Source of the DNA: an uncultured Croceitalea sp.
Lineage (GTDB): Bacteria > Bacteroidota > Bacteroidia > Flavobacteriales > Flavobacteriaceae
Direction of reading: 5' to 3'
Length of the DNA stretch: 64,000 nt
Assembly: GCA_947503285.1 (NCBI GenBank)
Contig: CANNDD010000008.1
Coordinates: 62,001 to 126,000 of the forward strand
Shown piece after piece: positions 1 through 64,000 of this stretch (its first letter is position 1; the number at the start of each line of letters is the position of its first letter). Under the pieces are notes generated by a model that did not search any database, was not told the DNA's origin, and saw nothing but the letters and a program-made list of their open reading frames with translations. Position numbers and translations under genes: made by a program.

Positions 1-1112
1 TACGCCGCTCCCTTAAAAACTTTGCCGTGATGGTGGTTTTAAGTGTGTTGACGGCGTTTTTGTTCTTTTACTTTTTTCCACTTCGTGACGAGTCTTCTGA
101 GTTATTGGCTCGCACTGCACCAGATATTCGAGATGTTTTGATTGCCTTTTTCGGTGGCTTGGCACTGGTGGTGGCCAGGGCCAAAAAGGGAACCATTGCC
201 AGTGTGATTTTCGGAGTGGCCATTGCTACTGCTTTGATGCCGCCGTTATGTACCGTAGGTTTTGGCTTGGCCATCGGCAAACCACTTTATGCTTTGGGTG
301 CCATGTACCTGTTTACCATTAATACCATATTCATTGCCTTGGCCACCTTTTTGGTCATTAAGTACCTCCGTTTTCCAATGGTGCGTTATGCCAATTCAAA
401 AAGGCGAAGATTGGTTGCGAGATTGGCTTCTGTGGTAGGCTTGGCGGTCATGATTCCCGCAGGGATAACTTTTTACAACGTTTTGCAGAAATCGTTGTTC
501 TTAAAACAGGCCCAAGAATTTTTAGCGGACACTGTTGAGATCTATGAATTTAAAGACAATGGTCGTTATGAAAATGGTTTGACCGATATCCATTTTGACG
601 AAAAGTTGGGATCTTACCTTGAAGTCGCCATTTTAGGTACGGAAGAAGTGCCAGAGAATATCGTTAACATGTGGCGCAATAAGAAGAATACCTATACCCG
701 ATTGAAAGATGCCGATCTAAGGGTCTTGCAGGGTGGGCGCGATGATTCAGAACAGAAATTCAACTATGTCAATGAGCTTTACGAATCAAAAAAAGCAGAG
801 CTGTTGACGAAAGAAGAACGTATAAGGGTCTTAGAGGAAGAAGTGGCAAATTTGGGTAAATATGCAGCGCAGAGCATTCCTTTTCAAGAAATAAGCGCAG
901 AAGCCAAGATCAATTATGAGAATGTGGTCGGATTAGGATTTTCAAACCGAATCCAAACTGATTTTAATAAATTGGATACCGTGGCATTGTTTGAGCTGCA
1001 GCTCAAAAAGGGACTAACCTCGGATCAACGCCAAGGAGAACTAAAAAAAATGACCTCATGGCTTAGGGTGCGCCTAAAAGATAGTACGCTTCAAGTCAAA
1101 ATAGTGGAATGA
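1..1112 (+). CDS. DUF389 family membrane protein (5' partial)
   Basis: The reading frame is open from the window edge (first full codon at base 3), so the N-terminus is missing and the GTG at 27 is probably internal. The visible part has about five hydrophobic segments in the first 150 residues, including a stretch with ALMPPLCTVGFGLAIG that is typical of DUF389 proteins. A soluble C-terminal region of about 200 residues follows, with a charged helical stretch near KEERIRVLEEEVANL. DUF389 proteins are inner-membrane proteins of unknown function. The family call rests on the membrane-core pattern; no substrate can be inferred. The next gene is convergent. Confidence 0.75.
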   Translation, partial: RRSLKNFAVMVVLSVLTAFLFFYFFPLRDESSELLARTAPDIRDVLIAFFGGLALVVARAKKGTIASVIFGVAIATALMPPLCTVGFGLAIGKPLYALGAMYLFTINTIFIALATFLVIKYLRFPMVRYANSKRRRLVARLASVVGLAVMIPAGITFYNVLQKSLFLKQAQEFLADTVEIYEFKDNGRYENGLTDIHFDEKLGSYLEVAILGTEEVPENIVNMWRNKKNTYTRLKDADLRVLQGGRDDSEQKFNYVNELYESKKAELLTKEERIRVLEEEVANLGKYAAQSIPFQEISAEAKINYENVVGLGFSNRIQTDFNKLDTVALFELQLKKGLTSDQRQGELKKMTSWLRVRLKDSTLQVKIVE

Positions 1113-1187
1113 TATTTCCTGCTATCACCAGAATTCAGTGAAGTTGTTTCAAGGATAATTGGAAGTATTAGAAGGTCGGGGTTTGGG

Positions 1188-1955
1188 TCAATTGCGTTCT
1201 TCAATATACATTTGCCGAACTTTTTTGAAAAGTTCTGAAGAATATACAAAGTCCGTAACGGCCTTGTTATCGGTTTTGAAAATTTCCTTATTGGTTCCTT
1301 CCCACTCCTTATAACCGTTTTTTAGGAATATGATTTTTTCCCCAATTTCCATTACGGAATTCATATCATGGGTGTTGATTATCGTAGTGATGTTATATTC
1401 TTGGGTTATCTCTTGAATCAGGTTGTCCATAAGGATGGCGGTCTTGGGGTCCAATCCGGAATTTGGCTCATCGCAAAAGAGGTATTTTGGGTTCATTACG
1501 ATTGCCCGGGCAATGGCGACCCTTTTTTGCATACCCCCGGATATTTCAGAAGGATATTTCTTATGGGCATCGATCAAGTTTACCCGTTGTAAGACCTCAT
1601 CGACCCTATCCCTTAATTCGCCCTTGCTTTTTTTGGTAAACATATCCATTGGAAACATTACATTTTCCTCAACCGTCATCGAATCGAACAGGGCGCTTCC
1701 TTGAAAGACCATTCCCATCTCTTGTCGTAAATCACGACGCTCACCTGATGATAATTCTGAATATACCTGTCCACTATAGCAAATACTGCCTTCTTCAAGT
1801 TCAAAAAGGCCCAATAGGCATTTTAGGAATACTGTTTTTCCGGATCCACTTTGTCCAATGATCAAGTTGGTCTTGCCTTGATCGAAACAAGTGGTTATAC
1901 CCTTAAGAACATGGGTGTCACCGAACGATTTATGTACATTGCTTACCTCGATCAT
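1188..1955 (-). CDS. mlaF: MlaF-like ABC transporter ATP-binding protein
   Basis: ATPase subunit of an MCE/Mla-type phospholipid transporter that powers lipid movement between inner and outer membranes. Walker A GQSGSGKT lies at residues 34-41, the signature ISGGMQKR at 138-145 and Walker B YLFCDEP at 158-164. GGMQKR is characteristic of the MlaF branch rather than of drug exporters. Length is 255 aa, normal for the family. Its ATG overlaps the stop of the permease gene by 4 bases, so the two are translationally coupled. No MlaD/MCE gene follows; the next gene downstream is the convergent DUF389 gene. Confidence 0.9.
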   Translation of the reverse strand: MIEVSNVHKSFGDTHVLKGITTCFDQGKTNLIIGQSGSGKTVFLKCLLGLFELEEGSICYSGQVYSELSSGERRDLRQEMGMVFQGSALFDSMTVEENVMFPMDMFTKKSKGELRDRVDEVLQRVNLIDAHKKYPSEISGGMQKRVAIARAIVMNPKYLFCDEPNSGLDPKTAILMDNLIQEITQEYNITTIINTHDMNSVMEIGEKIIFLKNGYKEWEGTNKEIFKTDNKAVTDFVYSSELFKKVRQMYIEERN

Positions 1956-2692
1956 TGGCCTAATAAAAGTTGGGTTAATACGTAGTTCAAAATAATGATA
2001 ACAACACTCGTCCAGACAAAGGCCGTCGTACTGGCCTTACCTACTTCTAAAGCCCCGCCTTTCATATAAAAACCATGATATGACGGAACGGTAGCGATGA
2101 TAAAGGCAAACACCAAGGTTTTGATAAAGGCATAGGTAACATGAAAAGGGATAAACTCCATTTGTAACCCTTTGATAAATTCACCGCTCGGGGCATAATC
2201 GCCAACTACTGCGGCCACCCATCCACCAAGTACACCCACGTACATAGCGATTGCAACGGCAAATGGAAACAATAGCATTGCTATAATCTTGGGGAAAACC
2301 AGATAATTCAGGGAGTTTACCCCCATAACTTCCAAAGCGTCAATCTGCTCGGTGACCCGCATAGTGCCAATACTTGAGGTAATGTAAGAACCTACCTTCC
2401 CTACCATGATAATGGAAGTAAAGGTCGGGGCAAATTCAAGAATCACCGATTGCCTGGTCGCAAAACCAATAAGGCTCTTCGGTAGAAACGGGCTGGTGAG
2501 GTTGAGCGCGGTCTGAATGGTGACGACACCACCGATAAAAAAAGCAATGAAAATGATGATGCCCATTGACCCAAAGACCAATTCATCGATTTCCTTTAAA
2601 ATAAGCGATCTCATGATACGCCATTTGGTTGGTTTCCTAAAAACCTCCCATACCATAAGAAAGTACTTACCAATCGCCGCTATGTAACCCAT
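1952..2692 (-). CDS. mlaE: MlaE-family ABC transporter permease
   Basis: Integral inner-membrane permease partner of the adjacent ATPase. The 246-aa protein has an amphipathic N-terminus followed by several membrane helices. It also carries the MlaE-type core: EFAPTFTSIIMVGKVGS in the middle, then IDALEVMGVNSLNYLVFPKI, which resembles the coupling helix that contacts MlaF. Likely role is retrograde or anterograde phospholipid transport for outer-membrane asymmetry. It is the first gene of a two-gene leftward operon and is divergent from the phosphatase gene, with about 116 bases between the two starts. Confidence 0.9.
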   Translation of the reverse strand: MGYIAAIGKYFLMVWEVFRKPTKWRIMRSLILKEIDELVFGSMGIIIFIAFFIGGVVTIQTALNLTSPFLPKSLIGFATRQSVILEFAPTFTSIIMVGKVGSYITSSIGTMRVTEQIDALEVMGVNSLNYLVFPKIIAMLLFPFAVAIAMYVGVLGGWVAAVVGDYAPSGEFIKGLQMEFIPFHVTYAFIKTLVFAFIIATVPSYHGFYMKGGALEVGKASTTAFVWTSVVIIILNYVLTQLLLGQ

Positions 2693-2777
2693 GCATTCAA
2701 ATTCTGCTTCGAACGTAAAAATACTAATATTGGTTTGTATTTAACCTTGATTTAATTTTTTAGCCAAAGTAATTCGA

Positions 2778-2785
2778 TAGCTTTG
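2778..2785 (+). promoter_or_regulatory. -7 promoter box of the phosphatase gene
   Basis: TAGCTTTG matches the Bacteroidota -7 consensus TAnnTTTG exactly. It lies 23 bases before the ATG at 2809. The alternative GTG start at 2785 overlaps this box, so it cannot be in the mRNA made from it. No clear -33 TTG is seen at the usual spacing. Confidence 0.55.
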
Positions 2786-2808
2786 TGCAGTTCATAATTT
2801 TATCCAAA

Positions 2809-4479
2809 ATGAGAAAAACCACCCTTTTACTACTTGTTTCACTGGTAATGACGGCACATTGGACTATGGGACAACGTAGAAAAAAAAATAATACACCCCC
2901 TGAAGTAAGTACTGTTGAGGCTCCACCGAAGCTTATAGTGGGCATTGTGGTCGATCAAATGCGCTATGATTATCTGACCCGTTTTTGGAACCATTACGGT
3001 GAAGGTGGTTTCAAACGAATGGCGACCCAGGGCTTCAACTGCAAAAATAACCACTTCAATTATGCGCCTACCAGTACGGGGCCAGGGCATGCTTCCGTCT
3101 ATACCGGCGCGACACCGTCAAGCCATGGTATTATCGGTAATAACTGGTTTGATAAGCAAACGGATAAAGATATCTATTGCGCTTCCGATGAAAATTATGA
3201 AACTGTGGGTACAAATTCCGAAGGCGGTAGAATGTCGCCCCGTAACCTATTGACCACAACCTTACCGGATCAATTGCGATTGCATACCCAAATGCGGGGG
3301 AAGACCATTGCGGTCGCCCTTAAAGATAGAGGTGCGGTCTTACCCGGTGGTCATACCGCAAATGCGGCCTATTGGTTTGAAGGGGGTAATACGGGAAAAT
3401 GGATAACCAGTACTTATTACATGGATAAGCTTCCTGATTGGGTAACTACATTTAATGCCTCGGGAACGATAAAGGAGTATAAAAAGGATTGGAATACACT
3501 AAAAGATATTGACTTGTATGTTGAAAGTGGGACGGATAATAACACCTACGAAGGTCTTTTTGAAACCGAGTCAAGTCCGTCCTTTCCCCATAGTACTCCA
3601 AACCTATTGAGTAAAACCGAAGATTTCGAGATCATCAAGTACACCCCTTATGGGAATAGCCTTACCACCGATTTTGCCATTGCGGCCCTAGAAAACGAAG
3701 GTCTGGGTATCGACGATATTACCGATTTTCTAGCTATAAGTTATTCCAGTACGGACTATATCGGGCATAAATTCGGGGTGAACTCAAAGGAGATACAAGA
3801 TACCTACATTCGTCTTGATATGGATTTGGAGCGTCTGTTGAACACTTTGGATGCTAAGGTCGGAAAGGGTTCTTATACCCTATTTTTGACTGCTGACCAT
3901 GGCGCGATAAATGTGCCTAGCTATCTAAAAGATGTCAAAATACCTGCTGGATATTTGGACTATGGCGAAATAAAGGAGGAGTTCACAAAATTTGTGGAAT
4001 ATCGTTTTGGCACTACCGATATCATTAAAAGTATCAGTAATTATCAAGTATTTCTAGACCATAAGGTGATTTCGAATCTTGATATGGATTTAGATGACGT
4101 TCAAGAAGAAATCGCTGCAGAGCTACTGCGATACGATGACATGGATAAAGTGTTTACCGGGTATCAAATGTGGCAGAATGACTATACCCATGGTATTCCC
4201 TATATTTTACAAAATGGATGGCATCAAAAACGTTCCGGTGATGTCTTATTCGTTCCGAAACCTGCCCATATCTCTTATGGGAGTACGGGTTCTACCCATG
4301 GGTCACCAATGATCTATGATACCCATGTTCCATTGTTGTTTTATGGCAATGGTATCAAAAAGGGGGAGACCGTTTCAAGAACCGAAATACCCGATATTGC
4401 CCCTACCATTGCAATTATGTTGGGTGTCGCTTACCCAAATGGAACTACAGGAAAGCCAATTGTTGAGGTTTTGGATTAG
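2809..4479 (+). CDS. pafA: PafA-like alkaline phosphatase (secreted)
   Basis: Member of the alkaline-phosphatase/nucleotide-pyrophosphatase superfamily, PafA type: a secreted or periplasmic phosphomonoesterase of flavobacteria. The ATG at 2809 opens a clear signal peptide (MRKTTLLLLVSLVMTAHWT). Metal-binding VVDQMR is near residue 49. The nucleophile region TSTGPGHASVYTG has its Thr near residue 90, as in PafA. KDRGAVLPGGHTANAAYWF, a DIGHKFG-like metal segment (TDYIGHKFG) and the LTADHGA metal site follow. Length is 556 aa, near the family norm of about 546. The gene ends in an interlocked stop with the glycosyltransferase gene. Regulation by phosphate cannot be judged from the promoter. Confidence 0.88.
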   Translation: MRKTTLLLLVSLVMTAHWTMGQRRKKNNTPPEVSTVEAPPKLIVGIVVDQMRYDYLTRFWNHYGEGGFKRMATQGFNCKNNHFNYAPTSTGPGHASVYTGATPSSHGIIGNNWFDKQTDKDIYCASDENYETVGTNSEGGRMSPRNLLTTTLPDQLRLHTQMRGKTIAVALKDRGAVLPGGHTANAAYWFEGGNTGKWITSTYYMDKLPDWVTTFNASGTIKEYKKDWNTLKDIDLYVESGTDNNTYEGLFETESSPSFPHSTPNLLSKTEDFEIIKYTPYGNSLTTDFAIAALENEGLGIDDITDFLAISYSSTDYIGHKFGVNSKEIQDTYIRLDMDLERLLNTLDAKVGKGSYTLFLTADHGAINVPSYLKDVKIPAGYLDYGEIKEEFTKFVEYRFGTTDIIKSISNYQVFLDHKVISNLDMDLDDVQEEIAAELLRYDDMDKVFTGYQMWQNDYTHGIPYILQNGWHQKRSGDVLFVPKPAHISYGSTGSTHGSPMIYDTHVPLLFYGNGIKKGETVSRTEIPDIAPTIAIMLGVAYPNGTTGKPIVEVLD

Positions 4480-5324
4480 GCTATCTTTTTTAAGATTCCT
4501 TTCCATCGGTAATTTCGTATAAATTTTCCCTCAGGTTTGGTCACAAAACGCGGACTGTTTCTAAAGAAGGCTTCGAGGTACCCGAACATGGTTTGAAGGT
4601 ATAACCTTGCACTTCGGGCCTGCCAGGCCATCTTTAAGGCGGTAAGTTTCGCCAGAACTATGCCGTATCTCATCTTAAAAAGCGCTTTGCCCTTGGCACG
4701 ATGATTTTTGGTAGTGTATCCATGACCGGTTGGTCGAAGGTGTTTTACTTTGAGGTTTTCATCGGTCAAGACCTCAAAATCGTGGTATTTTGCCAAAAGG
4801 GTATCTACGGTATCCCAACCGGTAGCGGGTCGTAATCCCCCAATCTTGTTAAAACAGGCTTTGTGATATAGTTTTATAGGTCCGCGCACATGATCTTTGT
4901 TTGCAATATTTTCATAGAGCCATTTGTCGTTTTTCTTTATAAATAGCAGTCCGGAGCATAGACCGAGTTTCCAATTGCCCTGAAAATGATTGCGCATTTG
5001 TTCAAAGTAATTTTTAGGCAGTACGATATCCGCATCGAATTTACCAAGCAAATCGTAATCCAAAACATGCTTTAACCCATAATTGAACGTGTCGACTACC
5101 TTCTTTCCTGGAATGTGCCCATTACTTTCGCCCTGTCTCTTAAAGACCCGTATCCACAGATGTTTTGAGGCAAAATCTGAAGCAATCGTATAGGTGTTGT
5201 CCGTTGAGTTGTCGTCTATGATCAAGAGTTCGTCAGGCGGTTGGCTTTGTTCCACCATGGAAGTCAAACAATCCGCTAGGTATTGTTCTTCATTGTGTGC
5301 GGGAATAATAATGCTGATATGCAT
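4476..5324 (-). CDS. Family 2 glycosyltransferase
   Basis: Inverting GT-A glycosyltransferase that uses a nucleotide sugar. The N-terminus MHISIIIPAHNEEQYLADCL is the classic GT2 start, followed by LLIIDDNSTDNT. The DXD metal motif is seen as FDADIVLPKNYFEQ near residue 95. A GWDTVDTLLAKYHDFEV segment corresponds to the acceptor-side region. There are no transmembrane helices, so the enzyme is cytosolic or peripheral. It is followed upstream by a methyltransferase-like gene 47 bases away on the same strand, and the two probably form a small surface-glycan unit. The acceptor is unknown. Confidence 0.85.
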   Translation of the reverse strand: MHISIIIPAHNEEQYLADCLTSMVEQSQPPDELLIIDDNSTDNTYTIASDFASKHLWIRVFKRQGESNGHIPGKKVVDTFNYGLKHVLDYDLLGKFDADIVLPKNYFEQMRNHFQGNWKLGLCSGLLFIKKNDKWLYENIANKDHVRGPIKLYHKACFNKIGGLRPATGWDTVDTLLAKYHDFEVLTDENLKVKHLRPTGHGYTTKNHRAKGKALFKMRYGIVLAKLTALKMAWQARSARLYLQTMFGYLEAFFRNSPRFVTKPEGKFIRNYRWKGILKKIA

Positions 5325-5370
5325 TCGCTAAAATTCCAAAAAAGAAATTACATATTCCAAAAAAGGCGAC

Positions 5371-5919
5371 TTATTTGATGTTCGCTACCTCATGGGTGTC
5401 GTTTCGCTCGGCATATACCAAGTAGTACCTATTGGTGAAATAACGAAGTAAGGGTCTGAGACCGATCTTCTTTGTCGGATTTGTCCATTTTACGGAATCA
5501 ACGATTTTCCAACCTGATTTTTCAAGTAACCAATCAAATTGCCAATCTTCAAATTCATGATAATGCCTATCCCAAGGGTCCGTCTTGCTTCTATAGGCCG
5601 AAGCGAACCACAACCGTAACGGTATGCTTGCGACGAGCTTGTCTCCCTTAATTTCCCTTAATACATTGAACGGGGCGATGAGATGTTCGAAAATTTCGAA
5701 CGCCGTCACAACCTGGGCATTTGAGTTTTTTATTGTGGAAAAATTCAAATCTAAATCCTCGCCTGCGGTATTGCTTACGGTATACCCTTCTTTTTTTAAG
5801 ATTTCAGAAAATGGGTTTTCGACACCCAAATCTAAAATAGCAGTTTTTTTATCAATATGCTTTTTTAAGAATTCTAAGGTTATTCGATAACGCTTGTGCG
5901 GATATTTACCTTCGTACAT
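5371..5919 (-). CDS. Class I SAM-dependent methyltransferase-like protein
   Basis: A 182-aa protein starting MYEGKYPHKRYR. AILDLGVENPFSEILKK looks like a degenerate SAM-binding motif I (DLGxxxxxF), and VVTAFEIFEHLIAPFNVL matches the motif II/III region of Methyltransf_11/23-type enzymes. The substrate is unknown. A TTG at 5934 would add five residues (LDFYS), but the ATG at 5919 is preferred. It precedes the GT2 gene on the same strand, which suggests a shared role in glycan or lipid modification. Confidence 0.7.
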   Translation of the reverse strand: MYEGKYPHKRYRITLEFLKKHIDKKTAILDLGVENPFSEILKKEGYTVSNTAGEDLDLNFSTIKNSNAQVVTAFEIFEHLIAPFNVLREIKGDKLVASIPLRLWFASAYRSKTDPWDRHYHEFEDWQFDWLLEKSGWKIVDSVKWTNPTKKIGLRPLLRYFTNRYYLVYAERNDTHEVANIK

Positions 5920-6030
5920 GCTGTAAAAATCCAAAATTTAAACAAGAAAATCTAAGAAAATCCAAAAACCATAAGAAGTTAAGGGGCATCATCCATGTAA
6001 TCAAGGGGTGCAATGCAATATCTTAGGTCA

Positions 6031-7089
6031 TTAGACCCGATAGACCACGGCATTGATGTTCATTCCCGCACCAACACTGGCAAAAATTACAACATCCCCT
6101 TTTTGAAGACCATGGTTTTCCACTTTTCCTTTTCTAACCCTATCAAATAAAATTGGGACGGTCGCTACCGAATTATTGCCCATTTCTTGGATTATCATCG
6201 GCATGACGGTTTCGGGAGCTTGTTTTCCGTATAAACGGTAGAATCTTTTGATAATGGCCTCATCCATTTTTTCATTGGCCTGATGTATGAATACTTTCTT
6301 GACCCCTTCAATGGCGACCCCACTTTTATTTAGGCAATCAGCCATCGCCTGCGGAACATGATTACATGCAAACTCGTATATTTTTCGTCCATTCATTTTT
6401 ATGTACCGGGTATCAGAGCAGCCTTCTTGATCATTGGTTTTATCAAAATATAGATAATAGGCCTCCCCATTGGCATGGGTCTGGCTTGCATGGCTCAATA
6501 TTTCCCCATAGTCGCCATCTGCTTCTAAGATACAGGCACCAGCTCCGTCAGCGAAAATCATACTGTCACGATCATGCGGATCAATAACCCTAGAAAGCGT
6601 TTCCCCTCCGATGACCAAACATTTTTTAGCCATTCCACATTGAATGTATGCCTTGGCCTGGATCAGGGCCTCTATCCAACCTGGGCAACCAAATAACATG
6701 TCATAAGCTACGCATGATGTATTTTTTATTTTGAGTAGGTGTTTTACCCTGGTAGCAAGTGAGGGTAACGTATCGCCTTGTATTTTGCCATTTTCAACGT
6801 CCCCAAAATTGTGTGCAAAAATGATATAGTCAAGGGTTTCTTTATCAATGCCTGCATCTTGGATCGCTTTTTCGGCGGCAAGAAAGCCCAGGTCTGAGGT
6901 TTTGAGCTCAGGTGGGGCATACCGCCTTTCTTCGATACCCGTAATGGCTTTGAACTTTTCAATGATGGTCTCATTCGAATGCTCAAATTGATTGCCATCG
7001 GTCCCTAAAAAACGATGTTCTAAAAAGTCTTCGTTTTTCGTAATGACCTCCGGTAAATAACTTCCGGTTCCGGTGATTCCTATTTTCAT
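6031..7089 (-). CDS. 3-oxoacyl-ACP synthase III (KASIII/FabH) family protein
   Basis: Thiolase-fold condensing enzyme of 352 aa. Start MKIGITGTGSYLPEVITKNED is typical of KASIII. The three catalytic residues are visible: Cys near 134 in DMLFGCPGWIEAL, His near 268 in VFIHQANEK, and Asn near 303 in EMGNNSVATVP. The region around the Cys (FGCPGW) differs from the FabH form (ACAGF), so this may not be the housekeeping FabH. It could make a specialised acyl chain, as KASIII-like enzymes of secondary lipid pathways do. It stands alone, with no acyl carrier protein or reductase beside it. Confidence 0.82.
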   Translation of the reverse strand: MKIGITGTGSYLPEVITKNEDFLEHRFLGTDGNQFEHSNETIIEKFKAITGIEERRYAPPELKTSDLGFLAAEKAIQDAGIDKETLDYIIFAHNFGDVENGKIQGDTLPSLATRVKHLLKIKNTSCVAYDMLFGCPGWIEALIQAKAYIQCGMAKKCLVIGGETLSRVIDPHDRDSMIFADGAGACILEADGDYGEILSHASQTHANGEAYYLYFDKTNDQEGCSDTRYIKMNGRKIYEFACNHVPQAMADCLNKSGVAIEGVKKVFIHQANEKMDEAIIKRFYRLYGKQAPETVMPMIIQEMGNNSVATVPILFDRVRKGKVENHGLQKGDVVIFASVGAGMNINAVVYRV

Positions 7090-7206
7090 GTAATGGAGTG
7101 TTAGTGTGGCTTTAATTTGTTGAAAGTTAATACAATCAAGGTTAATTATTATGCATGCATAATAAATTTATATGATATCCAATCCAAAAAAAAATACTTT
7201 GTTAAA

Positions 7207-7245
7207 AGAAAAACCCACTCCATAAATTTAAGGAATGGGCTTTTT
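7207..7245 (-). terminator. Intrinsic terminator of gcvP
   Basis: On the minus strand an 8-bp stem with one mismatch (CCCACTCC against GGAATGGG, plus-strand 7214-7221 and 7232-7239) is followed by a T-rich run (A-rich at 7208-7213 on the plus strand). It lies about 25 bases past the gcvP stop. Confidence 0.75.
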
Positions 7246-7266
7246 CGCTATATTCTAAAGGGTTTC

Positions 7267-10119
7267 TTATGCTTCTGCATAAGCTTCAATAGGGGTGCAA
7301 GTGCAGATAAGATTACGATCCCCAAAAGCTTCATCGGTCCGTCTTACCGTGGGCCAAAATTTATTTTCGCTAACGAAAGCCAATGGAAACGCTGCTTTCT
7401 CGCGACTATAGGGAAACTTCCAATCATCACTGGTAACCATCGCTAATGTATGGGGCGCATTTTTTAAAACGTTGTCGGGATTATCTGCATTCACCCCATC
7501 GATTTCTTGTCTTATCGAAAGCATTGCTTCGCAAAATCTATCCAGTTCAGCAAGGCTTTCGCTTTCGGTCGGTTCTATCATCATGGTTCCTGCAACCGGA
7601 AAGGACACCGTGGGCGCATGAAAGCCATAATCCATTAGACGTTTGGCAATATCGGTTACCTCAATGCCATGGGCTTTGAACGGTCTGCAATCAATGATCA
7701 TTTCATGGGCAGCCCGACCCTGTTCACCGGTGTACAATACATCATACTTGCCGTTTAGGCGTTCTTTGATATAATTGGCATTAAGAATTGAGATTTTAGT
7801 CGCATCGGTAACACCTTTGCCCCCAAGCATTTTAATGTAACCATATGAAATTAGACAAACCAATGCGCTTCCCCATGGTGCTCCTGAAATTGCAGTGATG
7901 GCATGTTTACCACCTGTTTTAATGATTGGATTTGAGGGCAAAAAGGGTTTTAATTGTTCAGCCACACAAATGGGGCCTACACCGGGCCCTCCACCCCCAT
8001 GGGGTATCGAGAAGGTCTTGTGAAGGTTAAGGTGGCATACATCGGCGCCAATGGTAGCCGGATTCGTTAGTCCGACTTGGGCATTCATGTTGGCACCATC
8101 CATATAGACTTGACCCCCGTGATCATGAATCAATTTGGTGATATATCGTATTGATGACTCAAATACCCCATGTGTAGAAGGATAGGTCACCATTAAGGCG
8201 GCCAAATTGTTCGAATGGGCAATTACTTTTTCTTCTAGATCAACGACATCAATATTTCCTTTTTCATCGGTTTTAGTGACCACAACCTGCATCCCTGCCA
8301 TGACCGCGGAAGCCGGATTGGTACCGTGTGCCGATGCCGGAATGATACAGATGTTACGATGGGCCTCACCCCGATCCTCATGATATGCACGAATGGTCAT
8401 TAAGCCGGCATACTCTCCTTGGGCACCCGAATTCGGTTGTAAGGAAGTAGCGGCAAAGCCAGTGATAATATTTAACTGCTCTTCCAATTCTTTTAAGACC
8501 AGTTGGTAGCCTTTGGCTTGGTCAAGAGGTACAAAGGGGTGGATATTGCCCCAGTTCGCCCAACTTAAAGGTAGCATTTGAGTAGCTGCATTCAATTTCA
8601 TGGTACAACTGCCCAATGCTATCATAGAATGGTTTAGGGCCAAATCTTTACGCTCTAATTTTTTAATATAGCGCATGAGCTCCGTTTCAGAGTGGTAACT
8701 GTTGAAAACGGGTTGTTGCATGAAAGTGGAAGCTCGCTTTATCTTGGAAGGAATAACATTTTTTAGTTCTTCAGGATAAGTCACTTCATCAGATAGCCCT
8801 TGTGATTCTGCAAAACAGGAAATCAAGGGTTTGATATCTTTTTCGAGAAAACCTTCGTTCAACGATATGGATACCACCTCATCATCTATATAATTGAAGT
8901 TGATACCGCGTAGTTCGGCACTGGTCTTTAGTTGTTGGGTGCTCTTTACCCTTATTCTAATGGTATCAAAAAAGTTCGAGTTCAGTTGTTCAAAACCCAT
9001 AGATTCTAGAAGCTGGGCGACCAGCTTAGCGTTGTCATGTACTTTGTTGGCTATGAATTTTAGCCCTTCAGGGCCATGGTACACGGCATACATACCTGCC
9101 ATTACGGCCAAAAGCACTTGTGCCGTGCAGATATTCGAAGTGGCTTTGTCCCTTTTGATATGTTGTTCTCGGGTTTGCAGGGCCATTCGAAGTGCAGGAT
9201 TACCATCGGTATCTTTCGTTAGTCCAATGATCCTACCGGGAATGTTTCGTTTGTACGCTTCTTTTGTTGCAAAAAAGGCCGCATGAGGGCCACCGTACCC
9301 CAGGGGGATTCCGAAACGTTGCGTGGTGCCCACGACAACATCGACACCCCACTCACCGGGTGGTGTCAATTTTACTAAACTTAAAATATCTGCCGCAACA
9401 GCTACTTTGATATCATTTTGTTGTGCTTTTGAAACGAATTCAGAGTAGTCGTGAACCTGGCCATATTTTTCTGGATATTGCAAGATCGCACCGTAAAAAT
9501 CAGAAGGAAAATCAAAGTCTTGGGGGTCGCCCACAATCAACTCGATACCAAGGGGGGTCGATCTTGTTTGAAGTAAGCTCAACGTTTGTGGTAAAATGGC
9601 TTCAGAAACAAAAAACTTTAAAACCCCATTTTTTTTCTGGGACCTGCTTCGAAGGTCATAGAGCATGGTCATGGCCTCTGCCGCTGCCGTACTCTCATCT
9701 AAAAGGGAAGCGTTTGCGAGTTCCATACCGGTAAGATCGCAAACCATGGTTTGGTAATTTAATAATGCCTCTAACCGGCCTTGTGCAATCTCGGCTTGAT
9801 ACGGTGTGTAAGCGGTATACCACCCCGGATTTTCCAGAATGTTCCGTTTGATCACCGATGGGGTCAACCCCTCATGGTATCCTAACCCGATATATGATTT
9901 GAACACCTTATTTTCATTAGATAGGGTCTGAAGATGATGCAGAAACTCATGCTCACTCATCGCATCGGCCAAGTGTAGCTCTTCTTTCAAACGAATGTCA
10001 TCTGGTATGGTCTGGTCAATAAGTTCATCTAGATGATTTACGCCAACGATTTCGTACATTTTACGTAAATCTTCCTCGTGAACGCCAATATGGCGTAATG
10101 CAAAGTTTTCTGTGTTCAT
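7267..10119 (-). CDS. gcvP: Glycine dehydrogenase (decarboxylating), glycine cleavage P-protein
   Basis: PLP enzyme that decarboxylates glycine and passes the aminomethyl group to the H-protein lipoyl arm. It is the single-chain form (950 aa), with the two halves of the bacterial two-subunit form fused. The N-terminus FALRHIGVHEEDLRKM is typical. The C-terminal half holds the PLP lysine in LNLHKTFSIPHGGGGPGVGP (near residue 700). I chose the ATG at 10119 because a -7 promoter box overlaps the other ATG at 10143. Expected partners gcvT and gcvH are not in the window, which is usual in this group. It is monocistronic, with its own promoter and terminator. Confidence 0.96.
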   Translation of the reverse strand: MNTENFALRHIGVHEEDLRKMYEIVGVNHLDELIDQTIPDDIRLKEELHLADAMSEHEFLHHLQTLSNENKVFKSYIGLGYHEGLTPSVIKRNILENPGWYTAYTPYQAEIAQGRLEALLNYQTMVCDLTGMELANASLLDESTAAAEAMTMLYDLRSRSQKKNGVLKFFVSEAILPQTLSLLQTRSTPLGIELIVGDPQDFDFPSDFYGAILQYPEKYGQVHDYSEFVSKAQQNDIKVAVAADILSLVKLTPPGEWGVDVVVGTTQRFGIPLGYGGPHAAFFATKEAYKRNIPGRIIGLTKDTDGNPALRMALQTREQHIKRDKATSNICTAQVLLAVMAGMYAVYHGPEGLKFIANKVHDNAKLVAQLLESMGFEQLNSNFFDTIRIRVKSTQQLKTSAELRGINFNYIDDEVVSISLNEGFLEKDIKPLISCFAESQGLSDEVTYPEELKNVIPSKIKRASTFMQQPVFNSYHSETELMRYIKKLERKDLALNHSMIALGSCTMKLNAATQMLPLSWANWGNIHPFVPLDQAKGYQLVLKELEEQLNIITGFAATSLQPNSGAQGEYAGLMTIRAYHEDRGEAHRNICIIPASAHGTNPASAVMAGMQVVVTKTDEKGNIDVVDLEEKVIAHSNNLAALMVTYPSTHGVFESSIRYITKLIHDHGGQVYMDGANMNAQVGLTNPATIGADVCHLNLHKTFSIPHGGGGPGVGPICVAEQLKPFLPSNPIIKTGGKHAITAISGAPWGSALVCLISYGYIKMLGGKGVTDATKISILNANYIKERLNGKYDVLYTGEQGRAAHEMIIDCRPFKAHGIEVTDIAKRLMDYGFHAPTVSFPVAGTMMIEPTESESLAELDRFCEAMLSIRQEIDGVNADNPDNVLKNAPHTLAMVTSDDWKFPYSREKAAFPLAFVSENKFWPTVRRTDEAFGDRNLICTCTPIEAYAEA

Positions 10120-10140
10120 AGCTTCAAAAAATAAAGTTTC

Positions 10141-10148
10141 CAAAATTA
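10141..10148 (-). promoter_or_regulatory. -7 promoter box of gcvP
   Basis: Minus-strand TAATTTTG fits TAnnTTTG exactly and lies 21 bases before the ATG at 10119. It overlaps the upstream in-frame ATG (10141-10143), which therefore cannot serve as start for transcripts from this promoter. Confidence 0.55.
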
Positions 10149-10233
10149 GGTATTAATTCTAGGAAAAAGGCAGGTTTTTTAGTGACCGAACCGAAAGTTT
10201 TTAACCAGAAATCAACCTTCGAAATAGAATAGC

Positions 10234-10241
10234 TAGTTTTG
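10234..10241 (+). promoter_or_regulatory. -7 promoter box immediately before the UbiA-like gene
   Basis: TAGTTTTG fits TAnnTTTG exactly. Only four bases separate it from the ATG at 10246, so transcription would begin at or next to the start codon. No -33 TTG is evident. Confidence 0.45.
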
Positions 10242-10245
10242 TTTA

Positions 10246-11070
10246 ATGCGAGTGCTTCGACTGTTTTTCAACTTTTATTTGGATGCTAGTATTCATGTGG
10301 CTTTTTCGGTGGTAGCATTGTATTTTATTACAGTAGGGTTATTGGATGGTTCAACAAATTGGAGCTTGGTGGGTTTTCTTTTTTGTAGCACTATAGTCTG
10401 TTATAATTTTATTAAATATGGGGTCGAGGCGAAAAAATACATAATCGTTCGTGGCAGCTATCAAAAAGCAATTCAATTTTTTAGTTTTCTGGCCTTTTTC
10501 GCAACGTTGTTTTTTTTCTTTAAACTCGAAACTAAGCTATGGTCGGCGATAGTTGTTTTCGCATTTTTATCTGCGTTGTATGCGGTGCCGTTTTTACCAA
10601 AGGCAAAAAACTTGAGAAGCCTTGGTGGAACAAAAATCTATCTTGTGGCCCTAGTCTGGACGGGTTGTACGTTAATTCTAGAAGTATTGGATAGTGAATT
10701 GGAATTCACCTTGAATATCTTGGTGCTATCTTTTCAACGTTTTTTGTTGGTCATCGTCTTAATACTGCCTTTTGATATTCGAGATCTAGACCATGACAGC
10801 AAAGAATTAAAAACAATTCCCCAACGGCTGGGCATCGTTAAAACCAAGATGTTCGGTTACATACTTTTAATACTGTTTTTTAGCCTAACTTTTTTTAAGG
10901 ATGGGTTTACGACACTAGAAGTGACCTACCGTTGTTTAGCTTCATTCTTACTCGGTGCAGGAATTTCCATGACCAAAAAAGAACAACCAAAATATTTTGC
11001 CTCCTTTTGGATAGAGGCAATTCCCATGGTTTTATTGCTTATTCTGAAATTGGTTATACCCGTAGTTTAA
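10246..11070 (+). CDS. UbiA-like prenyltransferase-family membrane protein
   Basis: Polytopic membrane protein of 274 aa with about eight hydrophobic segments. Near residue 183 it carries LPFDIRDLDHDSKELKTIPQRLG, which resembles the second Asp-rich motif of UbiA prenyltransferases (D-x-x-D-x-D followed by T-x-P). The first Asp-rich motif is poor: CYNFIKYGVEAKK occupies its usual place, with N and E rather than NDxxD. It is either a divergent UbiA enzyme or a relative that has lost prenyl-diphosphate binding. Its stop interlocks with the stop of the convergent anti-sigma-like gene. Confidence 0.6.
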   Translation: MRVLRLFFNFYLDASIHVAFSVVALYFITVGLLDGSTNWSLVGFLFCSTIVCYNFIKYGVEAKKYIIVRGSYQKAIQFFSFLAFFATLFFFFKLETKLWSAIVVFAFLSALYAVPFLPKAKNLRSLGGTKIYLVALVWTGCTLILEVLDSELEFTLNILVLSFQRFLLVIVLILPFDIRDLDHDSKELKTIPQRLGIVKTKMFGYILLILFFSLTFFKDGFTTLEVTYRCLASFLLGAGISMTKKEQPKYFASFWIEAIPMVLLLILKLVIPVV

Positions 11071-11297
11071 AGCTGTTTTTCAAACTCTTTTTTCATCATC
11101 TCCTTATCCTCATTGGATATGGTATGTAAATTGGCCTGCTGGCACAACGAAGTGAGTTTTGTATTCTTTGAAGAAAATTTTGAACATGTTTTACAATACA
11201 AAATATGAAAGCGAAGTTTAAAAACTTGCCATTTAGAAGCTTCCTTATATTGCTTTTTATTACAAATGTTTGACGCCTCGTCACAAGAAATCATCAT
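11067..11297 (-). CDS. Small zinc-finger anti-sigma-like protein
   Basis: A 76-aa protein with paired cysteines (SCDEASNIC) and an HILYCKTC segment, the HxxxCxxC pattern of zf-HC2/ZAS anti-sigma domains. It lacks a membrane helix, so it would be a soluble anti-sigma or sigma-associated factor. It begins one base after the stop of the ECF sigma gene, so the pair is co-transcribed and probably coupled. The role is inferred from the zinc motif and the position. Confidence 0.72.
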   Translation of the reverse strand: MMISCDEASNICNKKQYKEASKWQVFKLRFHILYCKTCSKFSSKNTKLTSLCQQANLHTISNEDKEMMKKEFEKQL

Positions 11298-11298
11298 A

Positions 11299-11853
11299 TT
11301 AAAACCAATTTTGATTCATACATCCCATAAGTGATGTGCGGGCTCTGTGTATCATCACCCATAGGTTTGACGCATTAATTCCTAATTCATTACAAATATC
11401 TTCCGTACTCATACCTTGAACTGTTTTCATGGTGAAAACAAGGGATTGCTTTTTTGGCAATTTAGCGATACAGTCATGGATTGCCAAACCTAATTCTTGG
11501 TTTTCAATGGTTTCATCACCTGATTTTCCATAAGGATCGGCTACCTTTTCTTCTAGCCAATCCCCCTCTTCGTCTGAATTTGAACTATAGCCCATTCGAA
11601 CTTCTGCCTTACCTTTTTTAGAATTTATCTTTCGATAATGGTCAATAACCTTTCGTTTGAGAATGGCAATCAACCAGGTGCGTTCTGCGGCATCACCCTT
11701 ATAGTTTTTGGCAGATTTCAAACCAGCGAAAAAAGTCTCTTGAACCAAATCCTTCGCGATTTCAGTATCACTCACCCTAGTGATGGCATAGTTGAAAAGA
11801 TAATCGGCATAGTTATCGATCCATGTGTCTGGGCGCAATTCGTGTGATGACAT
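11299..11853 (-). CDS. ECF RNA polymerase sigma factor (sigma-70 family)
   Basis: A 184-aa sigma factor. Region 2 is seen in DYLFNYAITRVSDTEIAKDLVQETFFAGLKSAKNY, and the conserved RTWLIAILKRKVIDHYRK follows. Region 4 near residues 130-180 has LPKKQSLVFTMKTVQGMSTEDICNELGINASNLWVMIHRART, a helix-turn-helix for -35 recognition. A charged insert of about 25 residues between regions 2 and 4 (SSNSDEEGDWLEEK) is typical of flavobacterial members. The next gene encodes its probable zinc anti-sigma. Targets cannot be read from this window. Confidence 0.92.
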   Translation of the reverse strand: MSSHELRPDTWIDNYADYLFNYAITRVSDTEIAKDLVQETFFAGLKSAKNYKGDAAERTWLIAILKRKVIDHYRKINSKKGKAEVRMGYSSNSDEEGDWLEEKVADPYGKSGDETIENQELGLAIHDCIAKLPKKQSLVFTMKTVQGMSTEDICNELGINASNLWVMIHRARTSLMGCMNQNWF

Positions 11854-12082
11854 AACGATTTTACAGGTAAAATTAAAGGCTTAAGTTAGTGATATATCTT
11901 AACCTTGCAAACCTCTGGTATAAATATCACAAGAAGATCACGACAAATGGATAGGGTGTTGGCTTTACGTTGATAAACATCAAAAAACACAGCTCTATTT
12001 TACGATTCTATTTTAATGGATAACACAATTAAGTGGTAGTGTAAAACGTTGATATTCGTGGTTTCTCTCTAAAAGTAAGATA

Positions 12083-13225
12083 ATGAAGACCCAAAACAAA
12101 AGAATGCAAATCGGGGAAGGAAAGATAAGTGGTACCGTTTCCATTTTTCTCGGGGCACTTTCGGTAACAGGAATATTGTGTTTCAAATTTCCAGAGCAGT
12201 TGACCACACCTGAATTTAGGGAGGTATACACTGCAGAAATAGTGGAAAACCTGATGTTGGGTGCCATAATCGCAACATTTCTTTTTGCTTTGGTAAGTAT
12301 ACTGCTTGCCAAAAACAAAAAATTTGCGGTCATTGGGGTAGGTTTAGGGGCCATGGCGATATTTCTTGGTGGATTGACGGTCGAGGGCCGAGCGGTAGAA
12401 AAAGTGAATTGGAGCCTGGGCCTTGATTGGTTGCTATTGGACCTTTTGGTCATGGTTTTGATTTTCGTACCCATTGAACTGGCATTTCCAAAAAATAAAT
12501 TACAGTCTAAATTTCATGGCGAATGGCGTACCGATCTGATTTATTTTGGCATTAGTCATTTGGCAATCCAACTCTTTGGGGTTTTGACCAAAAAGCCGGC
12601 TGTGGCATTCTTTGGTTGGATGAACCTCGAAAGTGTGCATGAATGGGTCAACGGACTTCCTTTTATTGCAGAGCTTTTGTTGGCATTGGTCGTAACGGAC
12701 CTCTTTCAATACTGGGCACATCGTATTTTCCATTCCCATTACTTTCTGTGGCGATTCCATTCCATTCATCACTCCACAGAAAATATGGATTGGCTGGCTG
12801 GTTCGCGAACCCATTTTATAGATATTTTTTTTACCAGGAGTATGTCATATATTCCACTATATGTATTGGGATTCAGTACGCTGACTTTCAACGTGTATAT
12901 TGTTTTTATAGCTATCCATGCCGTTTTGATCCATGCCAATACCAATATCAATTTTGGCTTCTTGAAATATATCATTACGACCCCACAATACCATCATTGG
13001 CACCATTGCAAAGAGCCAGAACATTATGGTAAGAACTTTGCGGTCGTGTTTCCGTTTATCGATAAAATTTTTGGAACGTATTATTTGCCTGGTAAAGAAT
13101 GGCCTAGTGGAACAGGTTTGGTAGATGCCTCCTTTCCAAAGGGATTTTTAAGACAGTTTGCATTTCCATTTGTCAAAAATCCGTTCAAGAACGATTTGTT
13201 GCCCGAAGAAAAAAGTAATAGGTAG
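12083..13225 (+). CDS. Sterol desaturase / fatty acid hydroxylase superfamily membrane protein
   Basis: Di-iron membrane oxygenase family protein of 380 aa. The N-terminal about 150 residues carry extra hydrophobic segments. The catalytic core from about residue 200 has the His boxes HRIFHSH, HSIHHSTE and HYHHWHHCKEPEHYGKNF, which ligate two irons. Such enzymes hydroxylate or desaturate lipids; the substrate here is not known. About 230 bases separate it from the divergent sigma-factor gene. I see no exact -7 consensus in that gap. Confidence 0.85.
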   Translation: MKTQNKRMQIGEGKISGTVSIFLGALSVTGILCFKFPEQLTTPEFREVYTAEIVENLMLGAIIATFLFALVSILLAKNKKFAVIGVGLGAMAIFLGGLTVEGRAVEKVNWSLGLDWLLLDLLVMVLIFVPIELAFPKNKLQSKFHGEWRTDLIYFGISHLAIQLFGVLTKKPAVAFFGWMNLESVHEWVNGLPFIAELLLALVVTDLFQYWAHRIFHSHYFLWRFHSIHHSTENMDWLAGSRTHFIDIFFTRSMSYIPLYVLGFSTLTFNVYIVFIAIHAVLIHANTNINFGFLKYIITTPQYHHWHHCKEPEHYGKNFAVVFPFIDKIFGTYYLPGKEWPSGTGLVDASFPKGFLRQFAFPFVKNPFKNDLLPEEKSNR

Positions 13226-13378
13226 GTATGATTTGTTGGAATCGGTTGGATCTGTCGTATTAAAGGTTTACACCGTTGCCATAGCTATCGTTTTTTTCTT
13301 GGTTCAAACTAACGACTACCCTGGTTTCAGGAAGTTAAATTAACTGAATTCAGGGGTGTGCCACCAGACCGCATTACC

Positions 13379-13386
13379 TATTTTTG
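13379..13386 (+). promoter_or_regulatory. -7 promoter box of the repeat protein
   Basis: TATTTTTG matches TAnnTTTG exactly, 24 bases before the ATG at 13411. The preceding 150-base gap after the hydroxylase gene shows no other clear feature. Confidence 0.45.
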
Positions 13387-13410
13387 TGTCGATAAAAAGT
13401 GTTGATTACC

Positions 13411-15969
13411 ATGAAAATCAAAAGAAATACATTACGAATCGGTGTGCGCATGGCCATGTTCTTCATCGTAGCCATCACGTGGGCCCAGAATGATACCTTA
13501 TATTATGATTCAAAGTGGATTCCCACAGTGAAAGATAGTGCTGCTTTCTATCGCCCACCGGTGAAAGAGAGGGGAGGGGTCTATTTGGTCAAAGACTATT
13601 ATGTTTCGGGCCAACTACAAATGAGTGCTACCTCAACAAGTCGTGAAAAGGATATTTGGCAGGGAATCGTTACTTGGTATAATGAAGATGGCAGTATTTT
13701 TCAGCAAGGTAATTATAAAGATAACCGCCTTGAAGGTGAGTTTATCACGTATTTAAACGGTCAAAAGCTCATTTCAATATATGCCAATGGTTATTTTGTG
13801 TCAGGTAAGCGAAACTCCCCAATGGGTACACTTCAAATGTACACGGAACGGGTTGAAGATTCGCTGGTAGAGATTCATTATGAGAAGGATATCAATGGAA
13901 TTCGTTATGAATATTACGGTACGAAAGAGCGACCAAGAGGTTTGTCGAAGTACTACGATAAGGGTGGAAAATTAATCGGTGAACGCGTGCTACTGCCCAA
14001 TGGGTATTACAAGGGTGTTGAGGTGTTCTATTATTATAACCCCATGGGGGTTAGGGAAATCAACTACTATCCATCTGGTCAGCTGTTGATATCATCTTCG
14101 TTTTACCCAAATGGCCAAGTTCGCGAAAAGGTCGAAAAAACACCACTATGGTCAAAAACCTACTTTACGAAAGCTGGTAAGCAGCTCGGTAAAATAACGT
14201 ACGAACTAGAAGGTGACCGCTTAAAACCAAAAGACGGAACAGAGTTTTTCTTCAATTATGGAAAAGGTGGGGAAAAGACAGGTATCATTCAAAGTGCAAG
14301 AAGTTATGTAGACGGTATAATCAGTGAAGACAGATTTTACCATGAAAACGGTCAGTTGAAAAGTATGACCACCTATGATAAGGGAACACGTCAACTACAG
14401 GTCAGCTACGATGAATCAGGTGAAGAAATGGCCAGAATGGTCTATAAGGATTATCGCCCCTATGATGGCACCGAGATCTTGTACGATAGAAAAGCGACAT
14501 ACGAAGGCGGAGAACTTATTGAAGAGGTTACGTTTTATCCTAAATCTGAGAAACCAAGATCGAAAAAGACCAAAGAGCGTGAGGTTTTTTATGATATGCA
14601 AGGCAAGGTGCTGGGGGAGTTGAAGTTGGAATATGGGAATGGATATGCCAAACCTGTATCTGGTCAACGGTATACCACGAGTTCTACGGACGGTGATATT
14701 TCAAGCATTGAAATCTTTAAAGACGGTGTCGTTGTGAACCGTATGAGTTTTAGAAAACGGTTGGTAGGTAAAGATTTGTATAGAACATTTAAAAGAATCG
14801 AAGAATACGGGACCGATGGCTATAAAAAAACCAGGGAAATCAAATTCTATAGCAACAACAAGAAACAGAGCGATATCTATTTCAAAGATTATAAAGAAAC
14901 AGAAGGAACATTTTATAACGACCAAGGGGAGCAGATAGGTACCTATGATTTTGAAAAGAAAGAAGGAAAGTACTTCGAGTTTTTTGGCGATTCAGATCAT
15001 CTGCAGCTTATGGAAGAGCGTAAAAATGGAAAAATCGTCGCATTAAAGCGATATGATTATGGAAAAAGTAATGGATATGGTAATATCAACCCCATACTCG
15101 TTGAAGAAATCGATGTTGATTGTTGCGGAACTTTCTATGATGTAAATGGAGCGGTCTTAGGCAAGGTCACCTATAAAGATGGTAGCCCTTGGGAAGGTAC
15201 TTGGTACGATAAGGACAAAAGAAAGCGATATACCTTGAAAGGAGGTAAACGCAATGGAAGCTATCAAAAATTGGATTATGACCAACGTATTCTGGAAGAA
15301 GGGCAATTCGTAGCTGATAAAGAAACGGGAACTTTCAACTATTTCGATTACATGGGTAATCTAAAGAAAGCCGAAAATTATAGTGATGGAAAACTGAACG
15401 GTAAGACCTTGTATTACGATGAACTAGGGAAGGTGGTTGCCGAGATTACCTATCGAGAAGGATTGCCTGTAGACGGTACCAGAATTTTAGATAGCTACTA
15501 TGGCAAAAATCCAAATATGGAAACCTACAAGAATGGCCAGTTGATCAAACAAGTGAAATACGATGGCCAGGGTAAGACGATTACCTTGTATAGCAGTAAT
15601 GGTGAAGTAAGATCCACTGCATATTATAAAGATTCCGATAAAAAAAGATTGGGCTACACCCTTTCAAATGCGAGTCTTGACGGTAAAGTGATTCGGTATG
15701 ATAAAACGGGAAAACAACAATATGAAGCCATTTTCGAGAAGGGGAAGTTAATTTCGGGATCTGTGCTTTTGATGCCACGATATCAAGATAATAGGGTCAA
15801 AAATGTTTTGGTAAATAAAAAGGATAGTACCCTGGCCATTAAACTTTTTGATTTTGATGACAATGTGATATTGAGTGCTGAAGAACAACTGCTGGAAGGG
15901 GCCTCCATACGCTATTTGAACAAGTTCGACGTTGACCTGAATTATGTGACGGACACTAATCTCTATTAA
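13411..15969 (+). CDS. Large secreted YwqK/MORN-variant repeat protein
   Basis: Secreted 852-aa protein with a signal peptide ending near FIVAITWAQ. The body is built from many copies of a degenerate beta-rich repeat of the form YYxxGxLxGExxYYxxNGQ (for example YPSGQLLISSSFYPNGQV and HENGQLKSMTTYDKG), the pattern of MORN_2/YwqK repeats. These usually form extended beta sheets and mediate binding. No catalytic domain is seen. A GTG at 13399 is in frame, but the ATG at 13411 gives a cleaner signal sequence. Function unknown; likely periplasmic or surface. Confidence 0.78.
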   Translation: MKIKRNTLRIGVRMAMFFIVAITWAQNDTLYYDSKWIPTVKDSAAFYRPPVKERGGVYLVKDYYVSGQLQMSATSTSREKDIWQGIVTWYNEDGSIFQQGNYKDNRLEGEFITYLNGQKLISIYANGYFVSGKRNSPMGTLQMYTERVEDSLVEIHYEKDINGIRYEYYGTKERPRGLSKYYDKGGKLIGERVLLPNGYYKGVEVFYYYNPMGVREINYYPSGQLLISSSFYPNGQVREKVEKTPLWSKTYFTKAGKQLGKITYELEGDRLKPKDGTEFFFNYGKGGEKTGIIQSARSYVDGIISEDRFYHENGQLKSMTTYDKGTRQLQVSYDESGEEMARMVYKDYRPYDGTEILYDRKATYEGGELIEEVTFYPKSEKPRSKKTKEREVFYDMQGKVLGELKLEYGNGYAKPVSGQRYTTSSTDGDISSIEIFKDGVVVNRMSFRKRLVGKDLYRTFKRIEEYGTDGYKKTREIKFYSNNKKQSDIYFKDYKETEGTFYNDQGEQIGTYDFEKKEGKYFEFFGDSDHLQLMEERKNGKIVALKRYDYGKSNGYGNINPILVEEIDVDCCGTFYDVNGAVLGKVTYKDGSPWEGTWYDKDKRKRYTLKGGKRNGSYQKLDYDQRILEEGQFVADKETGTFNYFDYMGNLKKAENYSDGKLNGKTLYYDELGKVVAEITYREGLPVDGTRILDSYYGKNPNMETYKNGQLIKQVKYDGQGKTITLYSSNGEVRSTAYYKDSDKKRLGYTLSNASLDGKVIRYDKTGKQQYEAIFEKGKLISGSVLLMPRYQDNRVKNVLVNKKDSTLAIKLFDFDDNVILSAEEQLLEGASIRYLNKFDVDLNYVTDTNLY

Positions 15970-16007
15970 TGGTAAAGTTTCTATGAAGTCAATAGCTTCA
16001 ACGAAGA

Positions 16008-16044
16008 TAAAAATGCGATTTAATGCTTAGCGGTAAATCGCATT
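16008..16044 (-). terminator. Terminator of the M3 peptidase operon
   Basis: A perfect 11-bp inverted repeat (16012-16022 and 16034-16044, AATGCGATTTA) with an 11-base loop lies between two convergent genes. The T-tract is on the minus strand (A-run at 16009-16013), so it mainly serves the leftward purK-to-peptidase run. Confidence 0.75.
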
Positions 16045-16061
16045 CTACCTAACTATTGATT

Positions 16062-18089
16062 TTAAGAAGCCTGCAATAGCCCTGAACGTTCCAATAAGGC
16101 CTTGATATTGGGTGCTGAACCCCTAAAACGTTTGTACAATTCCATTGGATTTTCGGTGCCTCCCTTTGAAAGAACATGTTCTTTGAACTTATTGGCGATT
16201 TCTTTATTGAAAATCCCGTTTTCCTTAAAATAAGCAAAGGCATCCGCATCCAATACCTCGGCCCATTTATAACTATAATATCCAGAAGAATACCCACCTT
16301 GAAAAATATGGGCAAAAGCGGTACTCATGCAAGTTTCTGGAGTGTCTGGGTATAGCATAGTGCCTTCAAACGCCTTGCTTTCATGCTTTTTTACATCGGT
16401 AATTTGAGTAGGGTCTAAACCATGCCAAGACATATCCAGAAGGCCAAAACTAAGTTGTCGTAAAGTTTGCATTCCCTCTTGAAAAGTGGCGGACGCTTTT
16501 ATTTTGTCTATCAATTCCATTGGAATGGTCTCCCCGGTCTCATAATGTTTGGCAAAAAGTTCCAAGGCTTCTTTTTCGTAACACCAATTTTCTAAAATTT
16601 GACTGGGTAGTTCAACAAAATCCCAATAGACCGAAGTGCCAGAAAGGCTTGGATAACTGGTGTTTGCCAACATACCGTGCAGCGCATGCCCGAACTCATG
16701 AAATAAGGTGGTCACCTCATTAAAGGTCAACAATGAGGGTTTGGTGTCAGTAGATGGGGTAAAGTTGCAGACGTTAGCGATATGGGGTCGCACATTTTTT
16801 CCATCTTTATGATATTGTGGTTTAAAAGAGGTCATCCAAGCACCGCCCCTTTTTCCTTTTCTTGGATGAAAATCGGCATAGAAAAAAGCGACCGGATTTT
16901 TATTGAAATCGTGCACTTGATACGTTTTAACATCCTTATGGTAGGTGTCAACATCAAAAACCTCCTTAAACGTAAGGTCGAATAATTTTTCGGCTACTTT
17001 GAAGACTCCTTCAATTACATTTTCTAATTTAAAATAGGGCTTTAGCTTTTCATCATCCAAGCTGAAAAGGCGTTGTTTTAATTTTTCACCATAGTAAGCG
17101 CTATCCCATTTTTGAAATTTGGTAATACCATCAAGGTCCTTGGCAAAATCAGCCATTTGTTTGAATTCCCTATCCGCGGCAGGTTTTGCTTTTTCTAAAA
17201 GTTCCCCCAAGAATTTGTGCACTTTTTCAGGTGTTTCTGCCATGCGTTCCTCTAAAACAAAATGCGCATGGGTGTCATAACCCAGTAAGTTGGCACGCTC
17301 ATAGCGTAATTTTGCTATCTCGAGTACCTGTTCTTGGTTATCGAATTCGTTACCTTTAAATCCCTTGCTTCCGAATGCCAAGGAAAGTTCTTTACGTAAG
17401 TCACGGTTCTTGGCATATTTCATGAAGGGGATATAACTCGGATAGTCTAGGGTAATTATCCAGCCTTGTTTGTTTTTCGATTTCGCCAATTGTGCGGCAG
17501 CTTCCTTGGCGCCATCCGGTAGTCCTTCCAATTCTTGTTCATCCGTAAGGTGAAGCTCATAATTATTCGTTTCGGCTAAAACATTCTCTCCAAATTTGAG
17601 CTTAAGTTTAGCGAGTTCGGTGTCAATTTCTCGAAGCCTTTTTTTACTGTCTTCATCAAGATTGGCCCCATTACGGCTAAAACTTTTATATTTTTTTTCG
17701 AGCAGGGTCTGCTGCTCGGTATTCAAGTCCAATTTTTCCCTTTGCCCGTAAACCGTTTTAATTCTGAGGAACAAATCTTCATTAAGCGTAATATCATTGC
17801 TGAACTCTGAAAGAAGCGGAGATACTTCTTGCGCGATTTTTTGCATTTCATCGTTCGTCTCAGCCGAGTTTAGATTAAAAAAGACACTGGAAACCCTGTC
17901 TAATTGTTGTCCAGAAAACTCCAAGGCTTCGATAGTATTTTCAAAATTGGCTGGTTCTTTACTATTCGTAATCGCAGCGATTTCTGCCCTTGCCTCAGCA
18001 ATGGCCTGTAAAAAAGCAGGTTTAAAGTGTTCGTTCCTTATTTTAGAAAAAGGGGCTAGATCAAATGATTCAAGAAGTGGGTTTTGCAT
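16062..18089 (-). CDS. dcp: M3 family metallopeptidase (Dcp / oligopeptidase A type)
   Basis: Zinc peptidase of 675 aa that trims oligopeptides; Dcp removes C-terminal dipeptides. The zinc site TLFHEFGHALHGM (HExxH near residue 465) is followed by the third ligand in ELPSQILENWCYE. FYADFHPRKGKRGGAWMTSF and YYSYKWAEVLDADAFAYF near the C-terminus are M3 hallmarks. No signal peptide is visible, so it is probably cytosolic. It is the last gene of the leftward run, 11 bases after the lipoprotein gene. Dcp and OpdA are hard to tell apart by eye, so the symbol is tentative. Confidence 0.9.
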   Translation of the reverse strand: MQNPLLESFDLAPFSKIRNEHFKPAFLQAIAEARAEIAAITNSKEPANFENTIEALEFSGQQLDRVSSVFFNLNSAETNDEMQKIAQEVSPLLSEFSNDITLNEDLFLRIKTVYGQREKLDLNTEQQTLLEKKYKSFSRNGANLDEDSKKRLREIDTELAKLKLKFGENVLAETNNYELHLTDEQELEGLPDGAKEAAAQLAKSKNKQGWIITLDYPSYIPFMKYAKNRDLRKELSLAFGSKGFKGNEFDNQEQVLEIAKLRYERANLLGYDTHAHFVLEERMAETPEKVHKFLGELLEKAKPAADREFKQMADFAKDLDGITKFQKWDSAYYGEKLKQRLFSLDDEKLKPYFKLENVIEGVFKVAEKLFDLTFKEVFDVDTYHKDVKTYQVHDFNKNPVAFFYADFHPRKGKRGGAWMTSFKPQYHKDGKNVRPHIANVCNFTPSTDTKPSLLTFNEVTTLFHEFGHALHGMLANTSYPSLSGTSVYWDFVELPSQILENWCYEKEALELFAKHYETGETIPMELIDKIKASATFQEGMQTLRQLSFGLLDMSWHGLDPTQITDVKKHESKAFEGTMLYPDTPETCMSTAFAHIFQGGYSSGYYSYKWAEVLDADAFAYFKENGIFNKEIANKFKEHVLSKGGTENPMELYKRFRGSAPNIKALLERSGLLQAS

Positions 18090-18100
18090 GTATGATTTCG

Positions 18101-18502
18101 TTAATTATTCTTGAGAAGGTATTCTTTCATGGTATAGGCATCTTTTTCGATAAAGTCGTTACCATTAAAATAGATGTAATGCCATTTGTAGTCTAGGGTG
18201 TCCGTAGCTATTTTCCAGGTTTTTTCGCCACCTATCAGTGAAATGTTTTTGCTTTCTGTGGTGATTTGGTCTATTTTCAAGGTATCTACTAGCATCATTA
18301 GTTCACTATGGTACCAAATAACATCGTCAACGGTCGCTTGAAAGTCTTCTTCGCCCCATTTTTGTACGAGCTGTTCGATTACCAAACTATCTGGTGCGAT
18401 ATGCACTAGGGTCGGGCTGGTGAGCTCGTATTCTTCCCAGGTCTTGGTTTGGCAAGAAAATAATACAACCGTCAATAAAATAATAGTACTTTTTAATTTC
18501 AT
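18101..18502 (-). CDS. Small predicted lipoprotein, unknown function
   Basis: A 133-aa protein with a lipoprotein signal: MKLKSTIILLTVVLFSCQTK, Cys at residue 17 as lipidation site. The rest is acidic and soluble (VDDVIWYHSELMMLVDTLKID and others) with no motif I recognise. Its ATG overlaps the purE stop by 4 bases, so it is coupled to purE. It sits between purE and the M3 peptidase gene. Confidence 0.72.
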   Translation of the reverse strand: MKLKSTIILLTVVLFSCQTKTWEEYELTSPTLVHIAPDSLVIEQLVQKWGEEDFQATVDDVIWYHSELMMLVDTLKIDQITTESKNISLIGGEKTWKIATDTLDYKWHYIYFNGNDFIEKDAYTMKEYLLKNN

Positions 18503-18984
18503 TGGTTTACTTTTTTGGCCCCATCCATTACTTTCTGTTTTAGCCCCTCTTTATACACTAAAATTTTATCTAAAACACACTTATCGGAAGCGCCTATAAT
18601 TTGTGCAGCAAGAATACCTGCATTTTTAGCACCATTCAAGGCTACGGTAGCCACGGGTACGCCCCCGGGCATTTGTAGAATGGAAAGAATGGAATCCCAC
18701 CCATCAATGGAATTGCTACTTTTTACGGGAACGCCGATAACCGGTAATGGTGACATTGATGCAACCATGCCGGGTAAATGTGCCGCCCCTCCTGCACCTG
18801 CAATAATGACCGTATATCCATTGCTATGGGCATTTTTACTAAAATCAAATAATTTTTCAGGTGTTCTGTGCGCAGATACGATATCGACATCGACCTCAAT
18901 GTCAAAACCTTTTAAAATATCAATGGCATCTTGCATCACCGGTAGGTCGCTGGTGCTTCCCATTACTACAGCTACTTTACTCAT
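18499..18984 (-). CDS. purE: N5-carboxyaminoimidazole ribonucleotide mutase
   Basis: Class I PurE (161 aa) converts N5-CAIR to CAIR in purine synthesis. MSKVAVVMGSTSDLPVMQDA holds the GSxSD phosphate-binding motif; SAHRTPEKL and IIAGAGGAAHLPGM complete the active site. Its natural partner PurK lies upstream on the same strand but is separated from it by the RhuM-Fic gene. Seven bases separate it from that gene's stop. Confidence 0.96.
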   Translation of the reverse strand: MSKVAVVMGSTSDLPVMQDAIDILKGFDIEVDVDIVSAHRTPEKLFDFSKNAHSNGYTVIIAGAGGAAHLPGMVASMSPLPVIGVPVKSSNSIDGWDSILSILQMPGGVPVATVALNGAKNAGILAAQIIGASDKCVLDKILVYKEGLKQKVMDGAKKVNQ

Positions 18985-18991
18985 TTTTAAA

Positions 18992-19957
18992 TTACTTTTT
19001 ATTTCTATTGAGAATACTAATCACCAATTTTTTTACAATTTCCATTTCTTCAGGCCTGCTAGAGGCAATGAACAAAGTTAAGATAGCAAGAGCTTCATCG
19101 CTAAGGATTACTTCGCCATTTTCATTGGTCAGTAACTGGTTCATTTGAAGAAACATTAAAAAACACGCGGCGGCGATTCTTTTATTACCATCGGTAAAGG
19201 CATGGTTTTTTACTATTAAATATAAAAGTGTTGCCGCTTTTTCTTCGAGGGAGGGGTAAAAATCTTCTACGCCAAAGCCTTTTGAGATTTGTGCGATGGC
19301 GCTTTTAAAACTTTGATCTTTTTCCAAGCCAAAAACATCAGAATCAAATTCAGTCTTCATTTGTTCAATTAATGCCTCATATTCTTTCAATGTAGGGTAA
19401 ATAGCGTCTTTATTGGTGAGCCCTCGAGTGTCTAATTCCTCATGGTCATAGTCATCCAATAGTTTCAACCCTTTTGAGAATTGACTTAAATATTCAAAAC
19501 CTTTTTCGCTAGCTTTTTCTTCAATTACCCTACTTACAATTTGAATACCTGAACGTAAAAATCTAATCTCACGGTCTTTTTCTTTGAGTCGTTTTTCGTT
19601 AATAGTATATCCTTTGATCAAATGTTCTTTCAGAACTTTATTTGCCCAAATCCTGAATTGAGTGCCTCTTCTGGAACGTACTCTGTAGCCTAACGAAATT
19701 ATGACATCTAGATTGAAAAAATTAATAGGTTTATCTGAATGAGTAATGTGCATTTTTTGCACATTACCTTTCATATCCAATTCATTTTCCCTAAAAATAT
19801 TATTGATGTGTTTGGTTATGACCGACCTTTCACGTTGAAACAAATCTGACAATTGGGCCTGATTAAGCCAAACAGTATCATTTTGGAAATTGACTTCTAA
19901 ATGAGTTTTTCCATCTTGGGTTTTGAAAACAACTATATTTGATTTATTGTTTTTAAT
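18992..19957 (-). CDS. RhuM family / Fic-domain protein with no canonical start codon
   Basis: The N-terminal about 120 residues match the RhuM (virulence RhuM) domain: NIVVFKTQDGKTHLEV, TVWLNQAQLSDLFQRE, INFFNLDVIISLGYRVRS, GTQFRIWANKVLKEHL. The C-terminal part is a Fic/Doc domain with an intact core, HAFTDGNKRIAA (near residues 250-261), the motif used for AMP or phosphate transfer to target proteins. The first ATG/GTG/TTG in frame is the TTG at 19852, but about 35 conserved RhuM residues are encoded upstream of it. They run back to an ATT directly after the purK TAA. Initiation may use ATT (19955-19957), or the start may be mutated. Annotated here from that ATT (321 aa). Likely an acquired toxin-like effector; target unknown. 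Confidence 0.8.
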   Translation of the reverse strand: MKNNKSNIVVFKTQDGKTHLEVNFQNDTVWLNQAQLSDLFQRERSVITKHINNIFRENELDMKGNVQKMHITHSDKPINFFNLDVIISLGYRVRSRRGTQFRIWANKVLKEHLIKGYTINEKRLKEKDREIRFLRSGIQIVSRVIEEKASEKGFEYLSQFSKGLKLLDDYDHEELDTRGLTNKDAIYPTLKEYEALIEQMKTEFDSDVFGLEKDQSFKSAIAQISKGFGVEDFYPSLEEKAATLLYLIVKNHAFTDGNKRIAAACFLMFLQMNQLLTNENGEVILSDEALAILTLFIASSRPEEMEIVKKLVISILNRNKK

Positions 19958-21112
19958 TTATTTGCTAATTACTTTTATTGTTTCTTTTACCTGTTGTGCG
20001 ATTTCCCGAGCCCTTTCAATATTTTTATTTACAATGGTGACATGTCCCATTTTACGAAAAGGACGTGTTTGCTTTTTTCCGTAAATATGAGGGGTAACAC
20101 CATGTTTCTTGATGATGGTATCCAGATTTTCATAGACCACATCCCCGGTATGCCCTTCTTCTCCAACAAGGTTCACCATGATACCGGCAACCTTACTATC
20201 CGTGATACCCAATGGTAAACCAAGTATGGCACGAATGTGCTGCTCAAATTGGTTCGTATAACTGGCTTCTATACTGTAGTGGCCGCTATTATGGGGTCTG
20301 GGCGCCACCTCATTGACCAAAATCGTATCATTTTGGGTCTGAAACAGTTCTACGGCCAACAAACCGACCTGTTGTATTTTTTCTGATACTTTCAATGCGA
20401 TTTCTTGGGCTTTTTTTGCCACTTCATCATCGATTCTAGCCGGACATAGTACGTATTCGACCTGATTGGCCTCTGGATGAAATTCCATCTCCACAACGGG
20501 ATACGTCTTGACTTCCCCATTTGAGCTTCGCGCTACGATAACGGCCAATTCATTTTTGAAATGTACCATCTCTTCAGCGATACATTCCCCAGCGGGCAAT
20601 TCATTCAAATCAGTTAATGAGCGAACAACTTTTACACCTTGCCCATCATATCCAAATTGTGCCGCCTTCCATATAAAAGGAAACTGCAAGGCCCCATTAT
20701 TAAAACTGTCAGTGATTTCACTTTTGTAGGCGAATCGCTGAAAGTTGGCGGTAGGGATGTTATTGTCGACATAAAACAACTTTTGATTGGCCTTATTCTG
20801 AATAATACGAAGCGATCTTGTTGGTGGATATACCTTGATTCCTTCACTTTCCAATTTCTCAAGGGCATCGACGTTTACGTTTTCGATTTCAATGGTCAAT
20901 ACATCCACATCCTTCCCAAAATTATAAACGGTGTCAAAATCCAATAAGCTTCCCACCACAAAGTCATTACATGCAATTTTGCATGGGGCTTCTTTCGAAG
21001 CGTCTAAAACTTTGGTGTAGATATCCCATTTACGGGTTTCGTAGAGCAGCATTTTGCCCAATTGTCCACCGCCTAGGATACCGAGTTTAAAATCAGAGGA
21101 AAAATAGTGCAT
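19958..21112 (-). CDS. purK: N5-carboxyaminoimidazole ribonucleotide synthetase
   Basis: ATP-grasp enzyme (384 aa) that carboxylates AIR to N5-CAIR with ATP and bicarbonate, the step before PurE. LGILGGGQLGKML at the start is the pre-ATP-grasp Rossmann motif. FPFIWKAAQFGYDGQGVKVV is the ATP-binding loop, and ILVNEVAPRPHNSGHYSIEA is the C-terminal active-site signature. First gene of the leftward purine run; its promoter box lies at 21136-21143. Confidence 0.96.
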   Translation of the reverse strand: MHYFSSDFKLGILGGGQLGKMLLYETRKWDIYTKVLDASKEAPCKIACNDFVVGSLLDFDTVYNFGKDVDVLTIEIENVNVDALEKLESEGIKVYPPTRSLRIIQNKANQKLFYVDNNIPTANFQRFAYKSEITDSFNNGALQFPFIWKAAQFGYDGQGVKVVRSLTDLNELPAGECIAEEMVHFKNELAVIVARSSNGEVKTYPVVEMEFHPEANQVEYVLCPARIDDEVAKKAQEIALKVSEKIQQVGLLAVELFQTQNDTILVNEVAPRPHNSGHYSIEASYTNQFEQHIRAILGLPLGITDSKVAGIMVNLVGEEGHTGDVVYENLDTIIKKHGVTPHIYGKKQTRPFRKMGHVTIVNKNIERAREIAQQVKETIKVISK

Positions 21113-21135
21113 GTTGAATCAAATAGTATTGCCAA

Positions 21136-21143
21136 CAAAAATA
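21136..21143 (-). promoter_or_regulatory. -7 promoter box of purK
   Basis: Minus-strand TATTTTTG fits TAnnTTTG exactly, 23 bases before the purK ATG. The gap is shared with the divergent hpt-adk promoter. Confidence 0.5.
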
Positions 21144-21198
21144 CACTGAATTACCAAAAGGGGGAAGCAATGCCGCCAAAACCCCCATTAAATTATGC

Positions 21199-21206
21199 TA
21201 TCTTTG
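21199..21206 (+). promoter_or_regulatory. -7 promoter box of hpt-adk
   Basis: TATCTTTG fits TAnnTTTG exactly. It lies 25 bases before the TTG at 21232, consistent with that TTG as start and excluding the out-of-frame ATG at 21195. Confidence 0.55.
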
Positions 21207-21231
21207 CCAACTATTCAAGAACAAAAAGACT

Positions 21232-22341
21232 TTGATCAAGCTACACGACAAGCTGTTTAAACCATTTTTGGGCGAGACTCGTATTTTGAACGCTGTTCAA
21301 AAAATGGCGGGTGACATTGCCGAAGATTATAAAGATGATGTTCCTATTTTCGTAGGGGTCTTAAATGGCTCTTTTATGTTCGTATCCGATTTCTTGAAGG
21401 CCTACGAATATCCTTGCGAGGTGTCTTTTGTGAAATTAAGTTCGTATCAAGGCTTGACTTCAACGGGTATCGTAGAGACCTTATTGGACGTTTCAGAAAA
21501 CATCGAGGGCCGTAGCGTGATTATCTTAGAAGATATCATTGATACCGGACGCACGCTGCAAAAACTGGTCAACTTATTTTCGGGCGCCAATGTCAAGGAA
21601 TTTAAGATAGCCTCACTTTTTTATAAACCGGATGTTTATAACGGGGAATATGTGATTGACTACGTTGGCCTCGAAATTCCGGATAGTTTTATCGTAGGCT
21701 ACGGATTGGATTACAAGGAGCTCGGACGCAATTTGAAAGAAGTCTATCAATTAAATCAAACCAATATGATCAACTTAGTGCTTTTCGGAAAACCCGGAGC
21801 AGGCAAAGGAACCCAAGCTGGATTTCTAAAAGAAAAATACGGTCTAAAACACATTTCAACTGGGGACGTTTTTCGATTTAATATGAAAAATGGTACCGAG
21901 CTTGGTAAGTTGGCCAAATCTTATATTGACAAAGGCGACCTAGTTCCCGATGAGGTAACCATCAACATGCTGAAAGACGAAGTGGAGAAAAACAGTGATG
22001 CGGCCGGTTTTATTTTTGATGGTTTTCCGAGAACGACCGCCCAGGCAGAAGCATTGGATAATTTTTTAGAGTCAAAAGACATGAAAATCGATGCTACCAT
22101 AGCATTAGAGGCAGACGAAGATGTATTGGTCGCACGACTCTTGGAACGCGGTAGGGAAAGTGGAAGAAGTGATGATCAAGATGAAAGCAAGATCCGAAAT
22201 CGTTTTGATGAGTACAACCAAAAAACGGCACCCCTAAAAGACTATTATTCGAAACAGGGCAAGTTTCATTCGGTCAATGGTATTGGGCAGATTGCTGAAA
22301 TTACAGAACGATTGGCCAAGGTCATAGCCCGTTTTTCTTAA
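21232..22341 (+). CDS. hpt-adk: Fused hypoxanthine phosphoribosyltransferase - adenylate kinase
   Basis: One 369-aa frame holds two complete enzymes. Residues 1-178 are a purine phosphoribosyltransferase: VGVLNGSFMF, then the PRPP loop VIILEDIIDTGRTL. Residues 179-369 are an adenylate kinase: P-loop FGKPGAGKGTQ, DGFPRTTAQAEAL, and a short LID without zinc cysteines. The TTG start is supported by MIKLHDKLFKPFL, the usual beginning of flavobacterial Hpt. Met179 (ATG at 21766) is where a free Adk would start, and the Adk half is 191 aa, the normal length. The fusion joins purine salvage to AMP/ADP balance. It is divergent from purK. Confidence 0.92.
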   Translation: MIKLHDKLFKPFLGETRILNAVQKMAGDIAEDYKDDVPIFVGVLNGSFMFVSDFLKAYEYPCEVSFVKLSSYQGLTSTGIVETLLDVSENIEGRSVIILEDIIDTGRTLQKLVNLFSGANVKEFKIASLFYKPDVYNGEYVIDYVGLEIPDSFIVGYGLDYKELGRNLKEVYQLNQTNMINLVLFGKPGAGKGTQAGFLKEKYGLKHISTGDVFRFNMKNGTELGKLAKSYIDKGDLVPDEVTINMLKDEVEKNSDAAGFIFDGFPRTTAQAEALDNFLESKDMKIDATIALEADEDVLVARLLERGRESGRSDDQDESKIRNRFDEYNQKTAPLKDYYSKQGKFHSVNGIGQIAEITERLAKVIARFS

Positions 22342-22353
22342 AATGATAATGAA

Positions 22354-22497
22354 ATGCCAGAAGAAGTTATACCTCCCAAATACGCGTTCAAAGGTTGTTT
22401 TATTACCGGCTGTTCGGCGGTACTGTTGTTTTTGATTTCTGCGGCTGTCTATTTCATTTATATTTTTTATTTTGACGATTCGATACCAAGCGGTTGA
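22354..22497 (+). CDS. Small single-pass membrane protein (47 aa)
   Basis: A short frame starting ATG at 22354 encodes a charged, proline-containing N-terminus (MPEEVIPPKYAFKG), then one long hydrophobic segment (two cysteines, then SAVLLFLISAAVYFIYIFYF), and ends DDSIPSG. The layout, K/R before the helix and D after it, is that of a real small membrane protein. It fills the hpt-adk to obgE gap in the same direction. No function can be inferred and conservation is untested. Confidence 0.55.
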   Translation: MPEEVIPPKYAFKGCFITGCSAVLLFLISAAVYFIYIFYFDDSIPSG

Positions 22498-22556
22498 TAC
22501 AGCGATTCTACCCTAATTGCAAAAAGTAGAAAACACGAATATTGTAAACTTAGAAA

Positions 22557-23555
22557 ATGACCGAAGGTAATTTTGTTGATTATGTAAAGGCCTTTGTTGC
22601 CTCAGGTAATGGAGGTAAAGGTTCTGTGCATCTACATCGCGAAAAATATATTACCAAAGGAGGCCCCGACGGCGGCGATGGCGGTAGGGGAGGCCACGTG
22701 ATCATTAGGGGCAATTCGAATCTCTGGACCTTGGTCACGTATAAATTCAAAAAACACTTTAAGGCGGGCCACGGGGCACATGGAAGTAAAAATCGAAGCA
22801 CTGGGGCCGATGGTGAAGATGTCTACATGGATGTACCTTTAGGTACTGTCGTACGGGATACATTGACCAATGCCATTCTTTTTGAGATTACCGAAAATGG
22901 TGAAGAACGTATAGTTGCCCAAGGGGGTATGGGTGGTCGTGGTAATTGGCATTTTAAAACAGCTACGAATCAAACCCCGCGTTATGCCCAACCGGGTATA
23001 CCAGGTGAAGAACGACAGATTACCTTAGAGTTAAAGGTTTTGGCCGATGTGGGCCTTGTAGGTTTTCCGAATGCAGGAAAGTCGACCCTACTCTCCGTAA
23101 TGACCTCTGCAAAACCTAAGATTGCCGACTACGAGTTTACCACCTTGAAACCCAATTTGGGTATTGTTGAATACCGCGATTACCAAAGCTTCGTAATGGC
23201 CGATATTCCCGGTATAATAGAAGGCGCGGCCGAAGGTAAAGGGCTCGGGCATTACTTTCTGCGGCATATTGAACGTAATGCGACGTTATTGTTCTTGATT
23301 CCCGCAGATAGTGACGATATCAGCAAAGAATATGATATTTTATTGGATGAGCTTAGAAGGTATAATTCAGAGTTGTTGAATAAGAACCGTATCGTTGCTA
23401 TTTCGAAATGTGATATGCTTGATGACGAACTAATGGGCGAAATGAAGGTGATATTGGATAAAGACCTTGATGTTCCTTACCTGTTTATCTCATCGGTGGC
23501 CCAGAAAGGCATTCAGGATTTGAAGGATTTACTATGGAAGCTATTGAACGAATAG
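22557..23555 (+). CDS. obgE: GTPase Obg/CgtA
   Basis: Essential GTPase for late 50S ribosome assembly and growth control (332 aa). The N-terminal Obg fold is glycine rich ([18 protein letters not shown] and [13 protein letters not shown]). The G domain follows from about residue 160: G1 [10 protein letters not shown], a G2-region [11 protein letters not shown]3 DIPGIIEGA and G4 SKCD. It ends soon after the G domain, without the long C-terminal extension of some Obg proteins, as is normal here. It follows hpt-adk and the 47-aa ORF. Confidence 0.96.
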
Positions 23556-23612
23556 TCTCCGTTTTTTTCGTCATGAGAAAACATAATTTGTAAATTCAGG
23601 ATTATAACACTT

Positions 23613-24134
23613 ATGAGAAGCTATATTTACATCGTTTTCTGCTTTCTTTTTTTATCGGCATGTAGTTCGGTGCGCGTGCAATATGACTACGATGGTACAA
23701 CTGATTTTTCTAACTACACTACCTATAACTATTATGCTGACATGCAATCGGGCCTGAGCCAATTAGACGAGAAACGTTTGTTGCGCATACTGGATTCCAC
23801 GCTTCATGCCAAAGGTTTATTGCTTGCAGAAGAACCAGAGTTCTTTATTGATATCATAAGTTCTGAATTTATCGAAAATAGCGGTAATAATGTTGGCTTG
23901 GGTATAGGGGGCACCGGTAGAAATGTTGGAGGTGGAGTATCCGTTGGCATTCCGTTGGGGAGCTCCAGTATTCAACGTTCCATTCAATTTGATTTTATCG
24001 ACAGTCAAAAAAATTCACTTTTTTGGCAAGCGTCCAGTAAATCGGGGTTTAAAGAAAATGATTCCCCCATTCTACGCGAAAAACGTCTGAGGGCCGTAGT
24101 CGATAAGGTATTTGTGAAATATCCCCCTAAATAG
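23613..24134 (+). CDS. DUF4136 family lipoprotein
   Basis: A 173-aa lipoprotein: MRSYIYIVFCFLFLSACSS has a lipobox with Cys at residue 17. VRVQYDYDGTTDFSNYTTYNYY is the usual DUF4136 opening (D-x-x-x-D-F-x-x-Y-x-T-Y), followed by a Gly-rich middle (GNNVGLGIGGTGRNVGGG) and a C-terminus predicting beta structure. Function of the family is unknown; members sit in the periplasm or outer membrane. It lies 57 bases after obgE. Confidence 0.82.
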   Translation: MRSYIYIVFCFLFLSACSSVRVQYDYDGTTDFSNYTTYNYYADMQSGLSQLDEKRLLRILDSTLHAKGLLLAEEPEFFIDIISSEFIENSGNNVGLGIGGTGRNVGGGVSVGIPLGSSSIQRSIQFDFIDSQKNSLFWQASSKSGFKENDSPILREKRLRAVVDKVFVKYPPK

Positions 24135-24209
24135 AACATTGTAGTTTCCGTTCATGTTCCCCATTTTGCCGCTTACCATATTTCCATATCTATAGATTGA
24201 AGTGGTTCA

Positions 24210-24217
24210 TATATTTG
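24210..24217 (+). promoter_or_regulatory. -7 promoter box of the S9 peptidase gene
   Basis: TATATTTG fits TAnnTTTG exactly. It is 80 bases before the ATG at 24298, which leaves a fairly long leader with a short GTTAC/GTAAC inverted repeat. Confidence 0.45.
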
Positions 24218-24297
24218 AAGGGTGTTACGATGTAACAAAACGGTTCATTTAAACACCAATTACAAACACTATACATAAACAAGTAAACCTATATTTT

Positions 24298-26607
24298 ATG
24301 AAATCGAAAACAAAGTATGTACTACTATCACTGACCTTATTATTTGTGGGGGTTATAGGATATGCCCAGGATATTGCCGGCTCTTGGAAGGGAACTTTGG
24401 CAGTTCAAGGAATGGAAATGCCACTAATCTTCAATGTCACAAACGATAATGGGATATTGAAGTCAACAATGGACAGCCCTTCTCAAGGCGCAACTGACAT
24501 ACCCATGGATGAAACCCTATTTGCCGAAAATGAATTGACCATTGTTTTCAAACAGGCAGGTATAAAATATGTGGGTAGCCTGAAGGATGAAACTATAACC
24601 GGTACGTTTTATCAAGGGGGAATGGAATTGCCCTTGAATTTAATGAAAACGATAAAGACCAAACCAGGAAATACCGAATTACCAAGCTCAGAAGAAGAAT
24701 TAACTGCTTTGGCAAACCTAGATCAAGGTGATTATCGATATACGGTCGAAGATTACTTTGCCAAACCAAAAGCATCAACATTTAGGTTTTCACCCGATGG
24801 TACTTATATGTCTTACCGAGAAAAAGATGAAAACGGAAAACGACATATCTATGTAAAGAACATAAGCTCGAATACTACGACACGGGCCATTGAGGAAAAA
24901 GATGAACTGGTTCGTGGATATGGATGGATAAATAATGAACGCTTGGTTTATTTGATGGATAGTGGAGGTGATGAAAATTATCACGTTTATGCCGTCAACC
25001 TTGATGGAACCGAATTAAAAGATCTGACCCCATTTGATGGCGTACAGGCCCAATTTTCTGACTTATTGAAAGAAGATAAAGACCATATCATTGTTCAGAT
25101 GAACAAAAACAATCCTCAGGTATTTGAACCCTTTAAAGTGAATGTGCGCACAGGGCAGTTAGAACAATTATACACCAATGAAGATGCCGCTAACCCAATT
25201 ACCGCCTATAATTTTGACAAAGACGGCAATTTAAAGGGATTTACAAAAATAAGGGATGGTGTCGAGCAAGATTTGTATTACGAAGATGGTGAAGGTGGTT
25301 TTAAGGTCATCAAGAACCTTAATTGGAAGGATGCCTTTGGTATTTTGACCTTTGATTACGCTACAGACTACCCCCATGATGCCTATATGGTTTCAAACTT
25401 AAACAGTGACAAGGCCAAGATCATTCGTTACGATTTAAAAGAAAATAAACAGCTTGAAGAGATTTTTAGTAACGATAGTTTTGACGTTGCCGACATGTAC
25501 CTTTCTAGAATGCGCGGGTATGAACTCGATTATGTCTCTTATGAGGGTGAGAAGAATGTAATAGTTCCAATCAGCGAATCTTATAAAAAATTACATGAGC
25601 GAATAGTGACCCAATTTCCAAACGAACAATATAGTATTGCTGACGCTACCGATGATGAGAATAACCTACTCATTTTTCTGCAAAGTGACCGATTGTATGG
25701 AGCGTACCATTCTTACGATGTCAAAAAAGATGAATTTAAGTTTTTATACAGTCTTATGCCACAACTTAAAGAAGAAGATATGTCGGAAATGCGACCTATC
25801 ACCTTTACAAGCAGGGACGGACTTACTATTCACGGTTACATTACATTGCCAAAAGCAGCAATAGCTGGAGAGAAAGTTCCGGTAATCGTAAACCCCCATG
25901 GTGGCCCACAGGGTATTCGAGATTCTTGGGGCTTTAACCCAGAGGCGCAATTGTTCGCAAGTAGGGGTTATGCCACATTACAGGTTAATTTTAGGATTTC
26001 AGGAGGCTACGGAAAAGAGTTTTTAGAGTCGGGTTTCAAACAAATAGGCAGAAAGGCCATGGACGATGTTGAAGATGGTTTGCAATACGTGATCGATCAG
26101 GGTTGGGTAGATGCAAAAAAAGCGGCGATCTATGGTGGTAGCCACGGTGGTTATGCTGTTTTAAGAGGACTGACCAAAACTCCGGATCTATATGCCTGTG
26201 GGGTAGATTACGTTGGGGTTTCCAATCTTTTTACTTTTATGAAGACCATTCCACCGTATTGGAAACCTTATTTAAAGATTCTAAAAGAAATCTGGTATGA
26301 TGAAGCAGTCGCCGAAGAAAAGAAGATTATGGAGGAAGTTTCACCGGTATATCAGATAGATAAGATCAAAAAACCCCTATTCGTTGTGCAAGGGGCAAAT
26401 GACCCAAGGGTGAATATCGATGAATCAGACCAGATTGTAAGTGCATTAAGGGACAAAGGCTTTGAGGTGCCCTATATGGTAAAATATGATGAAGGACATG
26501 GTTTTGCAAAAGAAGAAAATTCCATTGCCCTTTATAAAGCCATGATGGGCTTTTATGCCAAGCACTTGGGTAAAGATAATATTACGGAACAACCCCTCAA
26601 GGACTAA
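24298..26607 (+). CDS. S9 family prolyl oligopeptidase-like peptidase (secreted)
   Basis: Secreted serine peptidase of 769 aa with a signal peptide ending near GVIGYAQ. Residues 25-120 form a small beta domain (AGSWKGTLAVQGMEMPLIFNV) often fused to S9 enzymes in Bacteroidota. A WD40-like propeller (about 150-480) precedes the alpha/beta-hydrolase domain. The triad is visible: Ser in YGGSHGGYAV near 614, Asp in QGANDPRVN near 701, His in EGHGFAKEEN near 732. It likely trims peptides in the periplasm. It ends in a strong terminator and is monocistronic. Confidence 0.92.
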   Translation: MKSKTKYVLLSLTLLFVGVIGYAQDIAGSWKGTLAVQGMEMPLIFNVTNDNGILKSTMDSPSQGATDIPMDETLFAENELTIVFKQAGIKYVGSLKDETITGTFYQGGMELPLNLMKTIKTKPGNTELPSSEEELTALANLDQGDYRYTVEDYFAKPKASTFRFSPDGTYMSYREKDENGKRHIYVKNISSNTTTRAIEEKDELVRGYGWINNERLVYLMDSGGDENYHVYAVNLDGTELKDLTPFDGVQAQFSDLLKEDKDHIIVQMNKNNPQVFEPFKVNVRTGQLEQLYTNEDAANPITAYNFDKDGNLKGFTKIRDGVEQDLYYEDGEGGFKVIKNLNWKDAFGILTFDYATDYPHDAYMVSNLNSDKAKIIRYDLKENKQLEEIFSNDSFDVADMYLSRMRGYELDYVSYEGEKNVIVPISESYKKLHERIVTQFPNEQYSIADATDDENNLLIFLQSDRLYGAYHSYDVKKDEFKFLYSLMPQLKEEDMSEMRPITFTSRDGLTIHGYITLPKAAIAGEKVPVIVNPHGGPQGIRDSWGFNPEAQLFASRGYATLQVNFRISGGYGKEFLESGFKQIGRKAMDDVEDGLQYVIDQGWVDAKKAAIYGGSHGGYAVLRGLTKTPDLYACGVDYVGVSNLFTFMKTIPPYWKPYLKILKEIWYDEAVAEEKKIMEEVSPVYQIDKIKKPLFVVQGANDPRVNIDESDQIVSALRDKGFEVPYMVKYDEGHGFAKEENSIALYKAMMGFYAKHLGKDNITEQPLKD

Positions 26608-26631
26608 GCTATATCTTATACCTTACATATG

Positions 26632-26657
26632 AAAAGGGGACTAGTGTCCCCTTTTTT
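26632..26657 (+). terminator. Intrinsic terminator of the S9 peptidase gene
   Basis: Perfect 10-bp stem AAAAGGGGAC / GTCCCCTTTT (26632-26641, 26646-26655) with a TAGT loop and a T-run, 25 bases past the stop. Confidence 0.92.
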
Positions 26658-26690
26658 AATGCCCGAAAATCAGTTGGGTAAAGTTTCACT

Positions 26691-26720
26691 ACCGTTCGGT
26701 AAGCTTGGTTTACCGTTGGT
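26691..26720 (+). promoter_or_regulatory. Predicted LytTR-family operator (direct repeat)
   Basis: ACCGTTCGG (26691-26699) and ACCGTTGGT (26712-26720) both fit the published LytTR site consensus [TA][AC][CA]GTTN[AG][TG] at every position. They are separated by 12 bp, the known spacing of two helical turns. The second repeat ends about 33 bases before a -7 box at 26754. The operon that follows encodes a LytTR response regulator, so this is probably its autoregulatory site. Confidence 0.72.
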
Positions 26721-26753
26721 CATAAATAACTTTCCATGAATAAGGTTCGCCAG

Positions 26754-26761
26754 TATATTTG
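26754..26761 (+). promoter_or_regulatory. -7 promoter box of the LytTR operon
   Basis: TATATTTG fits TAnnTTTG exactly. It has no good -33 TTG at the usual spacing (TTTC is there), which is consistent with an activator-dependent promoter using the repeats just upstream. Confidence 0.55.
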
Positions 26762-26795
26762 CTTCATAATCAATTGAAAATCAAAAAATAGATAA

Positions 26796-26849
26796 ATGAT
26801 AGCACTGGTAAAATTAGTAGTATCACTTGTATTGAGCATTTTAATTTAA
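26796..26849 (+). CDS. Possible 17-aa hydrophobic leader peptide
   Basis: A complete short frame (ATG 26796, TAA 26847-26849) in the leader of the LytTR operon encodes MIALVKLVVSLVLSILI, wholly hydrophobic apart from one Lys. It lies about 35 bases after the -7 box and 27 bases before the next gene. It could be a small membrane peptide, a leader peptide, or chance. No ribosome binding site is evident, which says little in this phylum. Confidence 0.3.
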   Translation: MIALVKLVVSLVLSILI

Positions 26850-26876
26850 ATAACACCAATCCTAAAAACAGTCAAC

Positions 26877-27074
26877 ATGAAAAATTTAGAAAACATCAAA
26901 CAAATTGTATTCATCATCGGATTTATTGCCCTATTGGTAGGGGTATTTGGCGCAATTGCCAACAAAGACTTAATGAGTTATTTTTTCCCTATCTATACTG
27001 GGCTTACCCTAATGGGAACGGCTTTGCTTCATAAGGCGCCAAAAGGGATAGCTGAATTTAAAATAAATGCCTAA
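26877..27074 (+). CDS. Small two-helix membrane protein
   Basis: A 65-aa protein with two hydrophobic segments (IVFIIGFIALLVGVFGAIA and YFFPIYTGLTLMGTALL) joined by a short charged loop (NKDLMS). No family recognised. It is the first annotated gene of a four-gene rightward operon that ends in a histidine kinase and a LytTR regulator, and is probably functionally tied to that pair. Twelve bases separate it from the next gene. Confidence 0.7.
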   Translation: MKNLENIKQIVFIIGFIALLVGVFGAIANKDLMSYFFPIYTGLTLMGTALLHKAPKGIAEFKINA

Positions 27075-27086
27075 GCCTGCAGATTT

Positions 27087-27371
27087 ATGAAACTAAGCAA
27101 AAGAAATGCGCTTTATAGTGCAGGGGGAATTTTATTGACCGCTGCATTGATTTCACAGTTTAAAGATGCTGATTTGATTTTGGCGACTCTGCTAGTCCTG
27201 TCGGCCGCAATATTATTGTTTCAGGGTTTTAGGGAAGATGCAAAAGATACCAAATGTGATACTGGCTTTAGCAGCAAGGCCAAGATACTAAAGGTTACTT
27301 TGGGTGTGGTAGTGGTATTCTTTGGTCTTGGGTTTTCAGTAGGCAAACTTATTTATCTTTGGTCGCATTAA
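27087..27371 (+). CDS. Small membrane protein
   Basis: A 94-aa protein with three hydrophobic segments: near 10-22 (YSAGGILLTAALIS), 30-48 (LILATLLVLSAAILLFQG) and 71-90 (VTLGVVVVFFGLGFSVGKLIYL). A basic N-terminus and a charged middle loop (REDAKDTKCD) separate the helices. No family recognised. It lies 18 bases before the histidine kinase gene. Like the preceding gene it may be a sensor partner or target of the kinase. Confidence 0.68.
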   Translation: MKLSKRNALYSAGGILLTAALISQFKDADLILATLLVLSAAILLFQGFREDAKDTKCDTGFSSKAKILKVTLGVVVVFFGLGFSVGKLIYLWSH

Positions 27372-27389
27372 AGAAAATCCTAAATTTCA

Positions 27390-28448
27390 ATGAATCTTAC
27401 CGTTAAAAGAAGAAACCTCATATTTTGGATACTTCAAATCTGTGGTTGGGGATTTTTGAATCTAACATCCATTCTTTTTCTGAAAAAGTTAGGATTACAA
27501 TTCGTGATTTTTTCACTGGTAACCGGCCTTCTAATAGGTATTGGGTCATCAACACTTCTGAGGTATTACCTCAGGGCAAAAGTCAGTCTTGAGAATTTTG
27601 ATTTAAGACAGTTTCTCAAAATTGTGTTAGCTACCATCGTGGCTTCGGCAATTTATGGTTTTCTAAGCTATTTTATTGGACGTGCCTATGGAAAGTTCGG
27701 ACCTGAAATCTCAGAAACCGAAAAAGAAATACTGAAAGCCTTTGATAATATTTGGATATTGGTTTTCAACTCTATATTCATAATGATTTGCTGGGTTATT
27801 TGTTACCTGGTGATAAAACTACTACTAAAAGCAAATCAGAATAGAATAGAACGCTTAGAGCTGAATACGAGTTTAAAACAGGCCCAATTAAACACGTTGA
27901 AGGGGCAGATAAACCCTCATTTTATGTTCAATAGTCTGAACAATATCAGGGGACTCATGCTTGAAGATGTCAATCGCTCAAGGGAGATGTTGACCAAACT
28001 CTCAGAAATATTACGTTATTCATTGACCAAGAACAACGCGAATGCCATTGCAGTCGAAGAAGAGTTGGATATGGTGGATAACTACATTGCACTTTCAAAA
28101 ATTCAGTTTGAAAACAGACTTCAATTTGAAAGAACGATAGAAGACAACTGTCTTTCGCTTCAGATTCCACCAATGATCATACAGCTGTTGGTTGAGAATG
28201 CAATGAAACACGGTATCTCAAATTTAAAGGAAGGTGGAAAAATAGTCTTGGAAATCAGAAAGAAAGAAGATAAACTTCAACTGTGCGTCACGAATACGGG
28301 AAAACTCCGGATTTCAAAAGATTCGACACAATTGGGGCTGAAGAATATTCGCCAAAGATTGCATTTACTTTACGGAGATAAAGCTGAGTTCACATTGAAC
28401 GAGATAGAACATGAGGTCGTGGCTAATATCAAAATTCCGTTGACATGA
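27390..28448 (+). CDS. LytS-type sensor histidine kinase (His_kinase family)
   Basis: A 352-aa membrane kinase. Four hydrophobic segments fill the first 150 residues with no extracytoplasmic domain, so it senses within or near the membrane. A short coiled linker (NRIERLELNTSLKQAQLNTL) leads to the phosphoacceptor box QINPHFMFNSLNNIRGL (His near 176). The ATPase half has VENAMKHGI (N box, near 269) and LGLKNIRQRL. This is the 5TM-less LytS/YehU architecture. The stop overlaps the regulator start by 4 bases (ATGA). Confidence 0.93.
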   Translation: MNLTVKRRNLIFWILQICGWGFLNLTSILFLKKLGLQFVIFSLVTGLLIGIGSSTLLRYYLRAKVSLENFDLRQFLKIVLATIVASAIYGFLSYFIGRAYGKFGPEISETEKEILKAFDNIWILVFNSIFIMICWVICYLVIKLLLKANQNRIERLELNTSLKQAQLNTLKGQINPHFMFNSLNNIRGLMLEDVNRSREMLTKLSEILRYSLTKNNANAIAVEEELDMVDNYIALSKIQFENRLQFERTIEDNCLSLQIPPMIIQLLVENAMKHGISNLKEGGKIVLEIRKKEDKLQLCVTNTGKLRISKDSTQLGLKNIRQRLHLLYGDKAEFTLNEIEHEVVANIKIPLT

Positions 28449-29170
28449 AAATAAGGGCAGTTATTGTAGAAGATTCACGTTTGGCTCGCAACGAGTTGAA
28501 AGAATTGCTCAAGAACCATGACGATATCACGCTCATAGGGGAGGCTGAAAATGTGGATTTGGGTTTTAACCTCATTCAAAAAGAACAGCCGGATTTACTG
28601 TTTTTGGATATCAATATGCCTGAAAAAGATGGTTTTGAGCTTTTGGAAATGTTAGATGAAGTACCCATAACCATATTTACGACGGCATTTGACGAATATG
28701 CAATCAAATCGTTTGAGTATAATGCCTTAGATTATCTTTTAAAGCCTATCAATGCGAAACGTTTCGCGTTGGCAATCGATAAAGTAAAATCGATATTGAA
28801 TGAGGAAGAGACTACATCAGAAGTAAAAAATCAATTAACAGAAAAAAGTCAAATTTTCATTAAGGATGGAGAACAATGTTGGTTAGTGAAAATCGGGTCT
28901 ATTTCCCATTTTGAGATTGTTGGTAATTATACCCGTGTGCATTTTGAAGATCATAAACCGTTGTTGTACAAATCACTGAATCAAATAGAGGAAAAGCTTC
29001 CTGAGCAATCGTTTTTTAGGGTAAACCGACAACAAATCGTCAATATTAACCATATACAGAATGTTGTTCCCTGGTTCAATGGTAAATTGAAACTGACTAT
29101 GCTAAATGGCTGTGAGGTCGAGGTATCTCGAAGACAATCGTATTTGTTCAAAGATAGGATGAGTATTTAG
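28445..29170 (+). CDS. LytTR-family response regulator
   Basis: A 241-aa regulator. The receiver domain (1-120) has VIVEDSRLARNEL, the phosphoacceptor Asp55 in LLFLDINMPEKDGF, the switch Thr in IFTTAFDEYA, and the conserved Lys in LLKPI. The C-terminal LytTR DNA-binding domain (about 136-238) shows IFIKDGEQCWLV, ISHFEIVGNYTRVHF, LNQIEEKLPEQSFFRVNRQQIVN and LTMLNGCEVEVSRRQ. LytTR proteins bind two direct repeats about 21 bp apart; such a pair lies at 26691-26720 before this operon. The phosphodonor is the kinase encoded next to it. Confidence 0.95.
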   Translation: MKIRAVIVEDSRLARNELKELLKNHDDITLIGEAENVDLGFNLIQKEQPDLLFLDINMPEKDGFELLEMLDEVPITIFTTAFDEYAIKSFEYNALDYLLKPINAKRFALAIDKVKSILNEEETTSEVKNQLTEKSQIFIKDGEQCWLVKIGSISHFEIVGNYTRVHFEDHKPLLYKSLNQIEEKLPEQSFFRVNRQQIVNINHIQNVVPWFNGKLKLTMLNGCEVEVSRRQSYLFKDRMSI

Positions 29171-29198
29171 GTAGCAAGGCCTCTTACGACCTTGTTAC
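29171..29198. terminator. Possible weak terminator between convergent genes
   Basis: GTAGCAAGG (29171-29179) pairs with CCTTGTTAC (29190-29198) over nine positions with one G-T pair. There is only a loose T-run about 10 bases later on the plus strand, so function is uncertain. Confidence 0.4.
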
Positions 29199-29218
29199 CC
29201 AAATCTTATATTTTTCCT

Positions 29219-29593
29219 TTAAGCCTTCAGCATACCTTCATACCTGCTTTTGTAGCCGACAAGCACAAGAATATTAAGTAATAAAAGACCAAGTGCGGGA
29301 GCAATGCCTTCAGGGGCCAAAGTGGCATGAAACAATACGGCATTTACCGAAACACTCATTAAAATAACCGACATTAAAGCACCGAACTTATTTGTGATCA
29401 GTGCAATTCCGGCAGCTATTTCAACTACTGCGACCATGGTCATGGTTTGAGTACTTGTTAAGGCCATAAAGTAATTTTGCCCTGCCTCATTAAGTTCAAA
29501 CGGAGGTATAAACTGCAGAAACTTGTTAAGCCCAAAAACTAATACCATTAGTCCTAAAAGTATCCTAATGACTAAAAAAACTTTTGAATTCAT
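29219..29593 (-). CDS. DoxX family membrane protein
   Basis: A 124-aa protein with four membrane helices. MNSKVFLVIRILLGLMVLVFGLNKFLQFIPP is the usual DoxX opening (LGLxxxxxGLxKF), and AVVEIAAGIALITNKFGALMSVILM follows. DoxX proteins are quinone-linked or redox-stress membrane proteins of poorly known role. It is the last gene of a leftward group with an SDR and two cupins. Confidence 0.88.
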   Translation of the reverse strand: MNSKVFLVIRILLGLMVLVFGLNKFLQFIPPFELNEAGQNYFMALTSTQTMTMVAVVEIAAGIALITNKFGALMSVILMSVSVNAVLFHATLAPEGIAPALGLLLLNILVLVGYKSRYEGMLKA

Positions 29594-29666
29594 AAGATTG
29601 TATTTTGTTGGTTTGCTAATTAAAGTAGCTGTAAAATAGAAAATTAACAGTTAAAAACATATTTTT

Positions 29667-30452
29667 CTACATAGATTTCAATAATCCGCCGTCTATAGGA
29701 ATGTTTGTTCCTGTAATGTATGCGGCTTTTTCAGAAGCCAAAAAGGTAACTAAATAAGCGTATTCTTCCGGTTTTCCAATTCGTTTCGTGGGAACATTAT
29801 TTTCCATAATGCTTCTAACTTCACTTGCCGTTACCCCTAATTTCTCAGCTTTCTTTGCATTCAGTTGTGCGATACGTTCGGTATCAAAATACCCGGTCAA
29901 AACATTGTTCACCGTGATACCGTCTTGGGCGACGTCAATTGATAGGCTTTTGGCCCAGGTGACTACGGCGGCCCTGATAGAATTGGACAGGGCCAAATAA
30001 TTGAGTGGTTCTTTAACCGAAATAGAGGCTACATTTACAATTCGACCCCAACCTTGTTGCCGCATATGTTTTAAGGCAAATTCCGTGGTTAATACTACCG
30101 ACTTGAATAACAAGTCAAAAGCGGTTTGGTAGTCATCCACGTTTTTTTCGAGCGCGCCCCCAGCTTCGGGGCCTTGGGTGTTGTTGATTAAGATATCAAT
30201 AGTATTCTTCTTGAAATAATTTCGAATAATAACCTTATAGGCCTGGTAATCTTTAAAATCGACAACTAGGTATTGATGCTCTTGACCTAGGTTTGTAGGT
30301 AAATTTTCAATAATGGAAATCATCTTGTCTTTACTACGGGACATCAGGGTAACACTGGCACCGCTTTCGGCCAATTGACGGGCGATCGCTTTCCCGATTC
30401 CACCACTACTGCCACCTACCAGGGCCTTTTTTCCTTTTAAGGATATATCCAT
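29667..30452 (-). CDS. Short-chain dehydrogenase/reductase
   Basis: NAD(P)-dependent SDR of 261 aa. The cofactor motif GGSSGGIGKAIA (TGxxxGxG type, near 13-24) is at the N-terminus, with INNTQGPEAGGA in place of the NNAG motif. The catalytic Ser lies in RIVNVASIS; the usual YxxxK is replaced by NYLALSNSIRAA, with N and R where Y-x-x-x-K is expected. The C-terminal ITGTNIPIDGGLLKSM is typical. The changed catalytic site makes the activity uncertain. Followed downstream by doxX; substrate unknown. Confidence 0.85.
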   Translation of the reverse strand: MDISLKGKKALVGGSSGGIGKAIARQLAESGASVTLMSRSKDKMISIIENLPTNLGQEHQYLVVDFKDYQAYKVIIRNYFKKNTIDILINNTQGPEAGGALEKNVDDYQTAFDLLFKSVVLTTEFALKHMRQQGWGRIVNVASISVKEPLNYLALSNSIRAAVVTWAKSLSIDVAQDGITVNNVLTGYFDTERIAQLNAKKAEKLGVTASEVRSIMENNVPTKRIGKPEEYAYLVTFLASEKAAYITGTNIPIDGGLLKSM

Positions 30453-30475
30453 AAACTTTTCTTTTTTCTTAACGC

Positions 30476-30787
30476 CTATTTATACGCTTCCCTGACCGGA
30501 CTAAAAATGTCCATCAATTTGCAAGGTGTAATCGCCCTTCCACTATGGGGGGTATTTGAAGGTATTACAACAACATCCCCCGGCTCGTATATTTTGGTTT
30601 CACCATCAAGTGTAAACTCGAAAGTACCTGATACAACATGCATTATTTGTTCGTGTATATGATGATGTTCGGGTACTTCCGCACCTACTTCAACATCCCA
30701 AAAAATCCAGCTCATTTGTTCGGCGTGTACTATTTTACCGTGATAACCGGGCATTATTTCTTTTGATGGTATGTCTTTTAAATTCAT
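30476..30787 (-). CDS. Cupin domain protein
   Basis: A 103-aa single cupin barrel. Motif 1 is EVPEHHHIHEQIMHVVSG (metal ligands His, His, Glu/His) and motif 2 is YEPGDVVVIPSNTPHSG. No signal peptide, so cytosolic. It lies 23 bases before the SDR gene and probably forms an operon with it, perhaps handling the same small molecule. Function not known. Confidence 0.85.
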   Translation of the reverse strand: MNLKDIPSKEIMPGYHGKIVHAEQMSWIFWDVEVGAEVPEHHHIHEQIMHVVSGTFEFTLDGETKIYEPGDVVVIPSNTPHSGRAITPCKLMDIFSPVREAYK

Positions 30788-30813
30788 AGATAATGGTAAG
30801 TAAGATTAAGATT

Positions 30814-31287
30814 TTAGTCGTCATTTAGCTTTTTCGCCACGCTATCGTAATATTCTTGGGTCAATTTTTCTGTCCAAACAGTTGGTGAATTGCCGTAAAT
30901 CGCCAAATAAGAAACTTTGCTATCTTTTGAAGACGAATGCCAATGCTCCGTATCTTTTGCGCATTTGACGACGTCCCCTTTTTGAAGAAGAATAGGTTCC
31001 TTTTGTTTTTCTTGGTAATATCCCCTTCCCTCGATTACGATCAAGACTTGGGGCGTACTATGTTTATGCCAGTCTAAAGTGGCATTGGCGTCAAAAGTAG
31101 CTTGGGTTATATTATACCCTATGTCATCACCTTCTTGAATCAAAAAATTAAGCCACGCTTCGCCAATGTGGTGTGTGTTGGGCGCTTTAGTTCCCTCATC
31201 CATAAATGACTTTATGGAATATTCCCCATTTTGGGCAAAAGCTTTGATGGTCAAAACCAAAAGTAGAATTGTGGTCGTTTTTTTCAT
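30814..31287 (-). CDS. Secreted cupin domain protein
   Basis: A 157-aa protein with a signal peptide (MKKTTTILLLVLTIKAFAQ) and a cupin core: TLDWHKHSTPQVLIVIEGRGYYQ, then LLQKGDVVKCAKDTEHWH. Metal-binding His residues are present in both motifs. It heads the leftward cupin/cupin/SDR/DoxX group. The periplasmic location sets it apart from the cytosolic cupin next to it. Substrate unknown. Confidence 0.85.
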   Translation of the reverse strand: MKKTTTILLLVLTIKAFAQNGEYSIKSFMDEGTKAPNTHHIGEAWLNFLIQEGDDIGYNITQATFDANATLDWHKHSTPQVLIVIEGRGYYQEKQKEPILLQKGDVVKCAKDTEHWHSSSKDSKVSYLAIYGNSPTVWTEKLTQEYYDSVAKKLNDD

Positions 31288-31377
31288 TTGAATAATTTAA
31301 ACCGTATCCCCCAAGAAATACATCCTTTATCTTTTACCAATATAATAAGAATCGAAAAACAATTTTAATCCATTGGC

Positions 31378-31385
31378 TATCTTTG
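31378..31385 (+). promoter_or_regulatory. -7 promoter box of mpl
   Basis: TATCTTTG fits TAnnTTTG exactly, 17 bases before the ATG at 31403. The alternative TTG at 31373 lies upstream of this box and can be excluded. Confidence 0.55.
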
Positions 31386-31402
31386 AAGGCAATTTTATAA
31401 TT

Positions 31403-32761
31403 ATGAATGTACACTTCATTGCCATTGGAGGTTCTGCTATGCATAATTTGGCATTAGCCCTAGCACATAAGGGGTATAAGATTACAGGAAGCGACGATGT
31501 TATCTTTGAACCTTCAAAAGGACGATTACAAGCAAAAGGGCTATTACCACTAGAGTTTGGTTGGTTCCCTGAAAAAATACATGAGGGGTTAGATGCCATT
31601 ATTCTCGGTATGCATGCAAAATCAGATAATCCTGAACTAGTAAAAGCCCAAGAATTAGGATTGAGGATTTACTCCTATCCTGAGTTTCTGTATGAACAAT
31701 CAAAGAATAAGACACGAGTAGTTATTGGAGGTAGTCATGGTAAGACTACCATTACCTCAATGATACTTCATGTTTTGAACTACAATGGTATTGAGGTTGA
31801 TTATATGGTAGGGGCGCAGTTAGACGGTTTCGACCGTATGGTGCATTTAACCGAAGGTAACGATTTTATCGTTTTAGAAGGGGATGAATACCTTTCGTCG
31901 CCAATAGACAGAAGGCCAAAATTTCATTTATACCAGCCAAATATTGCGTTGTTAAGCGGTATTGCTTGGGACCATATCAATGTTTTTCCCACTTTTGAAA
32001 ACTATGTAGAACAGTTTCAGATTTTTGTGGATAGCATTGTTAAAGGCGGAAGTATTACCTATAATGAAGAAGATGATGAGGTCAGAAGGATAGTCGAAAA
32101 ATCTGAGAACAGTATTCGAAAGTTCCCATACCGTACACCTGAATATTCAGTTGAAGAAGGGGTAACCTTGTTGGAAACCCCTGAAGGTCCAATGCCGATT
32201 GAGGTCTTCGGAAAACATAATTTGAATAATCTCGCAGGGGCCAAATGGGTCTGTCAAAACATGGGGGTAGATCAAGATGACTTTTATGAGGCCATAGCAA
32301 CCTTCAAAGGAGCATCAAAAAGATTAGAGAAAATAGCCGAAAGTGAAACTAGTATCGCTTTTAAAGATTTCGCCCATTCCCCGAGCAAGGTAAGGGCTAC
32401 TACAGCTGCTGTGAAAGAGCAATATCCAGATAAAAAATTAGTGGCATTTTTAGAATTACACACGTACAGTAGCTTTAATCCTGGGTTTTTACAAGAGTAC
32501 AAGGGCGCACTTGCCGCTGCAGACCTAGCTGTGGTATTTTATTTGCCAGAGTCAGTGGCCATTAAAAAATTGGAGCCGGTAAGCACAGAACAGATTTCTT
32601 TGGCTTTTCAAAGAAATGATCTGGAAATCCATACAAACGCAAAAACATTTGAAGATTTTGTATTCGCTCAAAATTTTGATGATTCCGTTGCATTATTCAT
32701 GAGTTCTGGTAATTATGGGGGATTGGACTTCAATGAGGTCTCCACATTTTTTAATGGATAA
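31403..32761 (+). CDS. mpl: UDP-N-acetylmuramate--L-Ala-gamma-D-Glu-meso-Dap ligase
   Basis: Mur-ligase family enzyme (452 aa) that reattaches recycled murein tripeptide to UDP-MurNAc. MNVHFIAIGGSAMHNLALAL is the Rossmann start as in MurC. The ATP loop VIGGSHGKTTITS lies near 107-119, followed by EGDEYLSS and WDHINVFPTF. The GSAMHNLA variant marks Mpl rather than MurC (which has GxGMxGLA). A meso-Dap peptidoglycan is implied. It is likely monocistronic. Confidence 0.93.
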   Translation: MNVHFIAIGGSAMHNLALALAHKGYKITGSDDVIFEPSKGRLQAKGLLPLEFGWFPEKIHEGLDAIILGMHAKSDNPELVKAQELGLRIYSYPEFLYEQSKNKTRVVIGGSHGKTTITSMILHVLNYNGIEVDYMVGAQLDGFDRMVHLTEGNDFIVLEGDEYLSSPIDRRPKFHLYQPNIALLSGIAWDHINVFPTFENYVEQFQIFVDSIVKGGSITYNEEDDEVRRIVEKSENSIRKFPYRTPEYSVEEGVTLLETPEGPMPIEVFGKHNLNNLAGAKWVCQNMGVDQDDFYEAIATFKGASKRLEKIAESETSIAFKDFAHSPSKVRATTAAVKEQYPDKKLVAFLELHTYSSFNPGFLQEYKGALAAADLAVVFYLPESVAIKKLEPVSTEQISLAFQRNDLEIHTNAKTFEDFVFAQNFDDSVALFMSSGNYGGLDFNEVSTFFNG

Positions 32762-32830
32762 ACCGTAATAGTGGAACTGCGATTTTGGCAGATTTTTGTT
32801 TCTGGGTATAACTTTTGATCATTTGAAATC

Positions 32831-33019
32831 ATGATGCGAAATAATTCAAGGGCAAGAAAATTGAAAGCAAGTACCTTAAAACAATGGTTGTCAATGGTAC
32901 TTGTTGCTATAATGTTGGGTTTTTCTAATGTAATTCTTGAAGAAGATCGCAGTGTGAATGATACCAAAGTGAGAATCGAAATAGTGGAGGCCTTAAGTGA
33001 AGAAGGTGTTATTGATTAG
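32831..33019 (+). CDS. Small protein of unknown function with one hydrophobic segment
   Basis: A 62-aa protein: basic N-terminus (MMRNNSRARKLKASTLKQW), one hydrophobic stretch (LSMVLVAIMLGFSNVIL), acidic C-terminus (EEDRSVNDTKVRIEIVEALSEEGVID). Either ATG at 32831 or 32834 may be used. No family recognised. It follows mpl by 69 bases on the same strand. Confidence 0.6.
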   Translation: MMRNNSRARKLKASTLKQWLSMVLVAIMLGFSNVILEEDRSVNDTKVRIEIVEALSEEGVID

Positions 33020-33056
33020 ATGTCTATACGTATCTCTTTGTTGCAGGGTTAGAAGT

Positions 33057-33500
33057 TTACACCCCGAACTGTCTTAAGTGGTGGTCTAAATGTTTGTATT
33101 CCATTTGTCCCCATTGTTCTTTTGTGAATGTGCCAAAAGTAGGATGCGGATACCACACATCGCGGTCATTTAAGGCATGAAACTCATCTACGAGCTCTTT
33201 CAATTTCTTACGTTCTTCAGTGAAGACTTTGGGCTCTTTTGCTTTTAACTGAGGGGCGGTCGGTAAGTTTTTACGCCATGGTTTGTCGTTATAGAGTGAC
33301 TTCTTGAAAAAGGCTTTGATGAACCAATTACCTTTCGAGGCGTTCTTTTTGTTTTCTATGGCAAGCTTTAATGGATATTGACAGTGCCAGGCCATTTGAC
33401 CAACGGTCATCTTACCCCATTGCCTTTCTGAATTCTCGTTAAGATTATCTAGCCTCGTTTTGACTTCTTGGTAGCAGCTATCATCCAATAATGATTTCAT
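33057..33500 (-). CDS. DUF1569 (DinB-like) protein
   Basis: A 147-aa protein matching DUF1569, a member of the DinB/YfiT four-helix superfamily. WGKMTVGQMAWHCQYPLKLA supplies one likely metal-binding His. HPTFGTFTKEQWGQMEYKHLDHHLRQF near the C-terminus supplies others. Such proteins are thought to bind a metal and act on thiols or small molecules. No operon partner. Confidence 0.8.
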   Translation of the reverse strand: MKSLLDDSCYQEVKTRLDNLNENSERQWGKMTVGQMAWHCQYPLKLAIENKKNASKGNWFIKAFFKKSLYNDKPWRKNLPTAPQLKAKEPKVFTEERKKLKELVDEFHALNDRDVWYPHPTFGTFTKEQWGQMEYKHLDHHLRQFGV

Positions 33501-33614
33501 TATTCTGGGTTTTATTTGAAGTCATAAGTTACAAAGTATTAGGTGAAAAAATACGGGTAATAAAATCTAAAATGTGATATGTAAAGACTCAATAAATCAG
33601 ATTATCTTTAGCAA

Positions 33615-34313
33615 ATGCAAGAAAATTCAACCTCTTTTTCAATTAAAAATTGGTCTGATGACGATAAGCCTCGAGAAAAACTGGCCCAAAAGGGGCGTTC
33701 TGTACTTTCTGATGCAGAACTACTTGCGATTTTAATTGGCTCTGGTAATAAAGAAGAGAGTGCTGTTGAACTATCTAAGCGAATTTTAGCTACTACGGGC
33801 AACAATTTGACTGACTTGGGTAAACTTTCCGTAAAACAGTTGATGCGCTTCAAAGGAATAGGCCAAGCCAAAGCAGTTACAATTGCAGCGGCATTGGAGA
33901 TGGGCAGGAGAAGAAGGAAGGAAGGAGCTATGGCGATAACCAAAATCACAAGTAGTACCGTTGCTTTTACCCTTCTACAGCCCATCATGGGTGACCTACC
34001 CCATGAAGAATTTTGGATTGTCTATTTGAACAATTCCAACAAGGTCTTACATAAAGAACAATTGAGCAAGGGCGGTATTACAGGTACTTTAGTCGATGTG
34101 AGGCTTGTATTGAAACATGCACTTGAACATGGTGCGGTTGGGTTATTATTGGCCCACAATCATCCATCGGGCACCTTGAAACCAAGTGTTGCCGACAAGC
34201 GGATTACACAGAAGTTGAAAGATGCTGCCGCTACTCTAGACATTAAGGTCTTAGACCACCTTATCATTACCGAAAAAGCTTATTTTAGTTTTGCCGACCG
34301 ACAAATTCTTTGA
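33615..34313 (+). CDS. radC: RadC/JAMM domain protein
   Basis: A 232-aa RadC protein. The N-terminal half is a helix-hairpin-helix region (LSDAELLAILIGSG and MRFKGIGQAKAVTIAAALEMG), and the C-terminal half is a JAMM metalloprotease-like domain with HNHPSGTLKPSVAD near 180-193 (HxH-x10-D). Biochemical function is still unclear. Its TGA overlaps the next start by one base (TGATG), so they are coupled. A TATCTTTA box just before it matches the -7 consensus in seven of eight positions. Confidence 0.93.
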   Translation: MQENSTSFSIKNWSDDDKPREKLAQKGRSVLSDAELLAILIGSGNKEESAVELSKRILATTGNNLTDLGKLSVKQLMRFKGIGQAKAVTIAAALEMGRRRRKEGAMAITKITSSTVAFTLLQPIMGDLPHEEFWIVYLNNSNKVLHKEQLSKGGITGTLVDVRLVLKHALEHGAVGLLLAHNHPSGTLKPSVADKRITQKLKDAAATLDIKVLDHLIITEKAYFSFADRQIL

Positions 34314-35608
34314 TGCTACTAATATATACCCATAAGATCTCGAATAGGCTTAGTTATGTCATGAAACATATCTTCACTAGAATTTTGGGGATAGAGGTGA
34401 TTTTTACCACTAAAGTTGAAGACTTCATAAAACATTCAGGGCCAAAAATCACCTATACCAAACAACCCCTTCAAAATGAGTTCTTTATTAGGTCGAATGA
34501 CCTTTTGTTTGAACAGGGGATAAACGATATTGAGATTAGGATGGGTGAATGGGATGGGGTTCCCTGTTTTTTTGAAAGTGGCGAGCGAAGTAGTATTCCA
34601 TTTGATATTTTTTCAGCAAGCTTTTATTTATTGAGTAGGTATGAAGAGTATTTGCCCCACGTTAAGGATGACCTGGGTAGATTTCCCCCAAAATCAAGTA
34701 TAGCCTTTCAATTTGGGTTTTTAAAACGACCCGTGGTTGATTTATGGGCGCAAAAACTCTTACAAATATTACGATTAAGGTTTCCAGAAATTGCGGTTCA
34801 GGGAAAAAAGTATAAGCTCACGCCTATTGTCAACGTAACCACATCGCATTGTTATGCCTTAAAAGGTCCTGCAAGGACGATAGCTGGTTTTTTTCTTGAT
34901 TTGTTTCGTTTTAAATTAGCTAGGGTGGCAAAAAGAACAGCCGTTTTGGTCAATCCTAAAAAAGACCCCTATGATAATTTCGGTACTTTGATAGAGACCC
35001 ATAAAAAATACAGTTTAAAAGCGATGTTCTTTTTTCAATTTGCCGATTATTCCGAACATGACAAAAATGTTTCAATACATAGAAATAAATTCAGGTGTTT
35101 GATAAAATCGGTAGCGGACTATAGCGTCGTTTCACTAAGTGCATCAATGGCGTCATCACAAGATCTTGGTATTTTAAAAGAAGAGAAAAAGCGACTTTCC
35201 GACCTTATCAATAGACCGGTCGATTATTCAAGAATGCGATACAATAGGGTAGTGGTGCCAAATACCTATCGTAATTTGATTGAAGCGGAATTTACGGACG
35301 ACTTCACCATGGGCTATACACATATTGTGGGTTTTCGGGCAGGTACATGTACCCCGTTTCAATTTTACGATATTAACCTTGAAGTGCAGCAACCCATCAA
35401 GATACACCCCTTTGTGGTCTGTGACTATGCTTTTAATAAATATAAAAAGGCAGGGGAAATATTTAATGAAATGGACCTTATCTATAAAGAGATCAAAAAT
35501 GTAAATGGAGATTTCAACGTCATTTTTTCTAATGAACTTCTGGGTGGCACACATCGTATAAGCTGGTTAAAACTTTATAAGGATTTTTTAAATCGTTACT
35601 ATGTATAA
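34313..35608 (+). CDS. Polysaccharide-deacetylase-like protein (DUF7033 type)
   Basis: A 431-aa protein beginning MLLIYTHKISNRLSYVMKHIF, typical of flavobacterial proteins with an N-terminal DUF7033 region before a deacetylase-like NodB half. ASFYLLSRYEEYLPH is also characteristic. The classic NodB D-D and HxxxH metal motifs are not clear here, so activity is uncertain. The start is the ATG inside TGATG; the TTG three bases earlier is less likely. It is followed with an 8-base overlap by the HAD gene. Confidence 0.7.
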   Translation: MLLIYTHKISNRLSYVMKHIFTRILGIEVIFTTKVEDFIKHSGPKITYTKQPLQNEFFIRSNDLLFEQGINDIEIRMGEWDGVPCFFESGERSSIPFDIFSASFYLLSRYEEYLPHVKDDLGRFPPKSSIAFQFGFLKRPVVDLWAQKLLQILRLRFPEIAVQGKKYKLTPIVNVTTSHCYALKGPARTIAGFFLDLFRFKLARVAKRTAVLVNPKKDPYDNFGTLIETHKKYSLKAMFFFQFADYSEHDKNVSIHRNKFRCLIKSVADYSVVSLSASMASSQDLGILKEEKKRLSDLINRPVDYSRMRYNRVVVPNTYRNLIEAEFTDDFTMGYTHIVGFRAGTCTPFQFYDINLEVQQPIKIHPFVVCDYAFNKYKKAGEIFNEMDLIYKEIKNVNGDFNVIFSNELLGGTHRISWLKLYKDFLNRYYV

Positions 35609-36290
35609 AAGTATTGTGACCGATATTTTTTTTGATTTAGATCATACCTTGTGGGATTTTGAAAAAAACTCGGCACTGACCTTTCAAGAAATCTTTAATA
35701 CCAACCAAATTGACGTACCGCTGTCAGAATTTTTAGAAGTCTACGTGCCTACCAATTTGGCCTATTGGAAACTGTATAGGGAAGAACGTGTAACAAAATC
35801 AGAATTGCGTTACGAGCGGCTAAGAAAAACATTTGATACCATTAATATGTTGGTTTCAGATGAGCAAATTCACCTTTTATCAGAGGCATATATCAAGTGC
35901 CTATCTTCGTTCAATCATGTTTTTCCGGGTACGTTTGAGATATTGGATTATTTAAGGGATAATTATAGACTTCATATCATTACGAATGGCTTTGAAGAAG
36001 TGCAAGAAAAGAAAATGATACAATCAAACATTCGACATTATTTCGATGTTATTGTAAATTCAGAGATGGCAGGGGTGAAGAAACCCAATCCGAAAATATT
36101 CAAAATGGCTTTGAATCAGGCTAGGGTGAGCCCAGATAAGGCGCTTATGATAGGTGATAGTCTTGAAGCGGACATTTTGGGGGCAAAGAATGTGGGCATT
36201 CATGTAATCCATTTCAATTCGCATCAAGAACCCAAGCATGAGATTTGTGAGATTATAGATCATCTTGACGAAATAAAAAGTTTTTTATAG
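35601..36290 (+). CDS. yjjG: YjjG-family HAD nucleotidase
   Basis: A 229-aa HAD phosphatase. Motif I is IFFDLDHTLWDF (nucleophile Asp in DLDHT), motif II lies in IITNGFEE, motif III is the Lys in AGVKKPNPKIF, and motif IV is IGDSLEADILGAKNVG. The length and order match YjjG, which removes phosphate from noncanonical pyrimidine nucleotides. It overlaps the preceding gene by 8 bases, so it belongs to the radC operon. Confidence 0.85.
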   Translation: MYKSIVTDIFFDLDHTLWDFEKNSALTFQEIFNTNQIDVPLSEFLEVYVPTNLAYWKLYREERVTKSELRYERLRKTFDTINMLVSDEQIHLLSEAYIKCLSSFNHVFPGTFEILDYLRDNYRLHIITNGFEEVQEKKMIQSNIRHYFDVIVNSEMAGVKKPNPKIFKMALNQARVSPDKALMIGDSLEADILGAKNVGIHVIHFNSHQEPKHEICEIIDHLDEIKSFL

Positions 36291-36348
36291 AGTTATAATA
36301 GGGTAAACCATTTTTTGATTGTTTACCATGGAAATGATTCGCTATAAA

Positions 36349-36897
36349 ATGAAAAACCATCTCTTGGGTCTTGCCCTTCTTCTCACTAATGTCGTTTTTC
36401 TTTCGTCATGTGCAGATGAGCAAGATTTTGACCAATTCGATGATTTGAGCGTTGAACCCTTGGTCGCCTCAAGTATTTTTTATTTTGAATCGGATGAGCA
36501 GACCATCAATCAGGCCGGCCCGGGTGCTTTTTACAATCAAAACTTCACATTCGAGGCGTTTAATCAACCATTCGTTTCTGAAAGGGTACTGGAGGGTACG
36601 ATTGTTTATCAAGTTGAAAATACTACAAGCAAAGAGCTCAGTATCTCGATAGCGTTCTTAGATGCCAATGGAGCTGTATTGGATGTCGAATCTTTTATCG
36701 TGCCACCAGAACCTGCCCCATTGATAGAGCGTCAAATCGCTTATGGAACCGCGGGTCGTAGTCTTGATATACTTAGAAACACAACCGATATCAGGGTAAG
36801 TGGTGAAAATTTAGGTGATACCACTAGTACTTCTTCATTGAACGAACCTAAAATAATCTTAAGATCCAGCGCAGAATTTAGGTTAAGACTACAATGA
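36349..36897 (+). CDS. Predicted lipoprotein of unknown function
   Basis: A 182-aa lipoprotein: MKNHLLGLALLLTNVVFLSSCADEQ, lipobox LSSC. In-frame TTG at 36319 and ATG at 36328 would lengthen the N-terminus, but only the ATG at 36349 gives a standard lipoprotein signal. The body is beta-rich and soluble with no family recognised. It is the first of an envelope trio and overlaps the next gene by 4 bases. Confidence 0.75.
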   Translation: MKNHLLGLALLLTNVVFLSSCADEQDFDQFDDLSVEPLVASSIFYFESDEQTINQAGPGAFYNQNFTFEAFNQPFVSERVLEGTIVYQVENTTSKELSISIAFLDANGAVLDVESFIVPPEPAPLIERQIAYGTAGRSLDILRNTTDIRVSGENLGDTTSTSSLNEPKIILRSSAEFRLRLQ

Positions 36898-38345
36898 GAT
36901 GTGTTAGGTTGATTTTTTTGAGCGTTCTTTTGGGAATGTATGCTTCGCATGCCCAAAACAAACAATTGTTATATGATTTTTATGAGATTCCCCAATCTTT
37001 AATGCTCAACCCTGGGGTAAAAACACCCTATAAATGGCATGTCGGCCTACCCTTGTTATCAGGTACCTCGATACAAGCGGGAAGTAGTGGTATCAGTGTG
37101 AATGATATTTTTGCCAATGATGGAATTGACTTTACGACAAAGTTCAGGGAGCGGGTAATAAACGGTCTGACCAAACGGGATGTTTTTGGGGGTAGTGGTC
37201 AAATAGAGGTGTTTTCCGTCGGATTTAGAAATGCCAATAGACCCAGTGATTACTATTCTTTTGGGGTTTACGGCGAAGGTTTTATCGCACAATACTGGCC
37301 AAGGGATTTAGCCATACTTGCTTTTGAGGGAAATGCGAACAATCTCAATAGAAGGTTCGACCTGAACCATTTTTCAACCCAAGGTGAAGCCGTAAATGTT
37401 TTTCATTTTGGTATTAATCGTAAACTTAATAAAAAGTGGATAGTCGGTGCAAGGGCCAAACTGTACTCCAGTGTTTTTGAATTTAAGTCGGTCAACAACG
37501 ATGGTTATTTTGTAACTACACAAGGGGAAAACAATATTCTGAGAAATACGATCGTAGCAGATGTAACAATGCATACCTCTGGCGTCGAGAGTTTATTTGA
37601 TATTCTATTGGATGATGACGTTGCCCAGAGTATTGAATTGCCAAAATGGCTTTTAGGCAGGTCTTTACTTGGGGGTAATTTAGGGCTCGGTCTTGATTTT
37701 GGGTTTACTTATAATGTTGGTAAAAACTCTTATATAACTGCCAGTATTATTGATGTTGGCTTCATTTATCATACAAACGATGTGAAAAACTACAGGTTAA
37801 GTGGTGCAGCCACGAATGAAGGGATTGAAATAGTTTTGCCCGATGATTTAAACGACCTAAATACTGATATTTGGCAAGATTTAGTAGATGACATTGAAAG
37901 ACAGGTTCCATTTACTACAGACGATAATTCATTTTTTTCTTTGAGACCCACGAAACTGAATGCCTCCTTCCGTTATAATTTTGGTAGTTACAGAGCGCTG
38001 GGTAAAGATTGTGATTGTACTACGAGACCAAGTGTAAAAAGTGAGGATTTTGATTATAAAAATGCCGTAGGAGGGCATCTTTTCATGATACATCGCCCCC
38101 GTGGCCCGCAAGCGGCCGTAACGGCTTTTTATCAAACACGATTCGGCAGGTCGCTTGCTTTGAAAACAACATATACCGCCGATAAATACAGTTTTACGAA
38201 TGTAGGTCTCGGATTGAATTTGCAAACCGGACCTGTCAATTTCTATATAATGGCAGATAATTTGTTGTCATATCAAAACATACCTGCAAGCAATTATGCG
38301 TCTTTACAGTTCGGATTTAATATTATATCTTGGAACGATAATTGA
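36894..38345 (+). CDS. DUF5723 family outer-membrane protein
   Basis: A 483-aa protein with a signal peptide ending near MYASHAQ. The opening LYDFYEIPQSLMLNPGVKTPYKWHVGLPLL and repeated amphipathic beta strands with aromatic ends are typical of DUF5723 proteins, predicted outer-membrane barrels. A short CDCTTRPS segment near 360 may form a disulphide or metal turn. Function unknown. It is coupled to the upstream lipoprotein and lies 12 bases before the next gene; the three are probably one envelope unit. Confidence 0.82.
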   Translation: MRCVRLIFLSVLLGMYASHAQNKQLLYDFYEIPQSLMLNPGVKTPYKWHVGLPLLSGTSIQAGSSGISVNDIFANDGIDFTTKFRERVINGLTKRDVFGGSGQIEVFSVGFRNANRPSDYYSFGVYGEGFIAQYWPRDLAILAFEGNANNLNRRFDLNHFSTQGEAVNVFHFGINRKLNKKWIVGARAKLYSSVFEFKSVNNDGYFVTTQGENNILRNTIVADVTMHTSGVESLFDILLDDDVAQSIELPKWLLGRSLLGGNLGLGLDFGFTYNVGKNSYITASIIDVGFIYHTNDVKNYRLSGAATNEGIEIVLPDDLNDLNTDIWQDLVDDIERQVPFTTDDNSFFSLRPTKLNASFRYNFGSYRALGKDCDCTTRPSVKSEDFDYKNAVGGHLFMIHRPRGPQAAVTAFYQTRFGRSLALKTTYTADKYSFTNVGLGLNLQTGPVNFYIMADNLLSYQNIPASNYASLQFGFNIISWNDN

Positions 38346-38357
38346 TTAATCCAAGGT

Positions 38358-39158
38358 ATGAGACGAAATTTAGTATTGGCATTTTTAGTTTTTAGCTATG
38401 CCCTTGCCACCAATGCCCAATTAAATGACTATAAGTACATTATCGTACCTAAAAGATTCGATGTTTTTAGAACCGCAAATGAGTATCAGACCAGTGTGCT
38501 CATAAAACATCTTTTCGCCAATGAAGGCTTTACTGTTGTTTATGATGATGCCATACCAGAAGATGGCATAAGGGATCGGTGTTTAGGCCTTACGGTTGGC
38601 ATCAATGACGAATCTGCATTGTTCGTAACAAGATTTACCTTGTCACTGAATGATTGCGAGGGTAATACGGTTTTTAATTCGGTCCAGGGTAAAAGCAAGG
38701 AAAAAGAGTACAAAAAGGCGTACAGGGAAACCATTACTGAAGCATTTGAGTCGTACAAGGGCTTGAATTATGCATACCAACCTAAAGAAGCCAACGAAAC
38801 CAAAGAAAAGGAAGAAACTAAAGAAGAAAAACCACTTACCATAAGTTTTAAAAATGATGTGAAATCATTGCAGGTGGATAACAATAAACCTGAGAAAACA
38901 CCTATTAAAACAGACTTAAGGCCTAATACCGAAAACCTGACAGAGACTTTTAAAGCACAACCCATAGAAAATGGTTTTCAACTTGTGGATGAATCATCTA
39001 CGGTAAAGCTGAGAATGGTAAAGACGACCATTGACAATGTGTACTTGGTCAATGATTCTGAAATAAACGGAATGATCTATTTAAAAGACGGCAAATGGTA
39101 TTTAGAGTCTACTACATCTGGAAACAAACAGGTAAAAGAACTGGATATTAAATTTTAG
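38358..39158 (+). CDS. Conserved secreted protein of unknown function
   Basis: A 266-aa protein with a signal peptide (MRRNLVLAFLVFSYALATNAQ). The N-terminal domain (YKYIIVPKRFDVFRTANEYQTSVLIKHLF) is a mixed alpha/beta region seen in many flavobacterial secreted proteins. A low-complexity Lys/Glu segment (KEANETKEKEETKEEKP) separates it from a small C-terminal domain (FQLVDESSTVKLRMVKTT and onwards). Function unknown. Its stop interlocks with that of rarA. Confidence 0.72.
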   Translation: MRRNLVLAFLVFSYALATNAQLNDYKYIIVPKRFDVFRTANEYQTSVLIKHLFANEGFTVVYDDAIPEDGIRDRCLGLTVGINDESALFVTRFTLSLNDCEGNTVFNSVQGKSKEKEYKKAYRETITEAFESYKGLNYAYQPKEANETKEKEETKEEKPLTISFKNDVKSLQVDNNKPEKTPIKTDLRPNTENLTETFKAQPIENGFQLVDESSTVKLRMVKTTIDNVYLVNDSEINGMIYLKDGKWYLESTTSGNKQVKELDIKF

Positions 39159-40432
39159 AATTCATATTTACCCTTCCATCTTTTGTTCAGAAAGTCTTTT
39201 ATGGAATTTTCCTTGGAATTATTTCCTGGGTTATAAAAATTCGTGCCGCTAATTTCTTTCGGTAAGAATTCGTGTTCCACAAAATTGTTTTCGTAGTTAT
39301 GTGCATATCCATAGCCATCGCCATAACCCAGATCTTTCATCAATTTGGTAGGGGCGTTTCTGATGGGTAAGGGAACCGGAATATTCCCCGTTTCCTTAAC
39401 CTTTTGCTGCGCTTTATTGATGGCCATGTAGCTAGCGTTGCTTTTTGCCGAACTGGCTAAATATATGGCACATTGACTTAGAATAATCCTAGCTTCGGGG
39501 TATCCAATAGTAGTAACGGCTTGAAAAGTGGAGTTGGCTAAAACTAATGCCGTCGGGTTGGCATTACCAATATCCTCAGAAGCCAGAATCAACATTCTTC
39601 TAGCAATGAACTTTACGTCTTCACCACCCTCTATCATTCGCGCCAGCCAATAAACCGCCGCGTTGGGGTCACTGCCTCGAATGGATTTTATGAATGCCGA
39701 GACGATATCATAATGCTGTTCCCCCGTTTTGTCATAGAGAACGGTATTTTTTTGGACTTTTTGAAGAACAAGATCGTTGGTTATGGAAATCGAACTACTT
39801 TTTTCTGAATTTACGACCAACTCAAAAATATTCAGCAATTTTCTGGCGTCACCACCCGATAGACGTATTAAGGCTTCGGTTTCTTGAAGGTCAATGTTTC
39901 TTGTTTTGAGTTCAGGGTCATTTTTGATTGCCCTTTTCAACAAAACTTCTAGATCCTGTTTTGAAAAGTGATTTAAAATATAGACCTGACAGCGTGAAAG
40001 TAAGGCCGGAATAACTTCAAAACTTGGGTTTTCAGTAGTTGCTCCAATCAAAGTGACCCATCCCTTTTCAACGGCACCCAATAAAGAATCTTGTTGCGAT
40101 TTACTAAATCGATGTATTTCATCAATAAATAAGATGGGATTTTTTGTGGTAAAAAGTCCTCCGCGTTGTTTTGCCTTGTCAATAACCTCGCGTACTTCTT
40201 TTACTCCGCTACTAATGGCGCTCAATGTATAAAACGGGCGATCACTCTCTGTAGCGATAATATTGGCTAGCGTTGTCTTACCGGTTCCAGGAGGGCCCCA
40301 TAATAGTAGGGAGGGAATGGTACCAGAACTTATTTGATGCGTGAGCGATCCTTTTTCACCGACCAAATGGGTTTGACTAATATAGTCTGATAGGCTTTTG
40401 GGCCTCATTCTCTCTGCCAAGGGTTCATTCAT
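39155..40432 (-). CDS. rarA: Replication-associated recombination protein RarA (MgsA)
   Basis: AAA+ ATPase of 425 aa acting at stalled replication forks. MNEPLAERMRPKSLSDYISQ is the classic RarA start and sets the ATG at 40432; the in-frame ATG at 40456 is less likely. Walker A WGPPGTGKTTLA and Walker B LFIDEIHRFSKSQQD are present, then GATTENPSFEVIPALLSR (sensor 1 and arginine finger). The C-terminal tetramerisation domain and KYEF tail end the protein. Regulation is not evident. Confidence 0.95.
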   Translation of the reverse strand: MNEPLAERMRPKSLSDYISQTHLVGEKGSLTHQISSGTIPSLLLWGPPGTGKTTLANIIATESDRPFYTLSAISSGVKEVREVIDKAKQRGGLFTTKNPILFIDEIHRFSKSQQDSLLGAVEKGWVTLIGATTENPSFEVIPALLSRCQVYILNHFSKQDLEVLLKRAIKNDPELKTRNIDLQETEALIRLSGGDARKLLNIFELVVNSEKSSSISITNDLVLQKVQKNTVLYDKTGEQHYDIVSAFIKSIRGSDPNAAVYWLARMIEGGEDVKFIARRMLILASEDIGNANPTALVLANSTFQAVTTIGYPEARIILSQCAIYLASSAKSNASYMAINKAQQKVKETGNIPVPLPIRNAPTKLMKDLGYGDGYGYAHNYENNFVEHEFLPKEISGTNFYNPGNNSKENSIKDFLNKRWKGKYEF

Positions 40433-40511
40433 ACCGTAAAAATAGGCTAATAACAAAATGACAATTTAACCGTTTTTACAGTTTTGGCCAATAAGTTGTA
40501 GCTTGTTGTTT

Positions 40512-41240
40512 ATGAACGAAAGTAATTATTTTAAATTTTCGCCGTCGCTATTGTTGGTGCCTTTGGTGGCAGTACTTTCCATATGGAGCGTATTTTGGGT
40601 CGAACTGCGATTTGGTGTCAATCTCAATCATTTCGGCGTTTATCCTAGAAGATTATCGGGTTTGATGGGTGTAATATGTAGTCCATTTATCCATGGCTCG
40701 CTAGAGCACCTTTATAACAATACGATTCCGTTGGCGGTACTGACATTGTCATTGAGCTATTTCTATAGAAAGAATGCATTACGGATTTTGGTTATGGGGG
40801 TGTTGCTCTCAGGGTTTTTAACTTGGCTTATTGGAAGGCCATCTTATCATATAGGTGCCAGTGGATTGATATATGTTCTGGCCAGTTTTATTTTTTTTAA
40901 AGGGGTATTTACCAAGTATTACCGGTTGATAGCACTTTCATTGGCCATAGTGTTCATATACGGTAGTATGTTGTGGTACATATTTCCTATAAAGGATGGG
41001 ATATCTTGGGAAGGCCATCTAGCAGGATTCTTGGTTGGGTTGCTATTAGCTAAAGTAGTTCGAACAAAAACACCTGTCGTGAAAAAGTACCCATGGGAAA
41101 AAGATGATTTTAATGAGGAAGAGGATGCCTTCTTAAAACACTTTGATGAGGATGGCAACTTTATTGAACGTCCTGAAGAGGCCGATAAAGAAGGGATTCA
41201 AATAATTTATGACTATAAAAAAAGTGATAAGGAAGACTAG
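40512..41240 (+). CDS. Rhomboid family intramembrane serine protease
   Basis: A 242-aa membrane protease. Catalytic Ser lies in the GASG motif (HIGASGLIYVLA, near 117) and the His partner in WEGHLAGFLVG (near 169). The HGSLEHLYNNTIPL segment is the conserved HxxxHxxxN region. About six helices are followed by a charged cytosolic tail (DEDGNFIERPEEADKEG). An in-frame TTG at 40503 is less likely than the ATG. Its stop interlocks with rlmB. Substrates unknown. Confidence 0.92.
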   Translation: MNESNYFKFSPSLLLVPLVAVLSIWSVFWVELRFGVNLNHFGVYPRRLSGLMGVICSPFIHGSLEHLYNNTIPLAVLTLSLSYFYRKNALRILVMGVLLSGFLTWLIGRPSYHIGASGLIYVLASFIFFKGVFTKYYRLIALSLAIVFIYGSMLWYIFPIKDGISWEGHLAGFLVGLLLAKVVRTKTPVVKKYPWEKDDFNEEEDAFLKHFDEDGNFIERPEEADKEGIQIIYDYKKSDKED

Positions 41241-41974
41241 GTCGTACGCTGTCGTACGGCTTCATAAAGAAAAACGCCACAGGCGACCGATACATTTAAG
41301 GAGCCAATAGTACCTAGTTGGGGCAGTTTGGCCTGTATATCAGTACTATTTAAAATGGAAGTAGAGATACCCTTATCCTCTGAACCCATTAATATTGCAG
41401 ATGGCAAAGTCAGATCTGTCCCGTAAACTGGTTTTGCAGCCTTCTCTGTTGCTGCTAGAACCTGTATTCCAGATTGCTGTAGGTAGAAAATGGCATCTTT
41501 TAAATGGTTCACTTTGGCAATGGGCACTTTGAAGGCGGCACCCGCCGAAGTTTTAATAGTATCATCCGTAATTGGGGCAGAGCCACTTTTAGGTATAATT
41601 ATACCATTGACCCCCGTACATTCAGCAGTTCTGATAATCGCTCCAAAATTACGTACATCTGTAATTTGATCTAAGAGCAAAAATAAGGGAGTGGTATCCC
41701 CCTTTAAGATGGTTTCTACGAGAACTTCAAAATCATGAAATGCCACTGGTGATATTTGGGCAATTGCCCCTTGATGGTTATTTCGGGTCAATCGATTTAG
41801 TTTTTCGACGGGAACGTAAGAGAAACCAATCCCGTTTTTGCGAAGCTTGTGTTCAAGTTCTTGAAATAACCCACCTTTGAGTCCTCGCTGAATAAAAAGC
41901 TTGTTAATGGGTTTATTGGCCTCAATTGCTTCTATTATAGCACGTATGCCGTAGATAAGTTGTGCATTCTTCAT
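41237..41974 (-). CDS. rlmB: 23S rRNA (guanosine-2'-O-)-methyltransferase RlmB
   Basis: SpoU-family rRNA methyltransferase (245 aa) that modifies G2251 in E. coli numbering. The N-terminal substrate domain (YGIRAIIEAIEANKPI and KLNRLTRNNHQGAIAQI) precedes the knotted SAM domain: DQITDVRNFGAIIRTAECTG (motif 1), ILMGSEDKGIS (motif 2), LPQLGTIGSLNVSVACGVFLYE (motif 3). A close relative is the tRNA SpoU enzyme, but the N-terminal domain favours RlmB. A promoter match lies 8 bases upstream of the start. Confidence 0.92.
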   Translation of the reverse strand: MKNAQLIYGIRAIIEAIEANKPINKLFIQRGLKGGLFQELEHKLRKNGIGFSYVPVEKLNRLTRNNHQGAIAQISPVAFHDFEVLVETILKGDTTPLFLLLDQITDVRNFGAIIRTAECTGVNGIIIPKSGSAPITDDTIKTSAGAAFKVPIAKVNHLKDAIFYLQQSGIQVLAATEKAAKPVYGTDLTLPSAILMGSEDKGISTSILNSTDIQAKLPQLGTIGSLNVSVACGVFLYEAVRQRTT

Positions 41975-41982
41975 ATAGTTGG

Positions 41983-42011
41983 TAAAGTTAACTAAACCTT
42001 GGGGTTTACAA
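41983..42011 (-). promoter_or_regulatory. Promoter of rlmB
   Basis: Minus-strand TTG (42009-42011), 18-base spacer, TAACTTTA (41983-41990), seven of eight matches to TAnnTTTG. It gives a very short leader. Confidence 0.45.
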
Positions 42012-42028
42012 TTGTAAAGGGGGCCATA

Positions 42029-42058
42029 AAAAATGCGCTCTTTTAAGAGCGCATTTTT
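42029..42058 (-). terminator. Intrinsic terminator of the upstream secreted-protein gene
   Basis: Perfect 12-bp stem AAAAATGCGCTC / GAGCGCATTTTT (42029-42040, 42047-42058) with a 6-base loop and flanking A and T runs. It lies 50 bases past the stop at 42110, and separates that gene from rlmB. Confidence 0.9.
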
Positions 42059-42109
42059 AAAGTTTAAGAATAAAATGTTGTACGACTAAGACTGATATTG
42101 CTTCTGGTC

Positions 42110-42847
42110 TTAACTATTTAAAAAATCAATTACCTTATTGATTCCGTTTTCATCCTTTAGTTTGATTTTATTTTCTTTCATGAATTTTTTAAGGGCATCT
42201 TGTTTTTCGTTTCCGACCAATTTCATCAATTTTTTTGTACTTAATTCGACATGGTCTATTCGGTTGGCCCCTTCTGTTTCAATATAATATTCCGTAAACT
42301 GTGTAAAACGTGCCGGCGTAGCTTTCACAAGGGAATTTGGGGCTTTTTTGGCTTCTTTAAATGTTACATTGGTTCGCTTATAGAGTTTAAACTTACCATC
42401 TTTCAACAACGTAAGGTAACCATTTTTAGTATTCCCATTTTTATCAATGAATGTCTTGAAACTCATGGGTTTGCCATCAACCATAAGCTTTATTTTTTTA
42501 TCGCGACCTAGTGCCCTTATAGGTTCACCTTCTAGATTTTGTTGTTTGATTTCAATCTCTTCATTATAGGCATTGTAACGATAGTACAGTTTTCCGGCCA
42601 TTTCATCACCATAGTGTATGGAAGTATAATCGAAATCATTTGAAGTGTAAGGTGAGCCATCAATCTGATTATCAGTCGTAGGTTGTTTTGTCATAATCCC
42701 ATCGATTGACCCTGTGGCATATTTATAAAAGGAATCGGATACGCCACCATCTGCATTTACGGTATAGCTTGGCACTTGGCCTGTCGTCTGCGCGATTATA
42801 ACGCTGAAGCAGGATAGAATTGAAAATAAACTTATTAACTTTTTCAT
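42110..42847 (-). CDS. Secreted protein of unknown function, paralogue 1
   Basis: A 245-aa protein with a signal peptide (MKKLISLFSILSCFSVIIAQ). The core shared with its neighbour includes GKLYYRYNAYNEEIEIKQ, IRALGRDKKIKLMVDGKPM, NGYLTLLKDGKFKLYKRTNV and ARFTQFTEYYIE, ending KENKIKLKDENGINKVIDFLN. No known domain recognised; likely periplasmic. It is a tandem duplicate of the gene at 42984, with its own terminator. Confidence 0.75.
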   Translation of the reverse strand: MKKLISLFSILSCFSVIIAQTTGQVPSYTVNADGGVSDSFYKYATGSIDGIMTKQPTTDNQIDGSPYTSNDFDYTSIHYGDEMAGKLYYRYNAYNEEIEIKQQNLEGEPIRALGRDKKIKLMVDGKPMSFKTFIDKNGNTKNGYLTLLKDGKFKLYKRTNVTFKEAKKAPNSLVKATPARFTQFTEYYIETEGANRIDHVELSTKKLMKLVGNEKQDALKKFMKENKIKLKDENGINKVIDFLNS

Positions 42848-42928
42848 CTCTCTGATTTTAAATTACTTAGTAAGTTAATAAAAATATTAATACAGGGATT
42901 AGGATTTCGACTAAAATTGGGTAAACAA

Positions 42929-42960
42929 AAAAAGTGGCTATCAAGAGATAGCCACTTTTT
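42929..42960 (-). terminator. Intrinsic terminator of paralogue 2
   Basis: Perfect 14-bp stem AAAAAGTGGCTATC / GATAGCCACTTTTT (42929-42942, 42947-42960) with an AAGA loop, 24 bases past the stop at 42984. Confidence 0.92.
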
Positions 42961-42983
42961 GCATACGGGATGAAATGCGAATA

Positions 42984-43727
42984 TCAGTCTTGGTTCAAAA
43001 ATTCCAAAACTTTTAGAACACTTGCCTCGTCATTGATTTTTATTTTATTCTCTTTTAAGAAAGCTTTTGTTGCTTCCTTTTTGTCATTTGGTAAAAGTTT
43101 TATGAATTTACGATTGCTCAATTCAAGCTCATCTATTCTATTGGCCCCATCAATTTCCAAATAGTACTCCGTGAATTGTGAAAAACGTGCAGGAATAGCC
43201 TGAACGAATGAGTTCTGGGCCTTCTGACCTTCCGTATATTTTACATCGGTTCTCTTATAGAAAGAATATTTTCCGTCTACAAGTTGGGTCAAATATCCAT
43301 TTTGGGTTTTCCCCCTTTTATCAATGAACGTCTCAAAAGCCATAGGTTTACCATTGACTACAATGGCTATCTTTTTATCTCTGCCCAATGCCCTGATACC
43401 CTCTGTTTCTAAATTCGTCTGCTTAATTTCAATTTCCTCATTATAGGCATTGTAGCGGTAGAACAAGTCACCAAGGTTTTCGTCGCCATAGTACAATTTC
43501 GTTGGTAAAAAAGTATCGGTAGTGTAAGGCGACCCTTGAAATTCTTCTGTTGAGAATGATAATTTTTGTCTTGCCTCTTGAATTGGGCCTAATACGGCAT
43601 TCAATTGACCGTTTGCTTCGAATCCAGCACTTCCAGCAGCACCATAGTTGGCAATTTGACCAGTGGTTTGGGCATTCAAGAAAGTTGCTCCGGCTACAGC
43701 TAATGTAATAAAGAGTAGATTTTTCAT
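42984..43727 (-). CDS. Secreted protein of unknown function, paralogue 2
   Basis: A 247-aa protein with a signal peptide (MKNLLFITLAVAGATFLNAQ). It shares with paralogue 1 the blocks YRYNAYNEEIEIKQ, RALGRDKKIAIVVNGKPMA, FETFIDKRGKTQNGYLTQL and ARFSQFTEYYLEIDGANRI. The C-terminal KENKIKINDEASVLKVLEFLN also matches. It has its own promoter and terminator, so the two copies are separately controlled. Function unknown. Confidence 0.75.
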   Translation of the reverse strand: MKNLLFITLAVAGATFLNAQTTGQIANYGAAGSAGFEANGQLNAVLGPIQEARQKLSFSTEEFQGSPYTTDTFLPTKLYYGDENLGDLFYRYNAYNEEIEIKQTNLETEGIRALGRDKKIAIVVNGKPMAFETFIDKRGKTQNGYLTQLVDGKYSFYKRTDVKYTEGQKAQNSFVQAIPARFSQFTEYYLEIDGANRIDELELSNRKFIKLLPNDKKEATKAFLKENKIKINDEASVLKVLEFLNQD

Positions 43728-43745
43728 TTCACGTTTTTAATATAT

Positions 43746-43753
43746 CGCAAAGC
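43746..43753 (-). promoter_or_regulatory. -7 promoter box of paralogue 2
   Basis: Minus-strand TAGCTTTG fits TAnnTTTG exactly, 18 bases before the ATG. No clear -33 element. Confidence 0.5.
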
Positions 43754-43816
43754 TAAAAAAATGTTTATCTTTTGTTAAGGTATTTGTGATAAAAGTTTCA
43801 TAAAAATCGATGTACT

Positions 43817-45151
43817 TTATTGCTCTAAATGCTGTATGGCGGGGTCATTCTTATCAAAATGATATCCCCTCCAAAAAAAGCCCGGGGTTTCATAGCGCCA
43901 TACTACTTCACCAGCTTCGGTTACTTCCCAAAAACCAAAATCACCTTCTGTTATCAGGCGGTTGCCATTCGGTAATAATGCAACACCCGATACTTTTCCG
44001 AAAAACAAATTAGATTGTGTAAAACTCCAAGCGGTAATAGGTTCATTATCCTCATTCGGTCTTAGTGATAGGGTAGAAGGTAGTTCAAGCTCATAGGCGG
44101 TTGATTGTTGCTTTGAAAGGCCGTTGGCAAATACGAGGATATTCCCTTTGTTCTCCCCCTTCAGCAGGTTGGGATGATGGTTTCTGTCAAAACGTATTTC
44201 ACCAAAAGGATTGTCATAGGCGTCGGGATTACCGAATCGATAGACCAAATCCCCTCCAAATCCAAAATTTCCACCACTACTTGACGCAGCTTCTTCAGTA
44301 GTAGTACTGTGATCGATAACCCATATTTCGTTATAAAAATTAACACTCAAATAAATAAGGTCGTTTTCCTCATCATAGTCAATTCCGTTTGCATGACTAA
44401 TATCCCCTTCGGCATCTGGCTCAACAACATAGTTTACGTCTATCGATCTTGGGTTTTCTGCTATGGTAGCAAAGTTATCCTTACTATTGTCAAAATCTTG
44501 AATAATATGGTCCCACATATGCCATTGCCAGACAATCTGATTGGTATTTGGATTTATTTCGAGTATAGCATCATAGATTACCTCGGTATTTAAGGCATAA
44601 CCGGCAGCATTGGCTTCATCCAATGATTTTTTCTCCCATGATAAGAACAATATGTTTCCATTTGGCATCATTACCGCATCATGATGTGCGATATGGTCTT
44701 CATTTGAATATTCAAAGCTCCATTCTACCTCACTTTCCTTATTAATCAGGGCGATTAAACCTCCAAAACCCCCGAACTCTATAAAGGGGTTTTCTGTTTC
44801 CAACATGGCCAAAAGTCTCCCATCTGATAAAAGATATGCATCATTACCAAGTCTTTTTCCTTTCAAATCCCATTCAAAAATAATGTTTGCACCTTTATCC
44901 ATGAGATAAACACGATTTGACGCCGCGTCATTGACCAAAATATATCCGTCAAAAACCAAACTGGCGTTTAAAACCTCTAAACCTTCTATATTCTCAACAG
45001 GGTCTTCTGTTTCTATGGGATTCTCGGGTTCGTCCACTTGTTCACCTTCCGTGCTTGTTAAGGCATCATCCGCAGAGTCGCATGATACTACCATAAAAAT
45101 TGCTAGAATGAAGGTCAATACGCTAAATGCCAGTTTACTTTGCATAATCAT
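43817..45151 (-). CDS. Aryl-sulfotransferase-like beta-propeller lipoprotein
   Basis: A 444-aa lipoprotein (VSC lipobox near residue 24) followed by an acidic linker (EGEQVDEPENPIETEDPVEN) and a propeller of the Arylsulfotrans/ASST type. IAHHDAVMMPNGNILFLSWEKK and DISHANGIDYDEENDLIYLSV are typical (HHD and HxN in propeller blades); NHHPNLLKGENKGNILVFANG continues the pattern. ASST enzymes transfer sulfate between phenols without PAPS; activity here is unproven. It lies 12 bases after the VCBS gene and is co-transcribed with it. Confidence 0.78.
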   Translation of the reverse strand: MIMQSKLAFSVLTFILAIFMVVSCDSADDALTSTEGEQVDEPENPIETEDPVENIEGLEVLNASLVFDGYILVNDAASNRVYLMDKGANIIFEWDLKGKRLGNDAYLLSDGRLLAMLETENPFIEFGGFGGLIALINKESEVEWSFEYSNEDHIAHHDAVMMPNGNILFLSWEKKSLDEANAAGYALNTEVIYDAILEINPNTNQIVWQWHMWDHIIQDFDNSKDNFATIAENPRSIDVNYVVEPDAEGDISHANGIDYDEENDLIYLSVNFYNEIWVIDHSTTTEEAASSSGGNFGFGGDLVYRFGNPDAYDNPFGEIRFDRNHHPNLLKGENKGNILVFANGLSKQQSTAYELELPSTLSLRPNEDNEPITAWSFTQSNLFFGKVSGVALLPNGNRLITEGDFGFWEVTEAGEVVWRYETPGFFWRGYHFDKNDPAIQHLEQ

Positions 45152-45163
45152 GTGCCGTGAAAA

Positions 45164-48100
45164 TTAGTTTACCATTTCGTGTACGAGAATGGGGCCATTA
45201 TTTTGAGTGGTCAACAAAAGGTTTTTTCCCCCCGTGTTGATAACTTCGATATCCTTTACATTCCCTTTTAAGTAAATACTTGATTTTGAAAAAGATAGCG
45301 GATTATACCCATCTTTTTGGTTTGATAGGAGCACCAATCCCGATATGGCGTCCAATCGAGGGGTTTCCACTTCGGTTTCATAAATATTGCCTCCGATGAT
45401 AATGTCTTCATAGCCATCATCGTTCAAATCAAGACAAGAAGAGGTTAATAAGGGAAACAGTTGTGCTTCGATAGGCAGGTACTGTTTTTCAAATTTTCCA
45501 TCGCCTAGGTTAATCAATAGTATGGATTGAAATTCAGTTACTTCATCTTCATAGCCCGTATCGAGTTTCTCACCATAGATATCAACCAATTTTGCATTCG
45601 CGAACTCTGAATAAGACTCAAATTTTTGTTGAATAAACGGCATTTGTTGAGAAGAACATTCCCTGCCCCTTACCGGCACGTATTCACCATTATATTTTTT
45701 ACTCAAAACAATATCGGTAGTGCCATTGTCGTCAAAATCGTTTGCAAATATTTTGAACGGTTTTTTCTTACTTGCCTTGAACTTTAAATTGAGGCCAACA
45801 TTTCCAACGATATAATCCGTTAGGCCGTCATTGTTTATATCAGTCTCGTTGACGGAGAACCACCAGCCTTGTTCAGAAAGACTCTTGTCACTTTTTGAAA
45901 TATTGGAGAATATACCCTGATTGTTTTTAAAAAGTCCGATACCCGTCCATTCACCAACTGCAATAAAATCTTCCCAACCGTCATTATCGAAATCAGTAGC
46001 TATCAAATCGTTTATGATTCCGAAATTGGACAGATAGGGTGCTACTTTTGAAGTGACATCGGTCAACATTCCATTTTTATTTTCGTAGACCGTTGAAGAT
46101 ACGGGAATGGGATAGTTCTGAGGTTCGATTCTATTGCCTATTATTAAATCTTTATCACCGTCTTTATCATAATCAATAGCAACTACTGCCTTTCCACTTT
46201 TCGGGTTTGTTGTAAGTGCCTTACTTTCAAATTTGATGAAATTGGCAGCTCCATCATTTAGATACAGTCGGTCTGCATAGTATGAAGAATATGGAAGGAA
46301 TTCATTGCCGCCACTTACCACATAAAGATCTAAATCACCATCGTTATCAAAATCGAAAAATACTGATTCCATATCCTCATGGGTCTTGTCCTTTTTGATA
46401 TCGTCAGATATCTTTTCAACGAAATTTCCAGAATCCTGTTGAAGATAGATTTTTCCTGCTTGACCAGATGCTGCTCCGATAAAGACATCCGTTAAACCAT
46501 CACCATTTAAATCTGCACTTGCCATGAAAGGCCCTAAGTTTGACTGTTTGTAAGGTAATAGGATTTCTTTGTCAAAATCGTCGTAGGTATTTTCATGATG
46601 TTCAAATGTTATCCCGATTTCCTTCGCAGATTTGGTCTGGAACAAGCCGTCGCTTTTAATGTCTAACGGAGGGGCCAAAACTGCATCCGCCTCATTGAAA
46701 GTCAAAACTGAATTACTGCTTACATCATATTTTTCCTCTAGTTTTCCACTAGGCCATAAAACCTGAACCGTATCTATGATTTTCTCGTGCCCAACACCAA
46801 AATGTGCTATGTTTTGGTGTGAAGAACGATACCCCCTCACCCTTCTAGATTCAATGAATTGGGACTTCCTATTATAGTTGATCTTTATTTTGGGAAATGA
46901 TTCTGATAATGTACCTATGGCCTTTACATTCAAATAATTGCCCCCATTATTTTCAACGGTCATATTTTGATATAAAAAACAGTTTTCGTCAAGGTTATTG
47001 GTAACGATATCCAAATCCCCGTCATTGTCCAAATCTCCAATTGCGGCACCATTGCTAAAGGATAGATCTGCAAGCCCCCATTTTTTTGCAGCCTCTTTAA
47101 ATTGAAGACCCCCATTGTTTTCATATAAAATGTTCGGTAATTTTTCGGATGGCATTTCTTCGTATAGTCGCTTTTTAACAGCTAAGGGTACGTTATTCTT
47201 ATATTTCATTTTAGCTTCAAAAACCCTACGTTGTAAATCGTTGTCTAAAGCGTATCTTCTATAACCGTTGGTGATGTAAACGTCTTTATCTCCATCATGA
47301 TCAAAATCTGATAGTAGTACGGACCAACTCCAGTCCGTATTTGCCATTTGTGTGGCTTGGGCAATGTTGGTGAAAGTTTTTCCACCTTGATTTAATTGTA
47401 AGGAATTATACATGTACTGATGGTGGAAACCTGCCTGATTCACCAAGTAGTCAAACTTTTTCGTATTCATTGAAGCCATAAGGGTTTTAGAGCGAACATG
47501 ATCATTGGCCGCCATATCCAAAACAAAAATGTCTTGTAAATTGTCGTTGTTGATATCGGCGATATCCATTCCCATTCCGAAAAAAGAGATTTGTTGGGTA
47601 TACTCCTTTATTTTATCGTCAAAGGTGCCGTCTCCATTATTAATGAAAAGAGCATCTGGGATATAATAATCACTTGCAACATATAAGTCTAACAAACCAT
47701 CGTTGTTAATATCACTAACCGATACACCAAGGCCAAAAATAGGGCGCTGAAGACCGCTTCTTTGGGTAACATCAACAAATTTGCCGTCTTGATTTTCGTA
47801 TAAATGAGAGCTATTGAAATAGTTGTTTTCTGGTTTTTCATCAATTAGTTTATAGAGACTGATGGGGTCAACTCCATAAAATTCATTTTCATTCATCACA
47901 AAGCAATCTAAATCACCATCTTGGTCAAAATCGAAAAAAACGGATTGGGTGCTAATACCCATATCGGCCAAACCATACTCATCTGCACTTTCAACGAATG
48001 TGCCATCGGTTTGATTGATATAGAGCAGGTTTTTGCGGTTTTGCCTTGAATTTGGTCCGCCTTGGGATACATAAATGTCCGACCAGTTGTCGTTATTGAT

Positions 48101-48535
48101 ATCAACAAAGGTTACGCCGTTTGACCATGTCTTTCCATCATTTATAGCAGCGACATTTGAAACATCTTCAAATGACATTCCACCTTTATTCAAGAAAAGC
48201 TTGTTGCCCACTTGATTTCCACAAAAGAAAATGTCTTGTAACCCATCATTGTTCAAATCCTCTATTCCTACTCCCGCACCATTATAAAAATAGTCATAGT
48301 TAAATAAATTTTCTAGGGTCTCAAGATTCTCTGTAAGTGCATTATTGAATCGTAATCCACTTTTGTCCGCTGTGATTCTATCAAAGACCTTGGGCGATTC
48401 GGGGTGAACCTTCAATGAGGCAGTAGGGGTTTTCGAACTATCGACACAACTAAGTAATGCCAGTATAATAAAATGAAAAGCTAGAAACTGTTTAAATGGG
48501 AATGTTGTTCTGGCTTTGCGTAGTATTTGCATCAT
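45164..48535 (-). CDS. VCBS/FG-GAP repeat lipoprotein with ASPIC/UnbV domain
   Basis: A 1123-aa lipoprotein (ALLSCVDSS). It has many FG-GAP/VCBS calcium-binding repeats (DLNNDGLQDIFF, DINNDNWSDIYV, DFDQDGDLDCFV and so on) that fold as a propeller. An ASPIC/UnbV module sits near 560-640 (RGYRSSHQNIAHFGVG and VQVLWPSGKLEEKYDV). A second set of repeats fills the C-terminal half. Such CRTAC1-like proteins often accompany SusC/SusD systems; the ligand is unknown. It probably forms an operon with the ASST-like gene. Confidence 0.9.
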   Translation of the reverse strand: MMQILRKARTTFPFKQFLAFHFIILALLSCVDSSKTPTASLKVHPESPKVFDRITADKSGLRFNNALTENLETLENLFNYDYFYNGAGVGIEDLNNDGLQDIFFCGNQVGNKLFLNKGGMSFEDVSNVAAINDGKTWSNGVTFVDINNDNWSDIYVSQGGPNSRQNRKNLLYINQTDGTFVESADEYGLADMGISTQSVFFDFDQDGDLDCFVMNENEFYGVDPISLYKLIDEKPENNYFNSSHLYENQDGKFVDVTQRSGLQRPIFGLGVSVSDINNDGLLDLYVASDYYIPDALFINNGDGTFDDKIKEYTQQISFFGMGMDIADINNDNLQDIFVLDMAANDHVRSKTLMASMNTKKFDYLVNQAGFHHQYMYNSLQLNQGGKTFTNIAQATQMANTDWSWSVLLSDFDHDGDKDVYITNGYRRYALDNDLQRRVFEAKMKYKNNVPLAVKKRLYEEMPSEKLPNILYENNGGLQFKEAAKKWGLADLSFSNGAAIGDLDNDGDLDIVTNNLDENCFLYQNMTVENNGGNYLNVKAIGTLSESFPKIKINYNRKSQFIESRRVRGYRSSHQNIAHFGVGHEKIIDTVQVLWPSGKLEEKYDVSSNSVLTFNEADAVLAPPLDIKSDGLFQTKSAKEIGITFEHHENTYDDFDKEILLPYKQSNLGPFMASADLNGDGLTDVFIGAASGQAGKIYLQQDSGNFVEKISDDIKKDKTHEDMESVFFDFDNDGDLDLYVVSGGNEFLPYSSYYADRLYLNDGAANFIKFESKALTTNPKSGKAVVAIDYDKDGDKDLIIGNRIEPQNYPIPVSSTVYENKNGMLTDVTSKVAPYLSNFGIINDLIATDFDNDGWEDFIAVGEWTGIGLFKNNQGIFSNISKSDKSLSEQGWWFSVNETDINNDGLTDYIVGNVGLNLKFKASKKKPFKIFANDFDDNGTTDIVLSKKYNGEYVPVRGRECSSQQMPFIQQKFESYSEFANAKLVDIYGEKLDTGYEDEVTEFQSILLINLGDGKFEKQYLPIEAQLFPLLTSSCLDLNDDGYEDIIIGGNIYETEVETPRLDAISGLVLLSNQKDGYNPLSFSKSSIYLKGNVKDIEVINTGGKNLLLTTQNNGPILVHEMVN

Positions 48536-48666
48536 AATTAAGCTAACAAGGGGATAAATTTAGTGATTTATGCCTAAGGGATAGTAGCCAAGGTATGTTA
48601 AATGGTAGGAGTGTATCTTGGATTAATTCAAGACTATACTATGCCATTAAGAACTTCATGGTAATA

Positions 48667-48697
48667 AAAAAACCGCCTCTTAAAGAGGCGGTTTTTT
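48667..48697 (-). terminator. Intrinsic terminator after the second paralogous lipoprotein
   Basis: Perfect 14-bp stem AAAAAACCGCCTCT / AGAGGCGGTTTTTT (48667-48680, 48684-48697) with a TAA loop, 20 bases past the stop at 48717. It separates this gene from the VCBS gene. Confidence 0.93.
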
Positions 48698-48716
48698 ACT
48701 AAGATTATATTATGGA

Positions 48717-49652
48717 TTAATCTTTGCAAAAATCAATCGCAAGACTACCAGCATCAGTACTAGCAGGAAAATCCCCTACCGTGTTTCCGTTTGGTGTGAT
48801 AATTTGGAATGACATTTCACCCCAAAAGTCACCTTGAAAAGCAAAATCCGCAGCTTCTTCCAAGCCAGCAGGAACCGTAAAGGTTGCTGTGCCTGCACTG
48901 GTACCATCTGAGCAATCATAACCCGGATCCTCATATGGTGTACATAGACCTATTTCAAAAACGGTACCGTCACTCAATGTAACGATAAGACCTGGCCCAC
49001 CTCCATTAGCGGTCGTTGGTTGCCATCCATCTCCATAGGAATCTTGCATTTCTACCGTCCAAACCCCAGGTGTTGGAGGTTTAGGCGGGCAAACCACTGT
49101 AGCTGTGTATAGAAAAGGAGAACTGAAGAACGAACCTGTCAATGTACCGGAGTTATCGGCAAATGAAAATCTTCTGCCATCTACAAGTACCAATTCAAAA
49201 CGTATGGTGAACTGATCGGAACCGTCTACGGTAGAATTGGAAATAGGTAATGCACTAACCAATTCTGGAAGTGTAATCATGTAAGAGAACCTGGGCAAAC
49301 CAAATTCGCCAATCATAAAATCAGAGGTGTCGATCGTTTCTGATAATACTTCTTCAGTGGTACTGAAATCAGTGCCGCCTTCGGCTACTGAATTGTCTCG
49401 AAAGCCAAGCCAAACTTCAACAGATTGCACGAGGGTTCCATTTTCAGTATCCTGTATTTCTAAATCGACTGCAAAATTTGATTCGTCATTGCCTATTGGA
49501 ATTTCATTGGAAACCACCTCTATGGTTCGAAGAACTGCGCCACGTTCGACATTATCTACGATGCCATCAACAACTTGATCGCTATCTTCACAGGCAGTAA
49601 AAAATATTGCTAGGATGCAAATGGGTAACAGAGTTTTTTTAAATAGTTTCAT
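48717..49652 (-). CDS. Lipoprotein of unknown function, paralogue B
   Basis: A 311-aa lipoprotein (MKLFKKTLLPICILAIFFTACEDSD). The first about 190 residues match the adjacent gene: VERGAVLRTIEVVSNEIPIG, VEVWLGFRDNS, FSFADNSGTLTGSFFSSPFLY. The C-terminal about 110 residues differ and contain MQDSYGDGWQPT, a DSYGDGW motif seen in other surface proteins of this phylum. It is bracketed by two terminators, so it is probably a single-gene transcript or a read-through end of the SusCD unit. Confidence 0.75.
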   Translation of the reverse strand: MKLFKKTLLPICILAIFFTACEDSDQVVDGIVDNVERGAVLRTIEVVSNEIPIGNDESNFAVDLEIQDTENGTLVQSVEVWLGFRDNSVAEGGTDFSTTEEVLSETIDTSDFMIGEFGLPRFSYMITLPELVSALPISNSTVDGSDQFTIRFELVLVDGRRFSFADNSGTLTGSFFSSPFLYTATVVCPPKPPTPGVWTVEMQDSYGDGWQPTTANGGGPGLIVTLSDGTVFEIGLCTPYEDPGYDCSDGTSAGTATFTVPAGLEEAADFAFQGDFWGEMSFQIITPNGNTVGDFPASTDAGSLAIDFCKD

Positions 49653-49714
49653 TAACAAAAATTTAATGATTAGTATGTTTCAGAAATTTAAATAAGCATC
49701 AGAAACTTTAAATT

Positions 49715-49746
49715 CAAAAGGCCATTCCGAGATGGATGGCCTTTTG
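49715..49746 (-). terminator. Intrinsic terminator of the susC-susD-lipoprotein unit
   Basis: CAAAAGGCCAT (49715-49725) pairs with ATGGCCTTTTG (49736-49746); inner bases extend the stem with a bulge. The minus-strand T-run follows. It lies 20 bases past the stop at 49766. Confidence 0.75.
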
Positions 49747-49765
49747 ATTTAGTATATGAATCTTA

Positions 49766-50734
49766 CTATAATTTGGTCATAGTAAAAGTACTTGGCACAG
49801 CTGCACCACAATCTGCTGAGGGATCAAAATCATTTATCTCGAAAGAGAAAGACTCATCGCCAACGGCAAAGTCGTAAGGAACATCTGCAGTACCGGTTTG
49901 CCCTATACTACTGGCACCACCATTACAACCAAGTGAACCGGAATTAATAGTTCCCGACAATCCAGTTATTAAATTACAAACCAAATCCATTGACATGGTG
50001 TAACCTACCGCGAAACCACCTGGATCATAAGTGAAACCAAAAGATCTATTAGTACCAGTCGCAACTACGGTAACAGGACTTTGGGTTAAGAAATCTCCGA
50101 TTCCGAATGGTGATGAACCGGAAGTTTGCACTACACTGTAATCACCAGTAAAAAAATCTTCGGGTACAGGACATATAACCAAAGGCGTATATAAGAATGG
50201 AGAACTAAAGAATGATCCCGTTAGCGTTCCTGAATTGTCGGCAAAAGAAAACCTTCTACCATCAGACAATACCAATTCAAAACGAATGGTAAATTGGTCT
50301 CCACCCGTAATGTCCGATTCATTTCTACCTACAATAGATAAAAGTTCTGGAAGTGTAACGGAATATGTAAATCTTGGTAAACCAAATTCACCTATAGTAA
50401 ATGTTGAACTACTTATGGTCTCAACTAAAGCTTCGTCCACATCAGTTCCAGGACCAAATTCATCCGTATTGTCCCGAAAACCAACATATACTTCTACATC
50501 TTGGACTAAACCGCCATTTTCTATATCCTGAACCTCTAAATCAACAGTAAAGTTTCCATCGGCCTCGCCAATTGGTAGTTCATTAGAGACTAAATCAACT
50601 GTACGTAATACAGCACCTCTTTGAACATTATCCGTAATCTGATCTACGATTTGATCGCCGTCATCACAACCAGTGAACAACATTGTTGTAAGTAAGGTCG
50701 CTCCTAAAAAATATTTAATATTATTCTTATTCAT
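49766..50734 (-). CDS. Lipoprotein of unknown function, paralogue A
   Basis: A 322-aa lipoprotein starting MNKNNIKYFLGATLLTTMLFTGCDD (ATG at 50734; the in-frame ATG at 50758 would overlap susD). Its N-terminal part is paralogous to paralogue B (VQRGAVLRTVDLVSNELPIG, VEVYVGFRDNT, FSFADNSGTLTGSFFSSPFLYTPL). Its C-terminal 130 residues are a different domain (DYSVVQTSGSSPFGIGDFL). It is 13 bases after susD, so it is probably the third surface component of the SusC/SusD system. Confidence 0.78.
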   Translation of the reverse strand: MNKNNIKYFLGATLLTTMLFTGCDDGDQIVDQITDNVQRGAVLRTVDLVSNELPIGEADGNFTVDLEVQDIENGGLVQDVEVYVGFRDNTDEFGPGTDVDEALVETISSSTFTIGEFGLPRFTYSVTLPELLSIVGRNESDITGGDQFTIRFELVLSDGRRFSFADNSGTLTGSFFSSPFLYTPLVICPVPEDFFTGDYSVVQTSGSSPFGIGDFLTQSPVTVVATGTNRSFGFTYDPGGFAVGYTMSMDLVCNLITGLSGTINSGSLGCNGGASSIGQTGTADVPYDFAVGDESFSFEINDFDPSADCGAAVPSTFTMTKL

Positions 50735-50747
50735 CACGGATATTTTT

Positions 50748-52583
50748 TTAGTTAGCAATAGGGAAAGTTGGACTTGCCGGATTGGTATCCCAGAAAACCT
50801 GAGTATTCAAATCCGTTCTTTGCGTCAAATTGGGGTTATTAATAACCTCATTTTGTGGTAATAAGAAGGTTCTAGGAAATGGACCTGGGTTTAATTCCCA
50901 GTTCGGTAAAAGTGTAGTAGGAAATCCTACCCTTCTATAGAAATTATAAGCCTCAGTGGCACCGCCGAACAGGGTGATAAAATATTGTTCAGCATACACG
51001 TTTAACTTATCATCCATATCCCCGTCTTCAAACTCTTGAACTATTTCATCAATATACGCTGTATTATCGTCAGCTGTAGGTACTAATGAAGACGCAAATT
51101 CAGGAGTGGTTATTTCCCCAGTTGCGGTAACAAAAGTTGTACCGTCTAAAAGTGCTCCAGAATTAAATTGTGGATCTACGAAAGATTGAACTTTTTCAAT
51201 AGATTTTTCCAAACCTGAACGTAGTAATGCAGCAGCTCCAGCCATGTCACCAGAGGATATAGCAACATCAGCTCTCCAAAAATCTACATAAGAAGACAAA
51301 AAGATAGGCTCTATACCAGCACCGCCAGCACCTAGGCCAAGGCCTGTGCCATCATCGTCACCGTCTAGAACAAATTCATGTACATCATCTGCGGTACCCT
51401 CCATTTCATCAGGCCCTAAAGATGTTAGCTCTACTGCACCATTTCTAAACAAATCAGCATCAAATTTACCACCTGCAGGATAAACCCCTACTGCAGCCCT
51501 TCTAAAACTGTCTGGTGGAGTTCCTTCATCATTACCATGTGAACGGCCCCAATAACCATTGGGTACAGAACAGTAAGTGAATCCACCATCAAGATAGTGC
51601 TGTGGTGGCACAACTAAAGAACAGGCCAACTCTTCTTCATTTGGATCCGCATCGGCCCCAGGTGTTTCGCCCACTTGGCGGAAAAAGTAGTACCGTATTC
51701 TTGGATCATTGTTATTCAACATTGTTTCCATCAACCAATTTGACTGGTAGATATTCGCTCCAGAAGGAGTATAATCAGCAGCATAATCAGGGTGTCTGTT
51801 ATCTGGTTGTAGCTCACTGGTACCATAGGTAATCTGAAAATCATCAGCACTTTCCGAAATAAAATCACCTCCGGCAATAATCGAATTGAAAGCAGCTATA
51901 TTACCTGTATTCAAGTAAGAACGAAGTCTAATGGTGTTTATCACCTTAATCCAGGCATCAGTATCTCCGGCGTAGAACAAATCTTGTGCGCCTTGTGTAG
52001 CTGGTTCAGCAGCCAATAAGGATTCTGCCTGATTTAGCAGGACAAAAGCAGCAGCATAAACATCTTGCGCACTGTCTAAATTTGGCGCAGGAAACTCAAC
52101 AGGGTTTCCTGCTTCACTAAATGCAGCATTTCCAATAAAATCTGCTAATTGAAACAAGGAATGTGCATATAAGGTTTTTGCTACCCCGATGTGGAAGGAA
52201 AAGTCAACATCAGTTTCAGCATCAATGGATTCCAAACCTTGAAGGTTGGTCAAAATTCCGATGGAAACGGGGTCTCCAGCACCATTACCACCAGAACTAT
52301 ATGTTCTTGACCACACGCCATTAAGTGTGTTACCAGGTAATTGGTTGAAATAATTCCTTCCAAAAAAGTAATCTATTCTAGTTAATTCAGCAGCTCTATC
52401 ACTTAGAACTTGTTGGTTCGTCATGTACGCCAACTGAATGGAATTTAATAACAGATTAGGATCTGCCTGATCTGCAGCAAGGTCGTTTGGACTAACTCTG
52501 TTGTCCAATTCCGTCGTTTCACAAGAGGTGAAAAGTCCACCTGCGATAAAGACAACTGAAATATATTTAATAAATTTTTTCAT
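50748..52583 (-). CDS. susD: SusD/RagB family nutrient-binding lipoprotein
   Basis: Surface lipoprotein (611 aa, signal FIAGGLFTSCETTELDNR) that captures ligand and lids the SusC channel. VSPNDLAADQADPNLLLNSIQLAYM is the usual SusD opening, and helical TPR-like segments (AAFVLLNQAESLLAAE, VINTIRLRSYLNTGN) follow. The C-terminal YAEQYFITLFGGATEAYNFYRRVGFP is typical of the RagB/SusD-like lipoprotein family. It lies 26 bases after susC. No polysaccharide-degrading enzyme is encoded nearby, so the substrate is not evident. Confidence 0.92.
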   Translation of the reverse strand: MKKFIKYISVVFIAGGLFTSCETTELDNRVSPNDLAADQADPNLLLNSIQLAYMTNQQVLSDRAAELTRIDYFFGRNYFNQLPGNTLNGVWSRTYSSGGNGAGDPVSIGILTNLQGLESIDAETDVDFSFHIGVAKTLYAHSLFQLADFIGNAAFSEAGNPVEFPAPNLDSAQDVYAAAFVLLNQAESLLAAEPATQGAQDLFYAGDTDAWIKVINTIRLRSYLNTGNIAAFNSIIAGGDFISESADDFQITYGTSELQPDNRHPDYAADYTPSGANIYQSNWLMETMLNNNDPRIRYYFFRQVGETPGADADPNEEELACSLVVPPQHYLDGGFTYCSVPNGYWGRSHGNDEGTPPDSFRRAAVGVYPAGGKFDADLFRNGAVELTSLGPDEMEGTADDVHEFVLDGDDDGTGLGLGAGGAGIEPIFLSSYVDFWRADVAISSGDMAGAAALLRSGLEKSIEKVQSFVDPQFNSGALLDGTTFVTATGEITTPEFASSLVPTADDNTAYIDEIVQEFEDGDMDDKLNVYAEQYFITLFGGATEAYNFYRRVGFPTTLLPNWELNPGPFPRTFLLPQNEVINNPNLTQRTDLNTQVFWDTNPASPTFPIAN

Positions 52584-52609
52584 AATTTTTATATCATTAA
52601 CAATTTTTA

Positions 52610-55600
52610 TTAGAATGTAGCTTTTAGACTGACTCCGTATCTTCTAGAACTTGGTCCGTTAATGAAATCAAACCCACGACCGTTACCAATACCAACACCA
52701 GCAACGTTAGGATCAAAATTAGCACCATCAGGAGTGTTATAAGCATCATACCAAAGGTTGAAACCTTGAGCTGTAAGCGTCAATGATCCAAATGGGGTTT
52801 TGTCCAAGAATTTAGATGGGAAGCTATAGCCCAAAGATATCTCTTGCAAACGAACGACAGAAGCATCATAGATTCTAGTTTCCGTTGGACCAAAAAGTAG
52901 GTTGCTAAAGTAATACGTAGAGTTGTTCAGCTGAATGTTATTTACTTCACCTGTACTTTGACGCACACCTGGTAAAATAAACGTATTCTCCCTATCCAAC
53001 GTCTCAACAATAAGGCCTCTACCTAATAGTGTGGCAATAGTACTTGAAAGGATATCGCCTCCTTTGGTATGATTGATTTGGAAACCTAAATTCCAATTCT
53101 TGTACCTAAGGGTATTGATAAAGTTCATTGTATAATCGGCAATAGCGTCACCCACGATTGGCACATCACCATTAAGGTCTTGTTCAGCAACTACATAACT
53201 ACCGGCATCGTTTATCAAAAAGTTACCAGCTTCATCACGTGCAATGGCCGTACCCACAATGGTACCCAAGGATTCCCCTTCAATCGCCGCGTTCGAACCT
53301 CTAAACAAGCCCCCACCTTCGGCCAAAGAACCTGCATAGGCTATAAAGTCTTGTTCTTGTTCCGTAACAATTTCGTTATTGGTGAAGAAATTAACCCTTG
53401 AATTCCAGTTAAAGTTCTCGCTTTTGAATAAATCAACACCTAAATCAATTTCGATTCCCTCATTCTGAATTTGTCCAATGTTACTTTGTGTGAACGTGAA
53501 TCCAGTAGAAGGTGCCAATGGTTCCGTTACAATAAGGTCATTCGTTCTACGATCGAAATAGGTGAAATCAAGTGAAATCCTGTTTTTCCAAAGTTTGGCC
53601 TCGAAACCAAATTCCAATTCCTCTAGAAGCTCTGGTTTTAAATCTGGATTTGCCCTGAAATTGTCAATTTGATTCGTAGTCACTGGACCACCGCCACCTA
53701 CTTCATCTGTAAATCTTAATGTGTTTTGTTCAACAACATTTACCGTAGGATACCCTGTTGGGAAAGTGGCTGATGTACCGTAACTAGCCCTAACCTTTAA
53801 GAAGTTCAATCCATTTTCAGATTTTAAACCACTAAAAGCATTGGTAGGCAAGAATGATAAACTAACCCCAGGGTATGTTTGACTGTTGTTTTCAGTAGTC
53901 AAGTTTGACACCCAGTCCGTTCTTGCTGAAACGTTTAAGAAAAGCATATCATCGTAATCAAAAGTAGCTTGACCCAAAAGACCTACAATATTTCTTGTTT
54001 GTGTAAACTGAATAGGCAATTGGTTTTCATAGTTAAAGTGTCTTTTGATACCAAAAACAATCTGTCCGGTACTCGCAACACCTTGTTGGTCAAAACTATC
54101 TTGTCTTGATGTCGCACCTAAAGTAAAGGAAGCTCCTAATTTTTCTGATAAATCGTAATTACCATTTACTGAGAAGAAATGCTCCCAAATAGTATTGTTG
54201 TTATCAAAAGTATTCAAGAAACCAAAAATTGCTTGGGTAAAGTTAACACCGCCTTTGTTTGAACTTTGAATGTTACGTTCATTGTAGAAATCAAGACCAG
54301 TTCTCCAATTCAAGCTGATGTTGTCATTTAACTGATACGCCAACTGGGCATTCCAATAGAAACGGTTGGTCAACTGACGATTCGTAACGTTCGCTGCAGT
54401 CCAACGTGGGTTGATGATATCATTACCATCCCTGTAGTAAACACTAGAACCGTCGATAGGATTTTCAAATGGTAAACCAATCAAATCCACACTTCGAGGA
54501 GTAAAGAGAATATTACCATATACAGAAAGACCATCCGTACCGTTACCCCTACTTGAGGCAATAGGTGGTGTTCTGTAATCCGTACGAGCATAGTTCATAG
54601 TACCGGTTACGGTAAATTTGTTTGATAGTTTTGAACGACCACCAATAGAAACGTTAGCCCTATTCAAGGAGTTACCAGGTGTAAAGCCGACGTCGTTTAA
54701 GTAACCGACATTGACATTATAACTTGTATTCCCATCATCACTTGCCCCTGCAACATTAATAGATGTATTGGTGGCATAACCTGGACTTAAAAACCGTTCT
54801 ACGGAGTTATAAGGTCTCCACTCGTATCTTGCTCCCTGTAATTCAGGGAAGGCTTCCCTTGTGGCAGCAACGGAAGTTGACGAATAAGGGTGTTCTAGAG
54901 TACCATTGTCATCAATTGCTGGCTGATTTCCCCATCCAGAGACACCATCCCTATCGAAACTTGGTCCCCAGTTACTGAAGAACCATCCGAAAGATTGGTC
55001 AAAACCATTACCAAATTGATCTTGATAATCAGGTAATGAAGCATATTCAACAGTAAAGAAAGATTGGTTTACCGTAATCTCGGTCTTTTTTGGACCATTA
55101 GTTGCGGCTCCAGCCTTGGTGGTTATAAGTATAACACCATTTTTACCCTGAGTACCATACAAGGTAGCCGCAGCCAAACCTTTTAATACCTCAACGCTTG
55201 CAATGTTGTTTGGATCTAAATCCAAGAAACGTGAAGAACCTGTAACACCATCAATAAACCCCTGCTGACCATCACCACCATTGATATCGTTATTTGTGTC
55301 GTTACTGAAAGGCACCCCATCAACGATAAATAAGGCTTGGTTACTTCCTGAAAAGGAACTTAAACCCCTTACCGTAACGTTTGTTGCGGAACCAGAGGCA
55401 CCACCAGCAGCGGTGATCTGTACACCTGCAGCCTTACCTGAAAGTACCCTTGCAACATCACCCTCAGTTCTGTTTTCCAATTGGTCAGAACCTACAGAGG
55501 TAACAGCGTAACCAAGTGCTTTCTTTTCACGCTTGATACCTTGCGCAGTCACAACAACTTCTTCAAGTGCCTGTGCATCTTCCTCCATCTGCACATCAAT

Positions 55601-55870
55601 AGTACTACCCGCACCGACAGTCCTTCTAACATCCCTCTGCCCAATATACGTGAACAACAGGCTCTGGCCTGGGCTCGCTGTTATTGAGTAAATTCCATCA
55701 AAATCTGTTTGGGTACCATTGGATGTACCTTCAACGACAATGTTAACCCCAGGTAAAGGCAGACCGTCTGCATCTGTAACCGTACCTGAAATCGTCTTGT
55801 CTTGTGCAAAAGTCAAGTGCACGACAAACGCCAACAAAAGCGTTAAGATTCCATTTAGTTTTGTTCTCAT
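52610..55870 (-). CDS. susC: SusC/RagA family TonB-dependent outer-membrane transporter
   Basis: TonB-dependent transporter of 1086 aa. Signal peptide ends near LTFAQ. A CarboxypepD_reg-like domain (ISGTVTDADGLPLPGVNIVVEGTSNGTQTDFDGIYSI) precedes the plug: EEVVVTAQGIKREKKALGYA, then VTVRGLSSFSGSNQALFIVDGVPF and ASVEVLKGLAAATLYG. A large barrel ends GPSSRRYGVSLKATF. Works with the SusD partner 26 bases downstream. The 856-base upstream gap probably holds its promoter, though I see no exact consensus box. Confidence 0.94.
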   Translation of the reverse strand: MRTKLNGILTLLLAFVVHLTFAQDKTISGTVTDADGLPLPGVNIVVEGTSNGTQTDFDGIYSITASPGQSLLFTYIGQRDVRRTVGAGSTIDVQMEEDAQALEEVVVTAQGIKREKKALGYAVTSVGSDQLENRTEGDVARVLSGKAAGVQITAAGGASGSATNVTVRGLSSFSGSNQALFIVDGVPFSNDTNNDINGGDGQQGFIDGVTGSSRFLDLDPNNIASVEVLKGLAAATLYGTQGKNGVILITTKAGAATNGPKKTEITVNQSFFTVEYASLPDYQDQFGNGFDQSFGWFFSNWGPSFDRDGVSGWGNQPAIDDNGTLEHPYSSTSVAATREAFPELQGARYEWRPYNSVERFLSPGYATNTSINVAGASDDGNTSYNVNVGYLNDVGFTPGNSLNRANVSIGGRSKLSNKFTVTGTMNYARTDYRTPPIASSRGNGTDGLSVYGNILFTPRSVDLIGLPFENPIDGSSVYYRDGNDIINPRWTAANVTNRQLTNRFYWNAQLAYQLNDNISLNWRTGLDFYNERNIQSSNKGGVNFTQAIFGFLNTFDNNNTIWEHFFSVNGNYDLSEKLGASFTLGATSRQDSFDQQGVASTGQIVFGIKRHFNYENQLPIQFTQTRNIVGLLGQATFDYDDMLFLNVSARTDWVSNLTTENNSQTYPGVSLSFLPTNAFSGLKSENGLNFLKVRASYGTSATFPTGYPTVNVVEQNTLRFTDEVGGGGPVTTNQIDNFRANPDLKPELLEELEFGFEAKLWKNRISLDFTYFDRRTNDLIVTEPLAPSTGFTFTQSNIGQIQNEGIEIDLGVDLFKSENFNWNSRVNFFTNNEIVTEQEQDFIAYAGSLAEGGGLFRGSNAAIEGESLGTIVGTAIARDEAGNFLINDAGSYVVAEQDLNGDVPIVGDAIADYTMNFINTLRYKNWNLGFQINHTKGGDILSSTIATLLGRGLIVETLDRENTFILPGVRQSTGEVNNIQLNNSTYYFSNLLFGPTETRIYDASVVRLQEISLGYSFPSKFLDKTPFGSLTLTAQGFNLWYDAYNTPDGANFDPNVAGVGIGNGRGFDFINGPSSRRYGVSLKATF

Positions 55871-56652
55871 TTTTAAATTATTTGAATTAGCTAGCCGCTA
55901 AAATCATAATTTCATGTTAATAATCCAAACTAATTTCACTAAAATTTCACACTCTTGTCAAATATTAACCTTCTTGCAAATTGTGTTAACTAATTTGCAT
56001 TAAACACGATTATCGAAAGAATTTTTGTTAAAAAATTGCATAAAATTTATTTTTATTTCATGGTGGTTGAGCCATTGAATGGGTATTAGTTAAAATGAGG
56101 GTGTTATTGTTATTTTTAATTGTGTTCTTGCCAATTGATTTGCCCAGTGTTAAAAGAGCTTCTTTTGAAGCCGTACCCCTAGTTTTGTGAATGTTGGGCG
56201 CAGGCAGGTCCCTTTCTTTTAGTGGTATGTCCAAAGCTAATGTCTTTCTGTATTGTAAGGATTGCTGTAACGACGAGTTATGTTTTTTATATTGTTTGGG
56301 TATGGGTTCTGTGAAAAACGATATTTCTTGTTGTCCTTTCTTTTGGATGGTATTTTGTTTTGTATTTGTGATTGAATGATTGATTTAAATGGATTTGCTT
56401 TTTAGGTTTATTGAAACCGGATTTCGCAAGACGGATTGTGAATGGATGCCTAAAGTAGTCGTGCACTTTGTTTATTAACTATTCATACTATGGGGTATTG
56501 TCTTTTTGTGTTAGGGGTGATGAAACAGTAAAGATTTTTAAAGAATTACTATGTGAAATCAATGTTTTTAAGATAGTTGTCCAGCGTATTGATGGTTCGT
56601 GTCAAGGGCTGTTGGAATGCTAGGAAGTTTTTCTAAAATAAATACCTAACCA
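55871..56652. other. Long noncoding gap between divergent susC and rpsL
   Basis: About 780 bases, AT-rich, with no gene I can support. The only longer frame (62 codons at 56191) is Cys/Phe-rich low-complexity sequence and looks accidental. The gap must hold the susC promoter, but no exact TAnnTTTG box is found at a normal distance from the susC ATG. Confidence 0.6.
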
Positions 56653-56683
56653 TTTGAATAATTAAGAAATATCACTACATTTG
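56653..56683 (+). promoter_or_regulatory. Promoter of the str-S10 ribosomal cluster
   Basis: TTTG (56653-56656), 19-base spacer, TACATTTG (56676-56683): an exact match to the Bacteroidota -33/-7 arrangement. It lies about 44 bases before the rpsL start and directly before a small hairpin. Confidence 0.8.
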
Positions 56684-56684
56684 C

Positions 56685-56703
56685 AGCCCCAAAAAATGGG
56701 GTT
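56685..56703 (+). promoter_or_regulatory. 5'-terminal hairpin of the rpsL leader
   Basis: AGCCCCA (56685-56691) pairs with TGGGGTT (56697-56703) around an A5 loop, with one G-T pair. It begins two bases after the -7 box, so the mRNA would start at or inside this hairpin. Possible role in mRNA stability or control. Confidence 0.5.
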
Positions 56704-56726
56704 ATTTTATTTAATACAAATTATTA

Positions 56727-57101
56727 ATGCCAACAATTTCACAATTAGTAAGAAAAGGAAGGGTCACAATTACCAAGAAGAGTAAATCGGCCGCTTTGGA
56801 TTCTTGCCCACAACGAAGGGGAGTTTGTACGCGTGTTTACACTACTACACCTAAAAAACCAAATTCAGCGATGCGAAAAGTTGCTAGGGTTAGGTTGACT
56901 AATGGTAAAGAAGTAAATGCATACATTCCTGGAGAAGGGCATAACCTCCAAGAGCACTCGATAGTATTGGTAAGAGGTGGAAGGGTAAAAGATTTACCAG
57001 GAGTTAGATACCACATCGTTCGTGGAGCATTGGATACCGCAGGTGTTGCGGGTAGAACGCAACGTAGGTCTAAGTATGGTGCGAAACGACCAAAAAAGTA
57101 A
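56727..57101 (+). CDS. rpsL: 30S ribosomal protein S12
   Basis: Small-subunit protein (124 aa) at the decoding centre. [12 protein letters not shown] is the standard start, followed by [17 protein letters not shown] and [18 protein letters not shown], which carry the lysines that set streptomycin response. The [28 protein letters not shown] block holds the conserved PGVRYH. First gene of the str operon; its promoter lies 43 bases upstream. Confidence 0.98.
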
Positions 57102-57125
57102 TTTAAAAGACTTTAGTAAGAAACG

Positions 57126-57602
57126 ATGAGAAAAAGACAGGCAAAGAAAAGACCATTATTGCCAGATCCAAGATTTGGTGACCAATTGGTGACACGATTT
57201 GTGAATATGATGATGTGGGACGGTAAAAAGTCCGTTGCTTTCAAGGTATTTTATGACGCTATTGATATTGTAGCGGAAAAAAACACCGATGAAGAGAAAA
57301 CTGCATTAGAGCTTTGGAAAGATGCTTTATCAAATGTAATGCCCCATGTTGAAGTGCGCAGTAGAAGGGTAGGTGGTGCCACATTTCAAATACCAATGCA
57401 GATACGCCCAGATAGGAAGATTTCAACAGCGATGAAGTGGTTGATTCTTTACGCTCGTAAGCGTAATGAGAAATCAATGGCGCAAAAACTGGCCGCAGAG
57501 GTCTTGGCTGCTGCAAAAGAAGAAGGTGCGGCGGTCAAGAAGAGGGTGGATACCCACAAGATGGCCGAAGCGAACAAAGCATTCTCACACTTCAGATTTT
57601 AA
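57126..57602 (+). CDS. rpsG: 30S ribosomal protein S7
   Basis: Primary 16S rRNA-binding protein (158 aa) that starts head assembly. [30 protein letters not shown] and [21 protein letters not shown] are hallmarks, as is the C-terminal [13 protein letters not shown]. In many bacteria S7 represses its own operon translation. It lies 24 bases after rpsL and 6 before fusA. Confidence 0.98.
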
Positions 57603-57608
57603 TTAGCA

Positions 57609-59735
57609 ATGGGAAGAGATTTAAAATACACAAGAAATATAGGTATTGCGGCACATATTGATGCTGGTAAGACCACGACTACGGAGCGTATATTGTTTTA
57701 TACCGGTGTGAGTCATAAGATTGGTGAGGTCCATGATGGTGCCGCTACAATGGACTGGATGGAGCAAGAGCAAGAACGTGGTATTACCATTACTTCTGCT
57801 GCAACGACTTGTACCTGGAACTTTCCAACCGAAAATGGTCAGCCAACTGCTGATGCGAAAGGATACCATTTTAATATTATCGATACTCCCGGGCACGTTG
57901 ATTTTACAGTTGAGGTAAACCGTTCATTGCGTGTTCTTGATGGATTGGTCTTTCTGTTCAGTGCGGTCGATGGTGTAGAGCCACAATCTGAGACCAACTG
58001 GAGATTGGCCGATAACTATAAGGTACCAAGAATTGGTTTTGTGAATAAAATGGATCGTCAAGGATCAAATTTCTTGATGGTTTGTAAGCAAGTTAAAGAA
58101 ATGCTTGGCTCCAATGCGGTGCCAATCGTTCTGCCAATCGGTGAAGAAGCTGATTTTAAGGGAATCGTTGATTTGGCAAAGAACAGGGCTATCGTATGGC
58201 ACGAAGAAGGATTTGGTTCTACTTTTGATGTAATCGATATTCCTGAAGAAATGAAAGCTGAGGTCAAGGAGTATAGAGGTGCTTTAATTGAGGCTGTTGC
58301 GGAGTATGATGAGGAATTGATGGAAAAGTTCTTTGAAGATGAAGATTCCATCACCGAAGAAGAAGTACACGCTGCCCTAAGGGCCGCGGTTATGGATCGC
58401 GCTATCATTCCTATGATATGTGGTTCTTCGTTCAAGAATAAAGGAGTCCAGTTTTTGTTGGATGCCGTATGTAGGTACCTACCTTCACCAATTGATAAAG
58501 ATGATATTGTTGGTACTGATCCTGATACAGGAGCTGAAATCACAAGAAAGCCTGATGCTAAAGAGCCTTTTGCGGCTTTAGCTTTTAAAATTGCCACGGA
58601 TCCATTTGTTGGTCGTTTGGCCTTCTTTAGGGCTTATTCGGGTCGATTAGATGCAGGTTCTTATATTTTGAACAACCGTTCCGGTAAAAAAGAGCGTATC
58701 TCGCGTATCTACCAGATGCACTCGAATAAGCAAAATGCTATTGATTATATCGAAGCTGGTGACATCGGTGCCGCCGTAGGTTTTAAAGATATCAAAACTG
58801 GAGATACGATGTCTTCCGAAAAGCATCCTATTGTTCTTGAAAGTATGGACTTTCCCGATCCAGTTATCGGTATTGCCGTGGAGCCAAAAACCAAGGCAGA
58901 TGTTGATAAATTGGGTATGTCCTTGGCTAAATTGGCTGAAGAAGATCCCACATTCCAAGTAAAAACAGATGAAGCTTCCGGTCAGACCATTATTTCCGGT
59001 ATGGGTGAACTTCATTTGGATATTATCGTTGATCGTTTGAGACGTGAATTCAAAGTTGATGTCAATCAAGGACAACCACAGGTAGAATACAAAGAAGCAA
59101 TAACGCAAGTTGCCGATCACAGGGAGGTTTATAAGAAACAATCCGGTGGTCGTGGTAAGTTCGCCGATATTGTATTTACAATGGAACCTGCAGGTGATGA
59201 AGTCGAAGGTCTTGAATTTGTTAATGTAATAAAAGGTGGTAACATACCTAAAGAATATATTCCTTCAGTTGAAAAAGGATTTAAAGAGGCTATGAAGAAT
59301 GGTCCTTTGGCCGGATTCGAAATGGATAGTATGAAAGTTACCCTTAAGGATGGTTCTTTCCACCCTGTCGATTCTGATTCATTATCTTTTGAGTTGGCTG
59401 CAAAAATGGGATATAAAGTTGCTGCAAAAGCTGCTCGTTCCGTGTTGATGGAGCCTATCATGAAAATTGAGGTTTTGACCCCTGAGGAAAATATGGGTGA
59501 TATTGTTGGCGATTTGAACAGACGTCGTGGCACTATTAGTGACATGAGTGATAGGGCAGGTTCAAAAGTTGTTAAAGGTGAAGTTCCGTTATCAGAAATG
59601 TTCGGTTATGTGACCGCATTAAGAACCTTATCGTCAGGTAGGGCTACTTCTACAATGGAATTCTCGCATTATGCAGAGACACCAAGTAATATTGCGGAAG
59701 AAGTGATTAAAGTAGCTAAAGGAGTAACGGTTTAA
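57609..59735 (+). CDS. fusA: Elongation factor G
   Basis: Translocase GTPase of 708 aa. G1 [16 protein letters not shown] (near 16-31), G2 [12 protein letters not shown]3 DTPGHVDFT and G4 [10 protein letters not shown] are all present. Domain II and the C-terminal domains ([28 protein letters not shown] and [19 protein letters not shown]) complete a full-length EF-G. It sits inside the str operon in the usual place. EF-Tu does not follow; rpsJ does, as is normal in this phylum. Confidence 0.98.
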
Positions 59736-59745
59736 ATATCAGAAG

Positions 59746-60051
59746 ATGAGTCAAAAAATAAGAATTAAATTGAAGTCCTACGATCACAATTTGGTGGACA
59801 AGTCTGCTGAAAAAATCGTTAAGACGGTTAAGACGACGGGTGCTGTGGTTACGGGTCCAATACCATTGCCAACGCACAAAAAAATATTTACAGTTTTACG
59901 TTCACCGCACGTGAACAAGAAATCAAGAGAGCAATTCCAGTTAAGTTCTTACAAGCGATTATTGGATATTTATAGCTCTTCTTCCAAAACAATTGATGCT
60001 TTAATGAAATTAGAGTTGCCAAGTGGTGTGGAAGTCGAAATAAAAGTGTAA
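59746..60051 (+). CDS. rpsJ: 30S ribosomal protein S10 (NusE)
   Basis: A 101-aa protein of the 30S head, also a transcription-antitermination partner of NusG and Rho. [41 protein letters not shown] is diagnostic. It follows fusA by 10 bases and belongs to the str transcript. Its stop codon lies inside a -7-like box, and a 158-base gap with hairpins separates it from rplC, unlike the tight spacing of all other genes here. Confidence 0.97.
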
Positions 60052-60056
60052 ATTTG
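60049..60056 (+). promoter_or_regulatory. Possible internal promoter at the rpsJ stop
   Basis: TAAATTTG fits TAnnTTTG exactly and its first three bases are the rpsJ stop codon. There is no -33 TTG at the usual spacing. The bases after it (CACG, then a hairpin) resemble the TTTGCA-hairpin start of the rpsL leader. Confidence 0.4.
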
Positions 60057-60060
60057 CACG

Positions 60061-60076
60061 CTCTTTGAAAAAAGAG
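60061..60076 (+). promoter_or_regulatory. GAAA-capped hairpin in the rpsJ-rplC gap
   Basis: CTCTTT (60061-60066), loop GAAA, AAAGAG (60071-60076): a perfect 6-bp stem with a GNRA tetraloop, starting four bases after the possible -7 box. It could be a 5'-end hairpin or a protein-binding site. Confidence 0.5.
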
Positions 60077-60127
60077 ATACATGTCCTGAGCTGCGGGCGA
60101 GGGAAAAACGGTGAAAGAAAAAAATCT

Positions 60128-60156
60128 GGGTCAGAGGATTTTCTTGACCCTTTTTT
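60128..60156 (+). terminator. Intrinsic terminator or attenuator before rplC
   Basis: GGGTCA (60128-60133) pairs with TGACCC (60145-60150), followed directly by TTTTTT. It lies 53 bases before the rplC start and inside the ribosomal cluster. It must be conditional or leaky, or else transcription restarts downstream. Confidence 0.65.
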
Positions 60157-60209
60157 AATGCCATTAAATTGGCGAATAGATTGAAGAAATAATTAATAAT
60201 TAATATCAA

Positions 60210-60827
60210 ATGTCTGGGTTAATAGGAAAAAAAATCGGCATGACCAGCATCTTTGACGAGAATGGAAAGAACATTCCTTGTACCGTCATTCAGGCTGGAC
60301 CATGTGTGGTTACCCAAGTCAGAACCGAAGAGGTAGACGGGTATAGTGCCCTTCAGCTCGGTTTCGATGACAAGGCAGAAAAGCGTGCTAATAAGGCTGA
60401 AATAGGCCATGTTAAAAAAGCAGGTTCTTCTCCCAAGAAAAAGGTCGTTGAATTCCGTGATTTTGAAGGAGAATTTAAATTAGGTGATACCGTAGGTGTC
60501 GATCTTTTTAAAGAAGGGGAATTTGTTGATGTTATTGGTACGTCAAAAGGTAAAGGTTTTCAAGGTGTGGTCAAAAGACATGGCTTCGGCGGTGTTGGTC
60601 AGGCTACCCATGGTCAGCATAATAGGCTGAGGGCTCCAGGTTCCATTGGTGCTGCCTCGTATCCTGCTAGGGTATTTAAAGGTATGAAGATGGCCGGTAG
60701 AATGGGTGGCGAACGGGTTACCGTTCAAAATCTACGCGTATTGAAAGTGGTTCCTGAAAAGAACATTATTGTTGTTAAGGGAGCAATACCTGGTCATAAA
60801 AATGCTTACGTAACCGTAGAAAAGTAA
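60210..60827 (+). CDS. rplC: 50S ribosomal protein L3
   Basis: A 205-aa large-subunit assembly initiator. [31 protein letters not shown] and [38 protein letters not shown] are diagnostic. First gene after the attenuator-like gap, and the real start of the S10-type gene run here. rplD starts 4 bases after it. Confidence 0.98.
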
Positions 60828-60831
60828 GGTA

Positions 60832-61461
60832 ATGAAAGTAGCAGTTTTAGATATTAAAGGAAAAGATACAGGTAGAAAGGTCGAACTTTCTAAGGATGTA
60901 TTCGGAATAGAGCCAAATGAACATGCCATTTATTTGGATGTTAAACAGTATTTGGCGCATCAAAGGCAAGGTACCCATAAAGCTAAGGAGCGCGCAGAGA
61001 TTGCGGGAAGTACCAGAAAGATTAAGAAACAAAAAGGTACTGGTACTGCCAGGGCTGGTAGTATTAAATCCCCGGTTTTTAGAGGTGGTGGTAGAATCTT
61101 TGGTCCAAGACCAAAAGATTATGCCCAAAAGTTGAACAAGAATGTAAAGCGTTTGGCGCGTAAATCGGCCTTAAGCTTGAAATCAAAAGACAAGGCTGTG
61201 CTAGTTGTAGAGGACTTTAGTTTTGAGACCCCTAAGACTAAGGATTTTGTTCAGGTTTTGAAGTCTTTGGGCATTGAACAGAAAAAGTCTTTGATTGTAT
61301 TGGGTGACTCGAATAATAGCGTATATTTGTCGTCGCGAAATTTCAAAGGTTCTGAAGTTGTAAAAAGCGCAGAATTAAGTACTTACAAAATTCTTAACGC
61401 TAAAAGTTTAGTGGTTATGGAAAGTGCTTTAGAAGGAATTGAATCTAATTTAAGTAAATAA
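60832..61461 (+). CDS. rplD: 50S ribosomal protein L4
   Basis: A 209-aa protein with a tunnel-lining extended loop ([36 protein letters not shown]). In gamma-proteobacteria L4 represses its own operon by transcription attenuation in the leader, which makes it a candidate regulator for the rplC leader here, though this is untested. Normal length. Confidence 0.97.
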
Positions 61462-61468
61462 GTAGATC

Positions 61469-61759
61469 ATGAGTGTGTTGATAAAGCCAATCATTACAGA
61501 AAAGATGACTGCTGACAGCGAGCTTTTCAATCGTTATGGTTTCTATGTTGACCCTAAGGCCAACAAACTACAAATCAAAGAAGCGGTAGAAACTGCTTAT
61601 GGTGTTACGGTTGAAAAGGTTAGAACGATGAATTATGGTCCAGAGCGTAAAACACGCTACACAAAGACCGGTATTCAACACGGTAAGACGAATTCGCGTA
61701 AAAAGGCGATCGTTGATGTGGCAGAAGGAGATATCATTGATTTTTACAGTAATCTATAA
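61469..61759 (+). CDS. rplW: 50S ribosomal protein L23
   Basis: A 96-aa protein at the tunnel exit, docking site for trigger factor and SRP. MSVLIKPIITEKMT and NRYGFYVDPKANKLQIKEAVE are typical. Seven bases after rplD and nine before rplB. Confidence 0.97.
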   Translation: MSVLIKPIITEKMTADSELFNRYGFYVDPKANKLQIKEAVETAYGVTVEKVRTMNYGPERKTRYTKTGIQHGKTNSRKKAIVDVAEGDIIDFYSNL

Positions 61760-61768
61760 AGACAAGTA

Positions 61769-62593
61769 ATGTCAGTTAGAAAATTAAAACCAATCACTCC
61801 CGGACAGCGTTTTAGAGTAGTAAACGGATTTGACGCGATTACTACTGATAAGCCGGAGAAAAGCTTGCTTGCTCCGTTAAAAAAGTCAGGAGGTAGAAAC
61901 AGTCAAGGAAAAATGACCATGAGCCATAGGGGTGGTGGTCATAAAAGAAGGTATCGTGTTATCGACTTCAAGAGGGAAAAGCAAGGTGTTGCTGCAGAGG
62001 TGAAGTCGATTCAGTATGATCCGAACAGAACCGCATTTATTGCCCTGCTAGAGTATATAGACGGCGAAAAGAGATATGTTGTTGCCCAAAATGGTCTTCA
62101 AGTAGGTCAAAAAGTGGTTTCAGGTGATAAGGCGGCTCCAGAAATTGGAAACGCATTGTTTTTGAGCAATATACCTTTAGGAACCATAATTTCTTGCATA
62201 GAACTTCGTCCAGGTCAGGGAGCCGTTATGGCGAGAAGTGCTGGTACTTTTGCGCAATTAATGGCAAAAGATGGAAAGTTTGTGACTATTAAATTGCCAT
62301 CAGGTGAAACGAGATTGATTTTAGCCAATTGTTTGGCTACAATTGGTGCGGTTTCCAATTCAGACCATCAATTATTGGTATCCGGTAAAGCGGGTAGAAG
62401 TAGATGGTTGGGTAGAAGGCCTAGAACAAGACCAGTGGTAATGAATCCTGTGGATCACCCAATGGGTGGTGGTGAGGGCCGTGCATCCGGTGGTCACCCA
62501 AGATCTAAGAATGGTATTCCTGCTAAAGGTTATAGAACACGTTCTAAGACGAAAGATAGTAATAGATATATCATCGAACGTAGAAAGAAATAA
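61769..62593 (+). CDS. rplB: 50S ribosomal protein L2
   Basis: A 274-aa protein essential for peptidyl transfer and subunit joining. [44 protein letters not shown], and the C-terminal [22 protein letters not shown] containing the invariant His region are diagnostic. Normal length and position. Confidence 0.98.
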
Positions 62594-62605
62594 AAGAAAA
62601 AGTAA

Positions 62606-62884
62606 ATGGCACGTTCATTAAAAAAAGGACCTTACGTTCATCATAGTTTAGAGAAAAAAGTTCAACAGAATGTTGAGTCAGGTAAGAAGTCCGTAATCAA
62701 AACTTGGTCACGAGCTTCAATGATAACACCTGATTTTGTTGGACAAACTATAGCTGTTCATAACGGTAGGCAATTTGTACCTGTATATGTTACAGAAAAC
62801 ATGGTAGGTCATAAATTAGGGGAATTTTCACCAACACGTTCTTTTAGAGGGCATGCCGGTGCTAAAAATAAAGGTAAAAAGTAA
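62606..62884 (+). CDS. rpsS: 30S ribosomal protein S19
   Basis: A 92-aa head protein that partners S13. [19 protein letters not shown] and [29 protein letters not shown] are diagnostic. Twelve bases after rplB. Confidence 0.98.
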
Positions 62885-62887
62885 GCT

Positions 62888-63301
62888 ATGGGAGTTCGAA
62901 AAAGACAGATGGCTGAAAGAATCAAGGCAGAAAAGAAAGAGTTGGCCTTTGCTAAACTTAATAACTGCCCCACTTCGCCTCGAAAAATGCGATTGGTTGC
63001 CGATTTGGTAAGAGGAAAGAATATTGAAATGGCCTTGGCAATTTTAAGGTTCAATCCTAAAGAAGCCTCCAGAAAATTGGAAAAACTATTGCTTTCCGCG
63101 ATTGCTAATTGGGAAGCTAAAAATGAAGATGGTAACATTGAAGATGCCAATCTATTTATCAAAGAGATTCGAGTTGATGGTGGAACAATGTTAAAACGTT
63201 TAAGACCGGCACCACAAGGTCGTGCACATAGAATTAGAAAACGTTCAAACCATGTCACCATGGTTTTGGGCGCTAACAATAACACAGAAGCTAAAGCATA
63301 A
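62888..63301 (+). CDS. rplV: 50S ribosomal protein L22
   Basis: A 137-aa tunnel protein. [32 protein letters not shown] and the C-terminal hairpin segment [25 protein letters not shown] are diagnostic. It has a slightly basic N-terminal extension ([18 protein letters not shown]) usual for this phylum. Three bases after rpsS. Confidence 0.97.
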
Positions 63302-63302
63302 T

Positions 63303-64000
63303 ATGGGACAGAAAACCAATCCGATAGGAAATCGCTTAGGAATTATCAGGGGATGGGAATCCAACTGGTACGGTGGAAACGATTACGGAGATAAGTTGGC
63401 GGAAGATGACAAAATCAGAAAGTACGTTTATGCCCGTTTAGCGAAAGCGAGTGTTTCGAGGGTAATTATCGAAAGAACCCTCAAGTTGATTACCATTACC
63501 ATAACTACGGCAAGACCTGGTATTATAATTGGTAAAGGTGGTCAAGAGGTTGATAAACTAAAAGAAGAGTTGAAAAAGATCACCAATAAGGAGGTTCAAA
63601 TCAACATTCATGAAATAAAAAGACCAGAAGTTGATGCGCAATTGGTTGCCGCCAGTGTTGCAAGACAGATCGAAAGTAGAATTTCGTATCGTCGTGCAAT
63701 TAAAATGGCAATTGCTGCTGCAATGCGCATGAATGCTGAGGGTATTAAAATTCAGATTTCAGGTCGTTTGAATGGGGCAGAGATGGCGCGTTCAGAATCA
63801 TATAAAGATGGTAGAATTCCATTATCTACTTTCAGGGCCGATATTGATTATGCATTGGTTGAGGCACATACTACCTATGGAAGATTGGGTATCAAAGTGT
63901 GGATCATGAAAGGTGAGGTGTATGGTAAACGCGAGTTGTCTCCGTTAGTAGGTTTGTCTACTGGTAATAAAGGAGGTAAGAATGATGGAGGGAAGAGACA
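63303..64000 (+). CDS. rpsC: 30S ribosomal protein S3 (3' partial)
   Basis: Starts ATG at 63303, one base after rplV, and is open to the window edge. [25 protein letters not shown] is the standard S3 start. The KH domain is seen in [18 protein letters not shown], and the C-terminal half in [54 protein letters not shown]. About 232 codons are present, so only the end is missing. Confidence 0.97.

Follow-up and report, generated by a model that had tools for sequence, protein, structure and literature searches.

The stretch of DNA analysed as a whole (64,000 nucleotides, hereafter the window) belongs to a genome of 4.34 Mb with 34 LytTR matches genome-wide, and carries a pair of short repeats upstream of a two-component operon, all the features of the window given below being located on the forward strand. 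Box 1 (ACCGTTCGG, 26691..26699), whose position is kept in relatives, and box 2 (ACCGTTGGT, 26712..26720), which is followed directly by CATAA, can be read from the sequence, as can the -7 box TATATTTG at 26754..26761. Both repeats were confirmed where the earlier note had reported them, each agreeing with [TA][AC][CA]GTTN[AG][TG] at nine of nine positions and the two being separated by a gap of 12 bp (21-bp phase). The -7 box was likewise found downstream of the repeats, while the reported distance of 34 bases turned out to be the coordinate difference, and 33 nt intervene between the end of box 2 and the -7 box. LytTR-type operators are described, in part of the text of PMC4847170, as two repeats of 9-11 nt with 11-13 bp between them, and the 12-bp gap was found in the window as well as at the sites scored in relatives, where the phase is imposed by the scoring matrix itself. 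A third, upstream box (TCAGTTGGG, 26670..26678), obtained by pattern search, shares the 21-bp phase with boxes 1 and 2; its counterpart in relatives is degenerate, TCA[A/G][C/T]T[C/G]GG, and is recognisable in five of the eight orthologous loci. Reading by eye, a terminator-like hairpin with a T-run was seen at 26636..26657, 3' of a peptidase gene, and no -33 element was seen in the window promoter.

Downstream of the promoter, the operon with a histidine kinase and a LytTR regulator that the earlier note had described was found as reported, except that its start has to be moved upstream, as a 17-codon open reading frame at 26796-26849 (ATG...TAA), located after the promoter and ahead of the first listed ORF, precedes the other genes. 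This unannotated gene encodes a membrane peptide, MIALVKLVVSLVLSILI, with a GRAVY value of 2.79. It is followed by genes for a 65-residue small membrane protein (26877..27074) and a 94-residue small membrane protein (27087..27371) with the C-terminal end GFSVGKLIYLWSH, both without Pfam match; small membrane proteins with the G-GKLIY-type ending of the latter were also observed by regular expression in 17 of the 80 relatives. The last two genes encode a LytS-like sensor kinase (27390..28448, Pfam His_kinase PF06580) and a response regulator (28445..29170, Response_reg and LytTR by Pfam) which is the presumed binder of the boxes. The kinase has a membrane-embedded N-terminus, with three segments above the hydropathy cut-off and a fourth near the start recognised by eye, and the PF06580 kinase directly adjoins the receiver-LytTR regulator, with Pfam scores above cut-off, in the manner of LytS/LytTR two-component systems. 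The nearest NCBIfam model to the regulator is BtsR (NF008677), for which it scores 166.9 bits in comparison to a curated cut-off of 246, and the nearest solved chains are mostly receiver domains.

Several side observations concern the kinase genes of other genomes. Tandem kinase genes, two before one regulator, were seen at loci L034-L037, L084, L091, L093, L094 and L098-L100. At L084, L098 and L100 extra predicted operators are located upstream of the kinase genes, 5' of genes for secreted ankyrin-like proteins, an identity that was tested by Pfam for L084 only, and at L084 and L098 extra predicted operators also precede 45-46-residue membrane proteins. For Flavobacterium johnsoniae, every one of the five lines of a table in PMC10197871 has a hit in a LytTR regulator gene or in a kinase gene with an adjacent tag number.

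The earlier note had pointed to the match of both repeats to the consensus, which by itself carries little weight. Genome-wide, the consensus pair occurs seven times in 4.34 Mb in comparison to eight times for a reversed control pattern, and two of the seven are overlapping pairs at the place of the boxes themselves; the textbook consensus was thus rejected as proof of an operator, since its frequency is at chance level. The refuting outcome named in the earlier note, a loss of the repeats in close relatives that keep the operon, did not occur. The full pair is kept in six of eight orthologous operons when counted at most 280 bp from the first small gene; at a further orthologous locus (L039) the textbook consensus recognises one box and the family pattern recognises both, and at another (L037) box pairs are located further upstream. 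Conservation, rather than the consensus match, is in our judgement decisive for regarding the predicted operator as more than a chance occurrence.

To score sites in relatives, a matrix trained on 53 sites of relatives, with the window left out, was applied with a threshold of 12 bits to the best 80 of 577 confirmed regulator candidates. The results showed 118 sites above 12 bits in 78 of the 80 loci, and the two loci with no site (L053 and L091) are interrupted by contig ends. In the whole 64-kb window, on both strands, only two sites exceed 8 bits, one of 39.3 bits and the pair of boxes 1 and 2 at 26691-26720 with 32.2 bits, in comparison to a maximum of 9.8 bits in the reversed window. TAnnTT begins exactly 33 nt past box 2 at 112 of these sites, in a stretch which lay outside the matrix coverage, with the next best offset reaching 6; the remaining six sites lack TAnnTT at this offset. 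The boxes are thus located just 5' of a -7 element at almost all scored sites.

The form of the boxes themselves differs from the textbook. Family box 1 is mostly [ATG]CCG[CT]T[CT] and box 2 mostly [AG]CC[AG][CT]TN[AG][TC]CATA[AT], part of which was fixed by the training regular expression, and CATA follows box 2 directly in all 53 training sites, for which the selecting expression demanded CAT[AC]. Box 2 of relatives often begins ACC[AG]CT, and in the Allomuricauda relatives box 2 is frequently ACCACTGGTCATAAT, so the strict GTT core is not the conserved feature. Judged across these sites, the conserved motif is a Flavobacteriaceae version and not the textbook consensus, and the box pair most likely is what it looks like, a real and widely conserved on-switch of the regulator's own operon.

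The same collection of sites bears on whether the boxes could instead be palindromes bound by a dimeric repressor of an unrelated kind. The stretch TTACCGTTCGGTAA in the window, with one flanking base beyond, is nearly palindromic, and box 1 shows dyad symmetry within the genus of the window, but across the 118 sites box 1 has the form ACC-3-GGT in none and ACC-4-GGT in 10, and box 2 has the form ACC-3-GGT in 25. What is conserved instead is the direct repeat, the distance to the -7 box and the accompanying LytTR regulator. The palindromic reading was rejected because the dyad symmetry is not conserved across these sites, and we consider it highly improbable.

A LytTR operator at this place could also serve for repression, so that the regulator would switch off its own operon. 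The site would be conserved under autoregulation of either sign and a fixed position is possible for a repressor too, but the boxes stop 33 nt short of the -7 element, with no overlap, at 112 of the 118 sites, no -33 element was seen by eye, as would be expected of an activator-dependent promoter, and a LytTR operon of similar arrangement is activated according to part of the text of PMC6193735. Negative autoregulation is accordingly regarded as unlikely, and activation is favoured because the distance to the -7 box is fixed and the boxes lie off the -7 element. If a -35 hexamer is assumed at a 17-bp spacer, about 10 bp would separate it from the boxes, and such a distance, together with a 12-bp gap between the repeats, is the commonest arrangement in autoregulated LytTR operons of many prokaryotes, as reported in the same part of PMC6193735. 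Binding by the regulator, and activation rather than repression, are inferred, the latter from this arrangement of sequence elements.

The site of 39.3 bits, the top matrix site of the window, is a second pair of boxes (24147-24176) which had been missed in the earlier note. Its box 1 (TCCGTTCAT, 24147..24155) and box 2 (GCCGCTTAC, 24168..24176, followed by CATA) were recognised by both the matrix and the family pattern, and the -7 box of this second promoter, again TATATTTG (24210..24217), follows with the same 33-nt gap as at the operon. The predicted second target is a peptidase of the prolyl-oligopeptidase family (S9) with a signal-peptide-like start, encoded at 24298..26607. With zero mismatches, the pattern CCGYT-N16-CCRYTNRYCATA matches these two promoters only in the genome, in comparison to none in the control, and with one mismatch there are two further matches in the genome in comparison to four in the control. 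The restriction to two promoters applies within the reach of the pattern, and weaker sites may exist. Among relatives, the peptidase has a tblastn match in 34 loci, one of which (L130) matches the N-terminal part only, and a site is located at most 420 bp upstream of the match in 25 of the 34, with no site above threshold before it in the other nine. As a separate observation, the N-terminal stretch of the peptidase (from 24298; S/HW-G-L...DSP-Q-A) resembles sequences at L207 and L130; in predicted operator targets this stretch is joined to differing alpha/beta-hydrolase domains, and the Pfam matches leave it uncovered.

The genome contains many candidates for the protein that binds the boxes, its 34 LytTR matches being the reason to consider that the main binder is another LytTR-domain protein. 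The exact pattern was found in nine of nine genomes whose regulator is at least 75% identical (the genome of the window included) in comparison to two of the 50 remaining genomes (Fisher p = 4e-9, kinship not corrected), and among 19 pattern places in those genomes 14 are at the regulator locus and five elsewhere, with three in the control. For 32 of the genome's 33 other LytTR genes (locus C1:829890 was left out), the best score in the upstream stretches was 3.8 bits on the coding strand. As the pattern tracks the orthologues of this regulator and was not seen upstream of those 32 genes, another LytTR protein as the main binder is improbable, and the co-occurrence points to the regulator encoded at 28445..29170 as the presumed binder.

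The possibility that the architecture is shared across the LytTR operons of the genome was also considered and rejected, as no pair in 21-bp phase followed at 33 nt by TAnnTTTG stood out in the 32 of 33 upstream stretches. A scan at six of nine identities at the other LytTR loci gave 45 pairs at phase 21 in comparison to 11 to 32 at phases 19, 20, 22 and 23; none of these has the 33-nt distance and therefore no inference was drawn from the excess. Inspection by eye of the DNA 5' of the distant paralogues L041-L043 gave no sign of a site.

The reach of the pattern was explored at several levels of stringency. A scan of the family with the fixed -7 distance and at most one mismatch gave 66 matches, spread over 45 of the 397 genomes, in comparison to three in the control. 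Thirty of these matches were inspected by eye, of which 15 are located before a microORF, 10 before a gene for a hydrolase-type protein or for a protein that shares the peptidase N-terminus and three before an ankyrin-like or small-protein gene, while two are chance-like. Pfam applied to selected targets of relatives identified alpha/beta-hydrolase and S9 families, a GldB-like lipoprotein and ankyrin repeats, as well as a beta-lactamase-fold protein behind a microORF. A stricter pattern with at most three mismatches was found in five of 299 family genomes, with none in the control, and the matches of a looser two-mismatch pattern were at control level. In a phylum sample of 148 genomes, matches were found in the genome of the window, in G190 of the same family and in G537 from outside it; the 133 phylum genomes outside Flavobacteriaceae thus gave one match in comparison to two in the control, which is not above chance.

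A similar microORF of 17 to 24 residues is located downstream of a predicted operator in 65 of the 80 relatives (66 with the window). Five further loci (L071, L087, L091, L098 and L099) have the microORF with no scored operator directly before it, for a total of 70 of 80, and it was not found in the other 10, among which L053 ends at a contig edge; ORFs retrieved by a loose regular expression in L105, L121 and L124 seemed unrelated and were excluded, and another ORF in L121 was counted. The microORF persists in relatives whose other small genes are missing or replaced. In 31 close pairs, the differences at the three codon positions were 59, 11 and 153, and the codons with a single change gave 133 synonymous changes in comparison to 56 expected and 46 replacement changes in comparison to 123 expected, the close pairs sharing sequences and the ORFs having been selected by length and composition and not by codon position. 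The flanks, taken at fixed offsets and unaligned, gave 14-30 synonymous changes in comparison to 22.8-33.0 expected. The pattern of substitution indicates that the microORF evolves as a coding sequence under protein-level selection, and the microprotein is probably translated and probably has a role of its own.

These data also bear on whether the 17-codon ORF is simply a leader for attenuation or translational coupling, as might be suggested by its shortness and its place as the first ORF in the predicted transcript. A functional peptide explains better why residues are kept while third positions vary, why the length is exactly 17 in 42 of the 66 microproteins with Lys6 present in 42 of 42, and why the genes downstream of the microORF vary among relatives. 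A similar ORF, moreover, stands alone behind another sensor system, and there is little chance that the ORF is only a leader.

That second system was found through the peptide-start pattern, which occurs at five places in the genome of the window. On the minus strand of contig C5, at about 233,174-233,236 (loci L139 and L245), a 20-residue peptide, MIALVKFVVTLVLSLIAIAI, is encoded 371 nt 3' of a Penicillinase_R (98.9 bits) and Peptidase_M56 (41.8 bits, cut-off 31) gene pair, with a 110-residue ORF overlapping it in a different frame. No operator was predicted at this peptide (best score -33.0 bits) and no LytTR match is located nearby. Five genomes of the same genus have peptides such as MIAIVKFIVLVFMSIVGLFI, 370 to 377 nt 3' of the same kind of gene and with the same phosphoribosyltransferase-like gene beyond the peptide, and one of the five has a second copy of the peptide further on. 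These same-genus peptides were chosen from pattern matches, for which control counts were similar genome by genome; the peptide pattern alone proves nothing because of these controls, and it is the shared neighbourhood that carries the evidence. The 23 further pattern loci that were translated have mostly other lengths. Five more places were selected by eye. At three of them (L281-L283) ORFs of 16 to 23 residues share the strand of an M56 match and are located at most about 2.5 kb past its last matched part; the other two (L284 and L285) have no M56 neighbour. A block GGAAACATGAT..TTATCA was also observed about 60 nt 5' of the M56-associated peptide in most copies.

Several roles can be considered for the peptide. 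As it is encoded 5' of the kinase-regulator pair in 70 of the 80 relatives, even in those with differing small genes, it could serve the adjacent kinase specifically, as an intramembrane modulator that closes a feedback loop. The similar peptide of the same genome is encoded with no LytTR gene or predicted operator nearby, which speaks against such a dedicated role, and we regard it as fairly unlikely. MgrB and SafA are small membrane proteins that act on sensor kinases and are targets of signalling networks. Like them, the peptide of the window is a very small membrane protein whose gene is a predicted target of a signalling network; it differs from them in that, at 17 residues, it is shorter and that a similar peptide is found behind an unrelated sensor. 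Type I toxin-antitoxin systems encode small hydrophobic toxins, which the peptide resembles in its length and hydrophobicity (GRAVY 2.79), so that a self-limiting, membrane-active peptide is conceivable; the peptide is, however, tied to signalling operons, and a toxin-like function seems rather doubtful. The peptide is more likely an output than a private ligand of the kinase, because a similar peptide is found behind an unrelated membrane sensor. The association of two unrelated kinds of sensor with a tiny membrane peptide suggests, as a hypothesis, an output that acts on the envelope.

In general, we have good confidence in a LytTR regulator that acts through the boxes as an activator of its own operon and of the adjacent gene for the secreted S9 peptidase, with the peptide most likely as an envelope output. 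Signals perceived by the membrane-embedded kinase would lead to phosphorylation of the regulator, and the phosphorylated regulator would bind the two boxes, which are two helical turns apart. From its fixed place 33 nt 5' of the -7 box, the bound regulator would recruit RNA polymerase to its own promoter, a positive autoregulation, and would likewise recruit it to the promoter of the peptidase gene. The operon would then supply the 17-residue membrane peptide first, next the two small membrane proteins and finally the kinase and its regulator, and the peptide would most likely act on the envelope or the membrane proteins in it. The proposal of the earlier note that the repeats are an operator for autoregulation is thus supported by their conservation together with the regulator, and is changed in the version of the motif, in the sign of the regulation, which is predicted to be activation, and in the targets, to which the peptidase and the microprotein are added.

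Comparison with known systems shows both likenesses and differences. The kinase and regulator are of the same kinds, a LytS-type kinase and a LytTR regulator, as in BtsS/BtsR and YpdA/YpdB of E. coli, and the BtsR box is ACC[GA]CT[CT]A with a 21-bp phase, which box 2 of the relatives resembles. YpdB binds a direct repeat (part of PMC4847170), and the known targets of the BtsR and YpdB systems include a CstA-like transporter and a putative antiporter (part of PMC5552118), in comparison to the regulator's own operon and a secreted peptidase as predicted here for a regulator that scores below the BtsR cut-off. HdrRM and BrsRM of Streptococcus mutans and its relatives are alike in having a LytTR operon, direct repeats mostly 12 bp apart and a membrane protein. 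According to part of the text of PMC6193735, from which this likeness is drawn, the repeats are biased to 10 bp 5' of the -35 across prokaryotes and to 4-11 bp in S. mutans, and positive feedback has been shown for hdrRM of S. mutans. In contrast to HdrRM and BrsRM, the system of the window has a kinase and a receiver domain, a TAnnTTTG-type -7 box and a differing box sequence. In some relatives, L036 among them, the core of AlgR sites of Pseudomonas aeruginosa, CCGTTCGTC, coincides with part of box 2, and AlgR sites, unlike the pair in the window, need not be direct repeats 12 bp apart (part of PMC4064291).

Among the matches listed in literature searches made mostly without subscription journals, no mapped LytTR operator in Bacteroidota was found, nor anything on the locus, the peptidase or the peptide. 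The LytTR kind of operator is already known, and what is new is the combination of the predicted operator with microprotein and hydrolase targets. We tentatively propose, as a conjecture with a reasonable prospect of being right, that the peptides of about 16-24 residues and of the form M-[IV]-x-[LI]-[AV]-K-hydrophobic are a new membrane microprotein family of Flavobacteriaceae, unannotated only through shortness, which would be a common output of two unrelated kinds of envelope-sensing system, namely LytS/LytTR systems, which would be autoactivating and would also switch on secreted serine hydrolases, and M56/penicillinase-repressor (BlaR1/BlaI-like) pairs. In a genome rich in LytTR proteins, the locus supplies a precise predicted operator, promoters of fixed geometry and a regulon that is predicted to comprise two of them. 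It also illustrates that a conserved gene heading an obvious operon can escape annotation at 17 codons, and that peptides of this kind are encoded again behind another type of membrane sensor.
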